Shown here: positions 1 through 64,000 of the stretch, piece by piece
How the letters are laid out: every line of letters starts with the position of its first letter
Numbering within the stretch: the stretch's first letter is position 1
IMG/VR virus record: IMGVR_UViG_3300044843_000488
Location: 1-64,000 of that record
DNA length: 64,000 bases
Direction: 5' to 3' (one strand)
Source of the DNA: a virus
Program-made: the position numbers and the translations under genes
The notes under the pieces: model-generated
The model's input: only the letters and a program-made list of their open reading frames with translations
Told to the model about the DNA's origin: nothing
The model's database searches: none

Positions 1-2
1 TT

Positions 3-1679
3 GGGCTGCCTGACAGGGTTTATGTCTTTGATTGCCGTCAGCTAGGGCAGGAGCTGCGTCACCTGGCTCCTGTTCTGCGAGCCTCCCGGATTGTCAAACT
101 CGGTCAGAACCTGGCGTTCGACTGGGGCTTCTTGGAAGCTAATGGGCTTCCGCTGCGGGGGCCTCTCCTTGACACGATGCTGGGTGCTCGGTTGGTCAAT
201 CTTGGGTTGCGGCACAAGAATGACCTGGGCTCCTTGGTGCAGCGCTATTTAGCGATGCGGCTGGAGGATAAGAAGGAACTTCAAAAGAGTTTCATCGGTC
301 ACGAGGGCCCATTCACTCAGGAGCAGCTGGAGTATGCCGCTCGTGACGTGATTCTGCTGTTTCCCCTTTATGAGAAACTTCGTGAAAAGCTTAAAAAGGA
401 GGAGCTGACTCACATCTTCAAGCTGGAGTGCCGCTGTCTACCGGCGTTTGCCAGCATGACGTACAACGGCTTTTTCCTCGACGTCGAACACTATGAGCGG
501 CTGCTGGTCGAACGACGAGCTGCTTGCGATGAGGTCGAAAAGGAGGTTGTGGCCCACCTTGAGGAGCTTGGGGTGCTTGACGAGTACAAGCATCCCGAAA
601 CCGGGGAAGTCATGATTCACCCCGCCTCTTATGGCCGGGGTAAGAACAAGATCAAGGGCTTTAATCTGCGCTCTCCTTCCCAGCTAGCTCCTGTATTCAG
701 AGCGGGTGGAGTTCCTGTGACCGGCAGTTTGGACCAGAATGTCCTGGCTTTCCTGGCACCGGACTATCCGATTGTCCGGCAGTATTTGCGCTATAAGCAC
801 GCGGCGACCGAGTGCTCACAGATCGAAAAGTTGATTGGGCACGCCAAGGAGTATCCCGATCACAGGATCCGGGCTTCCTACAGGCAGTGCGGCACGGACA
901 CGGGGCGAGCATCGTGCTCGGGACCCAACCTTCAACAGGTAAACCGCAGCAAGGAGCACCGGCAAGGATTCCGCGCTTCTCCTGGCCACAAGCTGGTCAT
1001 CGCAGACTACTCCCAGCTAGAGCTGCGGATTGCAGCAGAGTGCAGCGGAGAGGAGCGGATGGCTCAGGCTTATCGAGAAGATGCTGATTTGCACTTGCGA
1101 ACAGCTGCACTAATGCTTAACAAGCCGGAAGATCAAATTGATAAGGCTTCTAGAACCTCCGCCAAAATTATTAATTTTGGGGCTCTATACGGCGCGGGTG
1201 CGAAGACGATTCAAAAACAGGCCGTCGCTCAGTATGGCGTCGATATGCCCTTAAGGGAGGCAGAAGAAAAGCTGTCGCAGTGGCGCAGAGCTTATCCGCA
1301 GCTGATTGGTTGGCAGAAAACGCAGGGGAACCGGGCTGAGCTACAAGTCAAAACCTTGATGGGTAGGCGCCGTCTCTTGGTTCCAGGCGAGACAGATCGT
1401 TTTACGGTCAGGCTCAACACTCAAGTCCAGGGTACAGGCGGTGATTGCATGAAAGCCGCGCTGGCCATGCTTTGGGAAAGCTATCTCGCAGTCAATCCGG
1501 ATATGCGTTTAGTCGCATGCGTGCATGACGAATGCGTGATGGAAGTTCCTGAAGACAGGGTTCAGGAGGCCATGGACATGCTCAAGCACTGTATGGAAGC
1601 AGCGGCTTACGAGGTATGCATCACCAACGTCCCAATTGTGGCCGAGCCTGGATTCGGAGATGACTGGTCCGCTAAATAG
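3..1679 (+). CDS. polA: Family A DNA polymerase (PolA-like), 5' end cut by window
   Basis: Replicative phage DNA polymerase with 3'-5' exonuclease and polymerase domains. The frame is open from base 3, before any ATG, so the true N-terminus lies left of the window. Visible in order: exonuclease motif II (NLAFDWGFL near base 110), exonuclease motif III (YAARDV near base 340), polymerase motif A (DYSQLELR near base 1010), motif B/O-helix (RTSAKIINFGALYG near base 1150) and motif C (VHDE near base 1525). The O-helix residue matching E. coli Phe762 is Phe. No 5'-3' exonuclease domain is seen in the visible part. It leads a + strand nucleotide-metabolism operon. The assignment is secure; only the start is unknown. 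Confidence 0.97.
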   Translation, partial: GLPDRVYVFDCRQLGQELRHLAPVLRASRIVKLGQNLAFDWGFLEANGLPLRGPLLDTMLGARLVNLGLRHKNDLGSLVQRYLAMRLEDKKELQKSFIGHEGPFTQEQLEYAARDVILLFPLYEKLREKLKKEELTHIFKLECRCLPAFASMTYNGFFLDVEHYERLLVERRAACDEVEKEVVAHLEELGVLDEYKHPETGEVMIHPASYGRGKNKIKGFNLRSPSQLAPVFRAGGVPVTGSLDQNVLAFLAPDYPIVRQYLRYKHAATECSQIEKLIGHAKEYPDHRIRASYRQCGTDTGRASCSGPNLQQVNRSKEHRQGFRASPGHKLVIADYSQLELRIAAECSGEERMAQAYREDADLHLRTAALMLNKPEDQIDKASRTSAKIINFGALYGAGAKTIQKQAVAQYGVDMPLREAEEKLSQWRRAYPQLIGWQKTQGNRAELQVKTLMGRRRLLVPGETDRFTVRLNTQVQGTGGDCMKAALAMLWESYLAVNPDMRLVACVHDECVMEVPEDRVQEAMDMLKHCMEAAAYEVCITNVPIVAEPGFGDDWSAK

Positions 1680-1708
1680 GGCTATCCTTATCCCGACAGA
1701 GACGTTGA

Positions 1709-1885
1709 GTGGCCCGTGAGGACCTCAAGGCGAAACTTGATCACATAGTTGATCAGCTTCCGATGGGGCTGCTGCATCGCTTGATAGACGATGCTCAGTT
1801 TTTCCTCGATTGGTACCACTCCAAACGTCAACTCCGGCGCCAGTACCGGGGTAAAAAGAAAACTCGCTACTCCCGCTTTGATTGA
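1709..1885 (+). CDS. Small hypothetical protein (58 aa), GTG start
   Basis: The frame starts at a GTG 30 bases after the polymerase stop and ends at the TGA at 1883-1885. The product is charged and helical-looking, with a very basic tail (RRQYRGKKKTRYSR). It overlaps the long version of the next gene, but its stop abuts a TTG (1878) where the dCTP deaminase domain begins (TTGATTGA junction). That fits translational coupling. No family is recognised. Start choice rests on position; no strong Shine-Dalgarno sequence is visible. Confidence 0.5.
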   Translation: MAREDLKAKLDHIVDQLPMGLLHRLIDDAQFFLDWYHSKRQLRRQYRGKKKTRYSRFD

Positions 1886-2408
1886 CCGTCGTATTGCCGA
1901 GCTTGCTGCCGCCGGCATGGTGCGCCCTTTTGTGGAGGACTGCGTTCAACCTTGCAGTTACGACGTGCACCTAGGTGAGGAGACCTTTGTCGAAGGCCGG
2001 GTTGGTTTTGAGCCTTTTAGCTTGGCTGACTATTCGCCTGATAAGCCTTTTATGCTTGGCCCTGGTCAGTTTATGTTGGGCGAAACAATCGAGTACTTGT
2101 CTATCCCGCCAAATGTGGAAGCTCATCTGCATTTGGTGAGTAGTCGAGCAAGAGAGGGACTTAACCACTCGCTCGCTGGTCTCATTGACTGCGGCTTTGA
2201 AGGGAAAATTACTTTGGAGCTTAAGAATATCTTGAACTGTGGTCATATCCCTATCTATCCAGGTCTTCGCATAGCTCAACTTACATTCTTTGAGTACGAC
2301 GAGCCTGCGCAAAGACCCTACGCCGGCCGTTATTTTGGAGATACAAAAGTCTCTTTAGCTAAGGATGGGGCGGATGTATTACGACTTTCACGGTATACGA
2401 ATCTTTGA
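1791..2408 (+). CDS. dcd: dCTP deaminase / dUTPase-family protein
   Basis: Predicted to deaminate dCTP to dUTP (or act as a trimeric dUTPase relative), feeding dTTP synthesis. The hallmark block SSRAREGL...AGLIDCGFEGKITLELKN (near bases 2135-2230) matches the substrate-binding and catalytic motifs of the Dcd/Dut fold, and QPCSYDVHLG (near 1945) matches the N-terminal Dcd motif. The ATG at 1791 gives 205 aa. The recognisable domain begins only at ALIDRRI, so a TTG start at 1878 (176 aa) overlapping the upstream stop is a real alternative. It lies between polymerase and reductase in a deoxynucleotide-supply operon. Deaminase versus dUTPase cannot be settled by eye. Confidence 0.88.
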   Translation: MLSFSSIGTTPNVNSGASTGVKRKLATPALIDRRIAELAAAGMVRPFVEDCVQPCSYDVHLGEETFVEGRVGFEPFSLADYSPDKPFMLGPGQFMLGETIEYLSIPPNVEAHLHLVSSRAREGLNHSLAGLIDCGFEGKITLELKNILNCGHIPIYPGLRIAQLTFFEYDEPAQRPYAGRYFGDTKVSLAKDGADVLRLSRYTNL

Positions 2409-2538
2409 AGTTGGCTTTCCTGTTGGAGATGACGCTGCTTGGTTTTGTGTCATCGACAATAGCCGTCACTATTTCAGGACTCTTGCGGCGGCGAAGTCTT
2501 ACATTTCTCAGAAATATCCTGAGGAACCTCGTCGCTAG
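2374..2538 (+). CDS. Small hypothetical protein (54 aa)
   Basis: ATG at 2374 preceded by AAGGATGGGG, a usable ribosome binding site. The product begins MYYDFHGIRIFEVG and contains WFCVIDNSRHYF and a basic C-terminus. Composition (aromatic and hydrophobic residues alternating with charge) looks like a real small globular protein. It overlaps the dCTP deaminase end by 35 bases. Its last 65 bases are antisense to the AbrB-like gene at 2474-2683, so the two are convergent. No family recognised. Confidence 0.6.
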   Translation: MYYDFHGIRIFEVGFPVGDDAAWFCVIDNSRHYFRTLAAAKSYISQKYPEEPRR

Positions 2539-2683
2539 CAGCTTTCAGGCTAATGGTCCCATCCTCCCTGACATCCCATTCAAGGATGGTTCCCTCAGCC
2601 CAGCCCATCTTCTCGATTAGCTCTTCAGGAAAGGTAATGACACCGTCTTCGTCTACGGGTAGAACCCAGCTCTGTTCAGTCAT
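2474..2683 (-). CDS. AbrB/SpoVT-like DNA-binding domain protein (69 aa)
   Basis: Swapped-hairpin AbrB fold: the N-terminal half reads LPVDEDGVITFPEELIEKMGW followed by EGTILEWDVREDGTISLKA, the pattern of AbrB/MazE-type transcription factors and antitoxins. Such proteins bind DNA as dimers. The C-terminal ~20 residues (DEVPQDISEKCKTSPPQES) are a polar tail. It lies on the minus strand inside a + operon, overlapping by 8 bases the gene at 2676-2885 that precedes it. A partner toxin is not evident, so a regulator role is as likely as an antitoxin role. Confidence 0.8.
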   Translation of the reverse strand: MTEQSWVLPVDEDGVITFPEELIEKMGWAEGTILEWDVREDGTISLKAASDEVPQDISEKCKTSPPQES

Positions 2684-2885
2684 TTGATTCGAGGATACCT
2701 AAATAGTTTTCTAGCAGCTCAAAGAAGAGCGAGTTGTCTTCTGCGATTGCTGCGCAGAGATTTGCGTAAGGAGAGTCTTCATCCCAGTCGAGTGTTACTA
2801 CCCCGTTCTCCTGGTCAATCGAGATGGATAGCCCGTCTACTTTTTCCTCCGGCTCCAATGCCCGGTCAGAATTACTGTTTCTCAT
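2676..2885 (-). CDS. Small acidic hypothetical protein (69 aa)
   Basis: Acidic product containing LSISIDQENGVVTLDWDEDS and FFELLENYLGILESND. It ends 8 bases inside the start of the AbrB-like gene, so the two are probably co-transcribed and coupled. It might be a partner of that regulator, but it does not resemble a known toxin family (MazF, Doc, RelE). Unrecognised. Confidence 0.6.
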   Translation of the reverse strand: MRNSNSDRALEPEEKVDGLSISIDQENGVVTLDWDEDSPYANLCAAIAEDNSLFFELLENYLGILESND

Positions 2886-2947
2886 TGAGCTACTTAAGCG
2901 TCCTTATTTAAGCGAAGGGGCGCGGGCTTTAATAACGCTGCAGATAA

Positions 2948-3151
2948 TTAAACTTCAGGAGCAATTGAAGGCTGATCAACTTTGAGGTTTTCTCCTCTGT
3001 AGTTCACAGCATATTTTTGAGCGTTCCACTGTTCCAGGTACATCTCCGCCATCCAGCACGTACCGCAATAGGCTCGGTTGCCATCTGGGAACGTCACTCG
3101 GTAGTACACCGTTCCTTGAGGGTCAAAGAGTTGTTCGATCACAGCAGCCAC
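2948..3151 (-). CDS. Small hypothetical protein (67 aa)
   Basis: Begins MAAVIEQLFDPQGTVYYRVTFPDG and contains an isolated CGTC pair (residues ~29-32) followed by WMAEMYLEQW. It resembles short phage proteins with a beta hairpin followed by a helix, but no family is recognised. First gene of the minus-strand trio 3151 to 2474, divergent from the + gene at 3231; the 79-base gap between them probably carries promoters for both. Confidence 0.6.
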   Translation of the reverse strand: MAAVIEQLFDPQGTVYYRVTFPDGNRAYCGTCWMAEMYLEQWNAQKYAVNYRGENLKVDQPSIAPEV

Positions 3152-3230
3152 GCCTGTTAGGCCATCCTAACGAGAACGGCTGGCGTCTCCATCCAAACAG
3201 AGCTATGCTGCGAGGACCTTCTGGCCTGGC

Positions 3231-3521
3231 ATGGCTTTGATTGAGCACCAAGGGGAAGAGACCCTTTGGCACGATGCTTTTACGGCGCAGCTCGCTGCAT
3301 ATTCAGAGCTGTGGGCGTATGTCGATCAGTATTTCAAGCAGCAGCTAAACGTCACCTTGCCACTTGACGTGCTGCGCAAGGTTGTCGACGACTTGATCTG
3401 GGACGCCAATGATGTGGTGCGCAACAAAAACACACATTCCGACCCAGCCCGCTCAGATATTGCTGCAGTCCTCAGAGAGGCGGCCAGCGTTTTCGACACT
3501 TCTGAAGAGGTCGTTACATGA
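3231..3521 (+). CDS. Hypothetical protein (96 aa)
   Basis: Mostly helical, amphipathic protein (LWHDAFTAQLAAYSELWAYVDQYF...). No family recognised. Its stop overlaps the next start by 4 bases (ATGA), so it is translationally coupled to the membrane protein at 3518 and, through it, to the ribonucleotide reductase. Confidence 0.65.
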   Translation: MALIEHQGEETLWHDAFTAQLAAYSELWAYVDQYFKQQLNVTLPLDVLRKVVDDLIWDANDVVRNKNTHSDPARSDIAAVLREAASVFDTSEEVVT

Positions 3522-3742
3522 CTCAATCAGTTTTTAAAGACCTCTTTCAGTTAAAGAAAGAACTTCGCGAAACACACTCATTCTTGTGTTTCTTTGTTGT
3601 GCTCTTACTGTTGGTCTTTGTTTGGCGCTTTCTTGTGGCCTTTGCCATCGGAGTAGCTGCCACGGCCATCTGGCCCACTATTCCTTTCTGGCCTGTTGTT
3701 GGCCTTGTGGTTTCTCTAACTTTTCTCATTCCCGCACAATGA
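3518..3742 (+). CDS. Small membrane protein (74 aa)
   Basis: A charged N-terminal ~20 residues, then two hydrophobic segments (about residues 22-42 FLCFFVVLLLLVFVWRFLVAF and about 47-72) separated by IWPTIPFW, consistent with two transmembrane helices. Overlaps both neighbours by 4 bases (ATGA), so it is translated in series with the reductase gene. Function unknown; such small membrane proteins are frequent in cyanophage early operons. Confidence 0.65.
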   Translation: MTQSVFKDLFQLKKELRETHSFLCFFVVLLLLVFVWRFLVAFAIGVAATAIWPTIPFWPVVGLVVSLTFLIPAQ

Positions 3743-6018
3743 ATACTGACTTCTCTCCTTCGGCACCCGCAGCAAATCCCGTCTTTTACCGCACTTATAG
3801 CCGCAAACTTGATACAGGGCGAGAGAGTTGGAGTCATGTGGTTGAACGCACACTTGCTGGCATAGCTGACCTCGGTGAATTGTCTGAAGACGAAAAAGCT
3901 CTGATTTACCGCATGCAGGCGGAACAAAAAGTTTTGCCTTCGGGTCGTTGGCTTTGGGTTGGCGGAACTAAATGGATTGACGATCCTTCAAACTATTCCG
4001 GAGCTTACAACTGCACTTCCACTAATTTGGTGGATTGGGAAGCCTTTGGTCTCATGATGGATCTTGCCATGATGGGCTCTGGTACTGGCGCAATCCTTGA
4101 AGATCGTTGCATCAGTAAGCTTCCAGTTATCCGAAATAGTTTCAAGATTGTCGCTGTTTCGGCTATCGGTACTGTTCCCGCAGGTCAGCGCAAAGAAGTC
4201 ACTCATGTGACTTATACAGGTAATAAAGTCAGCATTTGTGTTGGCGACAGTCGTCAAGGATGGGTTGACAGCTATCAGGCTCTTCTTGAATGTGCAAGCG
4301 ATGAATGCCTTGATTCAACGTGCCCGGTTGAGGTCACTGTGGATCTTTCAAATGTTCGACCGGCTGGGGAGACACTGAAAGGCTTTGGTGGGACAGCAAA
4401 CCCAATTAAGCTTAAAGATCTATACGGTCGTATGGCCGCTATTCTCAACCGTGCTCAGGGTCGGAAACTGTCTTCCGTTGAATGTTGTCTGCTGATTGAT
4501 GAGGCCGCTGCTGTCGTAGTTGCAGGGAACATCCGCCGTTCCGCCGGTATGCGTCAGTTTTCTTCAGACGATGACTCTGCTCGTTTAGCTAAGCAGTACC
4601 TCTGGCAGCAGGACAGCGACGGCAACTGGCGTATCGACCCGGAGCGTGATGCATTGCGAATGGCTAACCACACCCTTGTTTTTCATACAAAGCCGTCGAG
4701 GGAGGTGGTTTATCAGTCGGTGCGAGACCAGTTCATTTCGGGTGAGGGTGCTATCCAATTTGCGCCAGAGGCCATTGCGCGTTCCAATGCCGACATCCTT
4801 AAAACGCCGGAGCAGCGGAAAATCTTTGTTGATCTTTACTGTGATGAGGGCATTGATACGGCGGCTTCTTATTTGTGGATGCAGCTTCCGGAATGCTCCT
4901 ATGAGGAAATGCAGCACCGCATGGGGCGTTATGGGCTAAATCCCTGTGGTGAAATTCTCGGTTCTGACTTTCACTGCAATTTGTCTGAGGTCCACCTTAA
5001 CCGGATTGATCCCACTGATATCCATGGCCAAACTGAAGCCTTCAAAGCCGCTGGAATTGCAGTGGCAGCCCTCCTCCACCACCGCTTTACCGTCAAGCGC
5101 TACAGAAAGAGTCGTGAGTTGGACCCTATCGTGGGAGTCAGCTTCACCGGTCTTTTCGACTTCTTTGTCCACTCCTTTGGAGTCGCTTGGCTCCAATGGT
5201 GGCAAGCCGGAAGACCTAATACAGACGAAGGAAAAGCGTTTAGGGCGGCTGAGCAAGGTTATTTGATGCGCTGGCGCCGAACTGTTGAGGATGCAGTTAG
5301 TGCCTATTGCGAGCGTAACGGACTCCGTGTTCCTAATCGCTGCACAACTGTTCAGCCCGCAGGGACCAAAAGTCTTCTGACGGGTGCATCTTCTGGGTGG
5401 CATCCTCCTAAGGCCGCACGCTTTGTTCGCCGCATTACCTTCCGCAAGGACGACCCTGTTGCCTTGGCTTGCCTTGACTTTGGTTATTCCGTCGTGCCTT
5501 CTCAGTCGGACAAGGATGATGAAGGCCGTCTTCTTACCGATCCTTTTGACCCTCGTTGCACAGAATGGCTTGTTGAAATCCCAACTGCTGTGAGCTGGGC
5601 AGGTATGGAAGGTGCCGATCAGATTGACATTAGTCAGTTTTCTGCACTAGCTCAGTTTGACTTCTACATGCAGGTGCAGAAGTACTACACCACGCACAAC
5701 ACCTCAGCCACAATTGAGTTTCGCGAGCATGAGATTGAGCCCTTGGCCGACGCCATATTTTCCGCCATTGACAACGGCGATGGCTATATCTCTGCGGCTC
5801 TATTGGCGCGTTTTGACGCCAATGAAACGTTCCCTCGGCTACCTTTTGAGCCTATTGATGAAGCTCGTTACGATGAGCTGCACGCCCAGGTTCTGGAGCG
5901 CAGACAAACCTCTGATTTCTTTGCCGCACTTCAAAAGTATGACAGCGGCGAACTGGTAGAGGCCGGTCCTGCTGGCTGCGATTCAGACAAGTGCCTTCTT
6001 CCCCTTGCAAAAGGTTGA
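3739..6018 (+). CDS. nrdJ: Adenosylcobalamin-dependent (class II) ribonucleoside-triphosphate reductase
   Basis: Converts ribonucleotides to deoxyribonucleotides using coenzyme B12, supplying phage replication. The start is the ATG at 3739, overlapping the preceding TGA, giving 759 aa, close to the ~740 aa monomeric Lactobacillus-type enzyme; the frame runs open further upstream but that part is antisense-like. Visible: first active-site Cys in NCTSTNL (C92), the NPCGE finger-loop motif (C403, E405), second redox Cys ten residues later in FHCNL, AGNIRRSAG, and a C-terminal C-x4-C pair (C747/C752) for re-reduction. Needs host or environmental B12. Class assignment is secure. Confidence 0.96.
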   Translation: MNTDFSPSAPAANPVFYRTYSRKLDTGRESWSHVVERTLAGIADLGELSEDEKALIYRMQAEQKVLPSGRWLWVGGTKWIDDPSNYSGAYNCTSTNLVDWEAFGLMMDLAMMGSGTGAILEDRCISKLPVIRNSFKIVAVSAIGTVPAGQRKEVTHVTYTGNKVSICVGDSRQGWVDSYQALLECASDECLDSTCPVEVTVDLSNVRPAGETLKGFGGTANPIKLKDLYGRMAAILNRAQGRKLSSVECCLLIDEAAAVVVAGNIRRSAGMRQFSSDDDSARLAKQYLWQQDSDGNWRIDPERDALRMANHTLVFHTKPSREVVYQSVRDQFISGEGAIQFAPEAIARSNADILKTPEQRKIFVDLYCDEGIDTAASYLWMQLPECSYEEMQHRMGRYGLNPCGEILGSDFHCNLSEVHLNRIDPTDIHGQTEAFKAAGIAVAALLHHRFTVKRYRKSRELDPIVGVSFTGLFDFFVHSFGVAWLQWWQAGRPNTDEGKAFRAAEQGYLMRWRRTVEDAVSAYCERNGLRVPNRCTTVQPAGTKSLLTGASSGWHPPKAARFVRRITFRKDDPVALACLDFGYSVVPSQSDKDDEGRLLTDPFDPRCTEWLVEIPTAVSWAGMEGADQIDISQFSALAQFDFYMQVQKYYTTHNTSATIEFREHEIEPLADAIFSAIDNGDGYISAALLARFDANETFPRLPFEPIDEARYDELHAQVLERRQTSDFFAALQKYDSGELVEAGPAGCDSDKCLLPLAKG

Positions 6019-6365
6019 TGTACCAGGATTCTCACGTCACACTCAAGATTGAGATAAAGGAGTCCGGCGGATATGAGCTGGACTCCTTGGCTCCTCACAC
6101 TGTCTGCTTTGAAGCCGACATGCTCGACTGTAACGCCCACGGTTGGTTTGCTGCGTTTGAAAAAATCATGCGCCTGCAAGGCTTCTCGGAAGACGCCATT
6201 GCAAGGGGAGCTTGCCAATTGGCCTTTAACGAGTACAGGCCGAAGGAGTTGATGGCCTCAGTGGCTAAGGAGTACGACCTTATTCTTTTGGAGGATCAGG
6301 TTGAGATGGAAACCTCGCAAGATCTTGCCACCTTTACTATCACGTCTGCCACGACTGATGTGTGA
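6018..6365 (+). CDS. Hypothetical protein (115 aa)
   Basis: ATG at 6018 overlaps the reductase stop (TGATG). Begins MYQDSHVTLKIEIKESGGYEL. The central part (FAAFEKIMRLQGFSEDAIARGACQLAFNEYR) is predicted helical. Not recognised. The tight coupling to the reductase suggests co-expression and perhaps nucleotide metabolism, but that is inference only. Confidence 0.65.
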   Translation: MYQDSHVTLKIEIKESGGYELDSLAPHTVCFEADMLDCNAHGWFAAFEKIMRLQGFSEDAIARGACQLAFNEYRPKELMASVAKEYDLILLEDQVEMETSQDLATFTITSATTDV

Positions 6366-6498
6366 CCTCCAGTGTTGGTCTGGTCTTTTTTACGAAGGCT
6401 TAGTCCTCTTTAATATCGCTGTAGGTATGACCTGTGTCGGCATTCTTGTAGCGGCTCTTGTTTATTTCTATTTAGGCGGAGGTCCGCCAGGTTTCTGA
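6358..6498 (+). CDS. Small single-span membrane protein (46 aa)
   Basis: ATG at 6358 lies inside the last codons of the upstream gene (8-base overlap). The product is MCDLQCW... with one long hydrophobic stretch (about residues 13-38, FNIAVGMTCVGILVAALVYFYL) and a GGGPPGF tail. One transmembrane helix; function unknown. Confidence 0.5.
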   Translation: MCDLQCWSGLFYEGLVLFNIAVGMTCVGILVAALVYFYLGGGPPGF

Positions 6499-6499
6499 A

Positions 6500-6868
6500 A
6501 TGCCAAACCCTTCTCTGAGAACTAGAATCATAGACGCAATGAGGACCGCTTCGGACACTTCTGCGGCGTCTGATTGGTGGGATGTGGCTGCCACCAATGT
6601 TATGCAAGAAGTGGCACAAGCTTTTCGAGATGACGACCTCCAACTTTCTGCTGACTGGGTCGATCAACAACGTCGAGCAGCACGACCCTTGTGGCTTGAC
6701 ATGGAAGAAGCTTTTGACAGCCAGATTGACGACTGCTTCTACGAGTTTCATCAAGCAGCCGCTGCCATGCTCAAGGTAGTTGCAACCCGGCTCGAAAATA
6801 ATGTCTTCTTGGAGGCGGCAAAATACTTGAGACAGCAGGCTGAAATTGCGGAATCCCTTAAGAAGTGA
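6500..6868 (+). CDS. Hypothetical helical protein (122 aa)
   Basis: Begins MPNPSLRTRIIDAMRTASDTSAASDWW and is rich in helix-forming, acidic and Trp residues throughout (for example LWLDMEEAFDSQIDDCFYEF). One base separates it from the upstream stop; its own TGA overlaps the next ATG (TGATG). No family recognised. Confidence 0.65.
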   Translation: MPNPSLRTRIIDAMRTASDTSAASDWWDVAATNVMQEVAQAFRDDDLQLSADWVDQQRRAARPLWLDMEEAFDSQIDDCFYEFHQAAAAMLKVVATRLENNVFLEAAKYLRQQAEIAESLKK

Positions 6869-7098
6869 TGTGGCGACTATGGGCTAAAGCTTTAGGGGAT
6901 AAAGCATCTTCCTGCAGTCGTGAGTCCGATATCGTTGCTTTGATTAGGAGCTTGATTCTTCTTGCCTATCTAGTGACGAATGGTTTCATCGTGGCTGGTG
7001 TCTTGAGGAATTGGAATGACAACTCCAAATTTGTTCCTAATTTGAACCAAATTAGGAGTTGCGGGCAGGCCACTCTTTGCTTATACGCAACTAGTTGA
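6868..7098 (+). CDS. Small membrane protein, cyanophage type (76 aa)
   Basis: Starts MWRLWAKALGDKASS, then a hydrophobic span at about residues 26-47 (ALIRSLILLAYLVTNGFIVAG) followed by VLRNWND. This arrangement resembles a small protein I recall from cyanophage genomes; its function is unknown. Start chosen at 6868 because it overlaps the previous stop (TGATG). The C-terminal ~20 residues are unlike the rest and may vary between phages. Confidence 0.6.
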   Translation: MWRLWAKALGDKASSCSRESDIVALIRSLILLAYLVTNGFIVAGVLRNWNDNSKFVPNLNQIRSCGQATLCLYATS

Positions 7099-7134
7099 AG
7101 GGGGGCGTATAGAATGGCAAAGTCTGATAGCGGA

Positions 7135-7161
7135 CACCGGTTGGCAGACCGATGACCGGTG
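7135..7161. repeat. Perfect 7-bp inverted repeat (hairpin)
   Basis: CACCGGT and ACCGGTG flank a 13-base spacer in the 110-base gap between the genes at 6868 and 7209. There is no T-run, so it is not a standard terminator. It could be an RNA stem or a protein site. Confidence 0.5.
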
Positions 7162-7208
7162 TAAGCGTGCTGTAAGTCCCGCCGCGTTTTCTGAGTAATA
7201 GGCTATAA

Positions 7209-7391
7209 ATGCAGCTAGAAGAAGCGTTTCAAATTCTCTACCGTGGCCAGAGCAACGTTGCCCATGTTGCGGCTGCTGTCGACTTGCCTCTGGGCAAAAT
7301 GAAATCCCTCTTCCGCGAATACGTCTCCCGTAATCCGCTTGATGAGCAGGCTTGGCTTAACGACATTGTTATGACGTGGCCTTATGCTTAG
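7209..7391 (+). CDS. Small HTH-like protein (60 aa), picocyanobacterial type
   Basis: Begins MQLEEAFQILYRGQSNV; the central part (VAHVAAAVDLPLGKMKSLFREYV) is compatible with a helix-turn-helix, and the end reads MTWPYA. I recall similar short proteins in picocyanobacterial genomes, which would fit host origin, but I cannot verify this. Its last four bases overlap the convergent integrase gene. Confidence 0.6.
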   Translation: MQLEEAFQILYRGQSNVAHVAAAVDLPLGKMKSLFREYVSRNPLDEQAWLNDIVMTWPYA

Positions 7392-8479
7392 GTCAGCCTG
7401 TCCTGGATAGATCGTTTGAGGTCTTCTTTTTTGCACCATTTCAAATAGGTCTTTTTATGGACGTCAACGCCGTGGCCCATCAGTTGCGCGGCGTCCTCTG
7501 TTCTCACATGGCTGTATGCCTGGTGCGTGTGGAGCCTGGCGGCGTAGGCGTGGCGAAGGTCGTAGCTCGATGGGCTGCTCCATTCAGCTAGGTGCTTCCA
7601 CCGGGTGAAGAAGGTCGAGACTTTGCTGCCCAGTTCCCGGTGGGTTGATTCCGGCACGAACTCGGGTATGTCCCCGGACCGGAGGCTCCAGCGCTCGATC
7701 CACTCCGGATGGGCGGGCATCACCGGGCGGTATCCGGTCTTGGAGTTGGCGGCGATCTCGATCCAACCCTTGGCGTCGGGTCTGGATTCGAGGCGGAAGA
7801 CCTCGTGGTTACGGAGGCCGTAGGTGGCGATCAGGCCCATGGCGGTTTTCCAAGGCCCGTCATGGAGGTTGTCGACAAACCCGACAACTTGCTCGTCAGT
7901 CGGCAGATCCCTGGGATCGAGGATTTTGTCGCCGCTAAAGGTGCTCTCGGCCCTGGTGCGGTCAAGCCAGTCCCGGTCGATCCCCACACCGATCTCGAAC
8001 AGCCGCCGGGCTGTGGTGACGCGACGAAGTCGTTCGCGGCTGTCAAAGGGGGCGCGGAGCACCCACCGTTTGACCGCTTCTGCGCTGACCCCACCCCGAA
8101 ACGCCTGCAGCTCGCGGATGTGGCGCGCGTAGTCGGTGTGGATGCTGGTGCCCCGCCGGGTGAGGTGCTCCTTGAGGCGCAGGGTCAGGGCCGTCCAGCC
8201 AGTCAGCTCCTCGGCGCTCCCAATTTGGGAGGTCTTGCGCTCGATCAGGGAGGGGGTCTCCTCCAGCTCCAGGCAGAAGCGGAAGGCCCGGTTCAGGGCG
8301 TCAGACTCACGTGAATCTATACACGTGGATTTGATCTTCGTGCCATCCGGAAATGGTTGCGTAGCACGGATGTAGTAGATGGGCGATTGAGACGTCAGTC
8401 GCAGCCTAAAGCGGCAGCCCATCTCAGCGAGGACAGCGTTGCGCTCCTGCCAGGCGGCCAGGCGTTGTTGTCTACTCAT
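7388..8479 (-). CDS. int: Tyrosine recombinase / phage integrase
   Basis: Site-specific recombinase for phage integration and excision. With the ATG at 8479 (GGAG seven bases upstream) the protein is 363 aa. Catalytic set visible: Arg I in TYGLRNHEV (R223), Lys in NSKTG (K247), box II YDLRHAYA (R309), His in LMGHG (H336) and nucleophile Tyr in KKTYLKW (Y345). The N-terminal ~180 residues are the arm- and core-binding part. Coding GC in 7600-8300 is visibly higher than in the structural genes, which suggests separate acquisition. It lies about 240 bases from the tRNA-Arg gene, on the tRNA's 3' side, the usual place for an integrase beside its attachment site. Confidence 0.95.
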   Translation of the reverse strand: MSRQQRLAAWQERNAVLAEMGCRFRLRLTSQSPIYYIRATQPFPDGTKIKSTCIDSRESDALNRAFRFCLELEETPSLIERKTSQIGSAEELTGWTALTLRLKEHLTRRGTSIHTDYARHIRELQAFRGGVSAEAVKRWVLRAPFDSRERLRRVTTARRLFEIGVGIDRDWLDRTRAESTFSGDKILDPRDLPTDEQVVGFVDNLHDGPWKTAMGLIATYGLRNHEVFRLESRPDAKGWIEIAANSKTGYRPVMPAHPEWIERWSLRSGDIPEFVPESTHRELGSKVSTFFTRWKHLAEWSSPSSYDLRHAYAARLHTHQAYSHVRTEDAAQLMGHGVDVHKKTYLKWCKKEDLKRSIQDRLT

Positions 8480-8716
8480 TTCTTTACTCCGCAACGCCTG
8501 TCCAAAATAGGATGAGACTGCTCGCGGCGCAAGGGATCCCAGTCCAGGACTGCTGTCCTGTTTTGTATAGGTGTCTCAAGTCAGTGCCCAAGCGGCTTTT
8601 GCGCGGCTTAGAAGGCAGACTAAGACCCCTGTCAACGACTGGGTTTCTCAAGCCGTCTCTATTTGGGCTTTACTCAGCAACACAAAACTGGATTGGATGC
8701 TGAGGCGATGAAAAGA

Positions 8717-8790
8717 CGGGCCGTGCTGGACTCGAACCAGCGACCGAGTACTTAGAAGGTACTTGCTCTATCCAGCTGAGCTAACGGCCC
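8717..8790 (-). tRNA. tRNA-Arg (anticodon TCT)
   Basis: Folds as a complete cloverleaf on the minus strand: acceptor GGGCCGT/ACGGCCC, D stem GCTC/GAGC, anticodon stem AGTAC/GTACT around loop CTTCTAA (anticodon TCT, reads AGA), T arm GCTGG-TTCGAGT-CCAGC, discriminator G; no encoded CCA. It may supply Arg for a codon rare in the host. Its position 240 bases from the integrase also makes its 3' half the prime candidate for attP core identity with a host tRNA-Arg gene. Confidence 0.95.
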
Positions 8791-8850
8791 AAATCCCTTG
8801 CCAGGACAAGGTTGTTGCCACTGTAACGCGGGACCCAAAAAGTTCAGTTG

Positions 8851-8864
8851 GTAACAATTGTTAC
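8851..8864. promoter_or_regulatory. Perfect 14-bp palindrome (operator-like)
   Basis: GTAACAATTGTTAC is its own reverse complement and lies between the tRNA gene and the DUF4278 gene. A further CTGTAAC half-site at 8821-8827 is inverted relative to GTTACAG at 8860-8866. Size and symmetry fit a dimeric repressor site. No cognate regulator is identified. Confidence 0.4.
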
Positions 8865-8962
8865 AGTTTCCCTAAAATGGGGTCACGTTGAGTGCAGGAG
8901 TGCCTGCACCGCAGTTTGAGCTTGACCAAGCAACGGGGGTCAGGCCGCTGTTGGGTTGACCC

Positions 8963-9145
8963 ATGACCGTTCTCAATCACCTGTCCCTGATCAAGGACCA
9001 GATCACCCGTCACAGGGCTCTGAGCGACGCCCAGATGATCTCGCTGAAGGCTTACCGGGGTGTGCCGTACACCGTGGCACCTCATGAGGAGCACGTCTCC
9101 ACCGAGCTCATGTACAGGGGGCAGCGCTACCACCTCGACCGGTGA
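8963..9145 (+). CDS. DUF4278-like cyanobacterial small protein (60 aa)
   Basis: Contains KAYRGVPYTV (about residues 29-38) and MYRGQRYHL near the C-terminus, the paired YRG-x-x-Y motif of DUF4278 proteins, which are common in cyanobacterial chromosomes. Function of the family is unknown. It is followed after 60 bases by its own intrinsic terminator, so it is a free-standing unit. With the adjacent tRNA it looks like host-derived DNA carried by the phage. Confidence 0.7.
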   Translation: MTVLNHLSLIKDQITRHRALSDAQMISLKAYRGVPYTVAPHEEHVSTELMYRGQRYHLDR

Positions 9146-9207
9146 CGGTTGGCGGATCGTCCACTATTTGATTAGCGTGCTTTATAGCATTTATTAGAAT
9201 CCATAAT

Positions 9208-9242
9208 GCCCAGTCTGAGATTTCCTCGGGACTGGGCTTTTT
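9208..9242 (+). terminator. Rho-independent terminator
   Basis: Perfect 8-bp stem GCCCAGTC/GACTGGGC with a 14-base loop followed by a T-run, 63 bases downstream of the DUF4278 stop. Confidence 0.85.
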
Positions 9243-9559
9243 GACTACTAGTGTTTTCCGCAGTTTTTTCTGTCTCAAGACTGCTGAAAACCGGCGTCAC
9301 GACTGGCTTGACAGATCCGTTTTAATTGTTTGCCGCATTTTTCCCCCCATTAGTCCCCAGCTGCTGTAGGGGTATAAGCAAGCCTTAACACTGTGCCTGG
9401 TGTGCCAAGCGCGTTTCAGACCCCACCAGACCCCATACATTGAATTAGTCCGCTAATTCGACCGATGCGTCGTACCGCTTTTGCCTTGTGCTGCTGGGTG
9501 TCTGAGCTTGCTCTGGCGTGGTCTGAAATGGCGGCGACAGTCAGCGACCGGTTCGCTCC
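9243..9559. other. Intergenic stretch without a convincing gene
   Basis: About 315 bases between the terminator and the minus gene at 9560. It holds a TTGACA hexamer at about 9309 without a good -10 box, and a short direct repeat CAGACCCC twice at about 9418-9435. A possible 50-codon frame from the ATG at about 9464 (MRRTAFALCCW...) runs antisense into the next gene and looks like noise. It may be residual host or attachment-site DNA. Confidence 0.4.
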
Positions 9560-9754
9560 TTATGACGCCGCGTCGAAGGACTGGAGGGTTAGTGCGTCAC
9601 GGAGCCGCTCGCTGTAAGGCAGCATCACGACTCCGTTGGGGGCGTCCGGGCTTTTGATTAAGACCTGCTCGTAGGTGAGGTCTGATTCAAGTATCTGAGC
9701 GATCAGCTCGCCTGCGCCCTTCTCGGTAGTACGAACGGTCAATTCCCACTCCAT
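9560..9754 (-). CDS. Small hypothetical protein (64 aa)
   Basis: With the ATG at 9754 the product begins MEWELTVRTTEKGAGELIAQILESDL and continues with a strand-rich part (VLIKSPDAPNGVVMLPYSERL). An upstream start at 9790 would overlap the divergent DUF3310 gene, so 9754 is preferred. Unrecognised. Confidence 0.5.
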   Translation of the reverse strand: MEWELTVRTTEKGAGELIAQILESDLTYEQVLIKSPDAPNGVVMLPYSERLRDALTLQSFDAAS

Positions 9755-9778
9755 TGTTGGTACATTCGGCTGCATCAA

Positions 9779-10111
9779 ATGTATCGGCAAATGTTTGCCC
9801 CAGTGTTTGGATCATCTGGAGAGGATCATCTCAGCTTCAGTCTGCCCTCGACGGAGAATGATGCTGCCAATCCAACTCATTACAACAAAGGAGTGTCGCC
9901 CTACGACGTAGGCGAATCCATGTATGGCTTGGCAGGGTTGTTGACATATGTGCTGATCAATTCGATAAAGTATATTCAGCGCTATCCTCATAAGTATTTG
10001 GGGGTGCCAGAAAAGCAACTAGAGGATTTGATTAAGGCTCGCCAGAGTCTAGATACAGCTATCGAGTTGCACAAAAAATTGCATTGCAACGGCACCATCC
10101 GCCATGGGTGA
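9779..10111 (+). CDS. DUF3310 protein
   Basis: Shows the DUF3310 signature: NPTHYNKG (residues 31-38), NSIKYIQRYPHK (61-72) and EDLIKARQSLD (82-92). The domain is widespread in phages and sometimes fused to nucleotide kinases; its biochemical role is unknown. It opens a short + operon of three genes, with its stop overlapping the next start by 8 bases. The N-terminal 25 residues are poorly conserved-looking, and the start could be the in-frame ATG at 9791. Confidence 0.85.
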   Translation: MYRQMFAPVFGSSGEDHLSFSLPSTENDAANPTHYNKGVSPYDVGESMYGLAGLLTYVLINSIKYIQRYPHKYLGVPEKQLEDLIKARQSLDTAIELHKKLHCNGTIRHG

Positions 10112-10295
10112 AAAGGTTAAGTACGTCAGATTTCGTTTTACTGGTACTCTTGAAGACTTGAACGAAATTAAGGATGAGATTGAAGAGGTTATGCGTCAGC
10201 ATAATTGGAAGCGTGGCTTTTCTGAGATGGCTCCTTTAGAAGCCAATCCTGAGATCTACGCATTAGCCACGGGTTGGAAACGTTTTCAAGAATAA
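10104..10295 (+). CDS. Small hypothetical protein (63 aa)
   Basis: Overlaps the DUF3310 gene by 8 bases. Beta-alpha pattern (KYVRFRFTGTLEDLNEIKDEIEEVMRQHNW) compatible with a small ferredoxin-like fold; about half the residues are charged. No family recognised. Confidence 0.55.
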   Translation: MGEKVKYVRFRFTGTLEDLNEIKDEIEEVMRQHNWKRGFSEMAPLEANPEIYALATGWKRFQE

Positions 10296-10299
10296 ACTC

Positions 10300-10446
10300 A
10301 TGTCAATCACTCGTGAGGAAGTGCAAGAGCTGATTGACGCGGCTATTCGAAAACACAACAGAAACGCCAGCATCATCTCAGCCTTTTTGGGCTGGACGGT
10401 ACTGGCGTTTTACGCTGATGGTTTATTTAGGTTAGTTGGGCGCTAG
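10300..10446 (+). CDS. Very small membrane protein (48 aa)
   Basis: ATG at 10300, four bases after the previous stop. MSITREEVQELIDAAIRKHN is an amphipathic helix, followed by one hydrophobic span (ASIISAFLGWTVLAFYADGLF). It sits beside the lysis genes but on the other strand, so a holin or antiholin role is conceivable but unproven. Its TAG overlaps the convergent minus gene by four bases. Confidence 0.5.
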   Translation: MSITREEVQELIDAAIRKHNRNASIISAFLGWTVLAFYADGLFRLVGR

Positions 10447-10607
10447 CCCTTACCTTGGCCTCTGTATTTTTTGCGAGCACTAGCACGCTTAGTGCGACCT
10501 GAAAAGACACGGGAACGCACACGCCAGCCGTCACCAATTCGTGTCCTTTTAGGCTTACCAGCGATATGAATAGTTCCGCTGAGTCCTTTCTTTGCGCGTA
10601 CAGCCAT
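10443..10607 (-). CDS. Very small basic protein (54 aa)
   Basis: ATG overlaps the endolysin stop (TAATG), so it is the last gene of the lysis operon. The product is strongly basic (MAVRAKKGLSG...KPKRTRIGDGWRVRSRVF...RASARKKYRGQGKG) with almost no acidic residues. It could bind nucleic acid or membrane. Function unknown. Confidence 0.55.
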   Translation of the reverse strand: MAVRAKKGLSGTIHIAGKPKRTRIGDGWRVRSRVFSGRTKRASARKKYRGQGKG

Positions 10608-11797
10608 TATTTGTTAAGAAGAATACCCCACCCAGTTCCTGGACCTTCAACAGTCCATCTGGGAAGGAAGTTTTTGATTGAATACTTAAGGTGATCACCG
10701 TTCTTATTAGCGAGATATCCGCCAGTAATCACGGACATTTCTCCGTAGGGGTCGTTGACCACTAGATAGGAATCGTCAAGCAGTCCAACGACCAAAAGCC
10801 AGTGCCCCGTGCCAGTCGGCGCTGTATTCGGTCCTTTGTGCAGCACACCAATCGGCACTGGAATTCCCTTTTCCAGCTGAATCTTGATGTCGCTTAAGGC
10901 CAAATTCTGTCGATACGACCCACGAACACCAAATGACTCCATAGCTCTAAGTTGAGCCTTGTAGTCAGTGGTATCTCCGAATTGCTGTACGCGCTTCAAG
11001 TAGAAATCATCTTTTTGACTACTTTGAAGCTTTCCTGGTCTCAAAAAGTCAACAGCCATCGCACAAGTGCTTGAAAAGCACATGCGATACGCCTGATCTG
11101 TTTCGGAGTCAAGCTGGGAAAAGAAAGGAACCGGTAGATCTATGCCGGTGTCTTTATCTGATGGGAGTTTGGTAGTTGAACCGGCGTACTGATCAAGCAG
11201 CTTAATAAGCTTGCGACTGTATGCCGGATCAGTTGCGTAACCCTCTTTCACTAAGAGCTGAGCAGCTTCTTCCCGAGTCGCGGCTCTATTGATTCCTTTG
11301 TACGCGTCGTAGTCTTTGTACCAGCGGTTAACAACGTAGTCGACACCCTCTTGGATAGAGGCGAAATTCATGAAGCGAGCCTCAATGGTTACCCACTCGC
11401 CCTTGATAAACTCTTTCGTTGTCTTAATAGTTCCGCCAGTTCTACCTGTTTGCTTCACTCCCCAGAAATTGAACTTACCACTGGGGTAGCGGCCAAATCC
11501 AGACTCAAGTGCCCATTGTGCCGCAAGGACTTCAGGGAATTTAGCTCCGGCAATAGAGGCGGCTTTTTCAATACCTGCCCAGGTGTTTTCCACTTCGGCT
11601 GCAGGCTCTTGCTGAGGTGCTTTGGCGCGGAACAGCTCGATCCATTCAGCTTGTTCCACCATCAAGGATGGGTCAGCTTTTGCAACGTGTTGCTGAAGCA
11701 AGTCAACAGCAGCGAGATGCTGAGGGTTATCGGGATTGAAGTATTTGAAAAAATCTCGCAGTTTGCCTGGTGCGAGAGCTAGATCAGACATTGTCAT
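10607..11797 (-). CDS. Two-domain endolysin: glucosaminidase plus C39-like peptidase
   Basis: Predicted peptidoglycan hydrolase for host lysis (396 aa). Residues ~70-205 form a FlgJ-type glucosaminidase domain with the catalytic Glu in AQWALESGFGRY (E98) and FNFWGVK. Residues ~220-392 resemble Peptidase_C39_2: oxyanion Gln in FFSQLD (Q228), Cys in YRMCFSSTC (C240 or C245), His in GTGHWLLVVG (H332) and Asp in VNDPYG (D349). A leading ~65-residue helical part is unassigned. The combination would cut glycan and a peptide bond. It has no signal peptide, so it needs the holin-like genes just upstream. The second ATG at 11791 is an alternative start. Confidence 0.9.
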   Translation of the reverse strand: MTMSDLALAPGKLRDFFKYFNPDNPQHLAAVDLLQQHVAKADPSLMVEQAEWIELFRAKAPQQEPAAEVENTWAGIEKAASIAGAKFPEVLAAQWALESGFGRYPSGKFNFWGVKQTGRTGGTIKTTKEFIKGEWVTIEARFMNFASIQEGVDYVVNRWYKDYDAYKGINRAATREEAAQLLVKEGYATDPAYSRKLIKLLDQYAGSTTKLPSDKDTGIDLPVPFFSQLDSETDQAYRMCFSSTCAMAVDFLRPGKLQSSQKDDFYLKRVQQFGDTTDYKAQLRAMESFGVRGSYRQNLALSDIKIQLEKGIPVPIGVLHKGPNTAPTGTGHWLLVVGLLDDSYLVVNDPYGEMSVITGGYLANKNGDHLKYSIKNFLPRWTVEGPGTGWGILLNK

Positions 11798-12026
11798 TAT
11801 TTAACCAAGGTGCTCTAATTTCCATGGTCCCTCCAAGGAGTTCCTGGGCTTTAGAGCCATCGGGTGGATGCTCAACAAATTGGGGCTGGGGCTCTGATGG
11901 CTGGCCGGCATGCCACTCTTTCTCCGCCTGGTCAAGTTTTCCAGGAAGAGTGGTGTAGAACTTTTTAGCTTGAGCCCAGCGTAAAAACTCCTCCTGCCAA
12001 GAACGAGAGGAGAATCGCAGTTCTAC
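11784..12026 (-). CDS. Probable -1 frameshift extension of the holin-like protein (80 aa)
   Basis: In the -1 frame relative to the holin-like gene, 80 codons are open from the slippery site to the TGA at 11784-11786, just inside the endolysin start. Coding-like composition: SRSWQEEFLRWAQAKKFY, KLDQAEKEWHAG, a Pro/Glu-rich stretch, then MEIRAPWLNN. Upstream the frame is open only to a TGA around 12110 and has no ATG, GTG or TTG until near its C-terminus. It is best explained as a frameshifted C-terminal domain, soluble and charged, made on a fraction of the holin-like molecules. An unusual start codon is the alternative. Confidence 0.55.
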   Translation of the reverse strand, partial: VELRFSSRSWQEEFLRWAQAKKFYTTLPGKLDQAEKEWHAGQPSEPQPQFVEHPPDGSKAQELLGGTMEIRAPWLNNDNV

Positions 12027-12181
12027 TTTTTTCCGGAACGGGCTTTCAGTACAAGCTGAAGCGCGGACGCGAGAAGCTGCAGCACGGAGTTTGATTTGAC
12101 TTTGTCATTGGGGATCAAAGCCAAGATCTCCGATACGGCAGTAAGGATTACCCAGAAAATGGGGGATTCAATAAGACCCAT
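12023..12181 (-). CDS. Holin-like small membrane protein (52 aa)
   Basis: Start at the ATG at 12181, overlapping the upstream stop; a TTG further upstream is less likely. MGLIESPIFWVILTAVSEILALIP is a hydrophobic segment, followed by NDKVKSNSVLQLLASALQLVLKARSGKK, a second amphipathic helix with a basic end. Its position directly before the endolysin and its membrane character suggest a holin or lysis regulator. Ends in a slippery A-AAA-AAG before TAG, so a longer form may also be made. Confidence 0.6.
   Translation of the reverse strand: MGLIESPIFWVILTAVSEILALIPNDKVKSNSVLQLLASALQLVLKARSGKK
12026..12032 (-). promoter_or_regulatory. Slippery heptamer A-AAA-AAG immediately before a stop
   Basis: Minus-strand reading GGA AAA AAG TAG: the last A of GGA plus AAA AAG is the canonical highly efficient bacterial -1 slippery heptamer, directly abutting the stop codon of the holin-like gene and leading into the open -1 frame described above. 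Confidence 0.6.
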
Positions 12182-12473
12182 TGTGATGAGCTTCAGGGGC
12201 TGACTTATTGTAACCAATCAATATTTTGTCTAACTTGTAATCCATTCGGTCAATCCGGTTGTCAAGTCGCTCCATCAAGGCCGCAAGATCTTCCTTGTCC
12301 ACATATTCTTTAGCCAGCCGAATCTCGATAGCATTCATGCGCTGGTCGACTTGCTCAACTCGTGTTGCATTCAGCTTCTCCATATCGTCAAACCGCTTGC
12401 CCAGAGTAAGGAGAGCAGATGCCGCCCCGCCTACTAGGCTGAGCGCAATGCTCAGAGGTAGTACAGGCTCCAC
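12168..12473 (-). CDS. Membrane-anchored coiled-coil protein of the lysis cassette (101 aa)
   Basis: N-terminal hydrophobic segment (residues ~5-25, LPLSIALSLVGGAASALLTLG), then a long heptad-rich helix (residues ~30-90: EKLNATRVEQVDQRMNAIEI, LMERLDNRIDRMDYKLDKIL). This layout resembles XhlA-type or spanin/holin-associated proteins. It is the first gene of the lysis operon, transcribed away from the tail-fibre operon. A structural role cannot be excluded. Confidence 0.65.
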   Translation of the reverse strand: MEPVLPLSIALSLVGGAASALLTLGKRFDDMEKLNATRVEQVDQRMNAIEIRLAKEYVDKEDLAALMERLDNRIDRMDYKLDKILIGYNKSAPEAHHNGSY

Positions 12474-12544
12474 AAGTTCAACGCTTTTCTTTTAATATAA
12501 CTAGATTTGTATTCTAAACTGTATTTATAGACTGGCTTTGTGCC
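12474..12544. promoter_or_regulatory. Divergent, AT-rich promoter region
   Basis: The 71-base gap between the leftward lysis operon and the rightward fibre operon is AT-rich (TTTTCTTTTAATATAACTAG and TTGTATTCTAAACTGTATTT). It must carry start signals for both late operons. I cannot assign exact -35 and -10 boxes. Confidence 0.45.
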
Positions 12545-12886
12545 GTGATTGAGCCGGGGACATACGACATCACCATTCATCAGGGTGCAACCTTTTCACT
12601 GGATCTCCAGTACAAGGATTCCACGGGTGCTGGTGTCAACATGACTGGTTATACAGTTGCTGGCAAGCTGGTCAATAGGCTCAATACTGCCGCCGTAGCT
12701 TCGTTCCAGACTTCTTGGGTAGACCAAAGCAACGGGAAGTTTCGCATTAAATTGTCTGCTCCTGTTACTGCTGGTATTACAAGCGAGTGTCAGTACGATG
12801 TGCTTATCACGGAACCTGGCGGTGATAAATACTACATATTGCAGGGAAGAGCCTTCCTTGATCCTGGATTTACGGGGGTCCCGTGA
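12545..12886 (+). CDS. Tail fibre/baseplate-associated protein (113 aa)
   Basis: Begins with an alternative (GTG or TTG-type) start near 12545 and reads IEPGTYDITIHQGATFSLDLQYKD, then beta-rich sequence to the end (AGKLVNRLNT..., YDVLITEPGGDKYYILQGRA). The pattern (a strand, Q-GA-F, long strands) is common in small adaptor proteins that precede tail fibres, related to BppU N-domains. First gene of the + fibre operon; overlaps the next gene by 4 bases. Confidence 0.6.
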   Translation: MIEPGTYDITIHQGATFSLDLQYKDSTGAGVNMTGYTVAGKLVNRLNTAAVASFQTSWVDQSNGKFRIKLSAPVTAGITSECQYDVLITEPGGDKYYILQGRAFLDPGFTGVP

Positions 12887-13167
12887 TTAACCACCAAGTT
12901 CAGGTGTCTCGCACACTTTCTAGTGTGTTACGTGTGACTGAAACTGCGACACAAGTCGAGGTTAAAAAGCCAGTCACATCTGTTGTGACACTCACAGCGC
13001 AAGGCCCTCAAGGCCCGTCAACTGCCGAGACTGGTTATTTCAATATCGCTGCAATTGACGCCCTGAGCTCAGGGGACATCGGAAAAGTTCTGGAGTGGGA
13101 TGGTTCCGCTTTTACGCCCACAAATGAACTTGAAAACGACTTGACCATCACTGGAGGTGCCTTCTAA
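12883..13167 (+). CDS. Small tail-fibre-associated protein with short collagen-like motif (94 aa)
   Basis: Beta-rich N-terminal half (VSRTLSSVLRVTETATQVEV), then QGPQGPS, a two-triplet remnant of a collagen-like Gly-x-y repeat, then a region ending DLTITGGAF. The C-terminal part resembles the sequence that normally starts a fibre shaft. Overlaps both neighbours (4 bases and 1 base). Likely a fibre component or connector. Confidence 0.55.
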   Translation: MINHQVQVSRTLSSVLRVTETATQVEVKKPVTSVVTLTAQGPQGPSTAETGYFNIAAIDALSSGDIGKVLEWDGSAFTPTNELENDLTITGGAF

Positions 13168-14456
13168 TGGCTGTCACTCTTAAAATCAAACGCAGAGCTA
13201 GTGCAGGTGCCGCTGGTGCCCCTAATGCTCTGAAGGCCGGCGAACTCGCTTACAACGAGAACACGGGCGATCAATCTCTTTACTACGGCTACGGCGACGA
13301 TGGCAGTGGTAATGCCACTAGCGTCATCGCAATTGGCGGTTCTGGTGCTTACGCCACACTAAGCACCAACCAAACTATTTCCGGCAACAAGACCTTTACA
13401 GGTACCGTTGCGCTTGGTAGTGCGACTGTTACTGGTCTGGACACTACTGAAGTTTCCGAGGGGACTAATCTCTATTACACCGATGCCCGGGCACGGGGAG
13501 CAATCTCTGTAACGGATTCTGGTGGCGACGGATCTCTCTCCTATAACAGTTCGACTGGGGTTCTGACCTATACCGGCCCCTCTGCTGCCGAAGTCCGAGC
13601 TCACTTTAGTGCTACGTCGGCCTCCGGTGTTACTTACAACTCTTCAACTGGTGTCATTGCTCTGTCAGCTGTCCCGAACAGCTCCCTAGCAAACAGCAGT
13701 TTTTCCATTAATTCAAATTCGGTCAGCCTAGGTGGCAGTGTCACCTTGGATACCGACGACATCGGTGAAGGTAGTACCAATAGGTACTACACCGACGCTC
13801 GGGCCCGTGCTGCAATTTCGGCAGCCAGTCCGACGACGGGGGTTGCCTACAACAGCACCACTGGTGTTATTAGCCTTGCGTCCATTCCCAATAGTGCGCT
13901 GTCTAACAGCAGCATCACTATTAATGGTGTTGCTACGCCCTTGGGGGGATCGACCACCACCACTGCGGTCACCACTTCCCTCGGCGCCACGATCACGCTG
14001 CAGGGTACAGCGGGCGAAGTTGATGTTGCTACTAATGCCGGGACCGGGACCTTCACCATTGGTCTCCCGGATATTGTCAACATTACAGACGATCTGAATG
14101 TTGGCGGTGATCTTACTGTTACAGGCGATCTGACTGTAAACGGTGCCATCACCAGCCTGTCAACGACCGAAGTAAAGGTCGAAGATAAGAATATTGTTCT
14201 TGGTGACACTGCTTCACCTACTAACACCACGGCTGACGGTGGTGGTATTACCCTTAAAGGCGCTAGCGATTACACCATCACTTGGGTTAACGCTACAAGC
14301 TCCTGGAGCTTTAACCAGTCGGTTAACGTCACCTCAGGTGGGTACAAAGTTGCTGGAACTGAAGTTTTGAGCAGTTCCCGAGTAATGAGCAATGTCGCCA
14401 TTACTGGTAGTGGCAACACTATTGATAACGTGACCCTTGATGGGGGAACTTTCTGA
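13167..14456 (+). CDS. Tail fibre protein (429 aa)
   Basis: N-terminus MAVTLKIKRRASAGAAGAPN...LKAGELAYNENTGD is the tail-attachment type module seen in many phage fibres (K-I-K-R then GELAYN). The shaft contains two LYYTDARARGAIS / RYYTDARARAAIS modules and repeated 'YNSSTGV' and 'IPNSALSNSSITING' blocks, typical of cyanophage fibres. The C-terminus (VKVEDKNIVLGDT, then VAGTEVLSSSRVMSN) resembles fibre ends near a tip. Likely trimeric, outside the virion, involved in host recognition. Confidence 0.8.
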   Translation: MAVTLKIKRRASAGAAGAPNALKAGELAYNENTGDQSLYYGYGDDGSGNATSVIAIGGSGAYATLSTNQTISGNKTFTGTVALGSATVTGLDTTEVSEGTNLYYTDARARGAISVTDSGGDGSLSYNSSTGVLTYTGPSAAEVRAHFSATSASGVTYNSSTGVIALSAVPNSSLANSSFSINSNSVSLGGSVTLDTDDIGEGSTNRYYTDARARAAISAASPTTGVAYNSTTGVISLASIPNSALSNSSITINGVATPLGGSTTTTAVTTSLGATITLQGTAGEVDVATNAGTGTFTIGLPDIVNITDDLNVGGDLTVTGDLTVNGAITSLSTTEVKVEDKNIVLGDTASPTNTTADGGGITLKGASDYTITWVNATSSWSFNQSVNVTSGGYKVAGTEVLSSSRVMSNVAITGSGNTIDNVTLDGGTF

Positions 14457-14464
14457 TTTAACCT

Positions 14465-14791
14465 ATGGCTAACACTATCCGGATAAAAAGAAGCTCGGTT
14501 CCAGGCAAGGTACCAAGTGTTTCAGACCTTAGTGGAGGTGAGCTAGCTGTCAATATTGCAGATGGCAAGCTGTTTACCCGCAAGGAATCTGGTGGTGTTG
14601 CGTCGATCGTTGAAATTGGGTCCGCAGGCGGAGCCTCATCCGCTTCCGGACCTATTTTGCTTAGTCAACAAACAATTGCAGAAAGTATTGTTTTGACCTC
14701 TGGATACAATGGAGTATCGGTAGGCCCAGTTGAAGTGGCCGCTGGGGTGACCGTGGAGGTGCCCACCAACGCAACCTGGGCAGTTATCTGA
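14465..14791 (+). CDS. Short tail fibre protein with IKRS/GELAVN attachment module (108 aa)
   Basis: MANTIRIKRSSVPGKVPSV...LSGGELAVNIADGKLFTRKE is the same N-terminal module type as the previous gene, here almost alone. The rest (ISLSQQTIAES-like beta repeats ending NATWAVI) is a short beta domain. It may cap or bridge fibres. Nine bases after the previous gene. Confidence 0.7.
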   Translation: MANTIRIKRSSVPGKVPSVSDLSGGELAVNIADGKLFTRKESGGVASIVEIGSAGGASSASGPILLSQQTIAESIVLTSGYNGVSVGPVEVAAGVTVEVPTNATWAVI

Positions 14792-14792
14792 A

Positions 14793-15728
14793 ATGCCGTA
14801 CGGAACAGTAAAGGTCGATCAAATTACGACCAGCACCCAAACTGTAAATGTAGATGGACTGGCAGCTAAAGCGTCACCAGCGTTAACTGGTACGCCCACA
14901 GCACCAACTGCAGCAGTTGACACTAATACTACTCAGATTGCTACTACTGCCTTTGTTGTAGGTCAGGCAGGTGGCAATACCCCGGTGATGAACGGCGCGG
15001 CAGCTGCGGGAACAGCTACCCGTTTCTCGCGTGAAGATCATGTTCACGCCTCGGATACAAGTAAAGCAAACGTCGCAAGCCCGACGTTCACGGGGACGCC
15101 GGCCGCACCTACTGCTGCTGCGGATACCAATACGACACAGCTTGCCACCACTGCCTTTGTTGTGGGTCAGGCAAGCAGTTCGACGCCAGTTATGGACGGC
15201 GTCGCGGCCGTAGGTACTTCACTTAAATACGCGAGAGCTGATCACGTTCATGCCTCGGATACCTCGAAGGCCAACCTTGCTAGTCCCACGCTAACCGGCT
15301 CACCTTCAGCTCCGACAGCCGCCGCCGACACCAATACGACGCAGATTGCTACTACTGCTTTTGTTCTTGGACAAGCAGCCAGTACCACTCCCGCTACAAA
15401 TGGTACGGCTACGGTTGGCACGTCGCTCAAGTACGCCCGCGCTGACCACGTTCATGAGACCGATACTTCTAGGGCTCCTGCGGCAGCACCCGTTTTTACG
15501 AGCAGCGTCACACTAAACGCACAGGCACCGATTCGTTTTGCTGATTCCGACAGCACCCATTGGGTAGCTTTCAGAGCCCCTGCTGCCATTACCGCAAACG
15601 TGACCTGGACTCTGCCAGCGAGCGATGGCACGGCTAACCAAGTTCTCAGGACTGACGGATCTGCCAATCTTTCGTGGATGACTATCGCAGCTGGCGCATC
15701 GGTTGGTGTTGCAATTGCCCTGGGGTAA
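14793..15728 (+). CDS. Tail fibre protein with 68-residue repeats (311 aa)
   Basis: Three tandem 68-aa repeats, each carrying 'SPTFTGTPAAPTAAADTNTTQ(I/L)ATTAFV' type sequence (shown here in pieces) and a DHVH(A/E) DTS block. The His-x-His of DHVH recalls the metal-binding HxH motifs of T4-type fibre proteins. The C-terminal ~70 residues (RFADSDSTHWVAFRAPAAIT..., TWTLPASDGTANQVLRTDG) are the end domain common to many phage fibres. Starts two bases after the preceding stop. Confidence 0.8.
   Translation: MPYGTVKVDQITTSTQTVNVDGLAAKASPALTGTPTAPTAAVDTNTTQIATTAFVVGQAGGNTPVMNGAAAAGTATRFSREDHVHASDTSKANVASPTFTGTPAAPTAAADTNTTQLATTAFVVGQASSSTPVMDGVAAVGTSLKYARADHVHASDTSKANLASPTLTGSPSAPTAAADTNTTQIATTAFVLGQAASTTPATNGTATVGTSLKYARADHVHETDTSRAPAAAPVFTSSVTLNAQAPIRFADSDSTHWVAFRAPAAITANVTWTLPASDGTANQVLRTDGSANLSWMTIAAGASVGVAIALG
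14880..15491 (+). repeat. 204-bp tandem coding repeats, three units
   Basis: The 'GAC ACT AAT ACT ACT CAG' type block recurs at about 14919, 15123 and 15327, a period of 204 bases (68 codons). Synonymous positions differ between units, so the repeats are old but the protein repeat is maintained. Confidence 0.75.
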
Positions 15729-15773
15729 CCCACTGAGCTCTTTTGCTACATTCGGCTGTACGCTCAAGGCGTT

Positions 15774-16574
15774 ATGCCATTTAACAGAAAAAATCTCTAT
15801 CTACATCTTCGGGAAGATTCGTATAGGGGCGTTCTCCCTCCTCCCGTTGCAGCAGCAAGAGAGCTGCCTAAGTGGTGGAAAAATATGGACTACACTGTCG
15901 ACCCTAAGCGGCATCCGCATCGGTTTGGCAATGTTTACGACCCCAAATTCTGGGCGGCTTTTAGCAAAAAAGATGCGGCCCTAATTTCGCAACCTTCAGT
16001 CAAGGGGTGTCCAGCAATCGCTGACTGGATGACCAGTGGCTTCATCATCAGACTTTGGTCCGATGTCCTTATTGTCAAAACTGAAGAAGGCGAAGTAAAG
16101 GTTAATCACGGCGACAAGCTTTTCGATGAACAAATCCATGGATTTGATGTCGATATGATGTTTGGCCCTGACTCCGGGATTGAGTCTAAAACCCTCATCA
16201 AGCTCAGTGCACCGTGGACGATTACCGGTGACCCTGGGGTCTCCGTTCTCTACGAACCGGTTCCTGGTTACTTTGATCGGCCTTGGCGAACGTTTTCTGG
16301 AATTGTTCCAGTTGATCAGTACCCCTTAGACGTGAAATGGATTTTTGAATTCACGGGGCCAGTCGGTGAGCATTTGGTCCCCGCTGGCACTCCGATTCTG
16401 AGGATGCTTCCTATTTATCGAACCAATTTCTCGTTAGAAGCTGGGAAGGATCTTGATCCCGCTGCAGATAGAAGCCGTTGTCCCTACTTCATGCTTAGAA
16501 AAGCTGTAGCTGACAGGTGGAGTTTCATGTCAAAACTGTTCTCCAATAAGTATGAAGACGGCAGTTCCAGTTGA
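15774..16574 (+). CDS. DUF6065-like protein (266 aa)
   Basis: Contains the pattern I associate with DUF6065 and related phage proteins: LPKWWKNMDY near residue 33-42, a GCPAIADWMTSGFIIRLWSD block (~80-100), 'W.ITGDPGVSVLYEPVPG' (~150), and 'LVPAGTPILRMLPIYR' (~205-220). These proteins are cupin-like in length and are common in marine phages; their function is unknown. It overlaps the next gene by 23 bases, forming a three-gene unit with a 2OG oxygenase and a thioredoxin-like protein directly after the fibres. Confidence 0.6.
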   Translation: MPFNRKNLYLHLREDSYRGVLPPPVAAARELPKWWKNMDYTVDPKRHPHRFGNVYDPKFWAAFSKKDAALISQPSVKGCPAIADWMTSGFIIRLWSDVLIVKTEEGEVKVNHGDKLFDEQIHGFDVDMMFGPDSGIESKTLIKLSAPWTITGDPGVSVLYEPVPGYFDRPWRTFSGIVPVDQYPLDVKWIFEFTGPVGEHLVPAGTPILRMLPIYRTNFSLEAGKDLDPAADRSRCPYFMLRKAVADRWSFMSKLFSNKYEDGSSS

Positions 16575-17220
16575 GCCACAATTACTTTTTCGGAACACCA
16601 TCATTCCGGCTACCCGGGCTATTGACCTGGGACGTTTAATCCTTGACAACAACGAGGATTTTGTAGACGGTGGGTGCTACATAGAACACCGGTGGCCCCA
16701 TGGCTATGACCAGTTCAACTGGCTCAGGACGTCCCTTGGTGATGAGCTAGTGCCTGGCATTCAGGCGGCTTTGACTGAACTGGGTTACTCACGCGCTTTT
16801 GCCGCAGCCTGCTGGGTCTCTATCTACCGTCCTGGGGACTGGATTGAGCCGCATATGCATGGCTGGGATAACGATCCCTACACTTTTCTCACAGGTACTC
16901 TGTGTCTGAGTGCCCCGAATAATGGCAAAGGTCTGGCTCTCGGTTTAGATGGTGCGGGGCAACCCTGGACTTGGATCGCTGACGTCCCGGGTCAAATGTT
17001 GCTGTTCAATTCCACTCTGATGCATGGGACTGATCCTCACGTAGGACCAGAGCCTAGAGTCATTGTGAGCTTTGATATTTATCCAGAGGGCGTCGCCCGT
17101 CCTGCAATCGTTGATAGCAACGAGCAGCGGTTTGCTCACTATTCTGCTTTCACTTCACTTTATTCCTTACCCGAATACGAGCTGTTAGACAGCAAAAGAC
17201 CACCATGTCAGGCAAGTTGA
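16552..17220 (+). CDS. Putative 2-oxoglutarate/Fe(II)-dependent oxygenase (222 aa)
   Basis: A double-stranded beta-helix oxygenase is suggested by WIEPHMHGWDND (residues ~101-112; first metal-ligand motif), a downstream His in LMHGTDPHVG and the Arg in PRVIVSFDIYPEG that would bind 2-oxoglutarate. Family members in cyanophages are called prolyl or aspartyl hydroxylases, but the substrate is unknown. The order in the cassette suggests modification of a virion or host surface protein. The exact metal triad (HxD...H) needs a structural alignment, so this is a family-level call only. Confidence 0.65.
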   Translation: MKTAVPVEPQLLFRNTIIPATRAIDLGRLILDNNEDFVDGGCYIEHRWPHGYDQFNWLRTSLGDELVPGIQAALTELGYSRAFAAACWVSIYRPGDWIEPHMHGWDNDPYTFLTGTLCLSAPNNGKGLALGLDGAGQPWTWIADVPGQMLLFNSTLMHGTDPHVGPEPRVIVSFDIYPEGVARPAIVDSNEQRFAHYSAFTSLYSLPEYELLDSKRPPCQAS

Positions 17221-17537
17221 GCCCGTCAGTTCTCCTCAAGTTTTCTTCTGAAAACTGCGGTTTATGCAAGAGGATGGCGTTTCATGATCAAGCCATTGCT
17301 GCTGAATTTGAGTTGGAATTCAAGGAGGTCTATCCAGACAGCTGCTCTGAACAAGCACTGACTCAACTCTTTAATAGTTTTGTGGCTGTTGACGAAATAT
17401 TCGGCTGGCCAACTTATGTCCTTGCGTCTCGTGGAGAGCAAGGAGAGTTGACCCCCTTGGCGAAATACCAAGGAGGGTTGCCTAAAGCTCGATTTAGAGA
17501 AGTTATTGCCGGGCTTGTCGAGCAGACAGCTATTTAG
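17205..17537 (+). CDS. Thioredoxin-like protein (110 aa)
   Basis: SSENCGLCKRM (residues ~14-24) carries a CxxC redox motif at the right place in a thioredoxin fold, and GWPTYVL (~67-73) supplies the cis-proline. The active site CGLC differs from classic CGPC. It may act as a disulfide reductase or glutaredoxin-like partner, possibly for the neighbouring oxygenase or the reductase encoded at 3.7 kb. Overlaps the upstream gene by 16 bases and its stop overlaps the convergent fibre gene by 4 bases. Confidence 0.8.
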   Translation: MSGKLSPSVLLKFSSENCGLCKRMAFHDQAIAAEFELEFKEVYPDSCSEQALTQLFNSFVAVDEIFGWPTYVLASRGEQGELTPLAKYQGGLPKARFREVIAGLVEQTAI

Positions 17538-18772
17538 TACGCACTGTTTGAGAGCGTACCGCGCTCTCGGAAATAAACGCGCACGGTACCACCACCGCCG
17601 TACCCACTCCAGCTTGAATAGTCTGAGTAGCAATTCTGTTGGTAGCCAATATACGGGAAGATATACCAATAGCGTCTGACATTTCCGCAGTGGTCACCAC
17701 AACCATCAGAAGTTCCAGGGTCGGAGTGATAGCCTCGAAATACTTGGAAGTAGCCGTTATTCCACCCCGGCGAGTAGCCCGAGACGAAGTGATTGATATT
17801 CTGAGAACTAACGCAGTAGCTGCTGGTATTATTTAGCCTACCTGACCACCAACCAACTGTGTTGTTGTTAAACCAACCAAAATCAAAGTGCCCAGATGAG
17901 ATATTGCTGATATTCCTGGCATTTCTTGAGCCTACGCCAGGGTCTCCTTCCATAAAGCTGTCCATGGCAAACTTGTAGTTACCCGTGGTTTGCTCCAACA
18001 GGTATTCATGTCTACCGCTAGTGCTGTACGTTCTGCGACCCTCCATATACGCAAAGGCGTTGTAGTGGGACGTATCCGTATCAAATGAGGTAAGGTTGTA
18101 ATTGCTGACAGTATTGGATGGGGCGGTCTTGCTGGCCGATGAAATCGAAGGCTGATTAAAGAACCGAGTCCAGCCCCCGCCGTCAGTCGTCATGTCACAG
18201 TACAACTGCCTGGCATTCGTACCATCCACGCTCCTAATCCAATAGTTACCGGAACTGGTAAACCCCGAGTTGAGAAGACTTTTAGCGGAACCGGCGCCGT
18301 CGCTACTGTTGGCGCCTGAGGCTCTTCTTGCGGCAGTACCACTAAAACTGTTGCAGGAGAAACCTTCGGTCGTTCTAAAGCATCCGGCTGAGCAGCTATA
18401 CGTAAGATTTGTATTGGGACTTGCGTAGGCTGTGGTATTCGTGATCGTGAGGGTACCTCCCGAGATACTCCAGTTAGTACCCGAATAAGCTCCTGAGGCC
18501 ACGCTCAATGTCGTAGAACCTAAATCACCTGAAAGACTGATCGTCCCGCCGTTACCAACGATATTTTCAGAAAAACTAATCGTAAAGCTAGATACGGCAG
18601 TAAAGCTGCTCGGGGTAGCGGTAACTGTGGCAGCCGCTTTTGAACTTGGTCTGTTGTTTCTTCTACGCTGAGCCCCCTCGTATTCACGGCCAGCTAGACC
18701 CGGGTGAGCCGAAGTGTTTTGAGAGGGGCGGCCCGCCAAGTAACCACCCTGAGAGTTGTTAATCGATGCCAT
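17534..18772 (-). CDS. Receptor-binding fibre protein with fibrinogen/intelectin-like C-terminal domain (412 aa)
   Basis: N-terminus MASINNSQGGYLAGRPSQNT, then a bacterial Ig/cadherin-like beta domain (~50-130). The C-terminal ~250 residues contain NYWIRSVDG followed by RQLYCDMTTDGGGWTRF, the hallmark of fibrinogen-related and intelectin-like lectin domains, and end with a Cys/Gly/aromatic-rich part (CGDHCGNVRRYWYIFPY, GTVRVYFRE). A carbohydrate-binding tip is the natural reading. A paralogue lies at 19639. Last gene of the leftward structural operon. Confidence 0.75.
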   Translation of the reverse strand: MASINNSQGGYLAGRPSQNTSAHPGLAGREYEGAQRRRNNRPSSKAAATVTATPSSFTAVSSFTISFSENIVGNGGTISLSGDLGSTTLSVASGAYSGTNWSISGGTLTITNTTAYASPNTNLTYSCSAGCFRTTEGFSCNSFSGTAARRASGANSSDGAGSAKSLLNSGFTSSGNYWIRSVDGTNARQLYCDMTTDGGGWTRFFNQPSISSASKTAPSNTVSNYNLTSFDTDTSHYNAFAYMEGRRTYSTSGRHEYLLEQTTGNYKFAMDSFMEGDPGVGSRNARNISNISSGHFDFGWFNNNTVGWWSGRLNNTSSYCVSSQNINHFVSGYSPGWNNGYFQVFRGYHSDPGTSDGCGDHCGNVRRYWYIFPYIGYQQNCYSDYSSWSGYGGGGTVRVYFRERGTLSNSAY

Positions 18773-18773
18773 T

Positions 18774-19637
18774 TTAGATAAGTTCCACTGTCAATACATC
18801 TTTGTTGCTGCAAAGCTGTCCGGCTTTGGTCGCTTTAAGTTCCAGCTCGTGTCTTCCCGTTCCGTTCAGCCTTACTTGGTCATGCTCGACAGTAAGCTCA
18901 ACCCCATTATCTGTGACCACTAACTCGTCGTACGACCCGTAGGCATTAATTAGTACATCTCCCGTAGCGTTGAAGTGATCTTCCACACGTGAGAAGAACG
19001 CTACGCAACTGTATTGAGCCTCCAGCGTGGCGCTAAGAAACTCGGGCATGACCGCTACCTTGTGCGCTTCAAACAACCCTTCATCGCGTATTTGAAGATC
19101 TTCTCCTTCAACGTGATAGCCGTGACTAAGATCAGACTCAAAATGCTGCTTTAGCCACTCGTGAAAGGGGTCGTTCAACGCTCTTACTCCGGGAACAATG
19201 CCAAGCAGAGTAAGAGATGGCAACCTCAGATAGAACGGGTTCTGGTTGTCTAACCCAATTGCGTTCAAGTAGGCTACAAACTGATCGACTGCAGCAGTAC
19301 TAAGTCCTAGTGCCTCAAGTTGTCCCTTACGAGCTACGGCTACAGCTCTGAGCTCTTTAATTACCTCGTTATTCTCTAGACCTTTCTGTAACCAGAGACT
19401 GGCTCGTTCCTCTTCTGACAGCTCAATTACCCGGTAGCTTTCTAGCTCAGAATCCCACTGCAGTTTCTCTGCCCCAAGCTCGAAAGGAGGTGGAGTGAAT
19501 GGCCCAGTCCAGCCAGCTTCCGCAAGCTCTTCAGTGCTGAGCTCACCCTCAGAGAGATAGTGCGTTCTACCCCCGGGGAATTTGATTCTATTAGGCAGCT
19601 CGGTAGGCTCCGCGCCTTGAAATGAGTACAACATCAA
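18774..19637 (-). CDS. Tail fibre-associated protein (287 aa), assembly-like
   Basis: The N-terminus (LPNRIKFPGGRTHYLSEGELSTEEL...GWTGPF) has the pattern of phage fibre assembly or chaperone-like proteins that follow fibre genes: a proline-rich turn then 'LxxSGWTGPF'. The middle is helical and acidic; the C-terminal ~90 residues (NAYGSYDELVVTDNGVELTVEHDQVRLNGTG in pieces) look like a beta domain. It sits between the two fibrinogen-like paralogues, so it could assist either. Unconfirmed. Confidence 0.5.
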   Translation of the reverse strand: MMLYSFQGAEPTELPNRIKFPGGRTHYLSEGELSTEELAEAGWTGPFTPPPFELGAEKLQWDSELESYRVIELSEEERASLWLQKGLENNEVIKELRAVAVARKGQLEALGLSTAAVDQFVAYLNAIGLDNQNPFYLRLPSLTLLGIVPGVRALNDPFHEWLKQHFESDLSHGYHVEGEDLQIRDEGLFEAHKVAVMPEFLSATLEAQYSCVAFFSRVEDHFNATGDVLINAYGSYDELVVTDNGVELTVEHDQVRLNGTGRHELELKATKAGQLCSNKDVLTVELI

Positions 19638-19638
19638 C

Positions 19639-20910
19639 TTACAACGAGCCTGAACCTAATGTACCAACTTCCCTGTAATAAATACGAAGCGTACCGGACG
19701 TTGTGGTGTCGCTTACGCTGTAATAGCTGCTAAAGCAGTTTTCCTGATACCACAATGAAGGAGATACATACCAATACTTTCTTGTGTTTCCGCAGTGATC
19801 TCCGCACCCAGCGCTTGTACCTGGATCTGAATGATACCCCCTCCAAAATGCGAAATAACCGCTGTTCCAGCTATTACTGCCCGATACCCCATGAACAACA
19901 TTGGTTGAACTTGAACAGCTGCTGTTAGTGCTGTTGTTGTAGCCCTGCCAATAACCATTGTTGCTATTGGCAAACCAGCCAAAGTCGAAATGTGAAGATG
20001 AAACCCCGGAAATGTGTGAAACGTTTCTATTGCCGGCGCCAGGGTCGCCTTCCATCAAGCCGCGAAAGCGATACTTAATATTGCCTGCTGTTTGCTCAAT
20101 TAAATAGTCAAGCCTTCCTCCACTGCTGTGGCTATCAGCTCGGCTTTTCCTATGAGTGGCTGCGCTGTAGTGCGACGTGTCAGTATTAAATGAGGCTAGG
20201 TTGTAATCAGCGATTGTCTGACTTGGCATGTTATTTCTCCATGCCCCAGGCATGTTGTACCACCGGGTCCAGCCACCGCCGTCAGTACTCATGTCACAGT
20301 ACAGCTGCCTAGCGTTTGTACCGTCTACGTTTTTGATCCAGTAGTTGCCACTCGTGGTCGTTCCCGTGACCTGCTGAATAGCCTTGGCAGAAGTTGCAGC
20401 GCTACCAGCTGCGCCTCCATAGGCAGCCGTTGTGCAGGCGACCGTAAACCCTGTGAGGTTAGGGAACCCGTCTGTGCTTTTGACAGCCTGCGCAGGGACG
20501 GTCAGCGTAAGTGCGGTACCAGCTGACAGGGAGCTTGTTGCAGTTCCCAGGACAGTCAACGTCAGAGAATTGTTTGAGATTGACCAGTTGGTACCTGACG
20601 TGGCTCCATTGGTCATCACCCAGGACGCAATCAGACTGCTATCGCTATCCCGTCGCAGTGTGATCGTCGTTCCGGCATTGCCTACGACATTTGCTGACCA
20701 TGTCAGGGCAAAAAGAACTGTATCGCGACCGCCAGTCAGCGACATCGTGCCCGAGCTATACGTTGACGTCAGCTCCGCAGTTCCCGCCCAGTTACCAGAT
20801 CTTTTTCTCTCTTCTCGGTACCTAGCACTATGCACGCCAGGTGTGGCCGAGGCATTCTGAGTGGGAGCGGCGCCTACGTACCCACCCGAACTATCGTGTT
20901 TTTCTGCCAT
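19639..20910 (-). CDS. Receptor-binding fibre protein with fibrinogen/intelectin-like C-terminal domain, paralogue (423 aa)
   Basis: Same architecture as 17534-18772: N-terminal SSGGYVGAAPTQNASATPG, Ig-like beta domain, then NYWIKNVDG and RQLYCDMSTDGGGWTRWYN, and the C-terminal CGDHCGNTRKYWYV...YYREVGTL. The tip and tail are clearly related, while the Ig-like part and the loops between diverge. The pair looks like a duplication that has diverged for different sugars. Confidence 0.75.
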   Translation of the reverse strand: MAEKHDSSGGYVGAAPTQNASATPGVHSARYREERKRSGNWAGTAELTSTYSSGTMSLTGGRDTVLFALTWSANVVGNAGTTITLRRDSDSSLIASWVMTNGATSGTNWSISNNSLTLTVLGTATSSLSAGTALTLTVPAQAVKSTDGFPNLTGFTVACTTAAYGGAAGSAATSAKAIQQVTGTTTSGNYWIKNVDGTNARQLYCDMSTDGGGWTRWYNMPGAWRNNMPSQTIADYNLASFNTDTSHYSAATHRKSRADSHSSGGRLDYLIEQTAGNIKYRFRGLMEGDPGAGNRNVSHISGVSSSHFDFGWFANSNNGYWQGYNNSTNSSCSSSTNVVHGVSGSNSWNSGYFAFWRGYHSDPGTSAGCGDHCGNTRKYWYVSPSLWYQENCFSSYYSVSDTTTSGTLRIYYREVGTLGSGSL

Positions 20911-20920
20911 GTTTCACCTA

Positions 20921-21259
20921 TCAGGTGATATCCAAGTAAGAGACCACAAAGTCGAGAAAACCGCTTGCGTTATTAGAGATGGCTCGCAGCTTATCTCCAG
21001 TGGTCAGCACGAGCTTTGACGAGACCAGTTCCAGGGCGGAGTCTGCCGGGATCGGAATCGTGTGAGCAAGCTCGGCCAGCGAGGTGTTCGAGCTGTTCGT
21101 AATTTTCAGCGTACAGTCGACAGAACTTGTCGTGTCAATGGTGTTACAGGCCAACACCGACAGCACAATTCGGGTCGTAGCCGCTGGTACAGCCGCCAAG
21201 ACATCAGTCTCGGTGGTGTTGCTCAGCCTGGCCTTAGCGTTTGCGAAAGTTTCAGCCAT
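20921..21259 (-). CDS. Small tail/fibre-associated beta protein (112 aa)
   Basis: Beta-rich sequence of a type common near phage fibres (RLSNTTETDVLAAVPAATTRIVLS, ... LVLTTGDKLRAISNNASGFLDFVVSYL). Predicted jelly-roll or Ig-like accessory domain, perhaps a fibre tip or collar. Lies between fibre genes in the same operon. Confidence 0.6.
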   Translation of the reverse strand: MAETFANAKARLSNTTETDVLAAVPAATTRIVLSVLACNTIDTTSSVDCTLKITNSSNTSLAELAHTIPIPADSALELVSSKLVLTTGDKLRAISNNASGFLDFVVSYLDIT

Positions 21260-21307
21260 ATCGGCCTGTTTTGAACTACAAGAAGTCTCTCAGTTAATTA
21301 TACCGAC

Positions 21308-23176
21308 TTAGCCCAGAGCCATTAGGAGGCCAACAGAGACCGATGCGGCCTGCGTAGATGCACTAATAGTCACATCTACCTCTTCATTTGCTGCATCGTC
21401 GGCAACAGCGATGGTTACGTTGGTGCCAGGAATGAACCGAATCGCTCTCCGGGTACCAGTGGCTCCACTGTCGGTGTTGAACCGGACAGCTACCCGAGCA
21501 TTGGTGTCGGCAGTGCTGGGCAGTGACAGACGAGCTGAATTGATTGTGGCGGACGTCGCCGCATTCACCAAGGCAACAAGCTGATCAGCGCTCAGATCAG
21601 AAACATTGCCTGTACCAGCCCCGGCTGCGCGGCCTTTCAGCGTGGCTTCACTAACCTGCTCAAGTTTGTCGTTGCTAATTGAATTAGTACCGATTACAGA
21701 GGTCCCGAAGACACTAAACGTTATGTCCGAGGCATCAATGGTAATGTTTCGCGTAGTTTGTACATACGCTTTGCCAGCACTGACGGAGCCAGCCTCCACA
21801 AACGTAAAGGTGCCAGCGCCAACCTCGGCACTCTGGTTAAAGTCCTCAGCTCTGGTCAGTACAAAGGGGGCTGAAGCGCTGCCTATAGTCGTTACGGTGT
21901 AAATACCGTTTTGCGATTTAGTCGTCTGATCTTTGATCAGTACTCGGTTGTGTACAGAAAGGGAGACTCCATCCAACGTGAGGGCACCGTTGGAGTTGCC
22001 GGTCAGAGTTTGACCGCTTCCGTTGTAGGTGGCTGCCAAGTTTGCTGTGGAGGCAGCTACACAGGAATCTTTGATATCCAGACCTGTCGTCTGCGCGTCG
22101 ACGTAAGCTTTGGTCGCTACGTCGTTCGAGCTGACAGGGGTGCCCGCGTTGCTAAGCCGGGCGCCATTCAGGTTGCGTGTACCACTGATGCCGTCAAGAA
22201 TATTATTTGGGTTAGCACCCAGCGCAATGTCTGATCCGTCAGTAGCAACGGTGATGTAGTTGGTACTCGTTGCTTTGATACCCCGAAGCTCGGCTCGATA
22301 CGAGCCCGAAACCAGGGTGGCAGACTGAAAAACAAGGTTTTCACCAGCTGCACCAACACCTGCGATGTTATTCAGACCTGCCAAGGCCCGCAGAGCCGCG
22401 TCAGCAGTATTTGCGCCTGTACCACCCTGACTGACCGACAGGGGTGTAGTCAGACCGCTCAGACTGGTGATGTCGCTATTGGCTCCACTTTTGGCCGCAC
22501 CCAGGTTGTTCCGCGCCGTCGATGAGGTGCTGGCCCCAGTACCCCCCACTGATACGCCCAATGGGGTGGTGGTGTTCAGGTCATTAATGTTGATGTTTCC
22601 CGGATCAACATCCAGCGTGATTGCTTGGTTGGAATCCGAATAACTTGCCGTGAGTTTCGAACTACCCAGCTTTAGGGGGCGAAGTTCGAGTGTTTTGGTT
22701 CCGTCTGTCTCCGTCGTAACAGAAGACAAGAATTCGTATCTCGTACCTGTGACGGTATTGTTTTCTGCGTTTACAACACCTGTGTTGGCAACTGTAATAT
22801 CAACACGATTGTTGGTCGTATTATCTGCAACAGTTACGTTGACACCAACACCGTCAATGAAATTGGCTTCTTGACGAGTTCCCTTAAGCGCTCCCCCTTC
22901 CGAATACCTAGCCCGTTGTGTGGAGGTGTCGTTTACGACGTGTGCGCTTAACGTGCCTGCAACATCGTCGTAGGTAACGGTTACCGTGCTAGGGGTAGCA
23001 GGGTCATTAATAAACTGTGAGCCAACAATGTCCTGAATTGCTTCTTGGACATTGCCCCACGTAATTTTCTTCGCTTCTGTACTGGTCGCACTGATCCTGT
23101 CAATAATCAGCAGAAGATCGTCAGCTGCCGGCGTGGTTAGCGCAGCAAGATCAGTAATGTTCCTGGTTGTGGGCAT
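21308..23176 (-). CDS. Large tail fibre protein (622 aa)
   Basis: N-terminus TTRNITDLAALTTPAADDLLLIID is a fibre-attachment module; then many 'GGTGAST' and 'SLSGLTTPLSVSQGGTGANT' repeats of shaft type, 'DAQTTGLDIKDSCVAAST' (a known phage-fibre block) and a C-terminal 'RFIPGTNVTIAVADDAANEEVDVTIS' domain. Trimeric fibre expected. Overlaps the next gene by one base. Confidence 0.8.
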   Translation of the reverse strand: MPTTRNITDLAALTTPAADDLLLIIDRISATSTEAKKITWGNVQEAIQDIVGSQFINDPATPSTVTVTYDDVAGTLSAHVVNDTSTQRARYSEGGALKGTRQEANFIDGVGVNVTVADNTTNNRVDITVANTGVVNAENNTVTGTRYEFLSSVTTETDGTKTLELRPLKLGSSKLTASYSDSNQAITLDVDPGNININDLNTTTPLGVSVGGTGASTSSTARNNLGAAKSGANSDITSLSGLTTPLSVSQGGTGANTADAALRALAGLNNIAGVGAAGENLVFQSATLVSGSYRAELRGIKATSTNYITVATDGSDIALGANPNNILDGISGTRNLNGARLSNAGTPVSSNDVATKAYVDAQTTGLDIKDSCVAASTANLAATYNGSGQTLTGNSNGALTLDGVSLSVHNRVLIKDQTTKSQNGIYTVTTIGSASAPFVLTRAEDFNQSAEVGAGTFTFVEAGSVSAGKAYVQTTRNITIDASDITFSVFGTSVIGTNSISNDKLEQVSEATLKGRAAGAGTGNVSDLSADQLVALVNAATSATINSARLSLPSTADTNARVAVRFNTDSGATGTRRAIRFIPGTNVTIAVADDAANEEVDVTISASTQAASVSVGLLMALG

Positions 23177-23988
23177 TAGGTGGCACCTCTTACCTTGACT
23201 TCCTTAACTAAGGGCGCCGTACTTGAGGCGGATTGTTCGCGACACCAGTAGAACAGGCGCAGGGGGCTTTGTTGATTCGTATTTGTAAATACGGCTATGG
23301 TATTGGCCCCTTTTCTCAGGGAGACAGCACCGGTAGCCCCGCTCCTGGTGAGAGTAAAGATCTCATCGGAGGCTACAGTAATTGTACCCGAGCCTGCTGC
23401 CTGAATATCGATCTCAGTGCCTGCAATTGCATCGGCATAACTTACAGCAACTTTAATGCTGTTAGTGCTGCTGTTTATGGCGTAGTATGCGGTATCCGTC
23501 GCCAGTCCGCCCGGCAAGCTGCCTGTAGAGGAGACAATAATGCGATCACCCGTTACAAAAGGATGATCATTCATTGCTAGTGTGTTTCCTGTGATGTCTA
23601 CAGAACTTACGTTCTGTGCCCTTGCAATCGTTGTGTACTGCGTGCCCTGAATATTTACGCCTACTTTGGCTGGCGCGGTTGTGGATCTCCCAAACCCTAC
23701 GGCAAACCTGTTGCCACTAGACGCAGAAATCTGGCTTTCTGTCCAGCTCGATAGGGTATTCAACTCGGCATCGGTCGCAAATCCAATAGCAAGGTTTGAC
23801 GTGCCTGCTGCCACGGTGTCAGCCAGCAACGTTGGGTTGACTTTGAACGACACCACAGCATCGGTAGGAGAATCCGCAGGATTCAAGAAGATCTGCGTAC
23901 TCATGGCAAAGCTAAACGGCCGGTCCTCTAGATCCGTGGGCCTACCTGTGCTGGAGGTATTAATGAGTTGAGAGCCTACGACTGGCAT
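23176..23988 (-). CDS. Tail fibre/virion adhesion protein (270 aa)
   Basis: Beta-rich protein; the N-terminal region (MPVVGSQLINTSSTGRPT) is generic and the C-terminal ~150 residues have repeated strands (FVTGDRIIVSSTGSLPGG, YYAINSSTNSIKVA) like a fibre body domain. No enzyme motif. Overlaps both neighbours by one base. Likely a structural fibre component. Confidence 0.6.
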   Translation of the reverse strand: MPVVGSQLINTSSTGRPTDLEDRPFSFAMSTQIFLNPADSPTDAVVSFKVNPTLLADTVAAGTSNLAIGFATDAELNTLSSWTESQISASSGNRFAVGFGRSTTAPAKVGVNIQGTQYTTIARAQNVSSVDITGNTLAMNDHPFVTGDRIIVSSTGSLPGGLATDTAYYAINSSTNSIKVAVSYADAIAGTEIDIQAAGSGTITVASDEIFTLTRSGATGAVSLRKGANTIAVFTNTNQQSPLRLFYWCREQSASSTAPLVKEVKVRGAT

Positions 23989-26135
23989 TAGACAACACCA
24001 TGAGTAATGTATAGATCCACAGTGGGAACCGAAAGCGGTGTAAAGGTGTTATCCGTCGTTGCGTTGACAGGATTCATCCACTGTGCATTTTCGTCCACAG
24101 ACGGTTGAGGACGCTCGGGTAATGCCATAAATGGCTTAGCCACAAACACCAATTCCGTGTTGTAGATAGGTGTAAGCTGCGTGGCTACGGCGCCCGATAG
24201 ATCGGCTTCGTAGTGAGCCACAAGCGTGTCTCCGGCAAGAATCCCTGCGGTAACAGCTGTTGTATTTACTTTAGCCGCTTTCAGAGTGAACGTCGTCGAT
24301 GAGGTGATTGCCAGAACATAGTAGTTTGTACTACCTAGCGACACCCGTTGATTGGGATATAGCCTTAGTGGAAACGCTCTTGAAACGCTGATTTCCCCGG
24401 TAACGCTGTTAAATGCACGGACTTCAATGCTGGTCGTACGGATCGGAAAGTCCGGCGGGCTATCAAACTCAGAGGTTATCGTTTCCCTCTGCCCACTAAA
24501 TATTTCTTCCAGGTTCAGCGACAGTCCTTTTGCATCAACCATGTAACTGCCGATCTTGCGGCCTCCCACCACTAAACGATGGTCATTCAGTGAAAGATCC
24601 AGGGTTACGGTACGCCCCGTGTAAGTTGTAGTGACTGCCAACGTGTTGTTGACTGGAGTCGCGTCGCTTAGTGCTATCTCAGTTCCAGCACTGTCGTACG
24701 AGGTGAGGACCTCGGGGACCATATTAAATGGAGACACGTAGTCTCCATCTCGATACGGCAGCTGCCCGTTAATGTGGCCAGTATTTTCAGGCTTGACCAT
24801 TATCGGGTCTTTCCAGATCTCCAGTTCCACTAGGGCGCTGGCTGTTGCACTCAACTTGAGTGGTTTAGTTACCAGCAAATTCTCCACCAATGCGTTGTCG
24901 TTATTGGTGAGAAAAGGTCTGGAGCGCAGTGTTAAAAGCGCTCTGCCTGCTCCGTGAGTCGTGCCTCCAATCGCGGGATCGGCAGGAATACCATTGACGG
25001 CGTCTACCGTGGCAACCTTGGCCTTGTTCTCGTCACCACCGTCGACAATGACAGATGCGCCATAGCGCTCTATAAACTCGGAACGCGCCAGGTTGCCACT
25101 GTTGGCAATCTCCACCCACACAGGCAGTCCAGGTCTGCGAAGTGAGGGCGCGTCATAGGTGCGCAATCCTCCAGCACCATCGCTTTCCTTCAAATCATTT
25201 CTCTTGGCTCTGTCTGAAAGAATCAGCTCGTGCGCCAGAATCCACCTTGCACGTGGAATCTGTGTGATTGATGTCGGGAGGTCTTTATTGTTATCAACTA
25301 GGTAGAAGTAAATTCTGACGTTGCTTGCTCCGTACCACCCCCACTCAATGAGGGTCATAAACGTCTTGGTCAGATCAAGCTTCTGCCCAGATTTTCCGCT
25401 GCCATCAACTTTGTCTCCGGTCCACTGTGACCTGGGAATCCGTGTTTCATATCTTAAGCCGCTTCCGCTGCTTGTTCGGTAAAGGATCTGCAGTCTGTCT
25501 CCTTCACCATCTCCTTTGGCCTCAACAAAGAAACCGTCGTTGGGGTCACCTACTCCCCATAGGCGCGTCACACTGATCGGCGTGTCGTCCAGCGACATCC
25601 TACAGGCCAGGCTGACACGAACAATTCTCCCCGGCTGGTAACGATATCTTTTCTTTGTGCAGACCCTGGCTCGTTGAAAACCTCCGTTTGCACTGTTGAG
25701 AATTAACTGAGCTGAGCTTGCACTAGGGTTGTATTTCACCTCCCCATACGGGGCCGGAAAGTAAATGGGCTTCGCTTTGGCTATCTGCATCCAACGAGCC
25801 GACTCAGTGCTGTCGACGTCTGGGCGCTCGTCAATTCCAGTGACGTCGTAGATCCAATCAGCCTCCGTCAGCTCATAGGCATCGTTCTGAGTAAGGAAGT
25901 TGTAAGGAGTTGTCGCTCTGGGGAAGCCCAGTAAGTCCCTGTCAACCTGTGTAGGTGCCCTGTAATTGTCAATAATCGGGAGTGTATAGCCATTCCTTGG
26001 CATAACCACTGGAAGGCTCTTTTCCTTTAGCGCTTGGCCACTAGGAAACTCCGAGGCGGCCTGTACTTCCTCCCCATTCCTGGAAATCGACTTTTGCCCG
26101 ATATCTTCCGGGAGTTGGTAGGCTTTATCCGCCAT
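23988..26135 (-). CDS. Large virion protein, paralogue of 26135-27751 (715 aa)
   Basis: Shares a clear pattern with the 538-aa gene: LPVV..., IPI/IIDN.AP.QV..DLLG.PR..TP at the N-terminus, YQ.GRI..V, 'WYG...SR.LFYLV', 'RW.(I/L)AH(E/N)L..SDR' and '(R/K)YGA...DGGD'. The C-terminal ~280 residues are unique (beta-rich). No enzyme signature is visible; likely a large tail-tip adhesin or baseplate structural protein. Starts overlapping the previous stop by one base. Confidence 0.65.
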   Translation of the reverse strand: MADKAYQLPEDIGQKSISRNGEEVQAASEFPSGQALKEKSLPVVMPRNGYTLPIIDNYRAPTQVDRDLLGFPRATTPYNFLTQNDAYELTEADWIYDVTGIDERPDVDSTESARWMQIAKAKPIYFPAPYGEVKYNPSASSAQLILNSANGGFQRARVCTKKRYRYQPGRIVRVSLACRMSLDDTPISVTRLWGVGDPNDGFFVEAKGDGEGDRLQILYRTSSGSGLRYETRIPRSQWTGDKVDGSGKSGQKLDLTKTFMTLIEWGWYGASNVRIYFYLVDNNKDLPTSITQIPRARWILAHELILSDRAKRNDLKESDGAGGLRTYDAPSLRRPGLPVWVEIANSGNLARSEFIERYGASVIVDGGDENKAKVATVDAVNGIPADPAIGGTTHGAGRALLTLRSRPFLTNNDNALVENLLVTKPLKLSATASALVELEIWKDPIMVKPENTGHINGQLPYRDGDYVSPFNMVPEVLTSYDSAGTEIALSDATPVNNTLAVTTTYTGRTVTLDLSLNDHRLVVGGRKIGSYMVDAKGLSLNLEEIFSGQRETITSEFDSPPDFPIRTTSIEVRAFNSVTGEISVSRAFPLRLYPNQRVSLGSTNYYVLAITSSTTFTLKAAKVNTTAVTAGILAGDTLVAHYEADLSGAVATQLTPIYNTELVFVAKPFMALPERPQPSVDENAQWMNPVNATTDNTFTPLSVPTVDLYITHGVV

Positions 26136-27751
26136 TAGCGCTGACCCCAGGTAATGCTGGCTTTACAGGAGTTAGACAGATTGTCGACGGATTTAGCAGC
26201 AATAATAAGTACATCCCCGGCTGTCCCGGATGCTGCGGTGGCTTCCCGAGTCAGATACTGACGGGCAAAGGCAAAAATTTCGGTGAGGTCGACCGTATCT
26301 GCTGACCCGTCGCCTGTAAAGAAACTAGCTAGTTGTTCGCCTCCCGTAAACGAAGTAATTGCGTTCGTAGCGCTTTCGGGGGAGTTGAACTCGATTGCTG
26401 AGAGGGTGCCAGTACTCGTAAACGCGGTTACCGGAGTCGAGGAGGCATCGCTCATCGTGGCCGGATTCTTAAACAGGGCAAACTGAGCTCTGGCTTCACT
26501 GCACATCGACAGCACCAGAGGGAACACCCTCATCAGGTTTCTTTTCGTCTGACCCTGATTATTGGTGATATTCTCTTTAATTCTCAGTGCGAGAAGTGGC
26601 TTGTACGAGGTCGTCCCGATGCTCGCCACTTTTGGACTATCCTTGCTGAAAATTGCAAGCTTGCTATAGTCGCCGCCATCAATGGAGATCTGGGCTCCGT
26701 ACTTGCGAATGTAGGAATTTGCCGACAGTGCACCAGTCTTCTCAATGCGGAACTGCATCGGAAGCGTTGGGTTCCCCAGCGACGGGTATGGGATTCTGTC
26801 TGAGCAGTTCAGATTGTGCGCAATGACCCAGCGGGAGGCTTTTACTGTTTCACCGCTAGGCAGGTTGGCATCGACAGGCACGTAAAACAACAGCCTTGAC
26901 CCGGTACCGCCATACCAGCCGTATTCAATACGGCACATCACCAGATTGGTCAGGCTGAGCTGGTGAGCCGATTTGGTATCAGCGGCACCCAGAATGGTCG
27001 TATTTGCACCGACCATCGTGTCGCCATTCCAAAAACGGCGCGGAACAATCTCTTCCATCACAGTGGGAGAGGTCGACACGAGTTGATAAACGGTGCCTCT
27101 ATCAGTACGGCTCGGTTGAGCGGTCATTACAGCCGCATCAACGGTAAAGGTGGTTGGGTCAGTACCTTGAGCCGTGTAGCCCTTCAGGTGGTCTTGTGGC
27201 CGCTCACCCGAGCTGGTCCGGCGCACGTAGTAGAGCTCGTCACCGACGATCCTCAGGAAATAGCCGTCCGTGCTGTCGAACATGCCAAACTCAATCTTGG
27301 CATTCGCGTCACGGCTCATGGCGACGCCAAAGGACGCCGAAGTAATGCGGCCGGTTTGGTACGGGAAGGCTTGCTTGGTGATCAAGCTAGCCAGCGCCCC
27401 ATTCGAAGCGGACGGGGTAACAAGCACTTCTGCTGCAGACTGCTGCAGAAGGTGATTGACCTGCGTTACCCGGCTTCCAGAGGCCGTTTGTTCATTCTTA
27501 GCCCAGATATTGGTGTCAATATCGAGCAGGTTAGTATCATCAAAAATTGCCAGGGGCGTTTGCACCCTTGGGATCCCCAGCAAGTCATCCCTGACTTGTG
27601 AAGGTGCAGACAAGTTGTCGAGGATTGGGATCGGACTCTGATCCGATGCCACCACCACAGGGAGGGAATTAGCCGAGGTCGCCTGACCAGCCGGAATAGG
27701 CGTTGTGCGACCTACTGTAATTACACTTACGCCTTCTTCAACGTCGGGCAT
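26135..27751 (-). CDS. Virion protein, paralogue of 23988-26135 (538 aa)
   Basis: N-terminus VEEGVSVITVGRTTPIPAGQ, then the LPVV...PIPILDN.SAP..V..DLLG.PRVQTP pattern shared with the neighbour, followed by WYGGTGSRLLFYVPVD, SRWVIAHNLNCSDRIP and RKYGAQISIDGGD. Probably a tail-tip structural protein; the pair suggests a tandem duplication with one copy extended. No cysteine or catalytic motif recognised. Confidence 0.65.
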   Translation of the reverse strand: MPDVEEGVSVITVGRTTPIPAGQATSANSLPVVVASDQSPIPILDNLSAPSQVRDDLLGIPRVQTPLAIFDDTNLLDIDTNIWAKNEQTASGSRVTQVNHLLQQSAAEVLVTPSASNGALASLITKQAFPYQTGRITSASFGVAMSRDANAKIEFGMFDSTDGYFLRIVGDELYYVRRTSSGERPQDHLKGYTAQGTDPTTFTVDAAVMTAQPSRTDRGTVYQLVSTSPTVMEEIVPRRFWNGDTMVGANTTILGAADTKSAHQLSLTNLVMCRIEYGWYGGTGSRLLFYVPVDANLPSGETVKASRWVIAHNLNCSDRIPYPSLGNPTLPMQFRIEKTGALSANSYIRKYGAQISIDGGDYSKLAIFSKDSPKVASIGTTSYKPLLALRIKENITNNQGQTKRNLMRVFPLVLSMCSEARAQFALFKNPATMSDASSTPVTAFTSTGTLSAIEFNSPESATNAITSFTGGEQLASFFTGDGSADTVDLTEIFAFARQYLTREATAASGTAGDVLIIAAKSVDNLSNSCKASITWGQR

Positions 27752-27762
27752 TGAAACAAACC

Positions 27763-28488
27763 TCAGCTAACTGAATCTCTTGAGATACGCGGAATCACTT
27801 CCAATGTGCCTATGGCCAGCGTATCTTCCTTATACACAGATATTGTACCCGAGCTCGCACTAACACTGAATGCGGGCGCACCTGCGGATGTGGGTACTAA
27901 TTCAAATACTGTTGGACTAATAATCTGAAGTGTATTTGCTGAGAAATTAACCCCGTCGTAAACCGTCTGCCCAGTTCCAGATATTAGGACCTGATCTTTT
28001 TCGGTCAAGCCGTGGTTGGTCGTAGTCGTAATTCTGACTCTGTTGCTAGTTACACCAGAGCTGCTTGTAAATGCTGTGCCAGCGGCTATCCCACTGATCT
28101 GAGCCTGAGTTTCAGCGAAATACTCTCGAAGATCCCATAGGTAAACACCTTGAGGTTCGTCGGAGGGGTCTACGCCAAAGGAAACACCCGATTGTGTCAG
28201 ACCTCGTTCTTCGTAGCCCAGGGGTACGTTTCTTCCTAGAGCTTCTGTTTGCCTGCTTGTTAGTTTCAGTGCAACAAGACCCTCCGTGGGCTTCAGCCGA
28301 ACTACCCCGAACGAGTCCACCGTTGACGATGGGGCCGTCGTGGTGTTGTTGAAGTATCTACGGATGTCTGCAACTAAGACCGAGTTGGTGTAGTTGTAGG
28401 GCTTACCCCAGGGCTTTTCGACTCGGAGGTACAGTTCATCAAAACTGTCCCCTTCGCGTACAGTGACTGTTATTGGGCTCAGTGCCAT
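27763..28488 (-). CDS. Tail/baseplate-associated protein (241 aa)
   Basis: N-terminus ITVTVREGDSFDELYLRVEK followed by VADIRRYF is the same type of fibre-adaptor pattern as 12545-12886. The C-terminal half has a module (NHGLTEKDQVLISGTGQTVYDG) often found in tail or adhesin proteins. It lies directly upstream of the two large paralogues. Function unproven. Confidence 0.55.
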   Translation of the reverse strand: MALSPITVTVREGDSFDELYLRVEKPWGKPYNYTNSVLVADIRRYFNNTTTAPSSTVDSFGVVRLKPTEGLVALKLTSRQTEALGRNVPLGYEERGLTQSGVSFGVDPSDEPQGVYLWDLREYFAETQAQISGIAAGTAFTSSSGVTSNRVRITTTTNHGLTEKDQVLISGTGQTVYDGVNFSANTLQIISPTVFELVPTSAGAPAFSVSASSGTISVYKEDTLAIGTLEVIPRISRDSVS

Positions 28489-28490
28489 AT

Positions 28491-29243
28491 CTACTTAGCT
28501 GCAAGCTGGTTAATTAGGCGCTGATGGGGCGTCAACTGACCCTCTCCCACTGCCGGACTTGTAGGAGCCGTAGGCGCTCTATCTAACTTTAACTGATATA
28601 GTTCGACCACGGATTTGTAGTACTCACTGTTTAACTGCTGTAGCTCTTTGTTCTGGGCCTCTAGGTTTCTGATGCGTTCCAGAAGTGCCTGATCAGCGAC
28701 GGGGACATATTCTTTTATCGTCTTGGTGAGTGGCTTCTTTGTCTCTCTTAGGGCCTCAAGCTCAGTATCTTTTAGCTGCATAGCCCTTTCGTGAGCCTGC
28801 TCTAGGCGGGTAACTTTTGCTTCAAGTTCCTCTTTATCTTCCTCCATAGCTTCCACACTGTCCTTAAACTTCTGGATTTCAGCCAGCAGCACGCTCACTT
28901 CCTCTGCCAGTCGCATCGCTTGCAGCTTGCAGAAAGTATCTGCTTGCTCGGTTTCCGCTCCCTCATTCCGCTGGTTATCGTCCTTTGGTGATAGGTCTAG
29001 TTCCTCTTGGTTGGGTATGCGCCACTTTAAGGTGTAGACCGTATCTCGGATATCTCCTTCTTCCTTATATCCGACCTCGTAGTAGATGCCAGGTGGAGTC
29101 GCTGTCAACTCAATATCGATTGCGCCATTCTTGACTGGATAATGACGTTCGTATTTGTCAGCACCAAAAAATGGTTTTGACGGTTTGATTGCGACTACAC
29201 CGTTTCTGTCATCCTCAAACAATCGGCCCAACACCCGTGTCAT
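28491..29243 (-). CDS. Coiled-coil virion protein (250 aa)
   Basis: Start taken at the ATG 29243, overlapping the previous TGA (TGATG). N-terminal ~90 residues are beta-rich (IYYEVGYKEEGD), then a long heptad region from residue ~100 to ~230 (LLAEIQKFKDSVEAMEEDKEEL, LKDTELEALRETKKPL, LERIRNLEAQNKELQQL), typical of a coiled-coil fibre or collar. Likely a stalk or trimerisation protein in the tail tip. Confidence 0.65.
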   Translation of the reverse strand: MTRVLGRLFEDDRNGVVAIKPSKPFFGADKYERHYPVKNGAIDIELTATPPGIYYEVGYKEEGDIRDTVYTLKWRIPNQEELDLSPKDDNQRNEGAETEQADTFCKLQAMRLAEEVSVLLAEIQKFKDSVEAMEEDKEELEAKVTRLEQAHERAMQLKDTELEALRETKKPLTKTIKEYVPVADQALLERIRNLEAQNKELQQLNSEYYKSVVELYQLKLDRAPTAPTSPAVGEGQLTPHQRLINQLAAK

Positions 29244-29656
29244 CAGACTTCGCGGTAAGCAATACTTATACCAATGGTAGTGCCCGCAGTTGGCAGCCAA
29301 GCATGCAACACATTGAGCTTTTCTCCTGCTCCCGTCTGAAATAGCCCCAATGGATTACTAATCGCAATTGTGCCATTCTTAGGGGCATAGATATGTCCAG
29401 TCAGGTTCGTTGTTGTATTTGACTGAAACTGCAATCTAAACGCCTCATCAGCACTGGCGATTAGGCTCATTACCCTGATTCGCTTTCCCGATACGGCACC
29501 GATAAGATCATCTGACCCGGTAATGTTGCCCGCCCAGAACTTTAGATCGCTGGTGAACTGGTCGTGAAACGTGATAAATGGGTCAGCGGTAGTCCCTGCT
29601 CCGCTTGACCTGATATACGCATCACTACCGTTTGCGTCTCTTCCAAACAGTGGCAT
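29243..29656 (-). CDS. Small beta-sandwich virion protein (137 aa)
   Basis: Beta-rich protein with WAGNITGSDDLIGAVSGKRI and HIYAPKNGTIAIS; architecture resembles the accessory domain at 20921-21259. Overlaps the coiled-coil gene by one base and follows 29657 by none. Probable fibre-tip accessory. Confidence 0.5.
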   Translation of the reverse strand: MPLFGRDANGSDAYIRSSGAGTTADPFITFHDQFTSDLKFWAGNITGSDDLIGAVSGKRIRVMSLIASADEAFRLQFQSNTTTNLTGHIYAPKNGTIAISNPLGLFQTGAGEKLNVLHAWLPTAGTTIGISIAYREV

Positions 29657-30022
29657 TTAAATAATCCCTAAATAGAACGAGGTGTTCCTGTAGTCGCGAA
29701 AATCCGAGGTAAAGCCGTACAGGGCTAGCCATCTTGAGGTTTCCCATGCAGAGGAGACCCCTGAGCGCAACATTGCTCTAACCCTAACTCTAACGGCTCT
29801 TTCAAACGTGAAATTCAGTACGGCCGAGTTTAGCGTCAGCTTACCCAGGCTGAACCATTCATCCTTGTCGCTGTCATTTGTTTGATATTCAAGCTCGTAG
29901 TTTGCCAGCCTAGGATCCGGTCTAACTTGTGCGAACGCCACTCCTGAGAACAGCATGTCCACAATTGAATAATCCTTAAACGTTAAGGCGGGCCAGTCTA
30001 CAGTAATCTTCGTGGTTGCCAT
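29657..30022 (-). CDS. FN3-like small virion protein (121 aa)
   Basis: MATTKITVDWPAL... with 'YELEYQTNDSDKDEWFSLG' and RVRVRAMLRSGVSSAWETSRW resembles one fibronectin type III repeat, the domain type usually found at the C-terminus of gpJ-like host-specificity proteins. Here it is encoded separately, directly after the gpI/gpJ gene; the reading frame overlaps its start by one base. Confidence 0.55.
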   Translation of the reverse strand: MATTKITVDWPALTFKDYSIVDMLFSGVAFAQVRPDPRLANYELEYQTNDSDKDEWFSLGKLTLNSAVLNFTFERAVRVRVRAMLRSGVSSAWETSRWLALYGFTSDFRDYRNTSFYLGII

Positions 30023-32562
30023 TATGGACTGACCAAGATAGTGAAAGAGATAGGAGAACCAAGTTTTGGCGTTCCCGTAGGGCTAAACAAACTTGTTCCC
30101 AGAGTAGCGAGAGTGTCTTTTGTTTCTGATTCCATAAATTCAAACTTCTTTTGGTCATATTTAATTGCCACCACGTTATACGTCCCATTTCCTTCTTCTG
30201 AAATCTCCTGAATCCTGTAGCGGCGGAATGATTTCTCTTCAGATTCCTTTACCAGGATCCATGAGTGTTTGACTGTAGGCGTGGACGAATAGGTGCTTGT
30301 ACTCAGTACGCGGCCAGCCAAGCCAGAGACTGTTGCTTTCATGCAGACTCCAGTCGCCCCATACACGTATAGCGAGTATCCGGCGTAAATACCAGCTGGT
30401 AGGTCTCGGTCAATCGTGACTGAGGTAGTGGATGCGGCACTCACACGACCCCCGTACGTTCCCGGTGTCTTATTTCCATCAGCGATCATCACGATGTCGC
30501 CGGGCAGTAACAAGATGCCTTCGCTCGCGACCCTGAACGTCACAGTCTCTGTGTTATAGATATTACTTCCAATCGTGTAACGCCCAAGCCGCTGTGCTTG
30601 AGCTTGACTGGTACAACCCAGAGCTCGAATATTTACTGGCCGATAGCCATAGCGATCAATCCCTTCGGGGTGGTGAACTGCAACTTTTGTTTCTTGGTAA
30701 AACCTGTTTGGGTCTACAAAGCTTACATTTGCAATAGTTCTACGCGCGGCCTTTGCCACACCCTCATAAGTAAAGCAGGGCGCCTTGACAGTACCATCCT
30801 CTTCTTTTTCCTGAATCACATTTGATTCCGTAAATAGCTTTAGTTCGCTCTCCGACGTGTAGGCTTTATCTACGACAACACCAATCTTTCCGCCCGCGTA
30901 ATACAGCGATCCCTGGAATGTCGATGCTACGCCCTTTATGAGATCATAGGCGTCAGATGCTCCATCTATAACACCATTAAACGTTATACCTTTGTCTTCA
31001 CAGTAGTTTGCTGCTTCTTTAAACGAGCCTAAATCGACATCCTCCATCCGAATGCCCGGCTGAACAACTGTCCCGCCTCCCGAAGTTGTTTTTGTATAAC
31101 TACGTCCTCCCGCCCCATATCTAGGGTTGGTTATCAGATCGAGGAGTACATATACGGGATTTGTGCTGTATTGGTAGGTAATTGACAAGCTGCTTGTAAT
31201 GCATGGCACTTTTATCCCCTTACACTTTGCATAGATTGTCGGCATCTGAGTAAATTCAGACACATCAAACTTCAGTCCAAGCATTGCCGACTTAGGGAAT
31301 TTGAGTTTTTCACTCCACATGACATCAGCAGACACAAAGGTCACATCACCTTTGACCCATTGCCAACTTTCACTATCTTCATCTCCTGCTCGGCTCTCCG
31401 GATCGGGGACCCCGTCTCTGTCCAAGCGCGTAATCCTTATGCTGATTGGTTGAGGAACGCCGCTGATATCAACTTCTAGTACATCAAGCTTTTGGGATTT
31501 AACGGGACCGCTGTTCCCCCATTCAAATAGCTTGCTATAGAAAGTCAATCCATTTCCGTTAATACACTCGACGATATACCTTAGAAAATTTGTCTTGCCC
31601 CTAGTTGTGTAATCTCTGTACCTCGTCCATGAAGAGCCTTTTGCCCCGTAGCTGTTGACGCAGTAGCAGGGCCCATACGTCAGACGGATTTTTAACGTAT
31701 CCGCGTATGGCTGCTGAAATGAACGAATTACCTGTTGATTTGGCGTAGTACCCTCCATTGCCTGAAGGGTGGCGCCAGCTGAGAGGTGAAAACCACCTGA
31801 TTTAACAAATGAGCATGGTTGAGCTGTCTGTTCCCCGTCGCTTAGTTCGATGTTGTCAACGCTTGAGGAGGCTAGACGCGCCCCATTCAAATAAATGTTG
31901 TCCTTTGCCTCTCCTGCCAGCCCCTCAATCTGACCTTCTGATACTACGCCTAGGTAGTAGCCCTTATTGTCATCGATGTAGGAGCTAACAATTGGGATGC
32001 TCTGGCATAAAAACGTTCCATAGAGTAATGGAATCGGTGCGCCTTGACCGGCTGTAGATTGAGCTCCGTCAAATACAGCATCATCTGCTTCTCGCCCTTC
32101 GTCACTTTTATCCCCCTGCGGAGTTCCAGGCGCCAAGAGACCAGCAACTCCAGTGAATAACAAGCCAAAACCTAAAGCCGCGATCGCACTCTGTATACCA
32201 GCGGAAATAGTACCTACTGCGCCAAATGCAACCAAGCCAAAGCCGGTAAAGGCGAAGACTATAAGGACGATGCCCAAGAAGATATTAAGGATATTCTTCC
32301 AAAGATCTGCAGAGCCTGTAATAACCGGGACAAGGATAAGCTCTGAACACCCCATTGCAAGTTCTTCCGCGTTAACGCCCTCCTTATTCCTGTTCGTTAA
32401 TACCCGCCAGTAAATCCCAAACTCGTGTGAACCTTCCATGAAGGTCCTAAATCCGGGTATTCTATGGCTCAGTGCTCTGATGGCGTCGTTAGGACTATGT
32501 ACATCTAAATTAAATTCACGCCCAAAGCGCTTACCAGCTACTCCTTCCAGAATGATCTTCAT
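30022..32562 (-). CDS. Fused gpI-gpJ-like tail tip / host specificity protein (846 aa)
   Basis: Residues ~1-200 resemble lambda gpI: an N-terminal ubiquitin-like part with VHSPNDAIRAL, a hydrophobic pair (IVLIVFAFTGFGLVAFGAVG, LLFTGVAGLLAPGTPQG) and the gpI-type ending GAPIPLLYGTFLC. Residues ~200-846 are gpJ-like (GYYLGVVSEGQIEGL, KLRF-type beta modules, CITSSL, YQYSTNPVYVLLDLITNPRYGAGG and VRALGCTSQAQAQRLGRY). The tail hub at the tip that contacts the host. Lambda encodes I and J as separate genes; here they are one. The C-terminus is short, with the FN3-like part in the next gene. Confidence 0.85.
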   Translation of the reverse strand: MKIILEGVAGKRFGREFNLDVHSPNDAIRALSHRIPGFRTFMEGSHEFGIYWRVLTNRNKEGVNAEELAMGCSELILVPVITGSADLWKNILNIFLGIVLIVFAFTGFGLVAFGAVGTISAGIQSAIAALGFGLLFTGVAGLLAPGTPQGDKSDEGREADDAVFDGAQSTAGQGAPIPLLYGTFLCQSIPIVSSYIDDNKGYYLGVVSEGQIEGLAGEAKDNIYLNGARLASSSVDNIELSDGEQTAQPCSFVKSGGFHLSAGATLQAMEGTTPNQQVIRSFQQPYADTLKIRLTYGPCYCVNSYGAKGSSWTRYRDYTTRGKTNFLRYIVECINGNGLTFYSKLFEWGNSGPVKSQKLDVLEVDISGVPQPISIRITRLDRDGVPDPESRAGDEDSESWQWVKGDVTFVSADVMWSEKLKFPKSAMLGLKFDVSEFTQMPTIYAKCKGIKVPCITSSLSITYQYSTNPVYVLLDLITNPRYGAGGRSYTKTTSGGGTVVQPGIRMEDVDLGSFKEAANYCEDKGITFNGVIDGASDAYDLIKGVASTFQGSLYYAGGKIGVVVDKAYTSESELKLFTESNVIQEKEEDGTVKAPCFTYEGVAKAARRTIANVSFVDPNRFYQETKVAVHHPEGIDRYGYRPVNIRALGCTSQAQAQRLGRYTIGSNIYNTETVTFRVASEGILLLPGDIVMIADGNKTPGTYGGRVSAASTTSVTIDRDLPAGIYAGYSLYVYGATGVCMKATVSGLAGRVLSTSTYSSTPTVKHSWILVKESEEKSFRRYRIQEISEEGNGTYNVVAIKYDQKKFEFMESETKDTLATLGTSLFSPTGTPKLGSPISFTILVSP

Positions 32563-32897
32563 AGCTCTTTAAGCACCTCTGCAAAAACCGTTAGTCCTTC
32601 ACTTGCTGTCCAACGTTCCAGTCTGTCGCTTTCGACGATGTACACGTAGGAAGTTAATTCCATATTCGCAGCTACTGCCAAGTCATGGTCGCTAAAACCC
32701 GAAGTTCCCTTTGGGTGCGAATGAAAGATCGTATCTGGTCTGTGCTTTAAGTAGTCCTCTGCAGATATGACAAAGCTGTCAATTGGATTATCAGATGAGT
32801 TCTTGCATCTAACGGCAGCGCCGTTTACCACGACCCCACAAGCTTCTTCAGGTAGAGCCTCAATGCACAACTGCGCTATGTGTTTGTGTAAGTTCAT
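32559..32897 (-). CDS. gpK-like JAB/MPN metalloprotease domain protein (112 aa)
   Basis: A complete JAMM motif: Glu in EEACGVVV (E17/E18) and HSHPKGTSGFSDHD, i.e. H59-x-H61, Ser69, Asp72, for zinc binding. Lambda K carries JAB plus NlpC/P60; here only the JAB half exists. It overlaps both the I/J gene (4 bases) and L (4 bases), the lambda L-K-I order. Role: processing of the tail tip or peptidoglycan contact. Confidence 0.85.
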   Translation of the reverse strand: MNLHKHIAQLCIEALPEEACGVVVNGAAVRCKNSSDNPIDSFVISAEDYLKHRPDTIFHSHPKGTSGFSDHDLAVAANMELTSYVYIVESDRLERWTASEGLTVFAEVLKEL

Positions 32898-33535
32898 GCT
32901 GTTGTCGCTGGGAATCCCCCAAATGGGTAGGGCTCCGAGTTTCTTTCTTTACAGTCTTCTAGAGTCTTAGCGCACGTGAGCTTGGTCGATGTGGAGCCGC
33001 ACTCAGGGCTGCCATAGGCAAATGGACAGAAATTGGCGTATAACTTTCTGGTCGGTATCTGGAGTCCCTCTATATCCATCGCAGACGCTAATTCATAAAT
33101 CACACCTAGGTTTGTCTCTTCCGTCTTTCGGTTGAACCACCACAGCTCTGGTGTAAATACCGCTGCAGCGTCATACGTAGACTGCGTTACCCCTCCCACT
33201 GAGTGCAAATATTTTGCGTAGGTTCTCAGCCTCCACAATCTAAATCCAATGAGATCGTCAAAGTCGTACGACAGACTTGTCATTTGTCCGTCTACATTTG
33301 CAATTGACAGCTTTGGGTTGGGTAGCCGATTGCTTCCTGTGAGCTTGAAATCTGCCGCTGCAATTGGCACGGGTTGATAGTTGACCAAACTAGTAGCGTC
33401 TAATCTTTCGTCGACGTAGCGAACTGATTTTCCACCGGTTTGTTCCGGTGAAACGAGGTATATCTTTCCGCCCCATTTTGGGCTTAGGTGGCTACCGTCA
33501 ATAATGTACAGATTGATAAGGGCGTCTTGTTGCAT
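32894..33535 (-). CDS. gpL-like minor tail protein (213 aa)
   Basis: The C-terminal quarter has four cysteines (FCPFAYGSPECGSTSTKLTC, then DCKERNSEPYPFGGFP), the arrangement by which lambda gpL binds an iron-sulfur cluster. Middle: FRLWRLRTYAKYLHSVGG. Follows M and precedes K as in lambda. Part of the tail tip complex. Confidence 0.8.
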   Translation of the reverse strand: MQQDALINLYIIDGSHLSPKWGGKIYLVSPEQTGGKSVRYVDERLDATSLVNYQPVPIAAADFKLTGSNRLPNPKLSIANVDGQMTSLSYDFDDLIGFRLWRLRTYAKYLHSVGGVTQSTYDAAAVFTPELWWFNRKTEETNLGVIYELASAMDIEGLQIPTRKLYANFCPFAYGSPECGSTSTKLTCAKTLEDCKERNSEPYPFGGFPATTA

Positions 33536-33537
33536 TA

Positions 33538-34446
33538 CTAGATTCCGCGCAGCTCCTTAACCAATTTGACGCTTAGTTTCCCTGGTCTGTTTACTCCATT
33601 ACTCTCTGTCTGTTTATACCCCTCCCATAAACCCTTTGTGCTCGCAGAATCAAACACAAATGACGCGGCAGATTTGGATGAGTCTTGGTATTCCTTGAGC
33701 TTTTCTTTGTAAGTACCTAGAGTTGGTCCTACGCTGTCATTCCAGGCAAGGCCAACAAGCCTATTCATATGAGCTTCCCAGTCGCTCAGTCCTCCTTTAC
33801 CGTCATAAGCAATGGGAACATTGCCAAAGCCTGAGTAATAGTCAGTATTTCTGTCGACAGAACCCCACGAAAATCCGCTTAGTGTGTATGTTTGATGTGG
33901 CTCTCGCTTGGTGAACAGATTGTTATACCCACTCTCGGCGGCCAGGAGATCAATCCAGTTTGCTCCTCTGGTGGGTAAGTATCTCCACATCTTCGGGGTG
34001 TTTACATTCATACCTGTTTCGGGATCAGTTGTTGTCTCGATCCATACATACGGATATCCTTCACTCGGCGTAGATTGTGGAGATCCCGGCCAATTCATAT
34101 TTATCCAGAAACAGGTCTCCGTGCTATCTGCTAGCTCCTCGAATAAGGGATTCGATCCACCCACGCTAGGTGTGGGGTAGCTTCCGCTCTTCAAGGTTGA
34201 TCCAGAGGACTCATATCTCTTGAAATAATTCCAGGGCTCAACACCTATCTTTCTGTCGTACAGACTTTCAACCTCTATAGTCGTAAAGTCCTTGATTTTG
34301 CCTGGGTAGCTATTAAGTAAGTCCTTCCTGTCCTCGTAAAACTTCTGTTCCGCATCTTGCAATGCTTTTATGGCGCTGAGAACTTCCGTTGTCTTTGGCA
34401 ACGTGACATCCATGGTTCCCGTGTTGACAACAGGGTATCTGGCCAT
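33538..34446 (-). CDS. Tail protein of unknown function, inserted between M and L homologues (302 aa)
   Basis: Contains WNYFKRYESSGS, FWINMNWPGSP, MWRYLPTRGANW and LTLGTYKEKLKEYQDSSK. Trp- and Gly-rich with a long helical C-terminus. Lambda has no gene at this spot in the M-L order. Two bases before L, four after M. Probably a tail-tip structural component; no family recognised. Confidence 0.6.
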   Translation of the reverse strand: MARYPVVNTGTMDVTLPKTTEVLSAIKALQDAEQKFYEDRKDLLNSYPGKIKDFTTIEVESLYDRKIGVEPWNYFKRYESSGSTLKSGSYPTPSVGGSNPLFEELADSTETCFWINMNWPGSPQSTPSEGYPYVWIETTTDPETGMNVNTPKMWRYLPTRGANWIDLLAAESGYNNLFTKREPHQTYTLSGFSWGSVDRNTDYYSGFGNVPIAYDGKGGLSDWEAHMNRLVGLAWNDSVGPTLGTYKEKLKEYQDSSKSAASFVFDSASTKGLWEGYKQTESNGVNRPGKLSVKLVKELRGI

Positions 34447-34450
34447 ACGT

Positions 34451-34807
34451 TTAAGGAGTAAATGCTTCCTGCAGTGTGAACGTGTAAATCCTTCTGTTTG
34501 TAGAGGGTAGTACCTGTTCTGTGTAGCTACCGTTCTTTAGACGATACCTTTTTGACGAGCTTGAGAACGGCGTAATCGTTGCGAGGAAATAGTCTCCTAC
34601 CGCCACTAAGTCGAGATTGGCCTTCAGCGCACTGGCGTCGGCTGTCCGCAGTGGCTTGGTCGTTATCTCGTATTCAGTGATTTTCGAGTTTATGCCGTCC
34701 TTCTGGATTTGCTCGTAGCCATCGCCGAATCCGTACTTCTTTACCCTATGCGTCACCTTCTCGGTGACGTTAAGGGTCAGATCTAAGGCAAGTGCTCTAT
34801 CGGCCAC
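34451..34807 (-). CDS. gpM-like minor tail protein (118 aa)
   Basis: Contains KKYGFGDGYEQIQKDGINSK, close to the 'FGDGYEQ' motif of lambda gpM (Phage_min_tail), and YRLKNGSYTEQVLPSTNRRIY. It joins the tape measure complex to the tail tip. Starts inside the end of the tape measure gene (11-base overlap). Confidence 0.8.
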   Translation of the reverse strand: MADRALALDLTLNVTEKVTHRVKKYGFGDGYEQIQKDGINSKITEYEITTKPLRTADASALKANLDLVAVGDYFLATITPFSSSSKRYRLKNGSYTEQVLPSTNRRIYTFTLQEAFTP

Positions 34808-37800
34808 TCAACATGCCTCCTGGTCGCTTCTCTTCAAGGATGACGCGCTTAACAGCGCTATCAATAGCTTTACTGAGTTTACCGGCCTGGTCTCCAGACA
34901 TTTGCGTGTCTGTTTTACCTTCGTTGTTCACATTAACTGTGATATTGGTGGTTATAGGTGCTCCAGCACCGCCGCTACCTTTCATATCTACTGGAATCGC
35001 CTTCCCGTTGGGCAATGGCACAATCGCTTCGTTGTACGCGCCCTCCCCTACCAGGCCCAGCGTAGGTCGCTTTACGACACCTCCTTGAGCAAATGCCTGG
35101 AAGCCCCCAACAAGAATGTTCCCGTTCCGGCTGAATACTGCGGAGTAGTCCGGAGGCCCATCTTTGAGGAACATGCCGCCCCCGCCGGAACCCATTCCAC
35201 TCATTAGGCTCTCCAGCCCGAAGCCACTTGGTGCGCTCCCTCCTCCGCCTCCTCCGCCAAATAGCCCGCCAAATATCCCACCTCCTCCGCCTCCACCCAT
35301 TGTGTTGCCAAACAGTCCAAGTAGTGATTTCAGCACAATCATTTTGATCATGTCTGCAATGATCTTTTGTGCCATTTGGAAGAACGAATCGGCAACACTC
35401 GTAAACATGTCAGCGAGGACTTCCTTTACTGTCTTTGAGCCCGTAAGAATGTCGCGTACACCGAACGAAAATGCTTGACCAACGGCTTGGCCAACCCCAG
35501 ACGCCACATCGCTGAGCATTTGGAACTCATTGCGCATTGCCTCAAATTCGCCCTGTCGCTCAGCATCGAATAGCTTCTGCTGTCTGAATGCTTCAAATTT
35601 TGCTCTTAGCTCGTCGGCCGCATCCCCTGTAGCGGTACGCCAATCACCATTTTCTTGATCAAGACGTGCAGCTTCTGCTGCGATTTCACCTTCCGCCAGT
35701 ATGCGTTGCTGCTCGCGAGGGTCGTAGTACGTCTGGGCCTGCATCTGTGCACTTCCCGTGATGATGCCCTGGGTTGTTCCCAGTGCACTTTGACGGGTCT
35801 TATTCATCATGTCGATGATGGCTGCTTTTTGCCGTTCGGCATTCAGCGCTTGTAGCCGCATCTTTAATTCTGTGTCAAGCTGTTCTTTCGTTCCACCCGG
35901 TCCGTAGAAGCGTTTCTTCAAATCTGCTTCGATCTCTTTTAGTTTTTCCGCAGTCATCCCCCGCTGCTTTCCGGCTTGTTCAATAGCCTCCGCCATCTCT
36001 CTTTCGTAAATCCTGAGTTTTGCAAGTTGCTCGCCGTATATGGCAACTTTCTCAGGGTCCATCCCCTTCTTCGCAGCCTCAGCAAATGCTTGGACTTGAA
36101 TCGTGACGTCCTTAAACTGCTCTACAGGAATATTTGGAGCCAGAGCTTTAAAGAACTGCTCTAGGTTCTCTTGATTGGTAATTTCTTGGTTGCGTTTTTC
36201 GAAGGTTAGTAGCTGATCATTCAAACTAATTAGCCCTCGCTTCGCTTGTTCAATTCCTCCTGTCGAGGGGGCGGCCACTGTAGGAGTACTCATATCCGGT
36301 CTCGCAGTCGGCGCACTACCGGTCGCTTTACTACCCTGCTGAAGGTGCAGGAATCTATTGCCAAACCCAAATCTCGAGGGTGCGGTATACCCTCCCCCAC
36401 TGCTGTCGTATGCGACAGGTCCCACGGGTACAGGTACTGGTGTGCCCATCGGTACCGCTAGATCGATGGCCCCACTACTCGCCCCGGGACGTCTCCCTCG
36501 GGTCGCATCATGGGCTACCTGTTCCATTCTCAGCAGTCGCTGAAGCTCACTGGAGCTTGTGACCCTCGTGATGTCTTTGTTGATGTTTGACAGCACGATG
36601 TACTTCACTCCCATCTGTTGCCATGCTTTAATGATCGCTTCGGCTTCTTTTAGGACGTTTGCAGGGTTTGGTCCCCTTAGATCCAAATGAGGGCCACTGC
36701 TCCTACCGCTGCTTCCTACACGTGCTGTAGCGCCTGCCCCGCCGGGGAGCATGGCACCGCCCCCTGTGGGGGTGCTTCCACCAGGGGGGTTGCTTCCTCC
36801 TAAATTTGCAAGTTCTTGTTGCTTTCTTGCATATTCTGCGGCGTCCATCTCAATCTTGGCGCCTTGTTTCTTCATTTCCAGAATTTTCTGGGCAATGTCA
36901 TACTTGTAGTTTTCAATTTCTTTTTCGATCTCTGCTGCACGAAGTTGGAATTCTCTTCGGCGGGCCTCAATCGCAGTTTCCCCTTTCTCTTTTTCACTAA
37001 TGTAGGTATTCAGCGCCTCAAGGGCAGCTGCCGATGCTCCTTCTTGGCCATCGATCAGTTTTTTGTTGTAGATGTCAAGCTCTCTTACACGCAGCTCTTC
37101 GCCAGCTTGAAATACTTCTATTTGCTGGCGAGCCAGCTCCATGCGAGCCGAAAATTCGGCATTAGCTGTTTCGCGGGCTAGATCTGCTTGTTGTTTGGCC
37201 AGTTGTTCATTGGCTGCGCCGATCTCTTTCTTTCTGGTCTCTACCTCGTCTGACAGCGATTCTCTTTTCTTTGTCTTTTCGTAGTCTGTAAGAGTATCGG
37301 TATATTCTTTCTCTGCCGCGAAGCGTGCACCGACCGCTTTTTGTAGTTCTGACTCCTTACCCTGTAGCGCGCTTGTGAGCGCGTTTATACCTTGAATATC
37401 CAGTCCGAATGCAAACCCTTTTCTGTCTGCCAGCTCTTTCTTAAGCTTCTTGATGTCTTCTGTTAGTTGATTGACTTTCTTGTCTGCGTCGTTAAAAGCG
37501 TCTTTTTGCTCGGCAAGCTTACTAGTAACAATGCTCTCAGCCAGTTCTTTTTGTGCGCGGGATGCAGCAGATGAATTCTCATCGACGTATTTAAGTTCTC
37601 TATTCAGGCTCTGCAGAGCATCCTTAGCCCTTTTATCGCTAGCAACTTTTTCTTGAGCTCTCTGCCACCTGCCGAAGGCGTCTACAACAGCTGTTATCGC
37701 CAACTGAACCAGTAGCAAAATAGCGTTGAACTTAAGCATGTTCAACGCCAGCATCTTCATACCGTTACCAAGGGCATTTGCCGCAACATTGGCGGTCGTC

Positions 37801-39635
37801 ATTGCTGTACCTGCTCCCTTAGCAGCAGTGCCCGTAGCCGTAAGAGCAGCAGCTAATTGATTCACTGCTGGGACCGCTACTCCAAGACGAGCTATTAGCG
37901 CTGTGATTGCTTGCCCTAAGGCTGTCATCATCGTGCCCGCAGCAAGCAGTGCCTGACCTAGTGCACGTTGAATGGCTGCGGCAGCAGACGTAACTGCCGC
38001 CACAATTGTGCCCCACATCTGCGTGAACGCAATTCCGCCGGCTACCAGCTTCACAAAGCCCATTACACCGACAGTTTCCAGCAGCTTGAACTGGGCAGTT
38101 AGTGAACTGAAGTACTGGACAAGCGGAAGGTTTAGAAACTGCCCGTACAGCTGTAGTAGCGATGATGTTGCTGAGATTAAGGGCTGTGCTGCAGCCAGAA
38201 GGTTCTGGAACGCTTGCAGCAATTGCTGAAAGACTTCGACTTTAAGACCTACGAATCCAGAGGCTAAAGCACCTAAGCCTTGCGTGAGGCTCGCAATGCT
38301 TTTTGCTAAAAGATCAAATACGTTGCGCAGCGGCTCTGCCACTTTTGCCGCAAGAGCTGCGATCTTTGTTGAAATTCTGTCTAGGGCAGTGGCGGCATCT
38401 TCCGCAATTTGTTTGCTTTGCGCCTGCCCTCCACTCAACGCTCTTGAATTTCCAACTGATTGTGTTCCTAGGGTCGAGAAAGCCCCCGCAATTCCCCCTC
38501 CAAGAGCTTTGGCTGCGGCGAACGCCTGTTCTTTAATTCCACTTAAAAGTCCGTAGACCTTCCCAAGCCCAGCAACCAGGGGATCTACTAACGGTGCACC
38601 AAATTCCTTACCCAACAGCTCGGCAAGGTCTCGGAGGTTAGACGTGATTCCACTGAAGCTTTTAGCCGCTATGGCTTGGCCAGCTACAGCAGCTTGTAGT
38701 TTCTTGTTTAGGAAACCAACAACACCCTCTGTGCTTGTCTTCGCCTTACTGACGTCTTCGTTTGTTATGCCTAAAGCTTTTGCCAGGTATGAATCAGTTG
38801 TAATGTCACCCCGCAAGATTGAACCAATCTCTTGTCGGGCTTGGTATAGCGGTATGCCGAAAGTACCAAGAGCACCTGAGAATGCAATTGCTAGGTCTTC
38901 AGCATCTTTTAAGCTCCCTCCAACTGACCCGATTTGCTGGGCCACCATGCCAAAGACTTCAACAACTTCACCACTAGTAACACCAGCGAGATCCAGCGAC
39001 CGCTTTCGGATACTATCAATCCGCTTTTCAATCGTGCCGGTTAGAGCAACAATTGCTTTGTACGGGTCTGTTACTACTTTCCCGTTTACCAGCACGTCAT
39101 TGGTCGAAGCCAATGCAGTCTGTGTCTTTAGAAGCTGCTCGCGAAATGCAATCTCTTGGCCTAGTGTTGCTTTAAAGAAACCCCCAAATGCGCCCTGGAG
39201 TGCACCAACGATTTGCTGAAGACCGTAAAGCGCAAAGCCTGCTTTTGCCAGATTATTGGTTAGCTTTCCGACTGCACTTATTGAACCCTCGAATGAATTC
39301 TTTAGGATGTTTCCAGCCTTGGCGCCTTCCTTAAGATCCTGGCTGATCTGTGGAATTTGCTTTGTGGTCTGGATTAGCTTCTGCGCTGATTCAATCTTGT
39401 CTTGGAGAAAGGGTGTGCGTTGCGCAACATTTAACGTAGTCTTTAGGGCGCCCCCAATTTCTTCAATGTCTTTTTTGAGTCGTCGAATATTATTCGCTGC
39501 GGTGCTAATCGAGAAATCTATTTCACGTTTCTTATTCGCTACGTTATCGGCCGTCTTGCCGAGGTCGCTGATATCCTGCTTTGCCCTTCCGGTCTCAGCG
39601 GAAATAAAAAGAGTTAGGTCCCCAAGAGAAGCCAC
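34797..39635 (-). CDS. Tape measure protein with embedded M23-like domain (1612 aa)
   Basis: Determines tail length. Coiled-coil N-terminal region (SISTAANNIRRLKKDIEEIG), hydrophobic helical stretches (~380-680) and a C-terminus with AQGGVVKRPTLGLVGEGAYNEAIVPLPNG typical of lambda-H-like proteins. In the middle (about residues 970-1120) SSGPHLDLRG is followed by GASSGAIDLAVPMGTPVPVPV, VAYDSSGGG and FGFGNRFLHLQQG, an M23/LytM-like pattern; the first active-site His appears replaced by Ser, so it may be inactive. At 4.8 kb the gene predicts a long tail. Glycine- and proline-rich low-complexity linkers occur (near residue 960). Confidence 0.92.
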   Translation of the reverse strand: MASLGDLTLFISAETGRAKQDISDLGKTADNVANKKREIDFSISTAANNIRRLKKDIEEIGGALKTTLNVAQRTPFLQDKIESAQKLIQTTKQIPQISQDLKEGAKAGNILKNSFEGSISAVGKLTNNLAKAGFALYGLQQIVGALQGAFGGFFKATLGQEIAFREQLLKTQTALASTNDVLVNGKVVTDPYKAIVALTGTIEKRIDSIRKRSLDLAGVTSGEVVEVFGMVAQQIGSVGGSLKDAEDLAIAFSGALGTFGIPLYQARQEIGSILRGDITTDSYLAKALGITNEDVSKAKTSTEGVVGFLNKKLQAAVAGQAIAAKSFSGITSNLRDLAELLGKEFGAPLVDPLVAGLGKVYGLLSGIKEQAFAAAKALGGGIAGAFSTLGTQSVGNSRALSGGQAQSKQIAEDAATALDRISTKIAALAAKVAEPLRNVFDLLAKSIASLTQGLGALASGFVGLKVEVFQQLLQAFQNLLAAAQPLISATSSLLQLYGQFLNLPLVQYFSSLTAQFKLLETVGVMGFVKLVAGGIAFTQMWGTIVAAVTSAAAAIQRALGQALLAAGTMMTALGQAITALIARLGVAVPAVNQLAAALTATGTAAKGAGTAMTTANVAANALGNGMKMLALNMLKFNAILLLVQLAITAVVDAFGRWQRAQEKVASDKRAKDALQSLNRELKYVDENSSAASRAQKELAESIVTSKLAEQKDAFNDADKKVNQLTEDIKKLKKELADRKGFAFGLDIQGINALTSALQGKESELQKAVGARFAAEKEYTDTLTDYEKTKKRESLSDEVETRKKEIGAANEQLAKQQADLARETANAEFSARMELARQQIEVFQAGEELRVRELDIYNKKLIDGQEGASAAALEALNTYISEKEKGETAIEARRREFQLRAAEIEKEIENYKYDIAQKILEMKKQGAKIEMDAAEYARKQQELANLGGSNPPGGSTPTGGGAMLPGGAGATARVGSSGRSSGPHLDLRGPNPANVLKEAEAIIKAWQQMGVKYIVLSNINKDITRVTSSSELQRLLRMEQVAHDATRGRRPGASSGAIDLAVPMGTPVPVPVGPVAYDSSGGGYTAPSRFGFGNRFLHLQQGSKATGSAPTARPDMSTPTVAAPSTGGIEQAKRGLISLNDQLLTFEKRNQEITNQENLEQFFKALAPNIPVEQFKDVTIQVQAFAEAAKKGMDPEKVAIYGEQLAKLRIYEREMAEAIEQAGKQRGMTAEKLKEIEADLKKRFYGPGGTKEQLDTELKMRLQALNAERQKAAIIDMMNKTRQSALGTTQGIITGSAQMQAQTYYDPREQQRILAEGEIAAEAARLDQENGDWRTATGDAADELRAKFEAFRQQKLFDAERQGEFEAMRNEFQMLSDVASGVGQAVGQAFSFGVRDILTGSKTVKEVLADMFTSVADSFFQMAQKIIADMIKMIVLKSLLGLFGNTMGGGGGGGIFGGLFGGGGGGGSAPSGFGLESLMSGMGSGGGGMFLKDGPPDYSAVFSRNGNILVGGFQAFAQGGVVKRPTLGLVGEGAYNEAIVPLPNGKAIPVDMKGSGGAGAPITTNITVNVNNEGKTDTQMSGDQAGKLSKAIDSAVKRVILEEKRPGGMLSGR

Positions 39636-39670
39636 AGCGCACCTTTCCGTTTTCTTATTTTAGCTGGCTT

Positions 39671-40117
39671 CTAAATCGATGTGACCTTACTTAGCGCGGC
39701 TACTACGTGAACGGGTAGCTTCCTTTCTCTGATCACCTTATTTAAGATCTCCTCGGTTTCGGTCTGCTTTGCGGCTACTTCTTCGTTCAAAACAAAAGGC
39801 AATAGCTCGTCAAGCGTCAGCTTTGCCTCCTTCTTGCTACCTGCTAAGGCTTGAGCAACATTGACGACTACTAGTGCTAACTTTGCCGTCGATATAGAGG
39901 CTATATTGGCGCGCCTTTTTTCTTCCTCGTAGACGAACTCTAAGAGCATATTTACCTCTTTTAAAGGTGTTCGCAAAAAGGTTGCACGAGTATAGTCCTC
40001 CCCAAAAGGAGAGACTTTTAGTTTTAGGTACAGCTTGGTGACGTCGAGAGGCTTTTGCGCCAGGAACCTTCGATAACTGTCTATGTGCTTTTCTGGATCC
40101 TCGTCACCCTCATTCAG
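39671..40117 (-). CDS. Tail assembly chaperone, frameshift (gpT-like) extension (148 aa)
   Basis: The -1 frame from the slippery site runs open for 149 codons (including the stop): LNEGDEDPEKHIDSYRRFLAQ..., LEFVYEEEKRRANIAS, ALAGSKKEAKLTLDELLPFV, to SKVTSI. The only in-frame starts are a TTG at 39976 and later ATGs, so the natural product is the fusion G-T of about 313 aa. In lambda gpG/gpGT are the tail chaperones that bind the tape measure; this position (between tail tube and tape measure) is identical. Confidence 0.85.
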   Translation of the reverse strand: MNEGDEDPEKHIDSYRRFLAQKPLDVTKLYLKLKVSPFGEDYTRATFLRTPLKEVNMLLEFVYEEEKRRANIASISTAKLALVVVNVAQALAGSKKEAKLTLDELLPFVLNEEVAAKQTETEEILNKVIRERKLPVHVVAALSKVTSI

Positions 40118-40611
40118 TTTCCCGCTTCTTCCTCACCAGTGGGCCAGCCATTTCGCTCCCAATTAATGAACGTAAAAATGTCGTTCAACAACCGGCTGGG
40201 AATCAGAAGGGTGTCTTCTCGCGTCCAGTCACGAGTCTCTACCCATTCGTTAGTTTCCTTGATCTCCCCTCTGAACCGCAAGAAGAGTGTCACCATCTCA
40301 ATTTGCTGCTCAGCGACCGTCGAACTATCCTTTTGGATTTCTGCCAGTTCTTCGGCGTGCTCGTACAGAACCTCATTATCGCTTTCAGTATTGCTAAGCA
40401 ACTCCAACGCATCCTTGACGCCAATCTTGCGCTTTTTGGAAACCGCTTTTGCGATTTTAAGCAGGGAGTACGTGTTCTGTGCCTGCTTCCTGGCAATATC
40501 CTCGACGCCCTCTGCTTCGCCCGCAACAAGATCTTTATAGATCGGGAAACGAAACGGGAGAATCTCGTGATATTCCTTTTCTTTGAAAAAAAGCTTTGCG
40601 TAACGGCTCAT
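40114..40611 (-). CDS. Tail assembly chaperone gpG-like (165 aa)
   Basis: Acidic, helical protein (MSRYAKLFFKEKEYHEILPF, ... NWERNGWPTGEEEAGN) in the exact place of lambda gpG. Its last codons are GGA AAC TGA, forming the slippery heptamer with the preceding G. The one-base overlap with the next upstream gene implies translational coupling. Confidence 0.8.
   Translation of the reverse strand: MSRYAKLFFKEKEYHEILPFRFPIYKDLVAGEAEGVEDIARKQAQNTYSLLKIAKAVSKKRKIGVKDALELLSNTESDNEVLYEHAEELAEIQKDSSTVAEQQIEMVTLFLRFRGEIKETNEWVETRDWTREDTLLIPSRLLNDIFTFINWERNGWPTGEEEAGN
40117..40123 (-). promoter_or_regulatory. Slippery heptamer GGGAAAC (programmed -1 frameshift)
   Basis: Minus-strand reading GCG GGA AAC TGA: G-GGA-AAC is a canonical X-XXY-YYZ heptamer directly before the gpG-like stop codon; lambda uses GGGAAAG in the same gene pair. 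Shift -1 continues into the gpT-like extension. Confidence 0.85.
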
Positions 40612-40838
40612 CAGTCTATGAAAAACGATGTATCTGACGCCACAAGCTCTGTGGCTGAGTTTTCCGCGTCAGGTGGGATAACCACAGTCAATTTACCACC
40701 CTCTTCGGTAATGAGTGTCATCAATGAAGACGAAAAAGGGGCGATATAAACCGCCCCTACTTCCAGTAACTCGCCTGACACTGTGCAGTTAATAAAGTAC
40801 GATTGCTTGTCTTCTGAGACCAGCAGATCGTATTTCAT
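40611..40838 (-). CDS. Small tail protein (75 aa)
   Basis: Beta-rich, mostly hydrophobic small protein (MKYDLLVSEDKQSYFINCTVSGEL...GAVYIAPFSSSLMTLITEEGG) between the tail tube and the chaperone. Start and stop overlap both neighbours by one base. Possibly a tail-tube or chaperone accessory; unrecognised. Confidence 0.6.
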   Translation of the reverse strand: MKYDLLVSEDKQSYFINCTVSGELLEVGAVYIAPFSSSLMTLITEEGGKLTVVIPPDAENSATELVASDTSFFID

Positions 40839-41407
40839 CAGTACACGGTCAGAGCAGTCGAGCTGGCGTCGTAGATTCCCGACCAGATGCGGCCACGGGA
40901 CTGGAACGTCCAGGAGTATTCGATCAGGCCGTCAGAAGGCGAAGCCTCAGACACGCCCGTGATACAAGCTTGGAACATGCGAGCGTGGTACTTGTGGTTG
41001 CCTGTGGTGTCGGCTCCGAGGTAGGTGAACTGTTCCACCCAAATCTCGGTATCAGGATCCGACTCGGCGTCCAGGACCAGCCTCAGACCGGGATCAACGT
41101 CAGCGTTCGGGACGCCACCAGTAGCCAGGCTATTGATGAAGTAGGCGGAGCAAGCCAGTTCACCAGCTTGGGTCACACCCACGGAGTCGCGCCAGCCGCT
41201 GTCACCCAGCAAATAGAACTCCTGAGAGTTGGGCGACGGGGTGAATTCTGCCTTCGTGGCCCCTTTGAGCCAGTTATAGGTCAGGCCAGTCGGAGCGGTG
41301 ATTGCGCCTGACGACACAGTAGCGGTTTTACGGGTGCTGCCAGGGTCAGCGACACGGACGATACGGTCCCGCCCCTTGGCAAATGCACCACCAGGAAGAT
41401 TAGCCAT
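40838..41407 (-). CDS. Major tail (tube) protein (189 aa)
   Basis: Position and features fit the tail tube: small, beta-rich, starts MANLPGGAFAKGRDRIVRVAD and contains STRKTATVSSGAITAPTGLTYNWLKGAT and TWTFQSRGRIWSG. Encoded between the terminator/neck genes and the tail chaperones, as in lambda V. Sequence identity to a named family cannot be judged by eye. Confidence 0.7.
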   Translation of the reverse strand: MANLPGGAFAKGRDRIVRVADPGSTRKTATVSSGAITAPTGLTYNWLKGATKAEFTPSPNSQEFYLLGDSGWRDSVGVTQAGELACSAYFINSLATGGVPNADVDPGLRLVLDAESDPDTEIWVEQFTYLGADTTGNHKYHARMFQACITGVSEASPSDGLIEYSWTFQSRGRIWSGIYDASSTALTVY

Positions 41408-41808
41408 TAGCCTCTCTCAGGTTGAATCGAGTAATCGGGGATAAAAACTTTCAGCGTTTCAAATGAGATGTCAGTTTGCGGTACGTGGACTGCATCCTGA
41501 ATATCAGGGAACCACTGAAAGAGAAGCTCGCGCACCTCGGCTAGTGTTTGAGCCGTGTCGTAGCTGGTGAGATTGATCGGCCAACGGACGTCCAGAATCA
41601 CGGCTTGCGACAAGGTGGGCTTGTTCACCATTTCGGGGACTTCGTCGATGACACATTCAATGCCACTAACTGTCCAGTCTTTGGGAACTTGCTGCTGGCC
41701 CCGTACCCATAGGGCGGGGGACGTAGATCCATCTGGAAGATTATAGTTTCCCAATCTGGACCCAATTGCCGAGTTAATTAGGCCACGTATTTGTGTGATA
41801 CTAGCCAT
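41407..41808 (-). CDS. Tail terminator / tail completion protein (133 aa)
   Basis: Small alpha/beta protein (ITQIRGLINSAIGSRL...LWVRGQQQVPKDWTVSG) between the neck genes and the tube protein. Its size and place match gpU/tail-terminator-type proteins that cap the tail. One base overlaps the tube gene. Confidence 0.6.
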   Translation of the reverse strand: MASITQIRGLINSAIGSRLGNYNLPDGSTSPALWVRGQQQVPKDWTVSGIECVIDEVPEMVNKPTLSQAVILDVRWPINLTSYDTAQTLAEVRELLFQWFPDIQDAVHVPQTDISFETLKVFIPDYSIQPERG

Positions 41809-42172
41809 TTAACTCTCTCCTAAGTATAGTCTCAAAGAACTTCTTAGGGTCTACGTTCTCCAGAGCCGTCTTTGTCCAAGGGCGTGCAGGCCATTCGCCG
41901 CCTCCCTTCAGCTTTGTACCTTCATGAACTTGAAGGGCATACTCAACGGGCCAGCTGAACTGATACCTATTGTTTCCGGCCTTTTGGACCGTCTGGCTTG
42001 CGCGCAGGCGGCCTGTGTCCACGATGTCGCGTAAGCTTCCATCATTCCACTTCCATTTATCAGCTGATATTTCACTGGTGTACTCAGCTGATAGCCGATT
42101 TACAAGTTCTTGAGTAGCGGCCGTAATCGCTCGATCTAATACCTTGGTATCGACCTTCTGTTGTTTAGCCAT
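41801..42172 (-). CDS. HK97 gp10-like head-tail joining protein (123 aa)
   Basis: Start at ATG 42172 (AAGGAGG 7 bases upstream) rather than the longer frame. Contains GSLRDIVDTGRLRASQTVQK, the SPP1 gp16/HK97 gp10-type motif, and YALQVHEGTKLKGGGEWPARPWTKTAL. Connects head to tail. Overlaps the next gene by 8 bases. Confidence 0.7.
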   Translation of the reverse strand: MAKQQKVDTKVLDRAITAATQELVNRLSAEYTSEISADKWKWNDGSLRDIVDTGRLRASQTVQKAGNNRYQFSWPVEYALQVHEGTKLKGGGEWPARPWTKTALENVDPKKFFETILRRELNG

Positions 42173-42173
42173 T

Positions 42174-42551
42174 TCAGCCTCCTTTGCCAACTTGCTCAAA
42201 TACACCAGAAAACTCCTGGTGCAGTGTGTTTCGAGCAAAAGTGAGGGAGTTTGACCCTAGATCCGTTAATCGTAACGTCCCGGATACACCGTTCACGGTG
42301 CAGGAGGCAACGGCGCCTACTTTGACTTTTGGGCTGAACGTTGTCGGACTGAGTAAGCGACCCTTGCAACTGAACTTTGCCTCATCAATGCCAGCCTTAT
42401 AGTCTTGACTACTAGTCTGCAATTGGATATGAGCCGTATAAGTCTCCGCAGTATCTACGGGGACTTTGTTGCCCGTGTTTGGGTCTATGGCGTAAGTGCT
42501 ATAGACCTTAAACACCAAGGCTGCGTTATCAAAGGGTGCGTAGGCTCCCAT
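42174..42551 (-). CDS. Head closure / head-tail adaptor protein (125 aa)
   Basis: Beta-rich protein (MGAYAPFDNAALVFKVYSTYAID, VKVGAVASCTVNGVSGTLRLT) between the connector and gp10-like genes. Its place and size match the head-closure or stopper class (gp16/gp17-like). No close family recognised. One-base overlap with the upstream gene. Confidence 0.6.
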   Translation of the reverse strand: MGAYAPFDNAALVFKVYSTYAIDPNTGNKVPVDTAETYTAHIQLQTSSQDYKAGIDEAKFSCKGRLLSPTTFSPKVKVGAVASCTVNGVSGTLRLTDLGSNSLTFARNTLHQEFSGVFEQVGKGG

Positions 42552-42856
42552 CAGAACGCAAATCCTACGTTAATGAGGCTGCGTTGTAAGGCGTTGAAGG
42601 TTGCACCGTATGCCGTTGCTGCGTAGCCCAGTTCGCTCTTGCTTCCTGAACCTACCCCGACTTGTGCACCTATAGCTTGGGTTCTGGAGGCCAACAGATG
42701 AGCAGCTAAGTAGCTTATGCCGTTATCGTGCTGAGCGCCCCAGACCTCACTATCACAGAAAAGCTGAGCTTCGGCGATTGCCCCCGCCACTACTGCAGGT
42801 TCCAGATTTCCAAATTCAGGGAATCTGGACAGAAAAGTGGTGGAGGTTACGGCCAT
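42551..42856 (-). CDS. DUF4054-like head-tail connector (101 aa)
   Basis: Helical protein starting MAVTSTTFLSRFPEFGNLEPAVVAGAIAEAQLFCD, then HLLASRTQAIGA. This is the pattern of head-tail connector gp15/gp6-like adaptors (FxxxFPEF then VxxAIxxAxxFxD). Overlaps its neighbour by one base. Confidence 0.75.
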   Translation of the reverse strand: MAVTSTTFLSRFPEFGNLEPAVVAGAIAEAQLFCDSEVWGAQHDNGISYLAAHLLASRTQAIGAQVGVGSGSKSELGYAATAYGATFNALQRSLINVGFAF

Positions 42857-43266
42857 CAGCCTTCTCCTTCAGTAATCGCCTTTACTCGCTTGGCAATCGC
42901 GTTCTTGATCCTGACGCGGTTTTCAGCAAAGTCCCACTCTTTGAGCAGGTCCAGGTCAAAGGTAGCGTCAATAGCATCAAGCGCATCTTTTACGGGCATA
43001 GTGGTGAGACCCCCGGCCGCTTTGACCGAGGTGTCCACCACTTCCACGTCTTCTTGCACTTTCAGAGCGCCGAGGGAGAGCAGGTCCTTTACCAGTGGCA
43101 GTCCCTGAATCTTCTCCCAGTCAGCCTGAGAGACATCACGGTTTACACCGGACTTAAGTTGGACGTGCTCGGTACCGCCTGCTTTGTTCCCGATGATCGA
43201 GAAACCAAGTGTGACTTCTTTGTCACGCGGCGGGTTTTCCAGCTGAGGCGTGTAAGTGATAATCAT
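42856..43266 (-). CDS. Head protein of unknown function (136 aa)
   Basis: Mixed alpha/beta protein (YTPQLENPPRDKEVTLGFSIIG, VNRDVSQADWEKIQGLPLVKDL, then helices). Lies between the capsid gene and the connectors. Possibly a head-completion or ruler protein; unrecognised. Confidence 0.6.
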   Translation of the reverse strand: MIITYTPQLENPPRDKEVTLGFSIIGNKAGGTEHVQLKSGVNRDVSQADWEKIQGLPLVKDLLSLGALKVQEDVEVVDTSVKAAGGLTTMPVKDALDAIDATFDLDLLKEWDFAENRVRIKNAIAKRVKAITEGEG

Positions 43267-43287
43267 GTTCTGAAAAACTAGGTCTTA

Positions 43288-44202
43288 TCAGGCTTTTTCG
43301 ACGTAAAGTGCGCTCTTGGGGTAGTACAGAGCGACGCCGCCGATGCGGGCGTGTGCCGCCACGGTGAACTCCAGGTTTTGGCGCACAGGGGGCAAAAACT
43401 CCAGAGTGCGGGGCACGTGCAGCTGCAGCTTTTCTGGGCTGCGGTCGTAGCAGATGATGCGGTCCTTGGACAGCTTGCTGCCAGACTTCGAAGCTTCCAG
43501 CTCGTTGATCGGCTCGATAGAGCGGATCATGGGGTTAGTGCGGAGGAAGAACTCCATCACCGTGGTATCCGAGGTGGTGCTACGGGGAGTGGTGCTGATA
43601 ACGCGATACACGTCGTAGGGCACCAGCATCGTGTTGGGAGCCTCCTTCATGTTGGAGTTCTGCACGATGCGGGTAGGAGCCTCATTCAGCAGCTCCAGCA
43701 TCTCGTCGGTGGTGATGGTTGCGTCGTCAAACCACTTCGAGGGGACAAGCTTGTCGACGTTGGCGTTGTTAAAGAAGCCGTCCATCGCCACGGCACCATC
43801 GCCGAAGTAGGCGACCTCTTGGACTTTCTCCTCATAGGCGCGACGCACAGCATTGGCGCGGCGCTGCTCCAGGTTCATGCCGGGCACCATGGCGGCAGCA
43901 CGAGTTTCCTGGATCGTGTAGGAGAAGGAGGCGCCCAGGCTGCGAACAGCATGAGTCACTTCCTTGCGCAGGACGTCCGCACGCGGCAGATCGCTTGCCT
44001 TGTCCTGAATAAGCTTCATTTTGCCCTGAGCATCAAAGATGCGGTAGGTGAAGCTGTCAGCACCAGGACCCACTTCAGTGGAAATGGGGATGATCTGGGA
44101 GTACTTGATGTCAGCGTATTGGACTTCAAAAGTCCGGGCCAGAATCTGCTCAAGCTCTCTAGCAAGAAACAGACCGGCGTCGTCGTTGCGAATATCAGTC
44201 AT
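43288..44202 (-). CDS. Major capsid protein (DUF2184-type)
   Basis: Start at ATG 44202 preceded by GGAGG; the longer frame to 44301 is a shadow. 304 aa beginning MTDIRNDDAGLFLARELEQI; contains IPISTEVGPGADSFTYRIFD, TIQETRAAAMVPGMNLEQRR and AYFGDGAVAMDGFFNN, the pattern of DUF2184 capsid proteins. Position after the DUF2213 protease/scaffold and cement protein is as expected. C-terminus contains ARIGGVALYYPKSALYVEKA. Confidence 0.88.
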   Translation of the reverse strand: MTDIRNDDAGLFLARELEQILARTFEVQYADIKYSQIIPISTEVGPGADSFTYRIFDAQGKMKLIQDKASDLPRADVLRKEVTHAVRSLGASFSYTIQETRAAAMVPGMNLEQRRANAVRRAYEEKVQEVAYFGDGAVAMDGFFNNANVDKLVPSKWFDDATITTDEMLELLNEAPTRIVQNSNMKEAPNTMLVPYDVYRVISTTPRSTTSDTTVMEFFLRTNPMIRSIEPINELEASKSGSKLSKDRIICYDRSPEKLQLHVPRTLEFLPPVRQNLEFTVAAHARIGGVALYYPKSALYVEKA

Positions 44203-44219
44203 TGGTTGGGTGCCTCCTA

Positions 44220-44846
44220 TCAGGTGTCTGCGGAAACAGTGAAGGTCGGGATGTCGATCTCCAGGAGGGCAATGCCACCGGCTGCAGCTGCGCTGAGCCA
44301 ACGGGCACCAGCAGTCACCTCGAAGGTCTTACCGGCAGAAGCGGTTTTGCCGAAACGGCCCTTGTATCCGCCATTGGTGGCGGCACTGGCGTGATCGGTG
44401 TGGTACAGCCGTACGGCGTCGCCCAGGGCAACGGCGTCAACGGAGTACACAAAAATGACGCCCTTGCTCAGGACATTCATCACTTGCTTGTTGGCGTAGC
44501 CGACTCGACCATCGGAGGTCTTAACGGTGCCAGGAATGGTGCCGGTGCCTTGGTAAGAACCATTGGCGTTGGCTTCAAAGGTGTAGCTGTCTGCAGCAAT
44601 GCCCAGGACTTTGGTTCCAGTAGCCCCGGCGGGGAGCTTGGCGCCAAGACCAGAGGTAGCGGCGCTATCAATGATCACGGCGTGACCAAAAGGAATGACA
44701 GCAGACGATTCATTGGTGTACGACCGGGAGACATAAGCCTGCAGGTCGCCGAGCATGCCTTCGTGACCAACAGTCAGGGTCTGAGGGTAGGAACCCTGAG
44801 CACCTGCGGGATTGGCGACGGTAGTGGTGGTGTAGGTAATAGCCAT
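44220..44846 (-). CDS. Capsid decoration/cement-like protein (208 aa)
   Basis: Beta-rich, Gly/Ala/Thr-rich protein (YTTTTVANPAGAQGSYPQTL, VSRSYTNESSAVIPFGHAVI, ATSGLGAKLPAGATGTKVLG). It resembles structural cement proteins encoded beside DUF2184 capsids (for example gp24-like). Sits between the DUF2213 gene and the capsid gene. Trimeric decoration is the likely role. Confidence 0.65.
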   Translation of the reverse strand: MAITYTTTTVANPAGAQGSYPQTLTVGHEGMLGDLQAYVSRSYTNESSAVIPFGHAVIIDSAATSGLGAKLPAGATGTKVLGIAADSYTFEANANGSYQGTGTIPGTVKTSDGRVGYANKQVMNVLSKGVIFVYSVDAVALGDAVRLYHTDHASAATNGGYKGRFGKTASAGKTFEVTAGARWLSAAAAGGIALLEIDIPTFTVSADT

Positions 44847-44861
44847 TACTTTGCGCTCCTA

Positions 44862-46094
44862 TCAAACGTGAGCAGTGAGGTCTGACTTCCAACCGTTCAG
44901 CAGACGCTCACGGTAGGAGGATTGGCTGTCCATCTTCTCGGCCGCGTGGACTTGGGCCAGGGCAGCACGAACTTCAGCCACATTGGAGCCATCTTCCTCA
45001 GGCTGGAAGTCGGCGTCCTCTTTGATCTCCTCCTCGTCACCTTCCATGTCTTCCATGGCGGCAAGTACACCGTCAAGGACACCCAGAAGGTAGTCGTTGG
45101 AAGCGTCTTCGCGGGGGGCTTTCTCAAAGACGTTCTCGTATGCAAGCGCCATGATCTGGTGCTCGTTCTCGCCGTCAAACTTGTAGTTCTCAGGGAGAAT
45201 TGGGGAGAATTTGTCGAGGCAAGCCAGACGTGCATTAACAGCCTGGTTGATTTGATCAGCATCGCTGCGCTCTGAGGCGGCGTCAGCAACTTGCTTTTCC
45301 AATTCTTCAATCCGCTCAAGGGCGGCGTCAAGACGACCAAGAACTTCTTCGTTCTCGGTCACAACAGCTTGGATCTGTTCTTCCTGCGAATCAAGCTTTT
45401 TAATAAGCTCGGCCTTGGCACGATCACTCTCCTTCACGAAGGATTGGACCACACCGGCAGTATCTGCTGGAAGTTCAAGATCCAGGCCGTCGAGGGTGAT
45501 TCGTGCCATGGAAGTTACGGGCGAATTCGACGGGTTTTCGTCCCATGCCACCGCATCGTTGCGGTCACATGAGTCGAGGATCAGACGGACATCACGACCG
45601 GCACGACCACGTGGGACAATCGCGATGTGATTAACGCGAATGTTCCGTTGGATGCCGTCGTAACTCTCGCCTGCGGGTGTGACGCCAGGGGTGGGGTCAT
45701 AGTCGACGCGGTAGCCGGCACTGACCTCTTGTGCGTCACCCCGCTGGATACGTTCAATCGCTGCTTTGTCCGTGACGACAAGCGCGACTTCTACGAAGCC
45801 ATCGGAGAATCGAACTTGCGAGCCAGCATGTCCGATCTGATGAACCTTTGTATTTTCAGCATCCAACAGAACCGGGGGATGACCCATGGTTACTGCTTTC
45901 ATGCCGAAAGAGGCTAGAGACTCAGGTTTCGCTACTTCTTCTTCAGGGCGATATTCACGCACTTGCGTTCCATCACCCCTGGTATAAAGCTGCGTCCCTA
46001 CTCGGGCCGCCTTACACCACACTTTCAAGTAACCTTCGTCCGTTGTTTCGGACTTGGTTACCTGACCGTAATCGTAGCGACTTACAGTCTCCAT
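44862..46094 (-). CDS. DUF2213 prohead protease/scaffold fusion (410 aa)
   Basis: N-terminal ~190 residues match DUF2213: EGYLKVWCKAARVGTQLYTR, KAVTMGHPPVLLD, FSDGFVEVALVVTDKAAIERI, DAQEVSAGYRVDYDPTPGV and HIAIVPRGRAGRDVRL, an autoproteolytic herpes-type assemblin fold. The C-terminal ~200 residues are coiled-coil and acidic (KELIKKLDSQEEQIQAVVTE, LERIEELEKQVADAASE), i.e. scaffold. The protease is expected to remove scaffold and mature the capsid. Confidence 0.85.
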   Translation of the reverse strand: METVSRYDYGQVTKSETTDEGYLKVWCKAARVGTQLYTRGDGTQVREYRPEEEVAKPESLASFGMKAVTMGHPPVLLDAENTKVHQIGHAGSQVRFSDGFVEVALVVTDKAAIERIQRGDAQEVSAGYRVDYDPTPGVTPAGESYDGIQRNIRVNHIAIVPRGRAGRDVRLILDSCDRNDAVAWDENPSNSPVTSMARITLDGLDLELPADTAGVVQSFVKESDRAKAELIKKLDSQEEQIQAVVTENEEVLGRLDAALERIEELEKQVADAASERSDADQINQAVNARLACLDKFSPILPENYKFDGENEHQIMALAYENVFEKAPREDASNDYLLGVLDGVLAAMEDMEGDEEEIKEDADFQPEEDGSNVAEVRAALAQVHAAEKMDSQSSYRERLLNGWKSDLTAHV

Positions 46095-46103
46095 ATCCTG
46101 ATA

Positions 46104-46568
46104 CTAACTAAATTTAGCGCTATAAGTATCAGAACTTCTGATGCACCCTTTGTTTATGAGGTAAGGGGACCAGTTAAAGCTGTCAAAACGTCTTCTGTGA
46201 TTCTTTTCGGGTGGGTGCCAGCGTAAGGATGTGACACCTTTCGTTGCCGAAAGCGGTACCATCCAGATTCTCTCGTATTCGAGGCTAACGACTCCGAGAT
46301 AGTCGATTTCTTCGCTGGTGTAGGCACGGTTTCCTTTGGACCCGTTGCTTGTCTTCGTGTCTGCCTGGTAGTACTTCCCGGAGGGAACCCAGTGCAGCGT
46401 TTTCACGTTGACGCGCTGGAGGCCACCGTTCCATTCGACTACGTAGTCGACACGGTGGAGGTCGTGCTTAGGAGCGGCGATGAACACACCTTGTTCAAGG
46501 AAATAGCCCTCAAACATGTGCTCGCCCTTCGCGCCCCGGTGGGCTGAGTGCGTGCTGATACAGGTCAC
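46104..46568 (-). CDS. PD-(D/E)XK endonuclease, I-Ssp6803I-like (free-standing homing endonuclease candidate)
   Basis: 154 aa from a GTG start. HRGAKGEHMFEGYFLEQGVFIAAPKHD then VDYVVEWNGGLQRVNVKT follows the PDDEXK_5 pattern of the Synechocystis tRNA-intron homing endonuclease I-Ssp6803I; the catalytic motif is D...(V/Q)xK. The rest includes SEEIDYLGVVSLEYERIWMV. It sits inside the capsid operon between structural genes, with no intron visible. Likely a selfish element that cuts related phages lacking it. Confidence 0.7.
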   Translation of the reverse strand: MTCISTHSAHRGAKGEHMFEGYFLEQGVFIAAPKHDLHRVDYVVEWNGGLQRVNVKTLHWVPSGKYYQADTKTSNGSKGNRAYTSEEIDYLGVVSLEYERIWMVPLSATKGVTSLRWHPPEKNHRRRFDSFNWSPYLINKGCIRSSDTYSAKFS

Positions 46569-46604
46569 GTACTGTCATCAGTTACGCCTATTTAGCAGAT
46601 CAAA

Positions 46605-46688
46605 TCAGTTGGCTACTTGCGTTAACCATACTGTTGCTATCAGCATCCCACCTAGCCAGGTCAAGCCAAATATGACAACTGGGGGCAT
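46605..46688 (-). CDS. Very small membrane peptide (27 aa)
   Basis: ATG overlaps the upstream stop (TAATG). MPPVVIFGLTWLGGMLIATVW plus a short tail: one hydrophobic span. Possibly a small virion or lysis-associated peptide. Weakly supported by length alone, but the coupling and composition are suggestive. Confidence 0.35.
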   Translation of the reverse strand: MPPVVIFGLTWLGGMLIATVWLTQVAN

Positions 46689-47302
46689 TAGGGTCTCGAC
46701 TTCTTGTAGCCATCCATAATCGTGGATAAGCGTTCGCGTACTTTCTTGGTCTCTGACCCTGCATCTTTGTAAAAACTGCCGAGATCTCTGCGGCGTCTAT
46801 AGCCAGGTTCATATTTGCGTCGCATTTTCTCCACAGTCAGGTTGTGGGTTCGCATGCCGCTCGTCAGTGAAGCCCGAGTTGCCTTCCCTGCCTTGTACAT
46901 GGCCTCGCCTACTGCCATGGCACGGTTCACCTCTGCAGTGGCAGCGCGCTTCATGGCACCTTCAGCTGCAACGTTGGCTGACCTGGCAGTCTCGCGAAGG
47001 CGCTCAGTCTTCGAGGGTGGACGCATGTTGTTCAGCGCCTCCCCCGAGAAATTCATTTTTTTCTTGTTTGTAGCAATCTTCTCGACCGCGTTCACCAGGG
47101 CCTTGTTCCCAGCACGGCGCGCAGCTCCTGGAGCAGACAGGATCGCTTTTCTGGAGTTTCTGTTCAGCAGAGCACCAGTTACAGCGACACCACCGGCTGC
47201 TACTGCAGCCTTGGCCACCGTGCTGCCGATGGATCCCTTGTTGCAGCGCCTGTTATCGGGTATCCCGGAGGCGCCGCACTTTTTGTCGAGCCGGCGTTTC
47301 AT
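46688..47302 (-). CDS. Basic head protein with Cys motif (204 aa)
   Basis: Begins MKRRLDKKCGASGIPDNRRCNKGS, the same Cys motif as in two neighbouring genes, followed by a Gly/Ala-rich hydrophobic stretch (VAKAAVAAGGVAVTGALLNR), then long basic helices. Probably a virion-associated protein, perhaps ejected with DNA. No family recognised beyond the shared motif. Confidence 0.6.
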   Translation of the reverse strand: MKRRLDKKCGASGIPDNRRCNKGSIGSTVAKAAVAAGGVAVTGALLNRNSRKAILSAPGAARRAGNKALVNAVEKIATNKKKMNFSGEALNNMRPPSKTERLRETARSANVAAEGAMKRAATAEVNRAMAVGEAMYKAGKATRASLTSGMRTHNLTVEKMRRKYEPGYRRRRDLGSFYKDAGSETKKVRERLSTIMDGYKKSRP

Positions 47303-47307
47303 CTCCT

Positions 47308-48216
47308 TCAGGCGTTGCGGGGCATACGGCGAATCCCGGATGCGCGCTCGCGGGCACGCCAGTAGAGATCCTTCAGGGGAGGAACACTACCGTTATTGGC
47401 ACGCTTGTACCCTTTCGCAGCTTCGCCGCCGACATAACCAGCCAGACCAGCGGCATTACCGAGGGTCTGACGCTTAAAGCCTCGTCCAATGTTGCCGGAG
47501 GCGAAGGCGTTAGCGCCTGTGAGATTGCCAGCCGCCATAGCGCCCTGGCTCACGGCTTTGCCGTACTGACCCTTAGACAGTGCCTCACCTGCTTGGACAG
47601 CGTTACTGATCCCGGAGGCAGCTGCCATCGTGGCGAGGTAGGTGCTGAGAGCACGCTTGCCTGCGCCCATTTTCTTCCCTTTATTGGGCTTGTTGATTTC
47701 CGCAGCTTTTGCCTGGGCCTGAGCCTTCACATCCGAGTCTTTGCCCTTTGGTGCAGCTCCGGTCCCCTTATTGCATTTTTTATTGTCTGCGATACCAGAG
47801 GCGCCGCACTTTTTGTCATCTCGGTCGTCGTCTGGCTCCTCTTCGCCCTTGGAGATCTTTTCAACGCCCATGCTGTCCAGGACAGCGTTGAAGTCAGCGG
47901 CCACGCTGTCCTTCATGTAGCCGCAACCGTCGGCGTAGGGAGACTTCTTCATGCCGCCGTCCTTCTTGCCGCAGGAGCACTTGCCCTTAGTGCCGTCGGT
48001 GCAGTCACAGCCTTTCTTCATACCCATGTCCTTTTTCTCCTCTGGTTTGGCAGTTTTGGCGGCTTGTTTGAAATCAGAAGCGCTGGGAGCCCCTTTCTGA
48101 CCCGGCTTCTTCATCTTTTCACCGGAACCAGCGGCGATGCGTTCGCGCTTTTTGCGGATGTTTTCGTAGAGACCGGGCTTGTTGCCATCGGCTTTGCCTA
48201 TGCGTGTCTCTTTCAT
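47308..48216 (-). CDS. Cys-rich head protein (302 aa)
   Basis: N-terminus MKETRIGKADGNKPGLYENI then RKKRERIAAGSGEKMKKPGQ, a block I have seen in several phage proteins of unknown role. A Cys-rich part (GCDCTDGTKGKCSCGKKDGG), CGYMKDSV, then DDKKCGASGIADNKKCNKGTG and Gly/Ala-rich helices with AAGNLTGANAFASGN. Possibly an internal virion or DNA-binding protein. The Cys motif is shared with genes at 46688 and 49077. Confidence 0.55.
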   Translation of the reverse strand: MKETRIGKADGNKPGLYENIRKKRERIAAGSGEKMKKPGQKGAPSASDFKQAAKTAKPEEKKDMGMKKGCDCTDGTKGKCSCGKKDGGMKKSPYADGCGYMKDSVAADFNAVLDSMGVEKISKGEEEPDDDRDDKKCGASGIADNKKCNKGTGAAPKGKDSDVKAQAQAKAAEINKPNKGKKMGAGKRALSTYLATMAAASGISNAVQAGEALSKGQYGKAVSQGAMAAGNLTGANAFASGNIGRGFKRQTLGNAAGLAGYVGGEAAKGYKRANNGSVPPLKDLYWRARERASGIRRMPRNA

Positions 48217-49073
48217 GTTTCCCTCGTCGGGATAGGAGCTAATTCTTCGAAAACGGATGGACCGTAACTTAAGTCCACACCTTTATTCCTAGCGTAACGC
48301 AGTACTTCTTGGCGATGCTTCTTTCGGAGGTTGTCGTATTCAGGATCGACCTCCCAGACATTGTCGCTATAGGGCGCTAAATAGCATCTGCAGCGGGGAT
48401 GCCTGGGTACAGCAATTGCCCCTCGCTTAAAGATGTTCCCGGCGTGGGCAGTGCAGTAGGGGCAGGAGCGGTCGTCAGTTGTGGCGTAGTACATCACAAG
48501 GTCGATCCCGTTTTGGGTGTAGTACGCATTAGCCGCTTCGTTGTGGGCGCGCAGAGACTCTGTTCTTACAATGACTTCAGCTCTCGACTTGGTAACTTTC
48601 AGACGGCGCTGCAGATCTTTTGTCATTTCTTCAGTAGGGCGCCCTTCTGCTACACCTTGCGATAACACCTCTGCGGCGGCGGTAGAAAATGTTGCTCCAT
48701 GTCTCTCTAAGTATCCTCGCGCTGTCCTTGCTGCTGCTACAACTGCTTCTACTGGGACGGTTACGCCAACTTGAGAATCTTTTACAGACTTCGATAGCTG
48801 TCCAGCTAGATCTAGGCCAAAAGATGTTGACCGAGATAACAGGCGTTGAAACGCAGATAAGTATTCGTCAGCCTGGTCAGGCCGTAGTGGAGGAATCAGC
48901 TCCAAAGCCCGAGCGTTTCTCTCTGCAGTCTGAAATCGACCGCTACGTAACTGACCGTATGTACGGCGAAGAAGACGATTGAATGCTCGGTCCAGTGATC
49001 CGTTGACAATATCAATTATCTTTTGCTCTTCGTTCTTGAGAGCTGTGTTGTAAGCTTCGATCAGGTCTTCCAC
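48213..49073 (-). CDS. MuF/SPP1 gp7-like head morphogenesis protein (286 aa)
   Basis: The C-terminal third contains SCPYCTAHAGNIFKRGAIAV and VPRHPRCRCYLAPY, the hallmark of MuF proteins (MuF N-terminal part mostly helical). Such proteins help portal/capsid assembly and may be ejected. Overlaps the next gene by 4 bases. Confidence 0.85.
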   Translation of the reverse strand: MEDLIEAYNTALKNEEQKIIDIVNGSLDRAFNRLLRRTYGQLRSGRFQTAERNARALELIPPLRPDQADEYLSAFQRLLSRSTSFGLDLAGQLSKSVKDSQVGVTVPVEAVVAAARTARGYLERHGATFSTAAAEVLSQGVAEGRPTEEMTKDLQRRLKVTKSRAEVIVRTESLRAHNEAANAYYTQNGIDLVMYYATTDDRSCPYCTAHAGNIFKRGAIAVPRHPRCRCYLAPYSDNVWEVDPEYDNLRKKHRQEVLRYARNKGVDLSYGPSVFEELAPIPTRET

Positions 49074-49076
49074 AGC

Positions 49077-50618
49077 TCACCATTTGGCTTGATTTGCCCA
49101 GTAGGCTGCGCTCATCTTGCCCTTTGCAATGTTCGACGCATGGCGTGCTTTCCAGGCGCGGCGTCGAGATGCATATGCCTTTGACTCACCTTGTTTCGGT
49201 GGGCTCCCTTCGACACCTTGCTGGCCAAAGCGGATCAGCTTCACATCACCACCTTCACGGGCCAGTACGGCGTGCGATTTGGTCGGGTGGTTGGGGGTGC
49301 GCTTCGGCTTGTTGTAGTCGGAGAATGTTTCGCCGTGATGCTCCACCGCATCCCCAGTACGGCGCCTAGGCTGAGCTCCGTATTTACCTTGACCTTTTTC
49401 GCGCATCCGGCGGAGAGCTTCTACCTCCTTGACGGTCATTCGCCGGCCTTTTGACGCCACCCAGGGACCCTTAGGTACCAGGGTGGCCTGCGTCTTTCCC
49501 AGGCTGGCTTTGCTCGCGTGACGGAGCGCAACGGCGCCGCCGGCTACCAGGGCAGCGGTTGCAGCCGCTTTGGCGACCTGGCGTCCTTCGCCAGATCCCT
49601 TGTGGCACTTCTTCGACTCCTCGATTGCTGAGGAGCCGCACTTCTTGTCTGCACGCTGCTCCTCGGCATCGAGCCCGAAGCGCTCCTGCCAACTACGGCG
49701 ATCTGGCTTAGGCCCCCGGCGGCGTTGGGGCCGGAGGTTGCTGGTCTGGCGGCGCCCTGAGCGGAAGTCCTTTGCTCTCTGCTCGATGGTGCGAACTACC
49801 TTCTCAGCTGTGTTGTAGTTGCCTGTCAGGAGTCCCTCAATGTTTCGGGTCGCCTTGGTGATGCTGGCGATTCTGCGTGTGGTGACCGATCTGGCTGTCT
49901 CTTTCTCCTGAATCTGCCGAGTCAGGCGATTAAGTGTCGTGTCCAGGGAGCGAAGGCTCCGGCGTTGGGCAGTTGTTCCTCCCTGAGTCCCCATGCGGGT
50001 CATCAGGCTGGAGCGTTCACGCTCGTAAACCTCACGCTTGCTCTTGAGCTTGCCGATGCTTTCACCCATTCGGCGAGAAGCGATCTGCGTCTGTGCCAAC
50101 ACACCTTTTAGTTGCCTGAGTCGTGTTCGCCCTCTCTGGTTCTGGGCCAGGCTGGCTCCCATGTTTGCGCCAGCTTGAAAAGCGCCAACGCCCATGTTTA
50201 CGACACCTGCCGCAGCGCCTGTTGGGCCGGGAAGGTTGGATGCCATACCTGCAATGTTGGACATCACACCCATACGGTTCGCTACACGGCGAGTGGCTTG
50301 AGGATTCTTGCTGGCCAGGTAGCCAGCCCCCACAGCCGCCCCCGCCACGCCAGCAGCACCAGCCAGCACCCGGATAGTCTGATTTCTCCGGCGGCGGGTT
50401 CGTAGCCCCCTCAGTCTTTCTTTTTGAGCGCCACTCAGCTGGACCTCATTCCCCCGGGTTGGGGGTGTATCGCCTTCGCCCCGGATCCGGCAGTTCCAGT
50501 TTTTTGGGATGCAACGGCCCCCGCAGGGCTTTCCGTTTGCGGTGCACTTTCTCTGAGCGGCTACGTCACCACGCAGTGCTGCGAGGTAGAGATCTTTGGC
50601 TTCTTCTCTCTTCGTCAC
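49077..50618 (-). CDS. Virion protein with RCIPKNWNCR motif and internal Cys motif (513 aa)
   Basis: N-terminal KCTANGKPCGGRCIPKNWNCRI is a Cys-rich motif seen in other phage head proteins. A glycine-zipper-like hydrophobic stretch (AGAAGVAGAAVGAGYLA), long basic helices, then ADKKCGSSAIEESKKCHKG. The C-terminus (KSHAVLAREGGDVKLIRFGQ..., ARHASNIAKGKMSAAYWANQ) is a module common at phage protein ends. Probably an internal or ejected protein with a scaffold-like C-terminal module. Confidence 0.7.
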   Translation of the reverse strand: MTKREEAKDLYLAALRGDVAAQRKCTANGKPCGGRCIPKNWNCRIRGEGDTPPTRGNEVQLSGAQKERLRGLRTRRRRNQTIRVLAGAAGVAGAAVGAGYLASKNPQATRRVANRMGVMSNIAGMASNLPGPTGAAAGVVNMGVGAFQAGANMGASLAQNQRGRTRLRQLKGVLAQTQIASRRMGESIGKLKSKREVYERERSSLMTRMGTQGGTTAQRRSLRSLDTTLNRLTRQIQEKETARSVTTRRIASITKATRNIEGLLTGNYNTAEKVVRTIEQRAKDFRSGRRQTSNLRPQRRRGPKPDRRSWQERFGLDAEEQRADKKCGSSAIEESKKCHKGSGEGRQVAKAAATAALVAGGAVALRHASKASLGKTQATLVPKGPWVASKGRRMTVKEVEALRRMREKGQGKYGAQPRRRTGDAVEHHGETFSDYNKPKRTPNHPTKSHAVLAREGGDVKLIRFGQQGVEGSPPKQGESKAYASRRRAWKARHASNIAKGKMSAAYWANQAKW

Positions 50619-52423
50619 GGGTAATCAAAGACAGATGTTTGCAGATGCTCGATATCGCTTTCCTTGATTTGCTGCACTCCAGTGTTCCTGCCAGGAGCGA
50701 AAGTTTGCAGGGCTTTAGAGGCGGAACGCGATGAGTAGAAGCCGAGCAGAAGCGGTCCTACTTCCATTGTGCCGTCTTCCCGCACAAAATGACCGCGATA
50801 AATCTTACGGTCGTTGAATCGATTTCCCACCAATACTACGTTTTCGGCGTCCTTCCTGTGGCCCAGGGTGTCCGTCAAAACACACATTCGATACACCCCA
50901 TTTGACGCATTGGCTTGGAGGGTCAAACCATGCATGTGGATGATCTCTTCAGAGTCGGTGTTGACCTGCTGCTCTTCCGCAGAGGTAGTCTGCTCGGTTT
51001 GCGGGGTGAGCTGTTGCTCCAGCGCTGCTTGTTGACCGACAAAGCCCTGAACCATGGACTCCTGCTCAAGTTCCCGCTTGAGCTGCAGGGCTTGCTCTTC
51101 TTCCTCCAGGAGTACCGTATCCATGCTGTACTCAGTGCCACCGAAACGGGATTGTCGGATCTCCATAGGTGTCAGCACGCCCATGTCGACGTAGAGCTTG
51201 TCTGTGTCGGCGACTTGCTTGCGTAATTCGGATTTGTCCTTATCAGACTCCGAGAAGTAGGGAGGGAAGTAGACGCTCCATTCCTCGGGTACTTGACCCC
51301 TGGTTGGTCCTTGCGGCATGGAGAGAACCAGCTGGAAGAACTGGTTCAAGGGCTTGCGGAGACTGTGGGTCTGGTAGCGCTCCACTGATTGCGCCCAGGA
51401 CTTGTCTTCGTACTTACCAGATTCGGACAATCCTCCAGCAGGTGACTGGCCGAACAGCAGGGTTTTGGGCATGTCCGCTGCTGCTACGAGGTCGTCGAGC
51501 AGCCGGTCAAACAGATCCTGTGCCCCAGAAAGGCTACGGGAAGCAAAACTTACTTCCTCCTCCGTGTCCAGAGCCATGCCGCCGTAGAGCGATCTGGCCA
51601 GCGCATTCGCCTCCATGCGAGCCCGCAACGCAGACTCTTTACCTGCGGTGACTTTGCTCGCTAAGCCCGGGATCTTGTGGACAAACAGGTCCATTTCGTT
51701 GAGCATCGTGGCCATACCGTCTGTTGCACCCCGGTACCGCTTCCACACCTCGTAGAAGGGTTGCAGGTACGACATACCCCAACCCTCATTGATCAGCCGT
51801 TGTCGCCAGGGGAGGAATAGTCCGTCGAAGCGCAGAACCCTTGAGCTGTGGACGAGCAGGTATTGAAGGTCGTTTTCTTGAAAGACGGCTTTGCTAGTTG
51901 AGATCCGGTAGAACTCGGGGTTCCTGTAGTTGAGGTAGTTGTAGTCGTTGGGCGTAATTTCTCGTCTGGAGAGGGGGACGAGGTCTGCAATGCCCCGTAT
52001 AAGCTCAGGCCGTACAGGCTGATCAGGAGCCAGCCCATCATCGAGCACCATAAAGAGTGCAGCCCCTCCGTACAAGCGTTGGAGCTTGAGCGCCTCTTCG
52101 CTGTAGTCAAAGAAATTGAGATCTTCTAGATAGTTCTCAAACGACTTTACTGTCCCTTCGTAGTCTTCTGTCTCTTCGCTGATCTTGATTGTCGGTTGCT
52201 CCGTTACAGCTGCTTCGGCATAAATATCGATTACCCGGCGGCACAGCGGGTCGTAGTACAGCGCCTCCAGTTCCTGCTCAGCCAGCAGCCTTGGGGTACG
52301 GACGGCGTAATACTCGCTCTTATCTTTGGTAGTGCCCAGGCCGGTGATGGCATTGATCAATACGCCGTCGTTCCGGACCTCGGAATCAAGCCTAATATCA
52401 GGAGTTTCAGAAGTTTCCGACAA
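50615..52423 (-). CDS. Portal protein (DUF1073-type)
   Basis: 602 aa. N-terminal VLINAITGLGTTKDKSEYY and RVIDIYAEAAVTEQP match the DUF1073 portal family; the centre contains RLYGGAALFMVLDDG, LRFDGLFLPWRQR and FGQSPAGGLSESGKYEDKSW. The C-terminal ~100 residues after residue ~500 (QTTSAEEQQVNTDSEEIIHM, RFNDRKIYRGHFVREDGTME) are an added domain. It forms the DNA entry vertex; start codon at 52423 with an adequate leader. Confidence 0.88.
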   Translation of the reverse strand: MSETSETPDIRLDSEVRNDGVLINAITGLGTTKDKSEYYAVRTPRLLAEQELEALYYDPLCRRVIDIYAEAAVTEQPTIKISEETEDYEGTVKSFENYLEDLNFFDYSEEALKLQRLYGGAALFMVLDDGLAPDQPVRPELIRGIADLVPLSRREITPNDYNYLNYRNPEFYRISTSKAVFQENDLQYLLVHSSRVLRFDGLFLPWRQRLINEGWGMSYLQPFYEVWKRYRGATDGMATMLNEMDLFVHKIPGLASKVTAGKESALRARMEANALARSLYGGMALDTEEEVSFASRSLSGAQDLFDRLLDDLVAAADMPKTLLFGQSPAGGLSESGKYEDKSWAQSVERYQTHSLRKPLNQFFQLVLSMPQGPTRGQVPEEWSVYFPPYFSESDKDKSELRKQVADTDKLYVDMGVLTPMEIRQSRFGGTEYSMDTVLLEEEEQALQLKRELEQESMVQGFVGQQAALEQQLTPQTEQTTSAEEQQVNTDSEEIIHMHGLTLQANASNGVYRMCVLTDTLGHRKDAENVVLVGNRFNDRKIYRGHFVREDGTMEVGPLLLGFYSSRSASKALQTFAPGRNTGVQQIKESDIEHLQTSVFDYP

Positions 52424-52458
52424 AGTTTCAGCGCAAACTCTTTAACTCCAGCGTAACG

Positions 52459-52689
52459 TCAACCGTTTTCCTGTGCGTCGGTTTTTCCGTACATATAGCC
52501 TGTCACGTAAGCCAAATGGATCCACTTGTACATCAAGTCCTCTCTTGTCTTCAAATCCTCTACGGCGCAGTCACCGTAGAAGTATTCAGACATGAAGGTA
52601 AAAGGTCCGCTGAAACTCTGAAACCACTCCTGGAATGAGATTTGAGAGGCGTCATCCCAGTCCCATTGCTGAGTCGGGATCTTGCTCAC
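52459..52689 (-). CDS. Small hypothetical protein (76 aa)
   Basis: Trp- and aromatic-rich (QQWDWDDASQISFQEWFQSF) with TGYMYGKTDAQ near the end. Overlaps the next upstream gene by 4 bases. One of four small genes between terminase and portal. Unrecognised; perhaps a packaging accessory. Confidence 0.6.
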   Translation of the reverse strand: MSKIPTQQWDWDDASQISFQEWFQSFSGPFTFMSEYFYGDCAVEDLKTREDLMYKWIHLAYVTGYMYGKTDAQENG

Positions 52690-52907
52690 TGTGTTGCTTC
52701 CATCATGAGAACATCCGATGCTTGCCAGAAACCTTCTTCCGCTAGCCAGTTAGCCACGCACTCCAGTACCAGGCGTGCATCGTCTTCGTAGTCAACTCTG
52801 TCATTCCAATCAGCAATGATGTCGGCAATCTGAGTGATGAGAGCCGGGGGATGAATTTCCGTCATTTGTTCTGACCGTATGAGATCTTCAGCATTTTCTG
52901 TATTCAA
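52686..52907 (-). CDS. Small acidic hypothetical protein (73 aa)
   Basis: Contains HPPALITQIADIIADWNDRVDYEDDARLVLEC and ends VLMMEATQ. Helical and acidic. Overlaps its neighbour by 4 bases (ATGA type). Unrecognised. Confidence 0.6.
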   Translation of the reverse strand: MNTENAEDLIRSEQMTEIHPPALITQIADIIADWNDRVDYEDDARLVLECVANWLAEEGFWQASDVLMMEATQ

Positions 52908-52913
52908 TCGTGG

Positions 52914-53126
52914 CTAGGTCGGTGTCAGTCCTTCAGGTAACGCCAGAGTGGTCATGATCGATTCCCATTCGGAGTCGGATACCATCTGGTCGTCAGCTGC
53001 AGCTCCCCACTCATCGAGTTTCTGGAGCCACTGCTGAATTCGTGAGTGATCCATCGTGATGTTCCTGTAGACATAGAGACGGCTCAGGAACTTCCGATAG
53101 GTGTCCGCCCTCTGCTTGTCGTTCAT
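52914..53126 (-). CDS. Small hypothetical protein (70 aa)
   Basis: Helical protein (RADTYRKFLSRLYVYRNITMDHSRIQQWL) with an acidic second half. Six bases after the upstream gene's stop. Unrecognised member of the four-gene cluster between terminase and portal. Confidence 0.6.
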   Translation of the reverse strand: MNDKQRADTYRKFLSRLYVYRNITMDHSRIQQWLQKLDEWGAAADDQMVSDSEWESIMTTLALPEGLTPT

Positions 53127-53371
53127 TGCTCACCCATTTCCGGGGTGCTTTCACCCTCGGCTGGGGTGGTTTTGAAAAGCTTGTCGTGAGCTGCTCGAAA
53201 CCATAGGGCCTGCTGCATGAAGCGGTCCTCCTCTTCCACGAGCACGGCCTTGAGGTCCGTTAGGAACGTCACTATGTTCCCCTCGTCGAGGTACTCCGCT
53301 ACGGCGCCTCGCAACAGCCGCTTGTGATGGCTGTCGTCCTCTGTATTGAAAGCGGGGGTCGAAAATGGCAC
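53123..53371 (-). CDS. Small hypothetical protein (82 aa)
   Basis: Helical (RLLRGAVAEYLDEGNIVTFLTDLKAVLVEEEDRF, AALWFRAAHDKLFK type) with an acidic tail. Start overlaps the terminase stop by one base. Unrecognised. Confidence 0.6.
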   Translation of the reverse strand: MPFSTPAFNTEDDSHHKRLLRGAVAEYLDEGNIVTFLTDLKAVLVEEEDRFMQQALWFRAAHDKLFKTTPAEGESTPEMGEQ

Positions 53372-54786
53372 TAGATCAAGTCCAACCAGTCAGTCGTGGG
53401 CGTTGTAGCAACTGCAGACAGCGCCAGCGCAAGAGCCATGACTGAGTCGTCGTGAGCACCATCGCCTGCACAGCGATCTCCGGTTTCGAGCTGCCGGAAC
53501 ATCAGCATCTCGTGATAAAAGGGCTCTCTTGGAACGACGAGCTCCTCCCGCTCTAGGAAGTAGGTGATGCGGTCGGTATTGCTGATCTTGTTGGGACGGT
53601 TGGTGTTGTAGGGCTCGACCATGTACTTGGCCAGTGCCTTAGAAAGAACCTCAGATACGACAGCACCAACGCCGTTCTTTTCGCAGATCACCTTGTTAGG
53701 GGTGAAGTTCTCTGCCTGCTCGATGATCTGTTGGATGCAGTAGTCGCTGGACTTGTAGCGGGTGCGGAAGATGTTGACGACTCGGTAGGGCGGCTTGGTT
53801 ATATCCAGGACGACAGAGCACCAGAAGTCGTCGCCACCTGCTGCCGGGTCGACGGCCATGATGTAGTCGCGGTTCATCAGACCGCACTCGATAAGCTCCC
53901 CGTGGCATGCCTTCTCCACCAGGAGCGGGGGGAAGATCTGAGCGTCGGAGGCGACGAAGTCCATTTCGTACTCCTGACGCCAAGCCCGGTCTGTCAGCTT
54001 GGCCTTCGCCTTGGTCTTCTCCGCCCACTGAGGGTCGGCGGCGTAGATCGGGATGTCGGAGTAGTGGATGCGGAAGCGGTTCCAGCCGTCTTCCTCTTCG
54101 CCATGCCAAAGGTTGGCGAACATGTTGCCCATGCCATTCGGCGTGGACAGCAGGATGAGCTTGCCCCGGTCGCCCAGGGTGGCCATCGTGGGTTGCGCTG
54201 CGGTGTAGATCTCTTCAGCGCCGTCTAGGAAAGCGGCCTCATCCAGGACAACAACCGAAACGCTTGGGATTCCACGAGCTGCGCGAGGCGTCGCAGGGAG
54301 GAAGTAAATCGTGCCAAGGCCCTTAAACGAGAGCTCACTATTTGATTCTGTCGTGAACTCGATTCCTGAATCAGCAATACTGGCCGCTTGTGCGCGAATC
54401 CTTTTACCCAGCGCACCAGAGTCAGAGGCAGTTTTAGAGAACACAACCGCTGCAAACCCAGGCTCAGTCAGGGCTCGACACAGTAAATAGGAGCACACCG
54501 TTTCCGATGCGCCCACCTGGCGACTTTTTAGGACAATTGTGTACTGACTCTGACAAATGGAGTTGATCAGCTGCTTCTGAATATCGAAGGGCTGGAAGGG
54601 TTTGACGCTACCGGATGTACGAATCCAGGTCAGCGGGGCGAATTGATCCCAGTGATCAGCAGTGGGGAAGCGAGGTTTGAAGCCAACGGCGGTGGAGGTG
54701 AGGCGTTTTTGTTCCTCTTCCTTCTCACGCTGCGCTTGTAATTTCTCTAACCTCTCCAACCGGGTTAAGAGCTTGGCGCTGGGCAT
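53371..54786 (-). CDS. terL: Terminase large subunit
   Basis: 471 aa packaging motor and nuclease. Walker A-type VLKSRQVGASE (residues ~85-95; the deviant SRQ form is typical of this group), Walker B VSVVVLDEAAF (~176-186), coupling motif STPNG (~214-218), and nuclease acidic residues in AVDPAAGGDD (~311-320), an acidic Glu in ICEKNG and Asp in AHDDSVMALAL. Overlaps the small subunit by 62 bases. Confidence 0.95.
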   Translation of the reverse strand: MPSAKLLTRLERLEKLQAQREKEEEQKRLTSTAVGFKPRFPTADHWDQFAPLTWIRTSGSVKPFQPFDIQKQLINSICQSQYTIVLKSRQVGASETVCSYLLCRALTEPGFAAVVFSKTASDSGALGKRIRAQAASIADSGIEFTTESNSELSFKGLGTIYFLPATPRAARGIPSVSVVVLDEAAFLDGAEEIYTAAQPTMATLGDRGKLILLSTPNGMGNMFANLWHGEEEDGWNRFRIHYSDIPIYAADPQWAEKTKAKAKLTDRAWRQEYEMDFVASDAQIFPPLLVEKACHGELIECGLMNRDYIMAVDPAAGGDDFWCSVVLDITKPPYRVVNIFRTRYKSSDYCIQQIIEQAENFTPNKVICEKNGVGAVVSEVLSKALAKYMVEPYNTNRPNKISNTDRITYFLEREELVVPREPFYHEMLMFRQLETGDRCAGDGAHDDSVMALALALSAVATTPTTDWLDLI

Positions 54787-55153
54787 TGGCTTCTAGATGT
54801 TCCAGGCGGCGCTCAATCGTTCTCGCTTCGTATTGCTTATGAGCCGAGTCGATGAGGATCTTGATAGCCTGAACTTTAACGCTCACACTGATTTCCGGAT
54901 CGTCGTTATCGATGATCTCTCGGAGCTTCTGGATCGCCTCGGGCAGAGCTTCTGAGGTGACACCGAAGGTTCGGTGGAAAATTTCTTGCTGGTACTGCCA
55001 GATGGCGTCGTTGAACTCTTCCAGTTGCTTCCACGCGCGGATGCCCTCGGTTGAGCACTTGGCACGCTTCGCTGCCTCCCGCCAGGTTAAGCCAGCTGCT
55101 AGTCCCTGGGCCGCCAGAACCTGGCGCTCATTCAACTCCTTTGGTCTTTCCAT
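54725..55153 (-). CDS. terS: Terminase small subunit
   Basis: 142 aa. N-terminal helix-turn-helix LAAGLTWREAAKRAKCSTEGIRAWKQ (residues ~15-40), then a helical oligomerisation part (FNDAIWQYQQEIFHRTFGV...). Recognises pac DNA and stimulates the large subunit. Its stop lies 62 bases inside the large-subunit start. No second HTH or C-terminal ATPase-binding motif is evident. Confidence 0.8.
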   Translation of the reverse strand: MERPKELNERQVLAAQGLAAGLTWREAAKRAKCSTEGIRAWKQLEEFNDAIWQYQQEIFHRTFGVTSEALPEAIQKLREIIDNDDPEISVSVKVQAIKILIDSAHKQYEARTIERRLEHLEANAQRQALNPVGEVREITSAA

Positions 55154-55343
55154 TGAATTGTTCTGAGAGATTCTGTGCTGCTTCCATCGCCGCCCAACGC
55201 ATTCCCGCTGGCTGGATGACGAAGGCGAGTCGAGCTAGCTCGATTGCGGTCTTAAGGAGTTGCTCATGGCTCATCTTTTCAAGCCCTTTTACCAGATTGG
55301 CGTAACGAAGCTGATCGTTAACACTGGCCTCAATCTTCGTCAT
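55128..55343 (-). CDS. Small hypothetical protein (71 aa)
   Basis: Start at ATG 55343 (overlapping the previous stop by 14 bases); the longer frame is a shadow. MTKIEASVNDQLRYANLVKGLEKMSHEQLLKTAIEL is a helical arrangement. Overlaps terminase small subunit by 26 bases. Possibly a DNA-packaging accessory. Unrecognised. Confidence 0.6.
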   Translation of the reverse strand: MTKIEASVNDQLRYANLVKGLEKMSHEQLLKTAIELARLAFVIQPAGMRWAAMEAAQNLSEQFNGKTKGVE

Positions 55344-55734
55344 CGTCGCTCTCGCTTGCGGAGATGCCCTCATGCTGTTCAGCCAGAGCGGATCCCAGAC
55401 GAGAAATGAGTGTGCGGGCGAAGGGGTAGGCAGCTGCCTCGTTCCCTGCTTTGATCCCCCGCTTGATCATGCGAAATAGTTCTTTGTTTTCTGAGCGGCT
55501 GTGCCTTGACTCTTCAAGGCAGGCTCCCATGATTTCTTCCATCGTGCTGTAGTCAGCACGTGCCGCGACCTTGCGGGTGTAGGCGTATGTCAGAACTGAG
55601 GCCAGGCCCCACTCGTCGTAACTCCGTACTAGATCACCGTCGTCATCGATCTCCTCGAACTGTTTGGCAAGAGGATGAACGTACGCTGAAGGAATCAGCG
55701 CGAGCGGTACAGCACAATCTGTGGTGTATTCCAC
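55330..55734 (-). CDS. Hypothetical acidic protein (134 aa)
   Basis: Contains AVPLALIPSAYVHPLAKQFEEIDDDGDLVRSYDEW, helical and acidic with a DDDED end. Just before the terminase unit; unrecognised. Confidence 0.6.
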   Translation of the reverse strand: MEYTTDCAVPLALIPSAYVHPLAKQFEEIDDDGDLVRSYDEWGLASVLTYAYTRKVAARADYSTMEEIMGACLEESRHSRSENKELFRMIKRGIKAGNEAAAYPFARTLISRLGSALAEQHEGISASESDDDED

Positions 55735-55768
55735 TGGCAGTAGAAGTACCTGCCCTATTCAAGCGTTT

Positions 55769-55933
55769 TTATAGCGCAAATTTTTTCCCGGGAGTACGGC
55801 GGATACGGTACGGCGCGTCTCCACTGATAAATCTGTTGTTTGCTTGCCTGATTTCCTCGTCAGTGATCGACATAATCGTGTACAGATCCCCAGAGGGTTC
55901 TGTGAGCTTGACCATTACTGCGGGAGCGCCCAT
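55769..55933 (-). CDS. Small hypothetical protein (54 aa)
   Basis: ATG at 55933 then GAPAVMVKLTEPSGDLYTIM, SITDEEIRQANNRF and RIRRTPGKKFAL. Beta-strand then helix, basic end. An open frame continues for ~27 codons upstream without a start codon, so a non-AUG start cannot be excluded. Unrecognised. Confidence 0.5.
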   Translation of the reverse strand: MGAPAVMVKLTEPSGDLYTIMSITDEEIRQANNRFISGDAPYRIRRTPGKKFAL

Positions 55934-55995
55934 TCTTCGGCTTTCGGCGATCCCAAAATTAGCCTCAAATGCTGCCTCAAGCCTTAAGACAAAAC

Positions 55996-56187
55996 CTAGT
56001 CTTGCCAGTCATCGTCGTACACCGATACCGAGCTAAATCTCGATTCTTTAGGGGTACGCTTTGGCTGCCTGTGGACTCGTATTATCTCGAATCCCAATAA
56101 ACGACAAATACGCGAAATCCAGCTAAACCGCTTGCCCATGGCGTTTTTCGCTTTTTCCAGTTTTACATCAATGGTGAATCTTTGCAT
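55996..56187 (-). CDS. Small basic hypothetical protein (63 aa)
   Basis: MQRFTIDVKLEKAKNAMGKRFSWISRICRLLGFEIIR plus a polar tail with VSVYDDDWQD. Possibly a short DNA-binding or membrane-associated protein. It starts seven bases after the terminator stem at 56198-56225, so its promoter must overlap that hairpin. Confidence 0.5.
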   Translation of the reverse strand: MQRFTIDVKLEKAKNAMGKRFSWISRICRLLGFEIIRVHRQPKRTPKESRFSSVSVYDDDWQD

Positions 56188-56193
56188 CCATTG

Positions 56194-56225
56194 AAAAAGC
56201 CAGGCTGGGTGGTCCCAACCTGGCT
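56194..56225 (-). terminator. Intrinsic terminator upstream of the structural operon
   Basis: Stem AGCCAGG-TTGGG / CCCA-CCTGGCT pairs almost perfectly (one G-T) across 28 bases; on the minus strand it is followed by TTTTTC. It ends the upstream early unit and lies directly before the first structural gene; on the + strand GGTTTGGTTTTT follows, so it could also work weakly in that direction. Confidence 0.8.
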
Positions 56226-56366
56226 GGTTTGGTTTTTAAAGCTACAGAATCTCTTTTGATTCGTTAGATTGAGTCCGCACCGAAGAACAAGCTCGTCAGG
56301 TGCTTACTACCGGTGGGGGAGTGGAGTTAGAGCTTGTCCACTCCTGAAATGAGGCGGGTCCTCTGA

Positions 56367-56513
56367 TCAAGGATCCACCTCGCCCTCCAGCTGGTACCCC
56401 CACTCCGATGCGAGGGCTTCAGCCTCTTTCATTTTTGCCTGATCTAGCAGCTCTATAACTCTCTCGCTGCACCAAAGCGTGTTTAGGTCAGCGAGAGACA
56501 CAACTGTGTACAT
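56367..56513 (-). CDS. Very small hypothetical protein (48 aa)
   Basis: ATG at 56513 (MYTVVSLADLNTLWCSERVIELL, then DQAKMKEAEALASEWGYQLE). A helical small protein with a coding-like composition. It follows the stop of the gene at 56519 by 5 bases. The stretch 56226-56366 between its stop and the terminator holds no other feature. Confidence 0.5.
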   Translation of the reverse strand: MYTVVSLADLNTLWCSERVIELLDQAKMKEAEALASEWGYQLEGEVDP

Positions 56514-56518
56514 TGCCT

Positions 56519-56719
56519 TCACATTGCCACGTCTACTTTAGTGGTAGCTGTAGTAGTTGTGGGCTCTGTAACGGGTTCGGTGTTCAGCACTTCTAGCCGA
56601 GTGGTTGCCGAAACTATGCCGTCTGCAATTGCGCATCCTGCTTCCAGAATTTCAATTGCACGCGGTTTCAGCGCCTCTAGAAAGAACGAAACAAAAAGTG
56701 CGCGGCGTTTGAGGCTCAT
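56519..56719 (-). CDS. Small hypothetical protein (66 aa)
   Basis: MSLKRRALFVSFFLEALKPRAIEIL... then a low-complexity Thr/Ala-rich tail (TEPTTTTATTKVDVAM). Its start overlaps the preceding stop by 4 bases (ATGA). Unrecognised. Confidence 0.5.
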   Translation of the reverse strand: MSLKRRALFVSFFLEALKPRAIEILEAGCAIADGIVSATTRLEVLNTEPVTEPTTTTATTKVDVAM

Positions 56720-56889
56720 TCTTCCTCCATTTCAAAAACAGTTTCTAGTGCGCGTATGTATCCATCCCAGTAGATCCTGGCGTAATGCTCCTTCTCTTCT
56801 GTGTTTCGGCTGTTCTCTCTCGCATACGAGAGGAGACGGATGAGGGCTGGCCTTGAGACGTCGATTGAGGGTTCTGTGGTGATTGGCAT
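56716..56889 (-). CDS. Very small hypothetical protein (57 aa)
   Basis: ATG at 56889: MPITTEPSIDVSRPALIRLL, SYARENSRNTEEKEHYARI, YWDGYIRALETVFEMEEE. Helical, acidic C-terminus; overlaps the next gene by 4 bases. Coding-like composition and coupling support it. Confidence 0.55.
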   Translation of the reverse strand: MPITTEPSIDVSRPALIRLLSYARENSRNTEEKEHYARIYWDGYIRALETVFEMEEE

Positions 56890-56996
56890 GGTGGTAGTAC
56901 GTGAGAGCCGTCTGAATAGATTTGATTAGCCCAGAAGCGTTGCATTGCCCCAGAGAGCATCCTGAAACTCTTCTTGCGCTGTTGACGTGAGGGCAT
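56745..56996 (-). CDS. Possible small protein overlapping the previous gene (83 aa, uncertain)
   Basis: The first 35 codons (MPSRQQRKKSFRMLSGAMQ, RFWANQIYSDGSHV) occupy the otherwise empty gap 56890-56996 and look coding. The remainder overlaps the 57-aa gene in another frame and looks like a shadow. It might be a short protein or one that ends by frameshifting. Confidence 0.3.
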   Translation of the reverse strand: MPSRQQRKKSFRMLSGAMQRFWANQIYSDGSHVLPPCQSPQNPQSTSQGQPSSVSSRMRERTAETQKRRSITPGSTGMDTYAH

Positions 56997-56998
56997 TT

Positions 56999-57349
56999 TT
57001 AGCTATGAGCTTCTATGAAGCAGTCAATGAAATCATTAACGTCAAAAGGTTTCTCGTGATGCTCGCTATACAAAGCAATTGAGTTCTCCAGTGCATCCTT
57101 AGAGCGCTTCAGCTTCGCTGCCTTTTCCGGGTAGTTATTGTCTAACTCGCATAAGCATGCGGTTAGGTCAGCGAGCATAATCCTTGCGTGATCTGTTGTG
57201 CTTGCGTTTAGCGGAACGATCAGGCTGAGTTTTATTGAACGACACCCTTCTGGATCCATTCCAAACTTGCGCATGAACTGCGCCAGCGGATCGTTGGCTA
57301 TGTCCTCGTCAGCAATGGTCACGAGGCACTCGTGCATTAGTTTTGTCAT
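56999..57349 (-). CDS. Hypothetical protein (116 aa)
   Basis: Start at ATG 57349, directly preceded by the CTCTCTCACC leader motif; the longer frame upstream is not needed. MTKLMHECLVTIADEDIAND then a helix-rich acidic protein (SIALYSEHHEKPFDVNDFID). Unrecognised. Possibly an early regulator or host-takeover protein. Confidence 0.6.
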   Translation of the reverse strand: MTKLMHECLVTIADEDIANDPLAQFMRKFGMDPEGCRSIKLSLIVPLNASTTDHARIMLADLTACLCELDNNYPEKAAKLKRSKDALENSIALYSEHHEKPFDVNDFIDCFIEAHS

Positions 57350-57567
57350 GGTGAGAGAGAGAGAGCTGGTTCGGTGCAAAAAATAAAAATGGTGGCTGGG
57401 CTTACGGCTGAGCTCTTGCATCCGGCCTGGAACGAGCATTACGCGGAATCACCGGATGTCCTCGACGGGACCCATTGGCTTCAGGGAGAGGCTTGCCGCC
57501 ATGTCTGGAAACACAGTGGTCCCCACCACCTGACCCGGGTAGTGGCAAGCATCACCAGGGAGAGCTA

Positions 57568-57587
57568 GGGGAGCATGCAAGCTCCCC
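57568..57587. repeat. Perfect 7-bp inverted repeat after the DUF932 gene
   Basis: GGGGAGC ATGCAA GCTCCCC, about 20 bases downstream (minus strand) of the DUF932 stop; no T-run follows on either strand. Could be a transcript 3' stem. Confidence 0.5.
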
Positions 57588-57607
57588 ATCCACCTGCCAG
57601 CTATCAA

Positions 57608-58747
57608 TCAGACGAGCTCCATGCAAGCCTCACGAGCGCGGCTGATGCGCTCAGCGCCCTGGCCACCCCACAGGGATTCCAGGCGTGTGCGTGCCCTCTC
57701 GATCTCGTCCTTGGACCGACCGGCGTCGTGGGTTTCGAACTGGCTGATGGCCTGGAACATGGCCCAGACGCTGCCGGGTTCAATGCCGAAACCGGTGTTG
57801 CCGCTGTAGTGGGAGCGGATGGTTGCGATCTGGGGCAGGTCTGAGAGCTTTCGCTCCCGCTTCACCTTCGTATCCTTGTCCGTAATAGGACGGGCGAGGA
57901 CGTCTGAATAGGTGCTTTCCAGGATGTGCCGTGCCATCTCCTCGTTCAGCTTCAGGGTGGTGAGGGGCTTTAGGGCTTCCAGGTCGCGGCTGAACTTCTG
58001 CTGCTCAAGATTGATCAGCGCGGGGAGGCTCTTGGCGAACTGCTCGACGCTCTTGGTGTGGCGCATCACCAGACCAGCATCGGCGTGCTGGGCTTTGCGG
58101 GCACCCTTGCCGCTCAGGTAGCGGAGCTGGTTGGCGCAGACCAGGCGGACGTCGCTGAAGAACACGCCAAAGGCGCTGGAGCCGTCGAAGCTGTTGAAGG
58201 CGTGGAGGTACCGGCGGACCTTGTCGCCTTCGGTGACCTCACCCTCGATGTTGCAGGAGGCGGTGACGAAGACCTTGCGCCCGTCGCGGATGCTGACGAT
58301 GTTGTCGATCTCGACGTCCTCGCGGAGGTACTCGAAGAGCTGGATCAGACTGTCGTTCTGGACAGGGGTGTAGCCCTTGCCCATGATGCCCAGCAGCGCT
58401 CCGGTGTCGCAGCGGGTGATGGCGCAGTGGTCCGGAGACTCATCCATCACCCGATCCAGGATGCTATCTGGCGTTGCAAAGAACACTGGGGTCTGAGCGA
58501 CGCGGAAGTCGGCGCCGGCCATCTGGAAGGCTTGGCGGGGGGTGGCGTCTTGAGGCACCACAGTGCCGCCTGCCTGGGCTGCCAGGGGGTTAACGCTGTA
58601 GCCCCGGTCCTGGAAACGACCAGGCTTGAGGAGCTGCTTCTCCCGGGCAAACTCTTGGGAGATGCTGTTGACGAGCTGGGTGCGGAACTGCATGTCCGAC
58701 ATGGACAGAGCTTCGGGGGTGTCGGCGTGAGTGGGGGTGATGGTCAT
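57608..58747 (-). CDS. DUF932 (TIGR03299-type) phage/plasmid protein (379 aa)
   Basis: The middle contains VQNDSLIQLFEYLREDVEID, DNIVSIRDGRKVFVTASCN, YLHAFNSFDGSSAFGVFFSD and RLVCANQLRYLSGKG, the DUF932 pattern. Proteins of this family are found on phages, plasmids and islands; a role in DNA or stress metabolism has been guessed but not shown. GC-rich relative to its neighbours. The leader (58748-58950) carries two CTCTCTCACC motifs and a set of hairpins. Confidence 0.88.
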   Translation of the reverse strand: MTITPTHADTPEALSMSDMQFRTQLVNSISQEFAREKQLLKPGRFQDRGYSVNPLAAQAGGTVVPQDATPRQAFQMAGADFRVAQTPVFFATPDSILDRVMDESPDHCAITRCDTGALLGIMGKGYTPVQNDSLIQLFEYLREDVEIDNIVSIRDGRKVFVTASCNIEGEVTEGDKVRRYLHAFNSFDGSSAFGVFFSDVRLVCANQLRYLSGKGARKAQHADAGLVMRHTKSVEQFAKSLPALINLEQQKFSRDLEALKPLTTLKLNEEMARHILESTYSDVLARPITDKDTKVKRERKLSDLPQIATIRSHYSGNTGFGIEPGSVWAMFQAISQFETHDAGRSKDEIERARTRLESLWGGQGAERISRAREACMELV

Positions 58748-58777
58748 GGTGAGAAAAGGGTTGGTGAGAGAGTCCAG

Positions 58778-58947
58778 GCGGCAGTGGTGCCGCTGTACAA
58801 ATCAGGATACGTGGCCTGTCCAAACAAAACCGGACAGATAAGCGATCCTGATGTGGTTGTGGTATTTTGATCCTGCACCACCCGTCCGCTTCGATGCGGG
58901 TGGATGGTGAGAGAGTCCCGCCCCGGTGTGAGAGCCGGGGCTTTTTT
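58778..58947 (+). ncRNA. Chain of hairpins ending in a terminator (candidate structured RNA)
   Basis: Within 170 bases: GCGGCA/TGCCGC (58778-58793), ATCAGGAT/ATCCTGAT enclosing CTGTCC/GGACAG (58801-58852), CCACCCG/CGGGTGG (58878-58903), then GCCCCGG/CCGGGGC plus T6 (58920-58947). The T-run polarity makes the + strand the likely transcript, opposite to the DUF932 mRNA, whose 5' leader this region also is. The hairpins would equally form in that leader. No promoter is proven. Confidence 0.4.
58920..58947 (+). terminator. Rho-independent terminator on the strand opposite to the genes
   Basis: Perfect 7-bp GC stem GCCCCGG/CCGGGGC, 8-base loop, then C and TTTTTT. No + strand protein gene lies upstream, which implies a + transcript such as an antisense RNA. 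Confidence 0.75.
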
Positions 58948-58950
58948 GTG

Positions 58951-59106
58951 TCAGGACGCTGCCGGCAGTCGGACCTCAAGGGTCTGGCCATCGTCACAGG
59001 GCACTGATAGGTCGGTGGTGCCGTCAGGCTTGGTCACGACCGTGATAATGCGGCCACCTGGCAGCTCAATGCGTGCCACCTGGCCAACGGGGATGTCGAG
59101 CCACAT
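58951..59106 (-). CDS. Very small hypothetical protein (51 aa)
   Basis: ATG at 59106: MWLDIPVGQVARIELPGGR, IITVVTKPDGTTDLSV, then TLEVRLPAAS. A beta-rich small protein, with a coding-like composition. Two bases downstream of the gene at 59109. Confidence 0.55.
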   Translation of the reverse strand: MWLDIPVGQVARIELPGGRIITVVTKPDGTTDLSVPCDDGQTLEVRLPAAS

Positions 59107-59108
59107 GC

Positions 59109-59306
59109 TCAGAACTCGTAGTAGAAGGCGCCCTCCCAGGTGTCAAAGGGAGGGCTGGTTTCGAGGCGGCGCATCTTGAGGGCCTCCCAGTAGGGGAAGC
59201 ACCTGCTGATCTCGCAGACCGTCTTGGTGGCCAAGGTGTCGGAGTCGAACACCAGGCCAGGGGTGGCACTGGCCCCGTTGCTGAAGCGCACTTTGCGGAA
59301 GGTCAT
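59109..59306 (-). CDS. Small hypothetical protein (65 aa)
   Basis: MTFRKVRFSNGASATPGLV then CEISRCFPYWEALKMRRLE and DTWEGAFYYEF. Beta-hairpin and aromatic-rich. Unrecognised; three bases after the previous gene's stop. Confidence 0.55.
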   Translation of the reverse strand: MTFRKVRFSNGASATPGLVFDSDTLATKTVCEISRCFPYWEALKMRRLETSPPFDTWEGAFYYEF

Positions 59307-59309
59307 AGC

Positions 59310-59537
59310 TCAGTGCACCGTGAAGTAGAGCCGATCCTGTTTGCGGACTTTGCCCCGCTGGATCAGCTTCTCCAGCAGGCCGTAGCTGAACCACTGCCTG
59401 GAGTCGTTGTACCCAATGGCTTTGCCTACATCGGCGTTGCGAACGCCACTTGGGTTGCAATCCAGGAAGTCAATGATGTGCCGCTCAAGGGTGTAGGAGT
59501 CGATGAGAGGCTCTGGGAAGGTGACGGGCTTGGTCAT
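59310..59537 (-). CDS. Winged-helix-like small protein (75 aa)
   Basis: MTKPVTFPEPLIDSYTLERH, IIDFLDCNPSGVRNADVGKAI, then QWFSYGLLEKLIQRGKVRKQ and DRLYFTVH: the helix-turn-helix then wing spacing of a small winged-helix. It could be an early transcription regulator. The CTCTCACC leader directly precedes its ATG. Confidence 0.6.
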   Translation of the reverse strand: MTKPVTFPEPLIDSYTLERHIIDFLDCNPSGVRNADVGKAIGYNDSRQWFSYGLLEKLIQRGKVRKQDRLYFTVH

Positions 59538-59571
59538 GGTGAGAGTTGTTGGTGAGAGAGGGGGAGGTGAG

Positions 59572-59605
59572 TCCCCAAGAGAGCCCCGGAGGGCTCCGTT
59601 GGGGA
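59572..59605. repeat. Nested inverted repeat between two early genes
   Basis: TCCCCAA/TTGGGGA enclosing GAGCCC/GGGCTC, 34 bases. Located after the RlpA-like gene's stop and before the CTCTCTCACC motif of the next gene. No T-run. Likely an RNA stem that separates messages. Confidence 0.5.
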
Positions 59606-59610
59606 TTCAG

Positions 59611-59955
59611 TTAGAAGCGCTGAATGGAGACCCGACCGATTCCGTCAGTCGGTACGCCAAGAGCTTTGGCGGCGGCGTAGGAAAGGTCGATGCCACAGGC
59701 ACACCTGTCGTTCACACGCACTGGGAGCTCTCGCCCTTTGTGGCGGATCAGGAGCTTCGTCCCGCAGGGATAGTGCGGGTGAGCTGCTGAGATCACAGAG
59801 TCCTGGTAAATATCACCGCAGGCTGTTCTGCGGCCGATGTACCAGGGGTGGTAGACAGTTGCCGTTGTGTGATCACCAGTGTGGTGAGCAAACGACGGGG
59901 TGGCTGACACCACTGCGAAAAGCGTCAGTGCGCAGTTACGAAGAAAAGTCATCAA
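59611..59955 (-). CDS. Secreted RlpA-like double-psi beta-barrel protein (114 aa)
   Basis: Signal peptide (about residues 1-23, MMTFLRNCALTLFAVVSATPSFA) then a domain with GRRTACGDIYQDSVISAAHP, CGTKLLIRHKGRELPVRVND and GIDLSYAAAKALGV, the RlpA/DPBB pattern (GT-V-V then VRVNDR and IDLS). RlpA proteins are lytic transglycosylases or septal hydrolases. Here three cysteines (CGD, CGTK, CACG) may form disulfides. Unusual in an early region; see findings. Confidence 0.8.
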   Translation of the reverse strand: MMTFLRNCALTLFAVVSATPSFAHHTGDHTTATVYHPWYIGRRTACGDIYQDSVISAAHPHYPCGTKLLIRHKGRELPVRVNDRCACGIDLSYAAAKALGVPTDGIGRVSIQRF

Positions 59956-60310
59956 TCAATTGCAGGGAACAAGCAACAGGACTCACAGGTGTACACAAGA
60001 GGGAATCGAAAGCGCGAGTCTGTTGATTGGGCGACGGCCGATTGATTCGGTCGTAGGAGCGGATAGGTGAGCGTCGGGTGGAATACCGATCTTCAATCTC
60101 CACTTCAATGCCCTGGGAAGCACACATTTCCAGAAAGAACGGGGCATCGCAGTCTTCTTCGAGATAGAGAGACTTGCCCTGTTCGTAGGAGTAGTCGGAA
60201 ATGCATGTAAGCGTTCCGACTACTTCTTCTACTATCTCTCGTTTGACAGATAGCCATGCGTGACCAGGGTCGTGGCGCATGATCAATTTGAGCTTTTTAG
60301 GTCTGTTCAT
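59936..60310 (-). CDS. Hypothetical protein (124 aa)
   Basis: MNRPKKLKLIMRHDPGHAWLSVKREIVEEVVGTLTC then an acidic patch (YLEEDCDAPFFLEMCAS) and a basic, probably disordered C-terminus. Its stop lies 19 bases inside the next gene (RlpA-like). Unrecognised; the N-terminal half looks globular. Confidence 0.6.
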   Translation of the reverse strand: MNRPKKLKLIMRHDPGHAWLSVKREIVEEVVGTLTCISDYSYEQGKSLYLEEDCDAPFFLEMCASQGIEVEIEDRYSTRRSPIRSYDRINRPSPNQQTRAFDSLLCTPVSPVACSLQLIDDFSS

Positions 60311-60555
60311 TCGGTTGGGTCGAAGTTCACAATGCGGTCAAGAGCGTCGAGGGCTTCCTCTAGCCACTCCTCAAAGGGGTGACCAAGAGCGTCCATCTGA
60401 TGACGCTCGGCGTCCTGGTATTGGATCTCAAGCAGTTCGCGATAGATCCGTTCGATCTGGGAAAGATGGCCCAGGCCGTAACGGTTCTCGCGAGCTCGCA
60501 TACGATTCAAAATCTCCAGGTTTTGATCGCGACGGGTTAGTTCGTGGAGTTTCAT
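60307..60555 (-). CDS. Small helical hypothetical protein (82 aa)
   Basis: Start at ATG 60555 (overlapping the previous stop), since MKLHELTRRDQNLEILNRM gives a typical helix start. Contains RIYRELLEIQYQDAERHQMD and FEEWLEEALDALDRIVNF. Unrecognised. Confidence 0.55.
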   Translation of the reverse strand: MKLHELTRRDQNLEILNRMRARENRYGLGHLSQIERIYRELLEIQYQDAERHQMDALGHPFEEWLEEALDALDRIVNFDPTE

Positions 60556-60728
60556 ACAGGAATGGGCCAGATGGCTTTTGGTTGAGCAACTCGAAGGATT
60601 TGCGTGCGAGTGGTCGGAGAATCTGTGACGAAGATCTGGCCAGTATTTGTGTCGGTAACGACAAAGAAACAGCGATTCGTAACAGTCGCGCATGTACGAG
60701 CGCGGAACTCAAGATCATCGAGAGACAT
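60552..60728 (-). CDS. Small hypothetical protein (58 aa)
   Basis: Start at ATG 60728 (MSLDDLEFRARTCATVTNR, CFFVVTDTNTGQIFVTDSPT). A beta-rich product. The imperfect leader ATCTCTCACC lies seven bases upstream. Overlaps the next gene by 4 bases. Confidence 0.5.
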   Translation of the reverse strand: MSLDDLEFRARTCATVTNRCFFVVTDTNTGQIFVTDSPTTRTQILRVAQPKAIWPIPV

Positions 60729-60870
60729 TGTTAGAGGTGAGAGATGGAGATGCGTGGGTCGAGAACAGCTCATCTGTGGAAGGCCACGGTGTAAAAGCGA
60801 GAACTGTTGTGCAGAAGATGATCACTGCACCCGTGAGAAGCCGCTCTGTGACTGAGGTTTGGGGAAACAT
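60715..60870 (-). CDS. Very small membrane protein (51 aa)
   Basis: ATG at 60870, two bases after the previous stop: MFPQTSVTERLLTGAVIIFCTTVLAF is a single membrane span or signal anchor, then a polar tail (TPWPSTDELFSTHA). Overlaps the next gene by 14 bases. Composition supports coding. Confidence 0.45.
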   Translation of the reverse strand: MFPQTSVTERLLTGAVIIFCTTVLAFTPWPSTDELFSTHASPSLTSNNVSR

Positions 60871-60872
60871 GC

Positions 60873-61280
60873 TCAATCCTCTTCGGCGGCCAGACCCGTA
60901 GCTTTGACAGTCAGATAGACAGATTCGCTGGCGGTAGCGATGCCATCTTCCTGCTCCTTGCGTTGTGCATGTTTGATGCGCTCTGCTTCACGACGCAGCT
61001 CATCGCTGTAGCGCCACACCTTTCGGCGGCAGATCACAACCTGTTTGTCATCCAGCTGGGCAGCCTGAATGTCACGGCTATCCATGTAGGTGAGCAGTTG
61101 AGCCTGCAGAGCTTTGATGTCGCTCTCCATCTGGCTGTACTGCCCTTTGAGATTTAAGTAGATCTGCAGCTGTCGCTCGTAGATCTCTTCATTCCAGGAT
61201 TCAGCAGTCATCTTGCGAGATGCAGTGGTTGAGAACTTGATGCGTTGTTTGGGGCGATTGCGAGTTGTTGAGATTGTCAT
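60873..61280 (-). CDS. Helical hypothetical protein (135 aa)
   Basis: A leader motif abuts the ATG (CTCTCTCACC at 61281-61290). Contains EIYERQLQIYLNLKGQYSQ, MESDIKALQAQLLTYMDSR, and an ordered alpha-rich part, then EDGIATASESVYLTVKATG. Coiled-coil-like; DNA binding is possible. Unrecognised. Confidence 0.6.
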   Translation of the reverse strand: MTISTTRNRPKQRIKFSTTASRKMTAESWNEEIYERQLQIYLNLKGQYSQMESDIKALQAQLLTYMDSRDIQAAQLDDKQVVICRRKVWRYSDELRREAERIKHAQRKEQEDGIATASESVYLTVKATGLAAEED

Positions 61281-61338
61281 GGTGAGAGAGTTGATGTGAC
61301 TGTCCGCGTGTGGGATGCGCGGCCCCCATAAATAGGAA

Positions 61339-61692
61339 TCAGCGGAGAGCCCAGGCGCGGCGCTCTGTGAGGACTACTTGCCTGGATGTGGTGAACTCGC
61401 TGTAGTCGTGGCGCCACACAAAGGTGTCGTGAATTGTGGGGACGTAGGCGAGCTGTTTGTGGTCCGGTGTGAGATCGAATAGGCCGGTCTCGACATCACC
61501 TTCTAGGAAGGCGTGCACATACTTCTTGCCCTCACGACGGGTGCGCTCCTGGCCATGTTTGTGAATGACAGGCTGCACGTTGTTTAAGGCAAGGAAGTTG
61601 GTATGAGTGCACAAACGCCAACCTTTGCCGGGCTCACGTTTGAGGACACTCCAGCACTTTTGGTGGAGGTTGAAATAAACACGCACTTTCAT
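61339..61692 (-). CDS. Hypothetical protein (117 aa)
   Basis: Contains RVYFNLHQKCWSVLKREPGKGWRL, VQPVIHKHGQERTRREGKKYVH and FVWRHDYSEFTTSRQVVLTE, a pattern like a small ssDNA/RNA-binding or nuclease-like phage protein of unknown function. Overlaps the upstream gene by 4 bases. Confidence 0.6.
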   Translation of the reverse strand: MKVRVYFNLHQKCWSVLKREPGKGWRLCTHTNFLALNNVQPVIHKHGQERTRREGKKYVHAFLEGDVETGLFDLTPDHKQLAYVPTIHDTFVWRHDYSEFTTSRQVVLTERRAWALR

Positions 61693-61922
61693 GGTTCGGT
61701 GATTGTGATGTTTGTGGTCTCACAGATAGGGAGTCCGGCCCAGTCAGGGTCGCCATGTTTCTTGACCCAACGACACCAGCGGCGGTTGTTGGATACAACA
61801 AACCAATCCGTATCTGTTTCTTGTTCAATCAGCACAACGGGCTCGTTGTTCATTGCATTGGCAAGTCGATTCCTCGCCTTTTTGCTTTGAGGAATTAACC
61901 AGAGCTGGTTTGTCATGTTCAT
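61689..61922 (-). CDS. Small hypothetical protein (77 aa)
   Basis: Start at ATG 61922 overlapping the previous stop (ATGA). MNMTNQLWLIPQSKKARNRL then DTDWFVVSNNRRWCRWVKKH. Trp-rich; possibly nucleic acid binding. Unrecognised. Confidence 0.55.
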   Translation of the reverse strand: MNMTNQLWLIPQSKKARNRLANAMNNEPVVLIEQETDTDWFVVSNNRRWCRWVKKHGDPDWAGLPICETTNITITEP

Positions 61923-62149
61923 TGGCCACATCCGTAGATTTCACGACGACGATCACGCAATCCATCACAGCAACCGTCATCTTCTGCGCTGCATTGCATA
62001 TACACAGAAGCGTGTCTGCGTTGCTTAAATGTCACATCACGCCACTGAGTGATGAAATTTTTGCGCCTGTAGATGTTGGCTTCGGTCTTTGCTTGTGCGA
62101 ATGTGTCAGCCGAGGCAACAACTTGTCCTTTGTAGTAAATGTCAAACAT
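61919..62149 (-). CDS. Small hypothetical protein (76 aa)
   Basis: MFDIYYKGQVVASADTFAQAKTEANIYRRKN then a second part with CSAEDDGCCDGLRDRR, cysteine and acidic-rich. May bind metal. Unrecognised. Confidence 0.55.
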   Translation of the reverse strand: MFDIYYKGQVVASADTFAQAKTEANIYRRKNFITQWRDVTFKQRRHASVYMQCSAEDDGCCDGLRDRRREIYGCGQ

Positions 62150-62324
62150 GATTGGCCTCCTTAATGTCTGCGTGGGTTAGTTCTTCTTCAGAGAGAATGT
62201 CTATGTAGCCGTGCGGATACACATTGCAGAAGTAATCAAGGTTGTGATCAGCTTCGGTATATGTGAAATAGACAGCGAGCTTTTCGTAGCCGTACGGCGT
62301 CACGTTGACGATGTAGTGTTCCAT
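62142..62324 (-). CDS. Small hypothetical protein (60 aa)
   Basis: Start at ATG 62324 with CTCTCTCACC at 62334-62343, nine bases upstream. MEHYIVNVTPYGYEKLAVYF then TEADHNLDYFCNVYPHGYID. Beta-rich; unrecognised. Confidence 0.55.
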   Translation of the reverse strand: MEHYIVNVTPYGYEKLAVYFTYTEADHNLDYFCNVYPHGYIDILSEEELTHADIKEANHV

Positions 62325-62365
62325 GGAAGATACGGTGAGAGAGCTTACAAGACCAGATAAGGACA

Positions 62366-63112
62366 TCAGGCGCCGGCAAAATGCTTGGCGCCTGTGCCAT
62401 GGGCCTCGACAAAGATGTCAGTCTTTGCGCCGTCGCAGAGAGCACACGTGCGGCACTGCGCAGAGGAATTGTCAATGGTGGCAGGGCATTGTTTGCCGCT
62501 GAATGCCTCAGAACCTTTGGGCACAACGGCAAACGTCTTCCAACCGTGCGCAGATGCGTCGAGATAATCTGCCAAACCGTCGCAGCTTGCCTGAAACACA
62601 CCTTTGCACCATTGAGCAAATGGCTGACGCCACTGGTGCGTGTAGCCGGTGTGACCAGCAGCAAAGATGTTAATGTCGCGAACAACATGCTCATCGAGGA
62701 TGCTGGGATCGCCATATGCACCCCAGCGAATCTTGCGATTGTTGAGATACATAGAAATGTTGATGCTGGCAGCTACTGCTGCATCGGTAAGGTCAACATA
62801 CCCACCAGCTTTGTAGGTTCGCCACACTGACAGCGGGGCCTGGCCGACGTTGACATAGCAGGAGCGCTTGCCGTTGGATTGCTTGCGGTGTATGCAGTTT
62901 CCGCATATTGTGTAGTCTTCGCCGAGCATGAGAGCATCGACTGGGTTGATGTCGTCACGCAGAATCCAGACCTGGCACATGTTGCCGGTCTTACGGTTGC
63001 CTGATTCGAGCGTCATAACGGCCACAAAAGGTTTGCCGTCGATAGGGGAATTGCCACGTTGAATGACAAAACCCAGGGGCTTTTTAAAGCCACGTGCTGA
63101 CTTGTTAGTCAT
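62366..63112 (-). CDS. Cys-cluster phage protein (248 aa), first early gene
   Basis: Start at ATG 63112, directly after CTCTCTCACC. Contains YTICGNCIHRKQSNGKRSCYVNVGQAPLS, then IRWGAYGDP, AAGHTGYTHQW and QCRTCALCDGAK. The two Cys groups (CxxC then C; CxxCxxC) suggest metal binding. Similar proteins occur in unrelated phages and are of unknown function. It begins the leftward early operon. Confidence 0.7.
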   Translation of the reverse strand: MTNKSARGFKKPLGFVIQRGNSPIDGKPFVAVMTLESGNRKTGNMCQVWILRDDINPVDALMLGEDYTICGNCIHRKQSNGKRSCYVNVGQAPLSVWRTYKAGGYVDLTDAAVAASINISMYLNNRKIRWGAYGDPSILDEHVVRDINIFAAGHTGYTHQWRQPFAQWCKGVFQASCDGLADYLDASAHGWKTFAVVPKGSEAFSGKQCPATIDNSSAQCRTCALCDGAKTDIFVEAHGTGAKHFAGA

Positions 63113-63173
63113 GGTGAGAGAGTTGCTGAATGCACAGCTTGAGAGGTGAGAGAGTGCCACAAAGTGTGGCAAT

Positions 63174-63284
63174 CACACAAGGTGGGAATTGAACCCACTT
63201 ACTGTGTGCAAATACGTTGCCTGTTGATATACACCGGGTCAGTATTTGCACAGAGCGCCGTTCTAGCTGTTAACTAGCTTGTGC
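63174..63284 (-). ncRNA. tRNA-like structure with long internal stem (tmRNA-like topology)
   Basis: Minus strand: acceptor-like GCACAAG (63284-63278) pairs with CTTGTGT (63181-63175); a perfect T arm GTGGG-TTCAATT-CCCAC (63198-63182); a D-like stem CTAG-TTAACAG-CTAG; and an 11-bp perfect stem TGTGCAAATAC/GTATTTGCACA (63252-63242 and 63215-63205) with a 26-base loop where an anticodon arm should be. No normal anticodon stem was found. It is directly upstream of the first early gene. A tRNA pseudogene or unusual regulatory RNA are alternatives. Confidence 0.45.
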
Positions 63285-64000
63285 AAGATCTGAAGGGATG
63301 ATCAGTCACCCTGGCCCACATTAAATACGCTTCAGTGCTGAAGGGACACCACACCTATCGCGTAAGTTGCAGTCCTAAATGTTAAATATTCAAGGCCGGG
63401 TTGGCAGCAGTTCCTAGCAGATCCGGGATGATGAAATCAGTCACACCTATGGCGTGGCCTACGTTTGCCCCTCTAAACCTGCCAGCACTTGCTGACAAAC
63501 AAGCCAGACCGTTTGCACCTGTCGCAAGCGTCGGGGCCTGGTTCCTTTCGGTCACCCCCATCGGATCGCTGTCGCGGGTTGCGCGTGCCTTATGTCGCCG
63601 GATGCTCGGCGGCTGGTTTCGGTCGTTGCGGGCCTCTCCGCTTCGGTCCCCTCAGTCTGCATCCTCAACCGGACGGAGACGAGAGCCCGTGTGTCAGAGA
63701 TCCAATTGGCACTAGTACAGGCTAGTACAGGCGTCGCTCCCGCCACACATAAAAAGAACCGCACACGCGCGCTTACCATGAAAAATCTTTTTGTCAAGGA
63801 ATTCTTAATAATTCTTAACTACTGCGGGATCCGTTGTCTCGACATGGGTCTCGTGAGTCGATATTACTTTGCTAACTCTTGATTAATACTTTACATTTAG
63901 TTGTTTTATATCTTGTATTAAACGCTGGACTAGTGTAATTAAATATACATACATAGATGCATCAAGCTACGTTAGCGCTGGGGTTTTGGCCTGTCAACCC
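63285..64000. other. About 700 bases without a convincing gene
   Basis: The first part (63285-63560) contains CTTCAG-TG-CTGAAG (63330-63343) and ACACCTATCG/ACACCTATGG repeats; the middle (63560-63760) is GC-rich; the last 240 bases are AT-rich, with TTCTTAATAATTCTTAA and many T-rich stretches compatible with promoters. Possible control region for the early operon and for genes beyond the right edge. A weak minus frame at 63552-63797 was not accepted. Confidence 0.4.

Follow-up and report, generated by a model that had tools for sequence, protein, structure and literature searches.

The holin-like gene of the viral sequence examined here is very likely decoded by programmed -1 frameshifting at a slippery heptamer that adjoins its stop codon. 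The best joint explanation of the data, which we consider highly probable, is a frameshift that would give a 52-aa short form and a minority 132-aa long form, the latter most likely in a membrane complex for lysis. Comparison of related sequences shows the change of frame, the slippery site, the coding nature of the tail and the structure downstream. Confidence in the frameshift comes from the association of heptamer and tail, the switch in the frame under selection, the synonymous retention of the heptamer, the fold of the downstream RNA and the lack of start codons.

In the proposed mechanism, most ribosomes would stop at the TAG codon and release the 52-aa holin-like membrane protein, presumably the main product. 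A minority of ribosomes, with tRNAs on AAA and AAG, would slip back one base on A_AAA_AAG beside the stop and read 80 further codons, yielding the 132-aa long form. This form would consist of the same membrane part followed by a helix rich in charge and, at the C terminus, a conserved peptide. Most likely it would be a less abundant component of the membrane complex for lysis, setting when, or for which endolysin, the membrane opens.

Organization of the locus

The window, meaning the whole 64,000-nucleotide stretch analysed (positions 1 to 64,000 of the 74,307-base IMG/VR virus record IMGVR_UViG_3300044843_000488), is very likely from a cyanophage, because the portal protein it encodes is most similar to the one of Synechococcus phage S-CBS4 (39%) and DNA of S-EIVl and S-CBP3 matches the endolysin region. 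Features of the locus are listed in Table 1. The short form translates as MGLIESPIFWVILTAVSEILALIPNDKVKSNSVLQLLASALQLVLKARSGKK (ORF 12181-12023). The upstream 101-aa gene, which has a weak match to phrog_462 'lipoprotein' (1e-07), shares 14 nt with the start of the holin-like ORF, and a further 14 nt are common to the end of the -1 ORF and the endolysin gene, which starts there with its ATG (measured on the identical locus L112).

Table 1. Features of the holin-like locus in the window
Feature	Position	Strand	Details
Upstream small gene, 101 aa	12168..12473	(-)	Hydrophobic N terminus, coiled-coil-like remainder
Short form, holin-like ORF	12023..12181	(-)	ATG 12181, TAG 12025-12023, 52 aa
Slippery heptamer A_AAA_AAG	12026..12032	(-)	Abuts TAG; 3' end of holin-like ORF is GG A AAA AAG TAG
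-1 frame tail domain VELRFSS...LNNDNV	11784..12026	(-)	80 codons, TGA 11786-11784
Candidate stimulatory RNA stem	11955..12026	(-)	12026-12019 pairs with 11962-11955, inner hairpin
Endolysin	10607..11797	(-)	Glucosaminidase + Peptidase_C39_2 (Pfam 1.6e-17 and 9.5e-06); phrog_10051 endolysin, 1e-125

A first-pass annotation, made from the letters of the window, had placed the heptamer directly on the holin-like stop and had described a -1 frame open for 80 codons with a charged C-terminal domain and without a start codon until near its end. The coordinates were right, with the gene on the minus strand, and the other features were found as described: 9 K/R and 12 D/E occur among the 80 tail residues, and in a -1 frame open upstream to 12104 the first of ATG, GTG or TTG is an ATG at tail codon 68.

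Elsewhere in the window, a ribonucleotide reductase-like protein is encoded at 3586-6018 (+), with a B12-dependent insertion domain (PF21995, 2.8e-07). A 368-aa protein at 7388-8494 (-), near a tRNA-Arg (8715-8791, -), resembles a tyrosine recombinase by eye; it had no match in Pfam or PHROGs at the cut-offs used.

Conservation of the heptamer and its link to the tail

Relatives were collected with both parts of the gene. The tail as query gave 88 IMG/VR relatives and the holin-like part 25 in a first IMG/VR scan; a profile scan with the latter gave 207 and a T7-like query 106. Because these scans kept the best 80 of 88, 80 of 207 and 80 of 106, respectively, the clusters described below are a sample of best matches. 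In the first count, 87 loci formed 63 clusters, near-identical loci (e.g. L113, L130, L143, L147, L158, L164, L176, L177, L179, L181, L183, L184 and L188) and second extractions of the same contigs having been excluded by hand. Of these clusters, 51 had the heptamer together with a -1 ORF of 30 codons or more and 9 had neither; the remaining 3 (L117, L142 and L193) had the -1 ORF only. The T7-like query, some of whose contigs are shared with the first set, gave 80 loci in 31 clusters, 23 with both and 8 without the heptamer. In these best-match samples, every heptamer-bearing cluster had a -1 ORF of at least 30 codons (51/51, then 23/23 with the T7-like query).

A plain length cut for the presence of a -1 ORF misleads in a group of 7 heptamer-free clusters resembling MedDCM-OCT-S37-C6, because their open -1 frames (41-102 codons) are unrelated to the tail, none being the tail by HMM. 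S-SRP01 (L193) was likewise rejected as a counterexample: its '-1 ORF' is an annotated glycoside hydrolase with its own ATG, and it is still included in the 63-cluster count.

Tail presence was next scored with an HMM built from alignment A7, whose rows belong to the first set, across 167 loci in 87 clusters. The first-pass annotation had proposed a search for conservation in relatives, and the heptamer was found at the end of the holin-like ORF in 143 of the 167 loci (near-identical copies excluded by hand). At the level of clusters, again from best matches, 68 of 87 carried A_AAA_AAG (53) or G_GGA_AAG (15) in frame, located at the stop or close to it. In L002-L008, the seven closest relatives, as well as in many more loci, A_AAA_AAG stands directly, or one codon, before the stop, with the tail in the -1 frame; a sister set of relatives has G_GGA_AAG in its place.

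Heptamer and tail occurred together in 62 of the 87 best-match clusters. The tail was absent from 17 of the 19 heptamer-free clusters and present in 2, and 6 clusters had the heptamer only (Fisher p 2.9e-11, a guide value since the clusters are related). Clusters that were new in the second set numbered 17 with both, 7 with neither, 1 with the heptamer only and none with the tail only. The six heptamer-only clusters comprise five T7-like short tails and one truncated sequence, too short or divergent for the tail HMM, and most of them keep a GW.IS- or HI.APW-like end.

The tail was kept without a canonical heptamer in L117, which has G_GGG_AAG (TCG GGG AAG TAA), and in L142/L143, which have TCA AAG TAG (stops at 3154 and 2608). 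These loci are possible natural tests of one-tRNA slippage; in L142 only one Lys tRNA could slip.

The heptamer is preserved by synonymous choice, with the wobble A (or G) constant through nine different preceding codons. Under independent synonymous choice, the joint log10 P of the heptamers was -27.5 (22 clusters less than 60% identical), a figure overstated in that independence is an idealisation. Chance occurrence of the heptamer was ruled out by these statistics together with the association with the tail. Slippage during transcription is unlikely given that 15 clusters use G_GGA_AAG, which has no run longer than 3 and so counts against polymerase slippage.

A run of six A is a place for sequencing or assembly errors, and a frame error in what is really one continuous gene was considered for this reason. 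The same break is found in many independent contigs and in the isolates S-CBS1, S-CBS3, KBS-S-2A, S-B28 and S-EIVl, as well as in the G_GGA_AAG class, which has no long run; this spread across independent records refutes the error, to which we assign next to no probability. In a ranking of heptamers by efficiency in E. coli, the top three are C_CCA_AAG and the two used by the holin-like gene group, A_AAA_AAG and G_GGA_AAG (PMC4066793).

Arrangements in isolates and other relatives

Isolates with the frameshift arrangement are S-CBS1, S-CBS3, KBS-S-2A, S-EIVl and the T7-like S-B28 and 7B11-B. In all isolate records examined, annotation of the holin-like ORF and tail as a joined gene was absent. 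The -1 ORF of KBS-S-2A (L105; NC_020854) has no CDS, and the tail is annotated from an internal start in S-CBS3 (L104; ATG), S-CBS1 (L108; TTG) and S-EIVl (L191; GTG), the last of which also lacks a CDS for the holin-like ORF. The same holin-like gene, heptamer and tail were also seen in L198, on a contig whose title names an uncultured proteobacterium MAG; it may be a virus contig that was binned with that genome.

Other layouts were found. In S-CBS2 (L107; gp049/gp048, 4636-5126) and L010 (about 4857-5168), the holin-like gene and the tail are separate, adjacent genes with overlapping stop and start; fusion is therefore not obligatory in all relatives. In the Kyanoviridae, a similar C terminus lies on an in-frame TM protein, with neighbours that are lysozyme-like, as judged from their translations by eye, in S-B68 and DSL-LC02, and with different neighbours, not lysozyme-like, in S-CREM1. 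The separate genes of S-CBS2 and L010 and these in-frame TM proteins indicate that the pairing of membrane part and tail has been made in more than one way. Homology between the N termini of the holin-like proteins and those of a single-frame group (L014, L044 and others) appeared plausible by eye and was not supported by profile comparison, in which only the C-terminal 55 columns of fusion and single-frame proteins aligned.

Selection and start codons in the -1 frame

Substitutions were counted in 17 non-overlapping pairs of equal tail length. Upstream of the heptamer, the zero frame had 81/27/213 substitutions at codon positions 1/2/3; downstream, the -1 frame had 170/108/393, in agreement with the coding-like composition that the first-pass annotation had ascribed to it. 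Selection thus acts on different frames before and after the heptamer, as the third-position excess moves from the zero frame to the -1 frame. The excess was already present in the first 15 tail codons (29/21/67).

Start codons in the -1 frame bear on a different reading, in which the tail would be a separate protein made from a -1-frame start, non-standard or reached by re-initiation after the stop, and the heptamer would be incidental Lys-Lys coding. The two-gene versions in S-CBS2 and L010, whose starts overlap the holin-like stop, are in keeping with this, as are the internal starts chosen by the annotators of S-CBS1, S-CBS3 and S-EIVl. Among the 68 heptamer-bearing clusters, 24 have ATG, GTG or TTG within the first 15 tail codons (codons 0-14), so that initiation inside the tail could additionally yield some shorter protein; 25 have one there or upstream. 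Against this reading, a start codon was absent from the -1 frame upstream of the heptamer in 66 clusters and present in 2, absent from the upstream stop to tail codon 15 in 43, and absent to tail codon 30 in 20. Where an ATG exists at tail codon 8, the PPDG block precedes it, and the third-position excess begins within the first 15 tail codons. The first-pass annotation had named a same-frame start with a ribosome-binding site in close relatives as evidence against its proposal; in L004-L008 the first start lies at about tail codon 63. As the heptamer is moreover retained by synonymous choice and missing where the tail is missing, we regard a separately initiated tail as very improbable. Long and short forms made by -1 frameshifting, as first proposed from the window, are strongly supported by the comparison with relatives.

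RNA downstream of the heptamer

Folding of the downstream RNA was compared with shuffles that preserve protein and codons in 46 clusters, each with an N-free -1 ORF no shorter than 60 codons and 200 nt. The mean z was -1.48 for +6 to +99, against +0.29 for the control, the last part of the same -1 ORFs (Wilcoxon p 5.6e-9). With dinucleotide shuffles, applied to the 51 heptamer-bearing clusters (50 for two of the four spans), the mean z for +6 to +96 was also -1.48 (50 clusters), with controls at -0.49 and -0.12. As a group, the clusters show the stable downstream RNA expected of a stimulator. SD-like sites upstream were few and gave a weak signal (9 of the 51 clusters, with 4.4 expected).

In the window itself, the candidate stem pairs GUAGAAC with GUUCUAC and begins at the last base of the heptamer, which it abuts without the usual spacer. 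Against protein- and codon-preserving shuffles, z reached -2.38 when the initial 80 nt of the -1 ORF were folded and -3.02 with 120 nt; spans starting 6 nt later were weak (z -0.57 and -0.82). The spans were picked after the fold had been seen, and the window result depends on the span. Long hairpins of very high stability (-52.6 to -64.1 kcal/mol over 117 nt) were observed about 110 nt past the heptamer in L009, L011, L012 and L017.

The short form and the lysis module

By position, the endolysin, the holin-like ORF and the 101-aa gene make up a lysis module. The name holin-like, given in the first-pass annotation, holds for the architecture and for the position next to the endolysin, as expected of a holin; it does not extend to a match with a known holin family. 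The short form fits a holin in its 52 aa, its hydrophobic helix or helices and its basic tail. Hydropathy over 17 residues (2.16 and 1.21) gave one clear hydrophobic helix and a second helix, and an AlphaFold model has helices at 7-22 and 31-49 (mean pLDDT 76.5). In PHROGs the short form matched phrog_22542 (function unknown; E 7.5e-10); Pfam and NCBIfam gave no match, and no described holin family was matched. From its position, a role of the gene in lysis is likely. Control of the timing of lysis by the ratio of short to long form is plausible.

The closely spaced pair of in-frame starts that marks lambda S was not found: the holin-like ORF has one ATG (12181), with a TTG 12 codons upstream in the open frame.

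The tail domain

The tail protein is conserved to its last block, the C-terminal peptide PDGSKAQELLGG.M.I.APW. Its model has a helix at 10-40 and then a mostly low-confidence part that includes this peptide (mean pLDDT 70.1, pTM 0.35). A search of solved structures with the model gave no match below E 7.9; in a viral structure library, the best matches were F4YCM9 (E 1.1e-3) and S-PM2 Q5GQH8 (E 0.17).

The layout of a membrane anchor, a helix and then a Pro-rich tail would also suit a spanin-like or other envelope protein that is not a holin partner, with the C-terminal peptide reaching the cell wall or the outer membrane, which cyanobacteria possess. The Kyanoviridae form, with Lys before the TM segment in sequences read by eye, suggests a C-terminal part outside. 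The short form has basic residues following its first helix and at its C terminus, which point instead to a cytoplasmic tail, again from reading of the sequence, and the tail had no spanin family match in Pfam, NCBIfam or PHROGs. A spanin-like long form is accordingly judged unlikely, and a minority subunit alongside the short form is preferred.

The overlap of the -1 ORF with the endolysin gene raises a further possibility, that the frameshift is real and chiefly brings ribosomes to the overlapping endolysin start by translational coupling, the tail peptide being secondary. Overlaps of 4-32 nt, compared with the 14 nt seen here, occur in most endolysin-containing relatives. Short overlaps are, however, ordinary in phage operons; the tail is conserved as a protein to its last block, and T7-like and other relatives have a following gene that either encodes no endolysin or lies clear of the -1 ORF. 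A precedent in favour is the MS2 lysis gene, which is recounted as a frameshift-coupled case in the available part of the PRFect paper (PMC10885494). Coupling as the chief role is considered improbable, and a frameshift that serves to make the long form is retained.

Relation to known frameshift and lysis systems

The tail assembly chaperone G/GT frameshift of lambda-like phages was reportedly described by Xu, Hendrix and Duda in 2004, a study cited in PMC6070908 and PMC10885494. As proposed for the holin-like gene, a short phage gene there has a conserved -1 shift close to its stop and gives a short and a minor long form. The lambda slippery site, G_GGA_AAG, is one of the two heptamers found in the holin-like genes. 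It differs in sitting between the major tail and tape measure genes, whereas the flanking genes here are an endolysin and a small TM/coiled-coil gene. The -1 frameshift cassettes of dnaX and IS elements use A_AAA_AAG, the same heptamer in the same direction; the holin-like genes differ from these in having no consistent upstream SD-like stimulator and in having the stop at, or one codon past, the heptamer.

Dual-start holins, lambda S and the 24.1/24.1* and 26/26* proteins of SPP1 (PMC6316719, as far as available, which also covers tail frameshifts), resemble the present case in that one lysis gene gives two related membrane proteins of different length, with timing a possible outcome. Their products differ at the N terminus through the use of two starts; here the difference would lie at the C terminus, where frameshifting would add a whole conserved domain. 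In Streptomyces BI2 phages, GeneMark-predicted frameshifts occur in genes near predicted holins, with the remark that frameshifts may lie near lysis genes (PMC9671017); these are actinophages, and the passages available contain neither a comparative test nor a holin-like gene with a conserved tail. Holins go unmentioned in the available part of the PRFect paper (PMC10885494), and PMC6157547, PMC6070908, PMC13313380 and PMC3483164 concern, in the parts available, tail or transposase frameshifts, or none. A full-text literature search, with subscription journals mostly outside its scope, did not turn up any description of frameshifting in holins or in lysis genes of cyanophages. What would be new is a classic frameshift cassette on a holin-like gene.

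Implications

Tentatively, a large set of cyanophages of sipho-like and T7-like types may set lysis through the ratio of short to long form, as a clock or a gate for the adjoining endolysin. The same tentative reading would have the slippery site selected in two interchangeable versions, with other lineages using two overlapping genes or one fused gene. If the frameshift is real, gene models would be corrected in S-CBS1, S-CBS3, KBS-S-2A and S-EIVl, the holin-like gene would have a short and a long form set apart by an entire C-terminal domain, and control of lysis in cyanophages would become testable by a single synonymous mutation. In tailed phages, programmed frameshifting is known mainly for its part in tail assembly; it would then also shape lysis proteins, and would do so in viruses that infect major photosynthetic bacteria of the sea and of fresh water.

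Follow-up and report, generated by a model that had tools for sequence, protein, structure and literature searches.

Within the window, the whole stretch of 64,000 nucleotides of phage DNA analysed here, a short pyrimidine-rich repeat (CTCTCTCACC) recurs beside the start codons of a leftward gene cluster, raising the question of what reads it. A sequence-only reading had described eight full copies in one orientation, each at or just before the ATG of an early gene, and had proposed an initiation or regulatory signal recognised by S1 or by a phage protein.

The leader repeat and its background

A scan of the whole window returned eight exact copies of CTCTCTCACC between 57350 and 63154, every one on the minus strand (starting at 57350, 58763, 58906, 59551, 61281, 62334, 63113, and 63145), in full agreement with the number and orientation first described. 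Shuffled sequence contained a mean of 0.16 copies and a maximum of 2, and no further copy was found in the complete 74,307-base phage record, and the repeats are real.

Seven of the exact copies lead genes. Gene 62366-63112 has two, one at 63145-63154, located 32 nt before the ATG and conserved in relatives G006 and P2243, and one at 63113-63122 that abuts the ATG. The copies at 61281-61290 (gene 60873-61280, and kept in the relatives that possess this gene) and 57350-57359 (gene 56999-57349) likewise abut the ATG, while those at 62334-62343 (gene 62142-62324), 59551-59560 (gene 59310-59537), and 58763-58772 (DUF932 gene) lie 9, 13, and 15 nt upstream, respectively. A seventh gene, 60552-60728, has a copy with one mismatch, ATCTCTCACC, at 60736-60745, 7 nt before its ATG. 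Shorter copies on the same strand also abut two ATGs, namely CTCTCACC at 59538-59545 before gene 59310-59537 and the degenerate TTTTCTCACC at 58748-58757 before the DUF932 gene. The suggestion of a fixed place before start codons therefore holds for some copies only, since the distance varies from 0 to 32 nt and only three exact copies touch an ATG. The placement at or just before an ATG held for the seven gene-leading copies but failed for the eighth, at 58906-58915, which has no gene start downstream of it.

Five of the seven leader-bearing genes begin with ATG-AC, as had been noted, and all seven lack a Shine-Dalgarno (SD) sequence. The contrast drawn with SD-bearing genes elsewhere was nevertheless weak, as an SD sequence was present in just 5 of 17 sampled structural genes, and most other sampled phage genes had neither an SD sequence nor CTCTCTCACC. 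In 81 Cyanobiaceae genomes TCTCTCACCATG gave 17 matches (4 in the reversed control), compared with 3 for CTCTCTCACCATG in this 74-kb phage alone, and a host-wide leader was rejected on this basis. The leader is not a general host initiation signal. The proposal of a dedicated regulatory element in the mRNA leaders is supported.

A predicted small RNA gene at the geneless copy

The copy without a gene was found to sit within a unit on the opposite strand comprising a promoter-like box, a hairpin, and an intrinsic terminator. This unit was assigned as a predicted sRNA of ~73 nt (58875-58947, plus strand), antisense to the operon strand and in the gap upstream of the adjoining phage/plasmid-like DUF932 gene (57608-58747, minus strand; PF06067, E value of 1.7e-23). 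A putative -10 box, TATTTT, at 58863-58868 on the plus strand predicts a transcript start at ~58875. Its T-A-n-n-n-T was invariant in 11 of 11 aligned relatives with nearly constant spacing to the 5' hairpin; there was no clear -35 element, and a consensus promoter scan made no call at this site. The plus-strand features that follow are the 5' hairpin CCACCCG...CGGGUGG (58878-58903), in which relatives show two-sided changes at 3 of 7 pairs, the seed AUGGUGAGAGAGU (58904-58916), which is the exact complement of ACUCUCUCACCAU, and an intrinsic terminator called by the scan (58920-58947), with an 8-bp GC-rich stem, a loop, and six T residues. The copy at 58906 would then be the antisense image of the seed rather than a leader.

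The predicted structure was supported by an alignment of 11 distinct homologues, in which both stems were kept and 7 of 16 pairs showed compensatory change. Paired cells amounted to 98.3%, compared with 88.8% in shuffled alignments, and covariation was 0.343 versus 0.163, values reached by 0 of 500 shuffles. The terminator stem also covaries, with the plus-strand T-run retained in all aligned homologues. When the sRNA was read on the plus strand, six cells were G-U wobbles and none was A-C, the consensus energy was -29.4 (versus -25.6 for the other strand), and the single-sequence energy was lower in 10 of 11 homologues; because of these wobbles and energies, the plus-strand reading is favoured.

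The leaders of all seven genes, including those distant from the sRNA locus, contain 9 to 14 nt of perfect complement to the seed region: 14 nt at 58763, 13 nt at 61281 and 63113, 12 nt at 57350, 11 nt at 59551 and 63145, 10 nt at 62334, and 9 nt at the mismatched 60736. In the predicted fold, the first seed bases pair with the 5' CACC of the sRNA itself, leaving AGAGAG as a free toehold. Simple duplex energies in the phage's own genome did not cleanly separate the leaders from GC-rich chance sites, and genome-wide duplex folding with flanks was too noisy for the same reason. A Rfam scan of the window and the sRNA locus returned no family above threshold. Two other roles for the locus were considered and rejected: a protein product, since the ORF at 58904-59179 (ATG within the seed) is not conserved and the L065 frame stops after eight codons, and pairing through the terminator loop of the sRNA or the CCTGAGAA loops of G310, for which no convincing leaders were found.

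Linked change of seed and leaders in relatives

Relatives with a different sRNA seed have leaders that match it. Whereas the seed form in this phage is GGTGAGAGAG, that of L274 is GGTGAGATAG, and its four leaders and sRNA locus all carry CTATCTCACC, with no CTCTCTCACC at all. A GGTGAGAGAA seed is likewise matched by TTCTCTCACC leaders; in G310 the seed reads GGTGAGAGAAGG and the leaders CCTTCTCTCACC and CTTCTCTCACC. In a distant clade, ACTCACAGCG and GTGGATGA occur in an antisense RNA that ends in a terminator, and start codons on the same contigs are preceded by leaders with CGCTGTGAGT or TCATCCAC, always on the opposite strand; this RNA sits downstream of DUF932 and yet matches the leaders of several genes. 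When sRNAs and leaders were crossed, the leaders of this phage gave 7 matches to their own sRNA and 0 to that of L274, and the L274 leaders gave 4 matches to their own sRNA and 0 to 1 to the others; off-diagonal matches were seen among similar seeds, such as 5 for the leaders of this phage against the G310 sRNA. Seed and target leaders thus covary across L274, G310, and the distant clade. As the element is also the complement of the predicted sRNA's seed, S1 or a phage protein as its reader is not supported.

With a covariance model, the sRNA was located beside DUF932 in G310 and in those relatives whose leaders read CTCTCTCACC or CTATCTCACC. Scores were 92 to 108 bits for complete copies in these phages, compared with a weak 20 to 22 bits in the distant clade, where the promoter is unclear, and 30 bits or less in 300 Cyanobiaceae genomes searched for a host copy. 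Among isolates, none was found to carry the sRNA; the sister phage S-CBS4 has neither such leaders nor the sRNA, and its terminators gave only scattered chance complements. A pattern scan of genome contigs yielded mostly chance matches from many phyla, and contigs with a chance sRNA stem pattern but no seed had no leaders.

We therefore favour, with a probability of roughly 0.83, a trans-acting phage sRNA that pairs with the seven leaders and most likely represses them. The CUCUCUCACC elements to which the seed AUGGUGAGAGAGU would pair belong to leaders of the 57- to 63-kb cluster. They lie no more than ~45 nt before the start codon, and at several of them the pairing extends to the AU of the AUG; because the sites lie near or at the AUG the sRNA most likely blocks ribosome loading. 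The gene set would be switched off together, for example as infection passes the early phase. The anatomy and conservation of the RNA gene, its complementarity to the leaders, and the matched change of the two are apparent from the sequence itself; we infer transcription of the sRNA, the repressive sign, the timing, and any role of a chaperone.

An sRNA that pairs with the leaders but instead activates the mRNAs, makes them more stable, or works through attenuation is a variant that shares the probability of the favoured reading. A hairpin upstream of the site in many leaders and the location of some sites several nucleotides before the start would suit it, although it is common for a site to touch or overlap the AUG, so that pairing there would stand in the way of the ribosome, and we consider it unlikely. 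It is less likely still that the plus-strand unit represents nothing beyond a DUF932 terminator or a cis-antisense RNA, with the leader complementarity a by-product of the shared repeat. The unit does lie antisense in the gap adjoining DUF932, and the antisense of any one leader necessarily complements the rest; however, the 58906 copy leads no gene and yet its seed is invariant in aligned relatives and, where changed, covaries with all leaders, and the distant-clade RNA matches several genes from the other side of DUF932. We regard this as the least probable of the alternatives.

Recognition without an sRNA appears very improbable in either of two forms. Cyanobacteria start translation of many mRNAs without an SD sequence, so a pyrimidine-rich signal that recruits ribosomes in an S1-dependent or Kozak-like way might stand in for SD in the seven genes, several of whose copies abut the ATG, and could even coexist with sRNA targeting. 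Against this, the distance to the ATG varies, most other sampled phage genes lack SD and have no motif, the host does not use the motif, and neither the geneless copy in a terminator-bearing antisense unit nor the matched variants in relatives would be explained. Binding by a protein of the phage or host, either at a DNA operator or as an RNA-binding translational regulator analogous to RegA, is similarly improbable. A protein of shifting specificity would fit oriented repeats that accompany gene starts and vary in concert, but such a protein needs neither the two different leader elements adjacent at one locus and ended by an opposite-strand terminator, as in the distant clade, nor the G-U wobbles that favour an opposite-strand RNA.

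Implications and comparison with known systems

Most phage antisense RNAs known so far control one phage target. In many uncultured cyanophages, the one RNA predicted here would govern seven leaders or more. The natural seed and leader variants already amount to a compensatory-mutation experiment, and the linked change of seed and tag gives a natural series in which to follow the recoding of an RNA regulon. More tentatively, at somewhat below even odds, the sRNA family may be a post-transcriptional master switch whose lineages hold mutually incompatible seed/tag pairs through concerted evolution. If true, these phages would have an RNA-based regulon specific to each lineage, and close relatives that share a cell might use it to interfere with one another.

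Among the closest known systems are the SAS/ESAS repeats of cluster K mycobacteriophages (PMC3203893). These siphovirus repeats are short and oriented, stand ahead of many gene starts, often have an inverted repeat upstream, and are conserved across relatives; whether they are read by an RNA or a protein, of host or phage origin, was not decided there. The repeat described here is likewise short, oriented, before gene starts, and kept in relatives. The SAS consensus GGGATAGGAGCCC is absent here: with 2 mismatches allowed, a single match turned up in the window, no more than the 1.2 expected by chance. To our knowledge, a phage RNA complementary to SAS has not been described; a leader repeat of this type, its reader open since 2011, now becomes directly testable.

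Among phage RNAs, CI is a small antisense RNA encoded by P4 that prevents phage genes from being translated; both c4 and CI serve immunity, each through a single leader, and are processed out of the transcript that they target. The predicted sRNA resembles c4 (P1/P7) and CI in being phage encoded, antisense, and expected to block phage-gene translation, and differs in having a separate opposite-strand gene, its own terminator, and at least seven targets; the C4 family model had no match in the window or sRNA locus. In c4 the complementary sequences likely lie in RNA loops (PMC12197685). The short antisense RNAs sar of P22 and OOP and aQ of lambda also control phage genes (PMC12197685), with essentially one target each rather than many scattered leaders. 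The cyanophage S-PM2 encodes an antisense RNA as well, the ~225-nt CfrI linked to psbA, but it acts in cis with no trans targets (PMC12197685). VpdS of phage VP882 and PreS of lambda are trans-acting and Hfq bound (PMC12197685); they are aimed at host mRNAs (VpdS also at phage mRNAs), and identical repeated target tags have not been described for them. Three features that mark a trans-acting sRNA, namely a Rho-independent terminator, a seed complementary to multiple distant leaders, and covariation of seed and target, were found for the predicted cyanophage RNA.

A leader repeat and a predicted complementary RNA

The sequence-only reading had pointed to the abundance and single orientation of CTCTCTCACC, a ten-letter leader element of the leftward gene cluster, and this was borne out by eight exact copies, all on the minus strand at 57350 to 63154, against 0.16 expected. 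An unbiased search for 9-mers recurring before start codons gave TCTCTCACC as its top result, and no copy of CTCTCTCACC was present beyond the window (bases 1 to 64000), in the remaining 10 kb of the 74307-base record. Seven genes are tagged; the untagged cluster genes mostly overlap a neighbor or directly abut its end, and one has GGAGG. The fixed distance to the ATG that had been claimed was not found, the spacing being 0, 7, 9, 13, 15, or 32 nt. Shine-Dalgarno sequences are indeed missing before the tagged genes, but this is not distinctive, as 12 of 17 sampled structural genes also lack them. The leader copies precede gene starts as described, but the copy at 58906 to 58915 has no start after it.

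Read on the plus strand, this gene-less copy sits within a unit (58863 to 58947) comprising, in order, TATTTT, the hairpin CCACCCG...CGGGTGG, ATGGTGAGAGAGT, the hairpin GCCCCGG...CCGGGGC, and TTTTTT. Judged from sequence, the unit is arranged as small regulatory RNAs (sRNAs) of bacteria are. The middle part of the predicted sRNA, its seed, is the exact complement of ACTCTCTCACCAT, and outside the sRNA locus complements of this stretch land on leaders: 14 nt at 58763, 13 nt each at 61281 and 63113, 12 nt at 57350, 11 nt each at 63145 and 59551, 10 nt each at 62334 and 59538, and 9 nt each at 60736 and 58748.

Conservation and linked change of seed and leaders

Relatives were located via head protease proteins, DUF932 proteins, and DNA patterns. 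Across 11 distinct homologues, both sRNA stems were maintained by compensatory change, with 7 of 16 pairs altered on both sides; 98.3% of the cells in the stem alignment were paired, whereas shuffled alignments gave 88.8%, and pairing was lost when the partners were slid against each other. Six cells are G-U if read on the plus strand and C-A mismatches on the other, the reverse case occurring in no cell. The T-run after the terminator and a putative -10 box (T-A-n-n-n-T) were retained in all aligned relatives. No annotated phage record was found with the sRNA, which is not a host RNA.

The seed GGTGAGAGAG was unchanged in every relative whose leaders read CTCTCTCACC. In contigs L272 to L274 the seed is GGTGAGATAG, and L274 has CTATCTCACC in four leaders and the sRNA locus, with no CTCTCTCACC copy. 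G310, identified with a covariance model, has the seed GGTGAGAGAAGG and leaders CCTTCTCTCACC and CTTCTCTCACC. Its sRNA (L303:7287-7395) is longer and contains CCUGAGAA three times, once in the terminator loop, which in L308-type sRNAs is likewise CCUGAGAAA; no leaders complementary to these segments were found. In a distant clade (L278 to L280, L283, L290, L304, L305, and most of L307 to L326), an opposite-strand RNA with a terminator, downstream of DUF932 where that gene is at hand, bears ACTCACAGCG and GTGGATGA, and leaders on those contigs carry CGCTGTGAGT (5 to 8 nt before the ATG) or TCATCCAC, in every case on the opposite strand. Since these contigs were retrieved by a scan with the sRNA sequence alone, their leaders are an independent result. 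In scan hits without the sRNA layout (L309, L314, L317, L320, and L321), CGCTGTGAGT was absent and TCATCCAC occurred once at most, as a stray copy. When leaders were cross-tabulated against sRNAs, the strongest matches fell on or near the diagonal, and in an unbiased scan of intrinsic terminators for start-proximal complements, the sRNA's terminator ranked first in the relatives examined.

The repeat had been proposed to be an S1-dependent or other translation signal, or else a protein binding site. Neither idea accounts for the copy that leads no gene and has a terminator on the opposite strand, or for the distant clade, where seed and leader have been replaced as a pair; the rarity of the motif in host genomes also argues against a translation signal.

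Proposed action on the leaders

The pairing sites lie within ~45 nt upstream of start codons and, in leaders touching the ATG, the helix takes in the AU of AUG. We therefore infer that the sRNA most likely acts in trans on all seven leaders, blocking ribosome loading; activation by the sRNA is possible. Within the sRNA, the 5' CACC is able to pair with the seed's first half, so that AGAGAG, which stays free, would probably make the first contact. A hairpin precedes the site at the beginning of many leaders, and in close relatives the DUF932 hairpin is preceded by boxes resembling TATCCT, suggesting that tagged genes may each be first on a separate transcript.

Directly upstream of the first tagged gene is a tRNA-like structured element (63160 to 63255, minus strand) with a stem GTGCAAATAC/GTATTTGCAC, a loop CGGTGTATATCA that is conserved, and GTGGGTTCAATTCCCAC, which resembles a T-arm and for which the relative G006 has the compensatory change GTAGG...CCTAC and G004 has CAGGTTCAAATCCTG. 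Neither ARAGORN nor Rfam made a call there. The ~1 kb upstream of the cluster (63200 to 64270) is without a convincing gene.

The virus and comparison with known systems

The head protease is 41% identical to its Synechococcus phage S-CBS4 counterpart and the gene set is of siphovirus type (lambda-like tail, portal, terminase, Prim-Pol, Thy1, and RusA), so the virus is likely a cyanosiphovirus with a presumed cyanobacterial host. It also carries a glutamine-II riboswitch (8883 to 8945, plus strand; 46.9 bits) and, within this cyanophage-like genome, a homologue of mycobacteriophage L5 gp82 (61339 to 61692, minus strand; PF25735, E value of 2.5e-23). The C-terminal end of an HNH endonuclease (genome 64274 to 64765, minus strand; L004:4274-4765) matches the CP12 domain (E value of 3.9e-6); CP12 regulates carbon fixation in cyanobacteria. 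A tRNA-Gln called by ARAGORN inside a tail-region ORF (26988 to 27066, minus strand) has no Rfam support and is probably false.

The leader repeat looks similar to the start-associated sequences (SAS) described in cluster K mycobacteriophages (PMC3203893), the consensus of which is absent from the window. No phage sRNA with repeated self-targets was found in the literature covered, which was mainly open-access. The predicted sRNA, which according to Rfam is not a c4 family member, would act in the manner of c4 of P1/P7 and other phage antisense RNAs (PMC12197685) but, unlike c4, is encoded by a gene of its own and has many targets that carry the tag.
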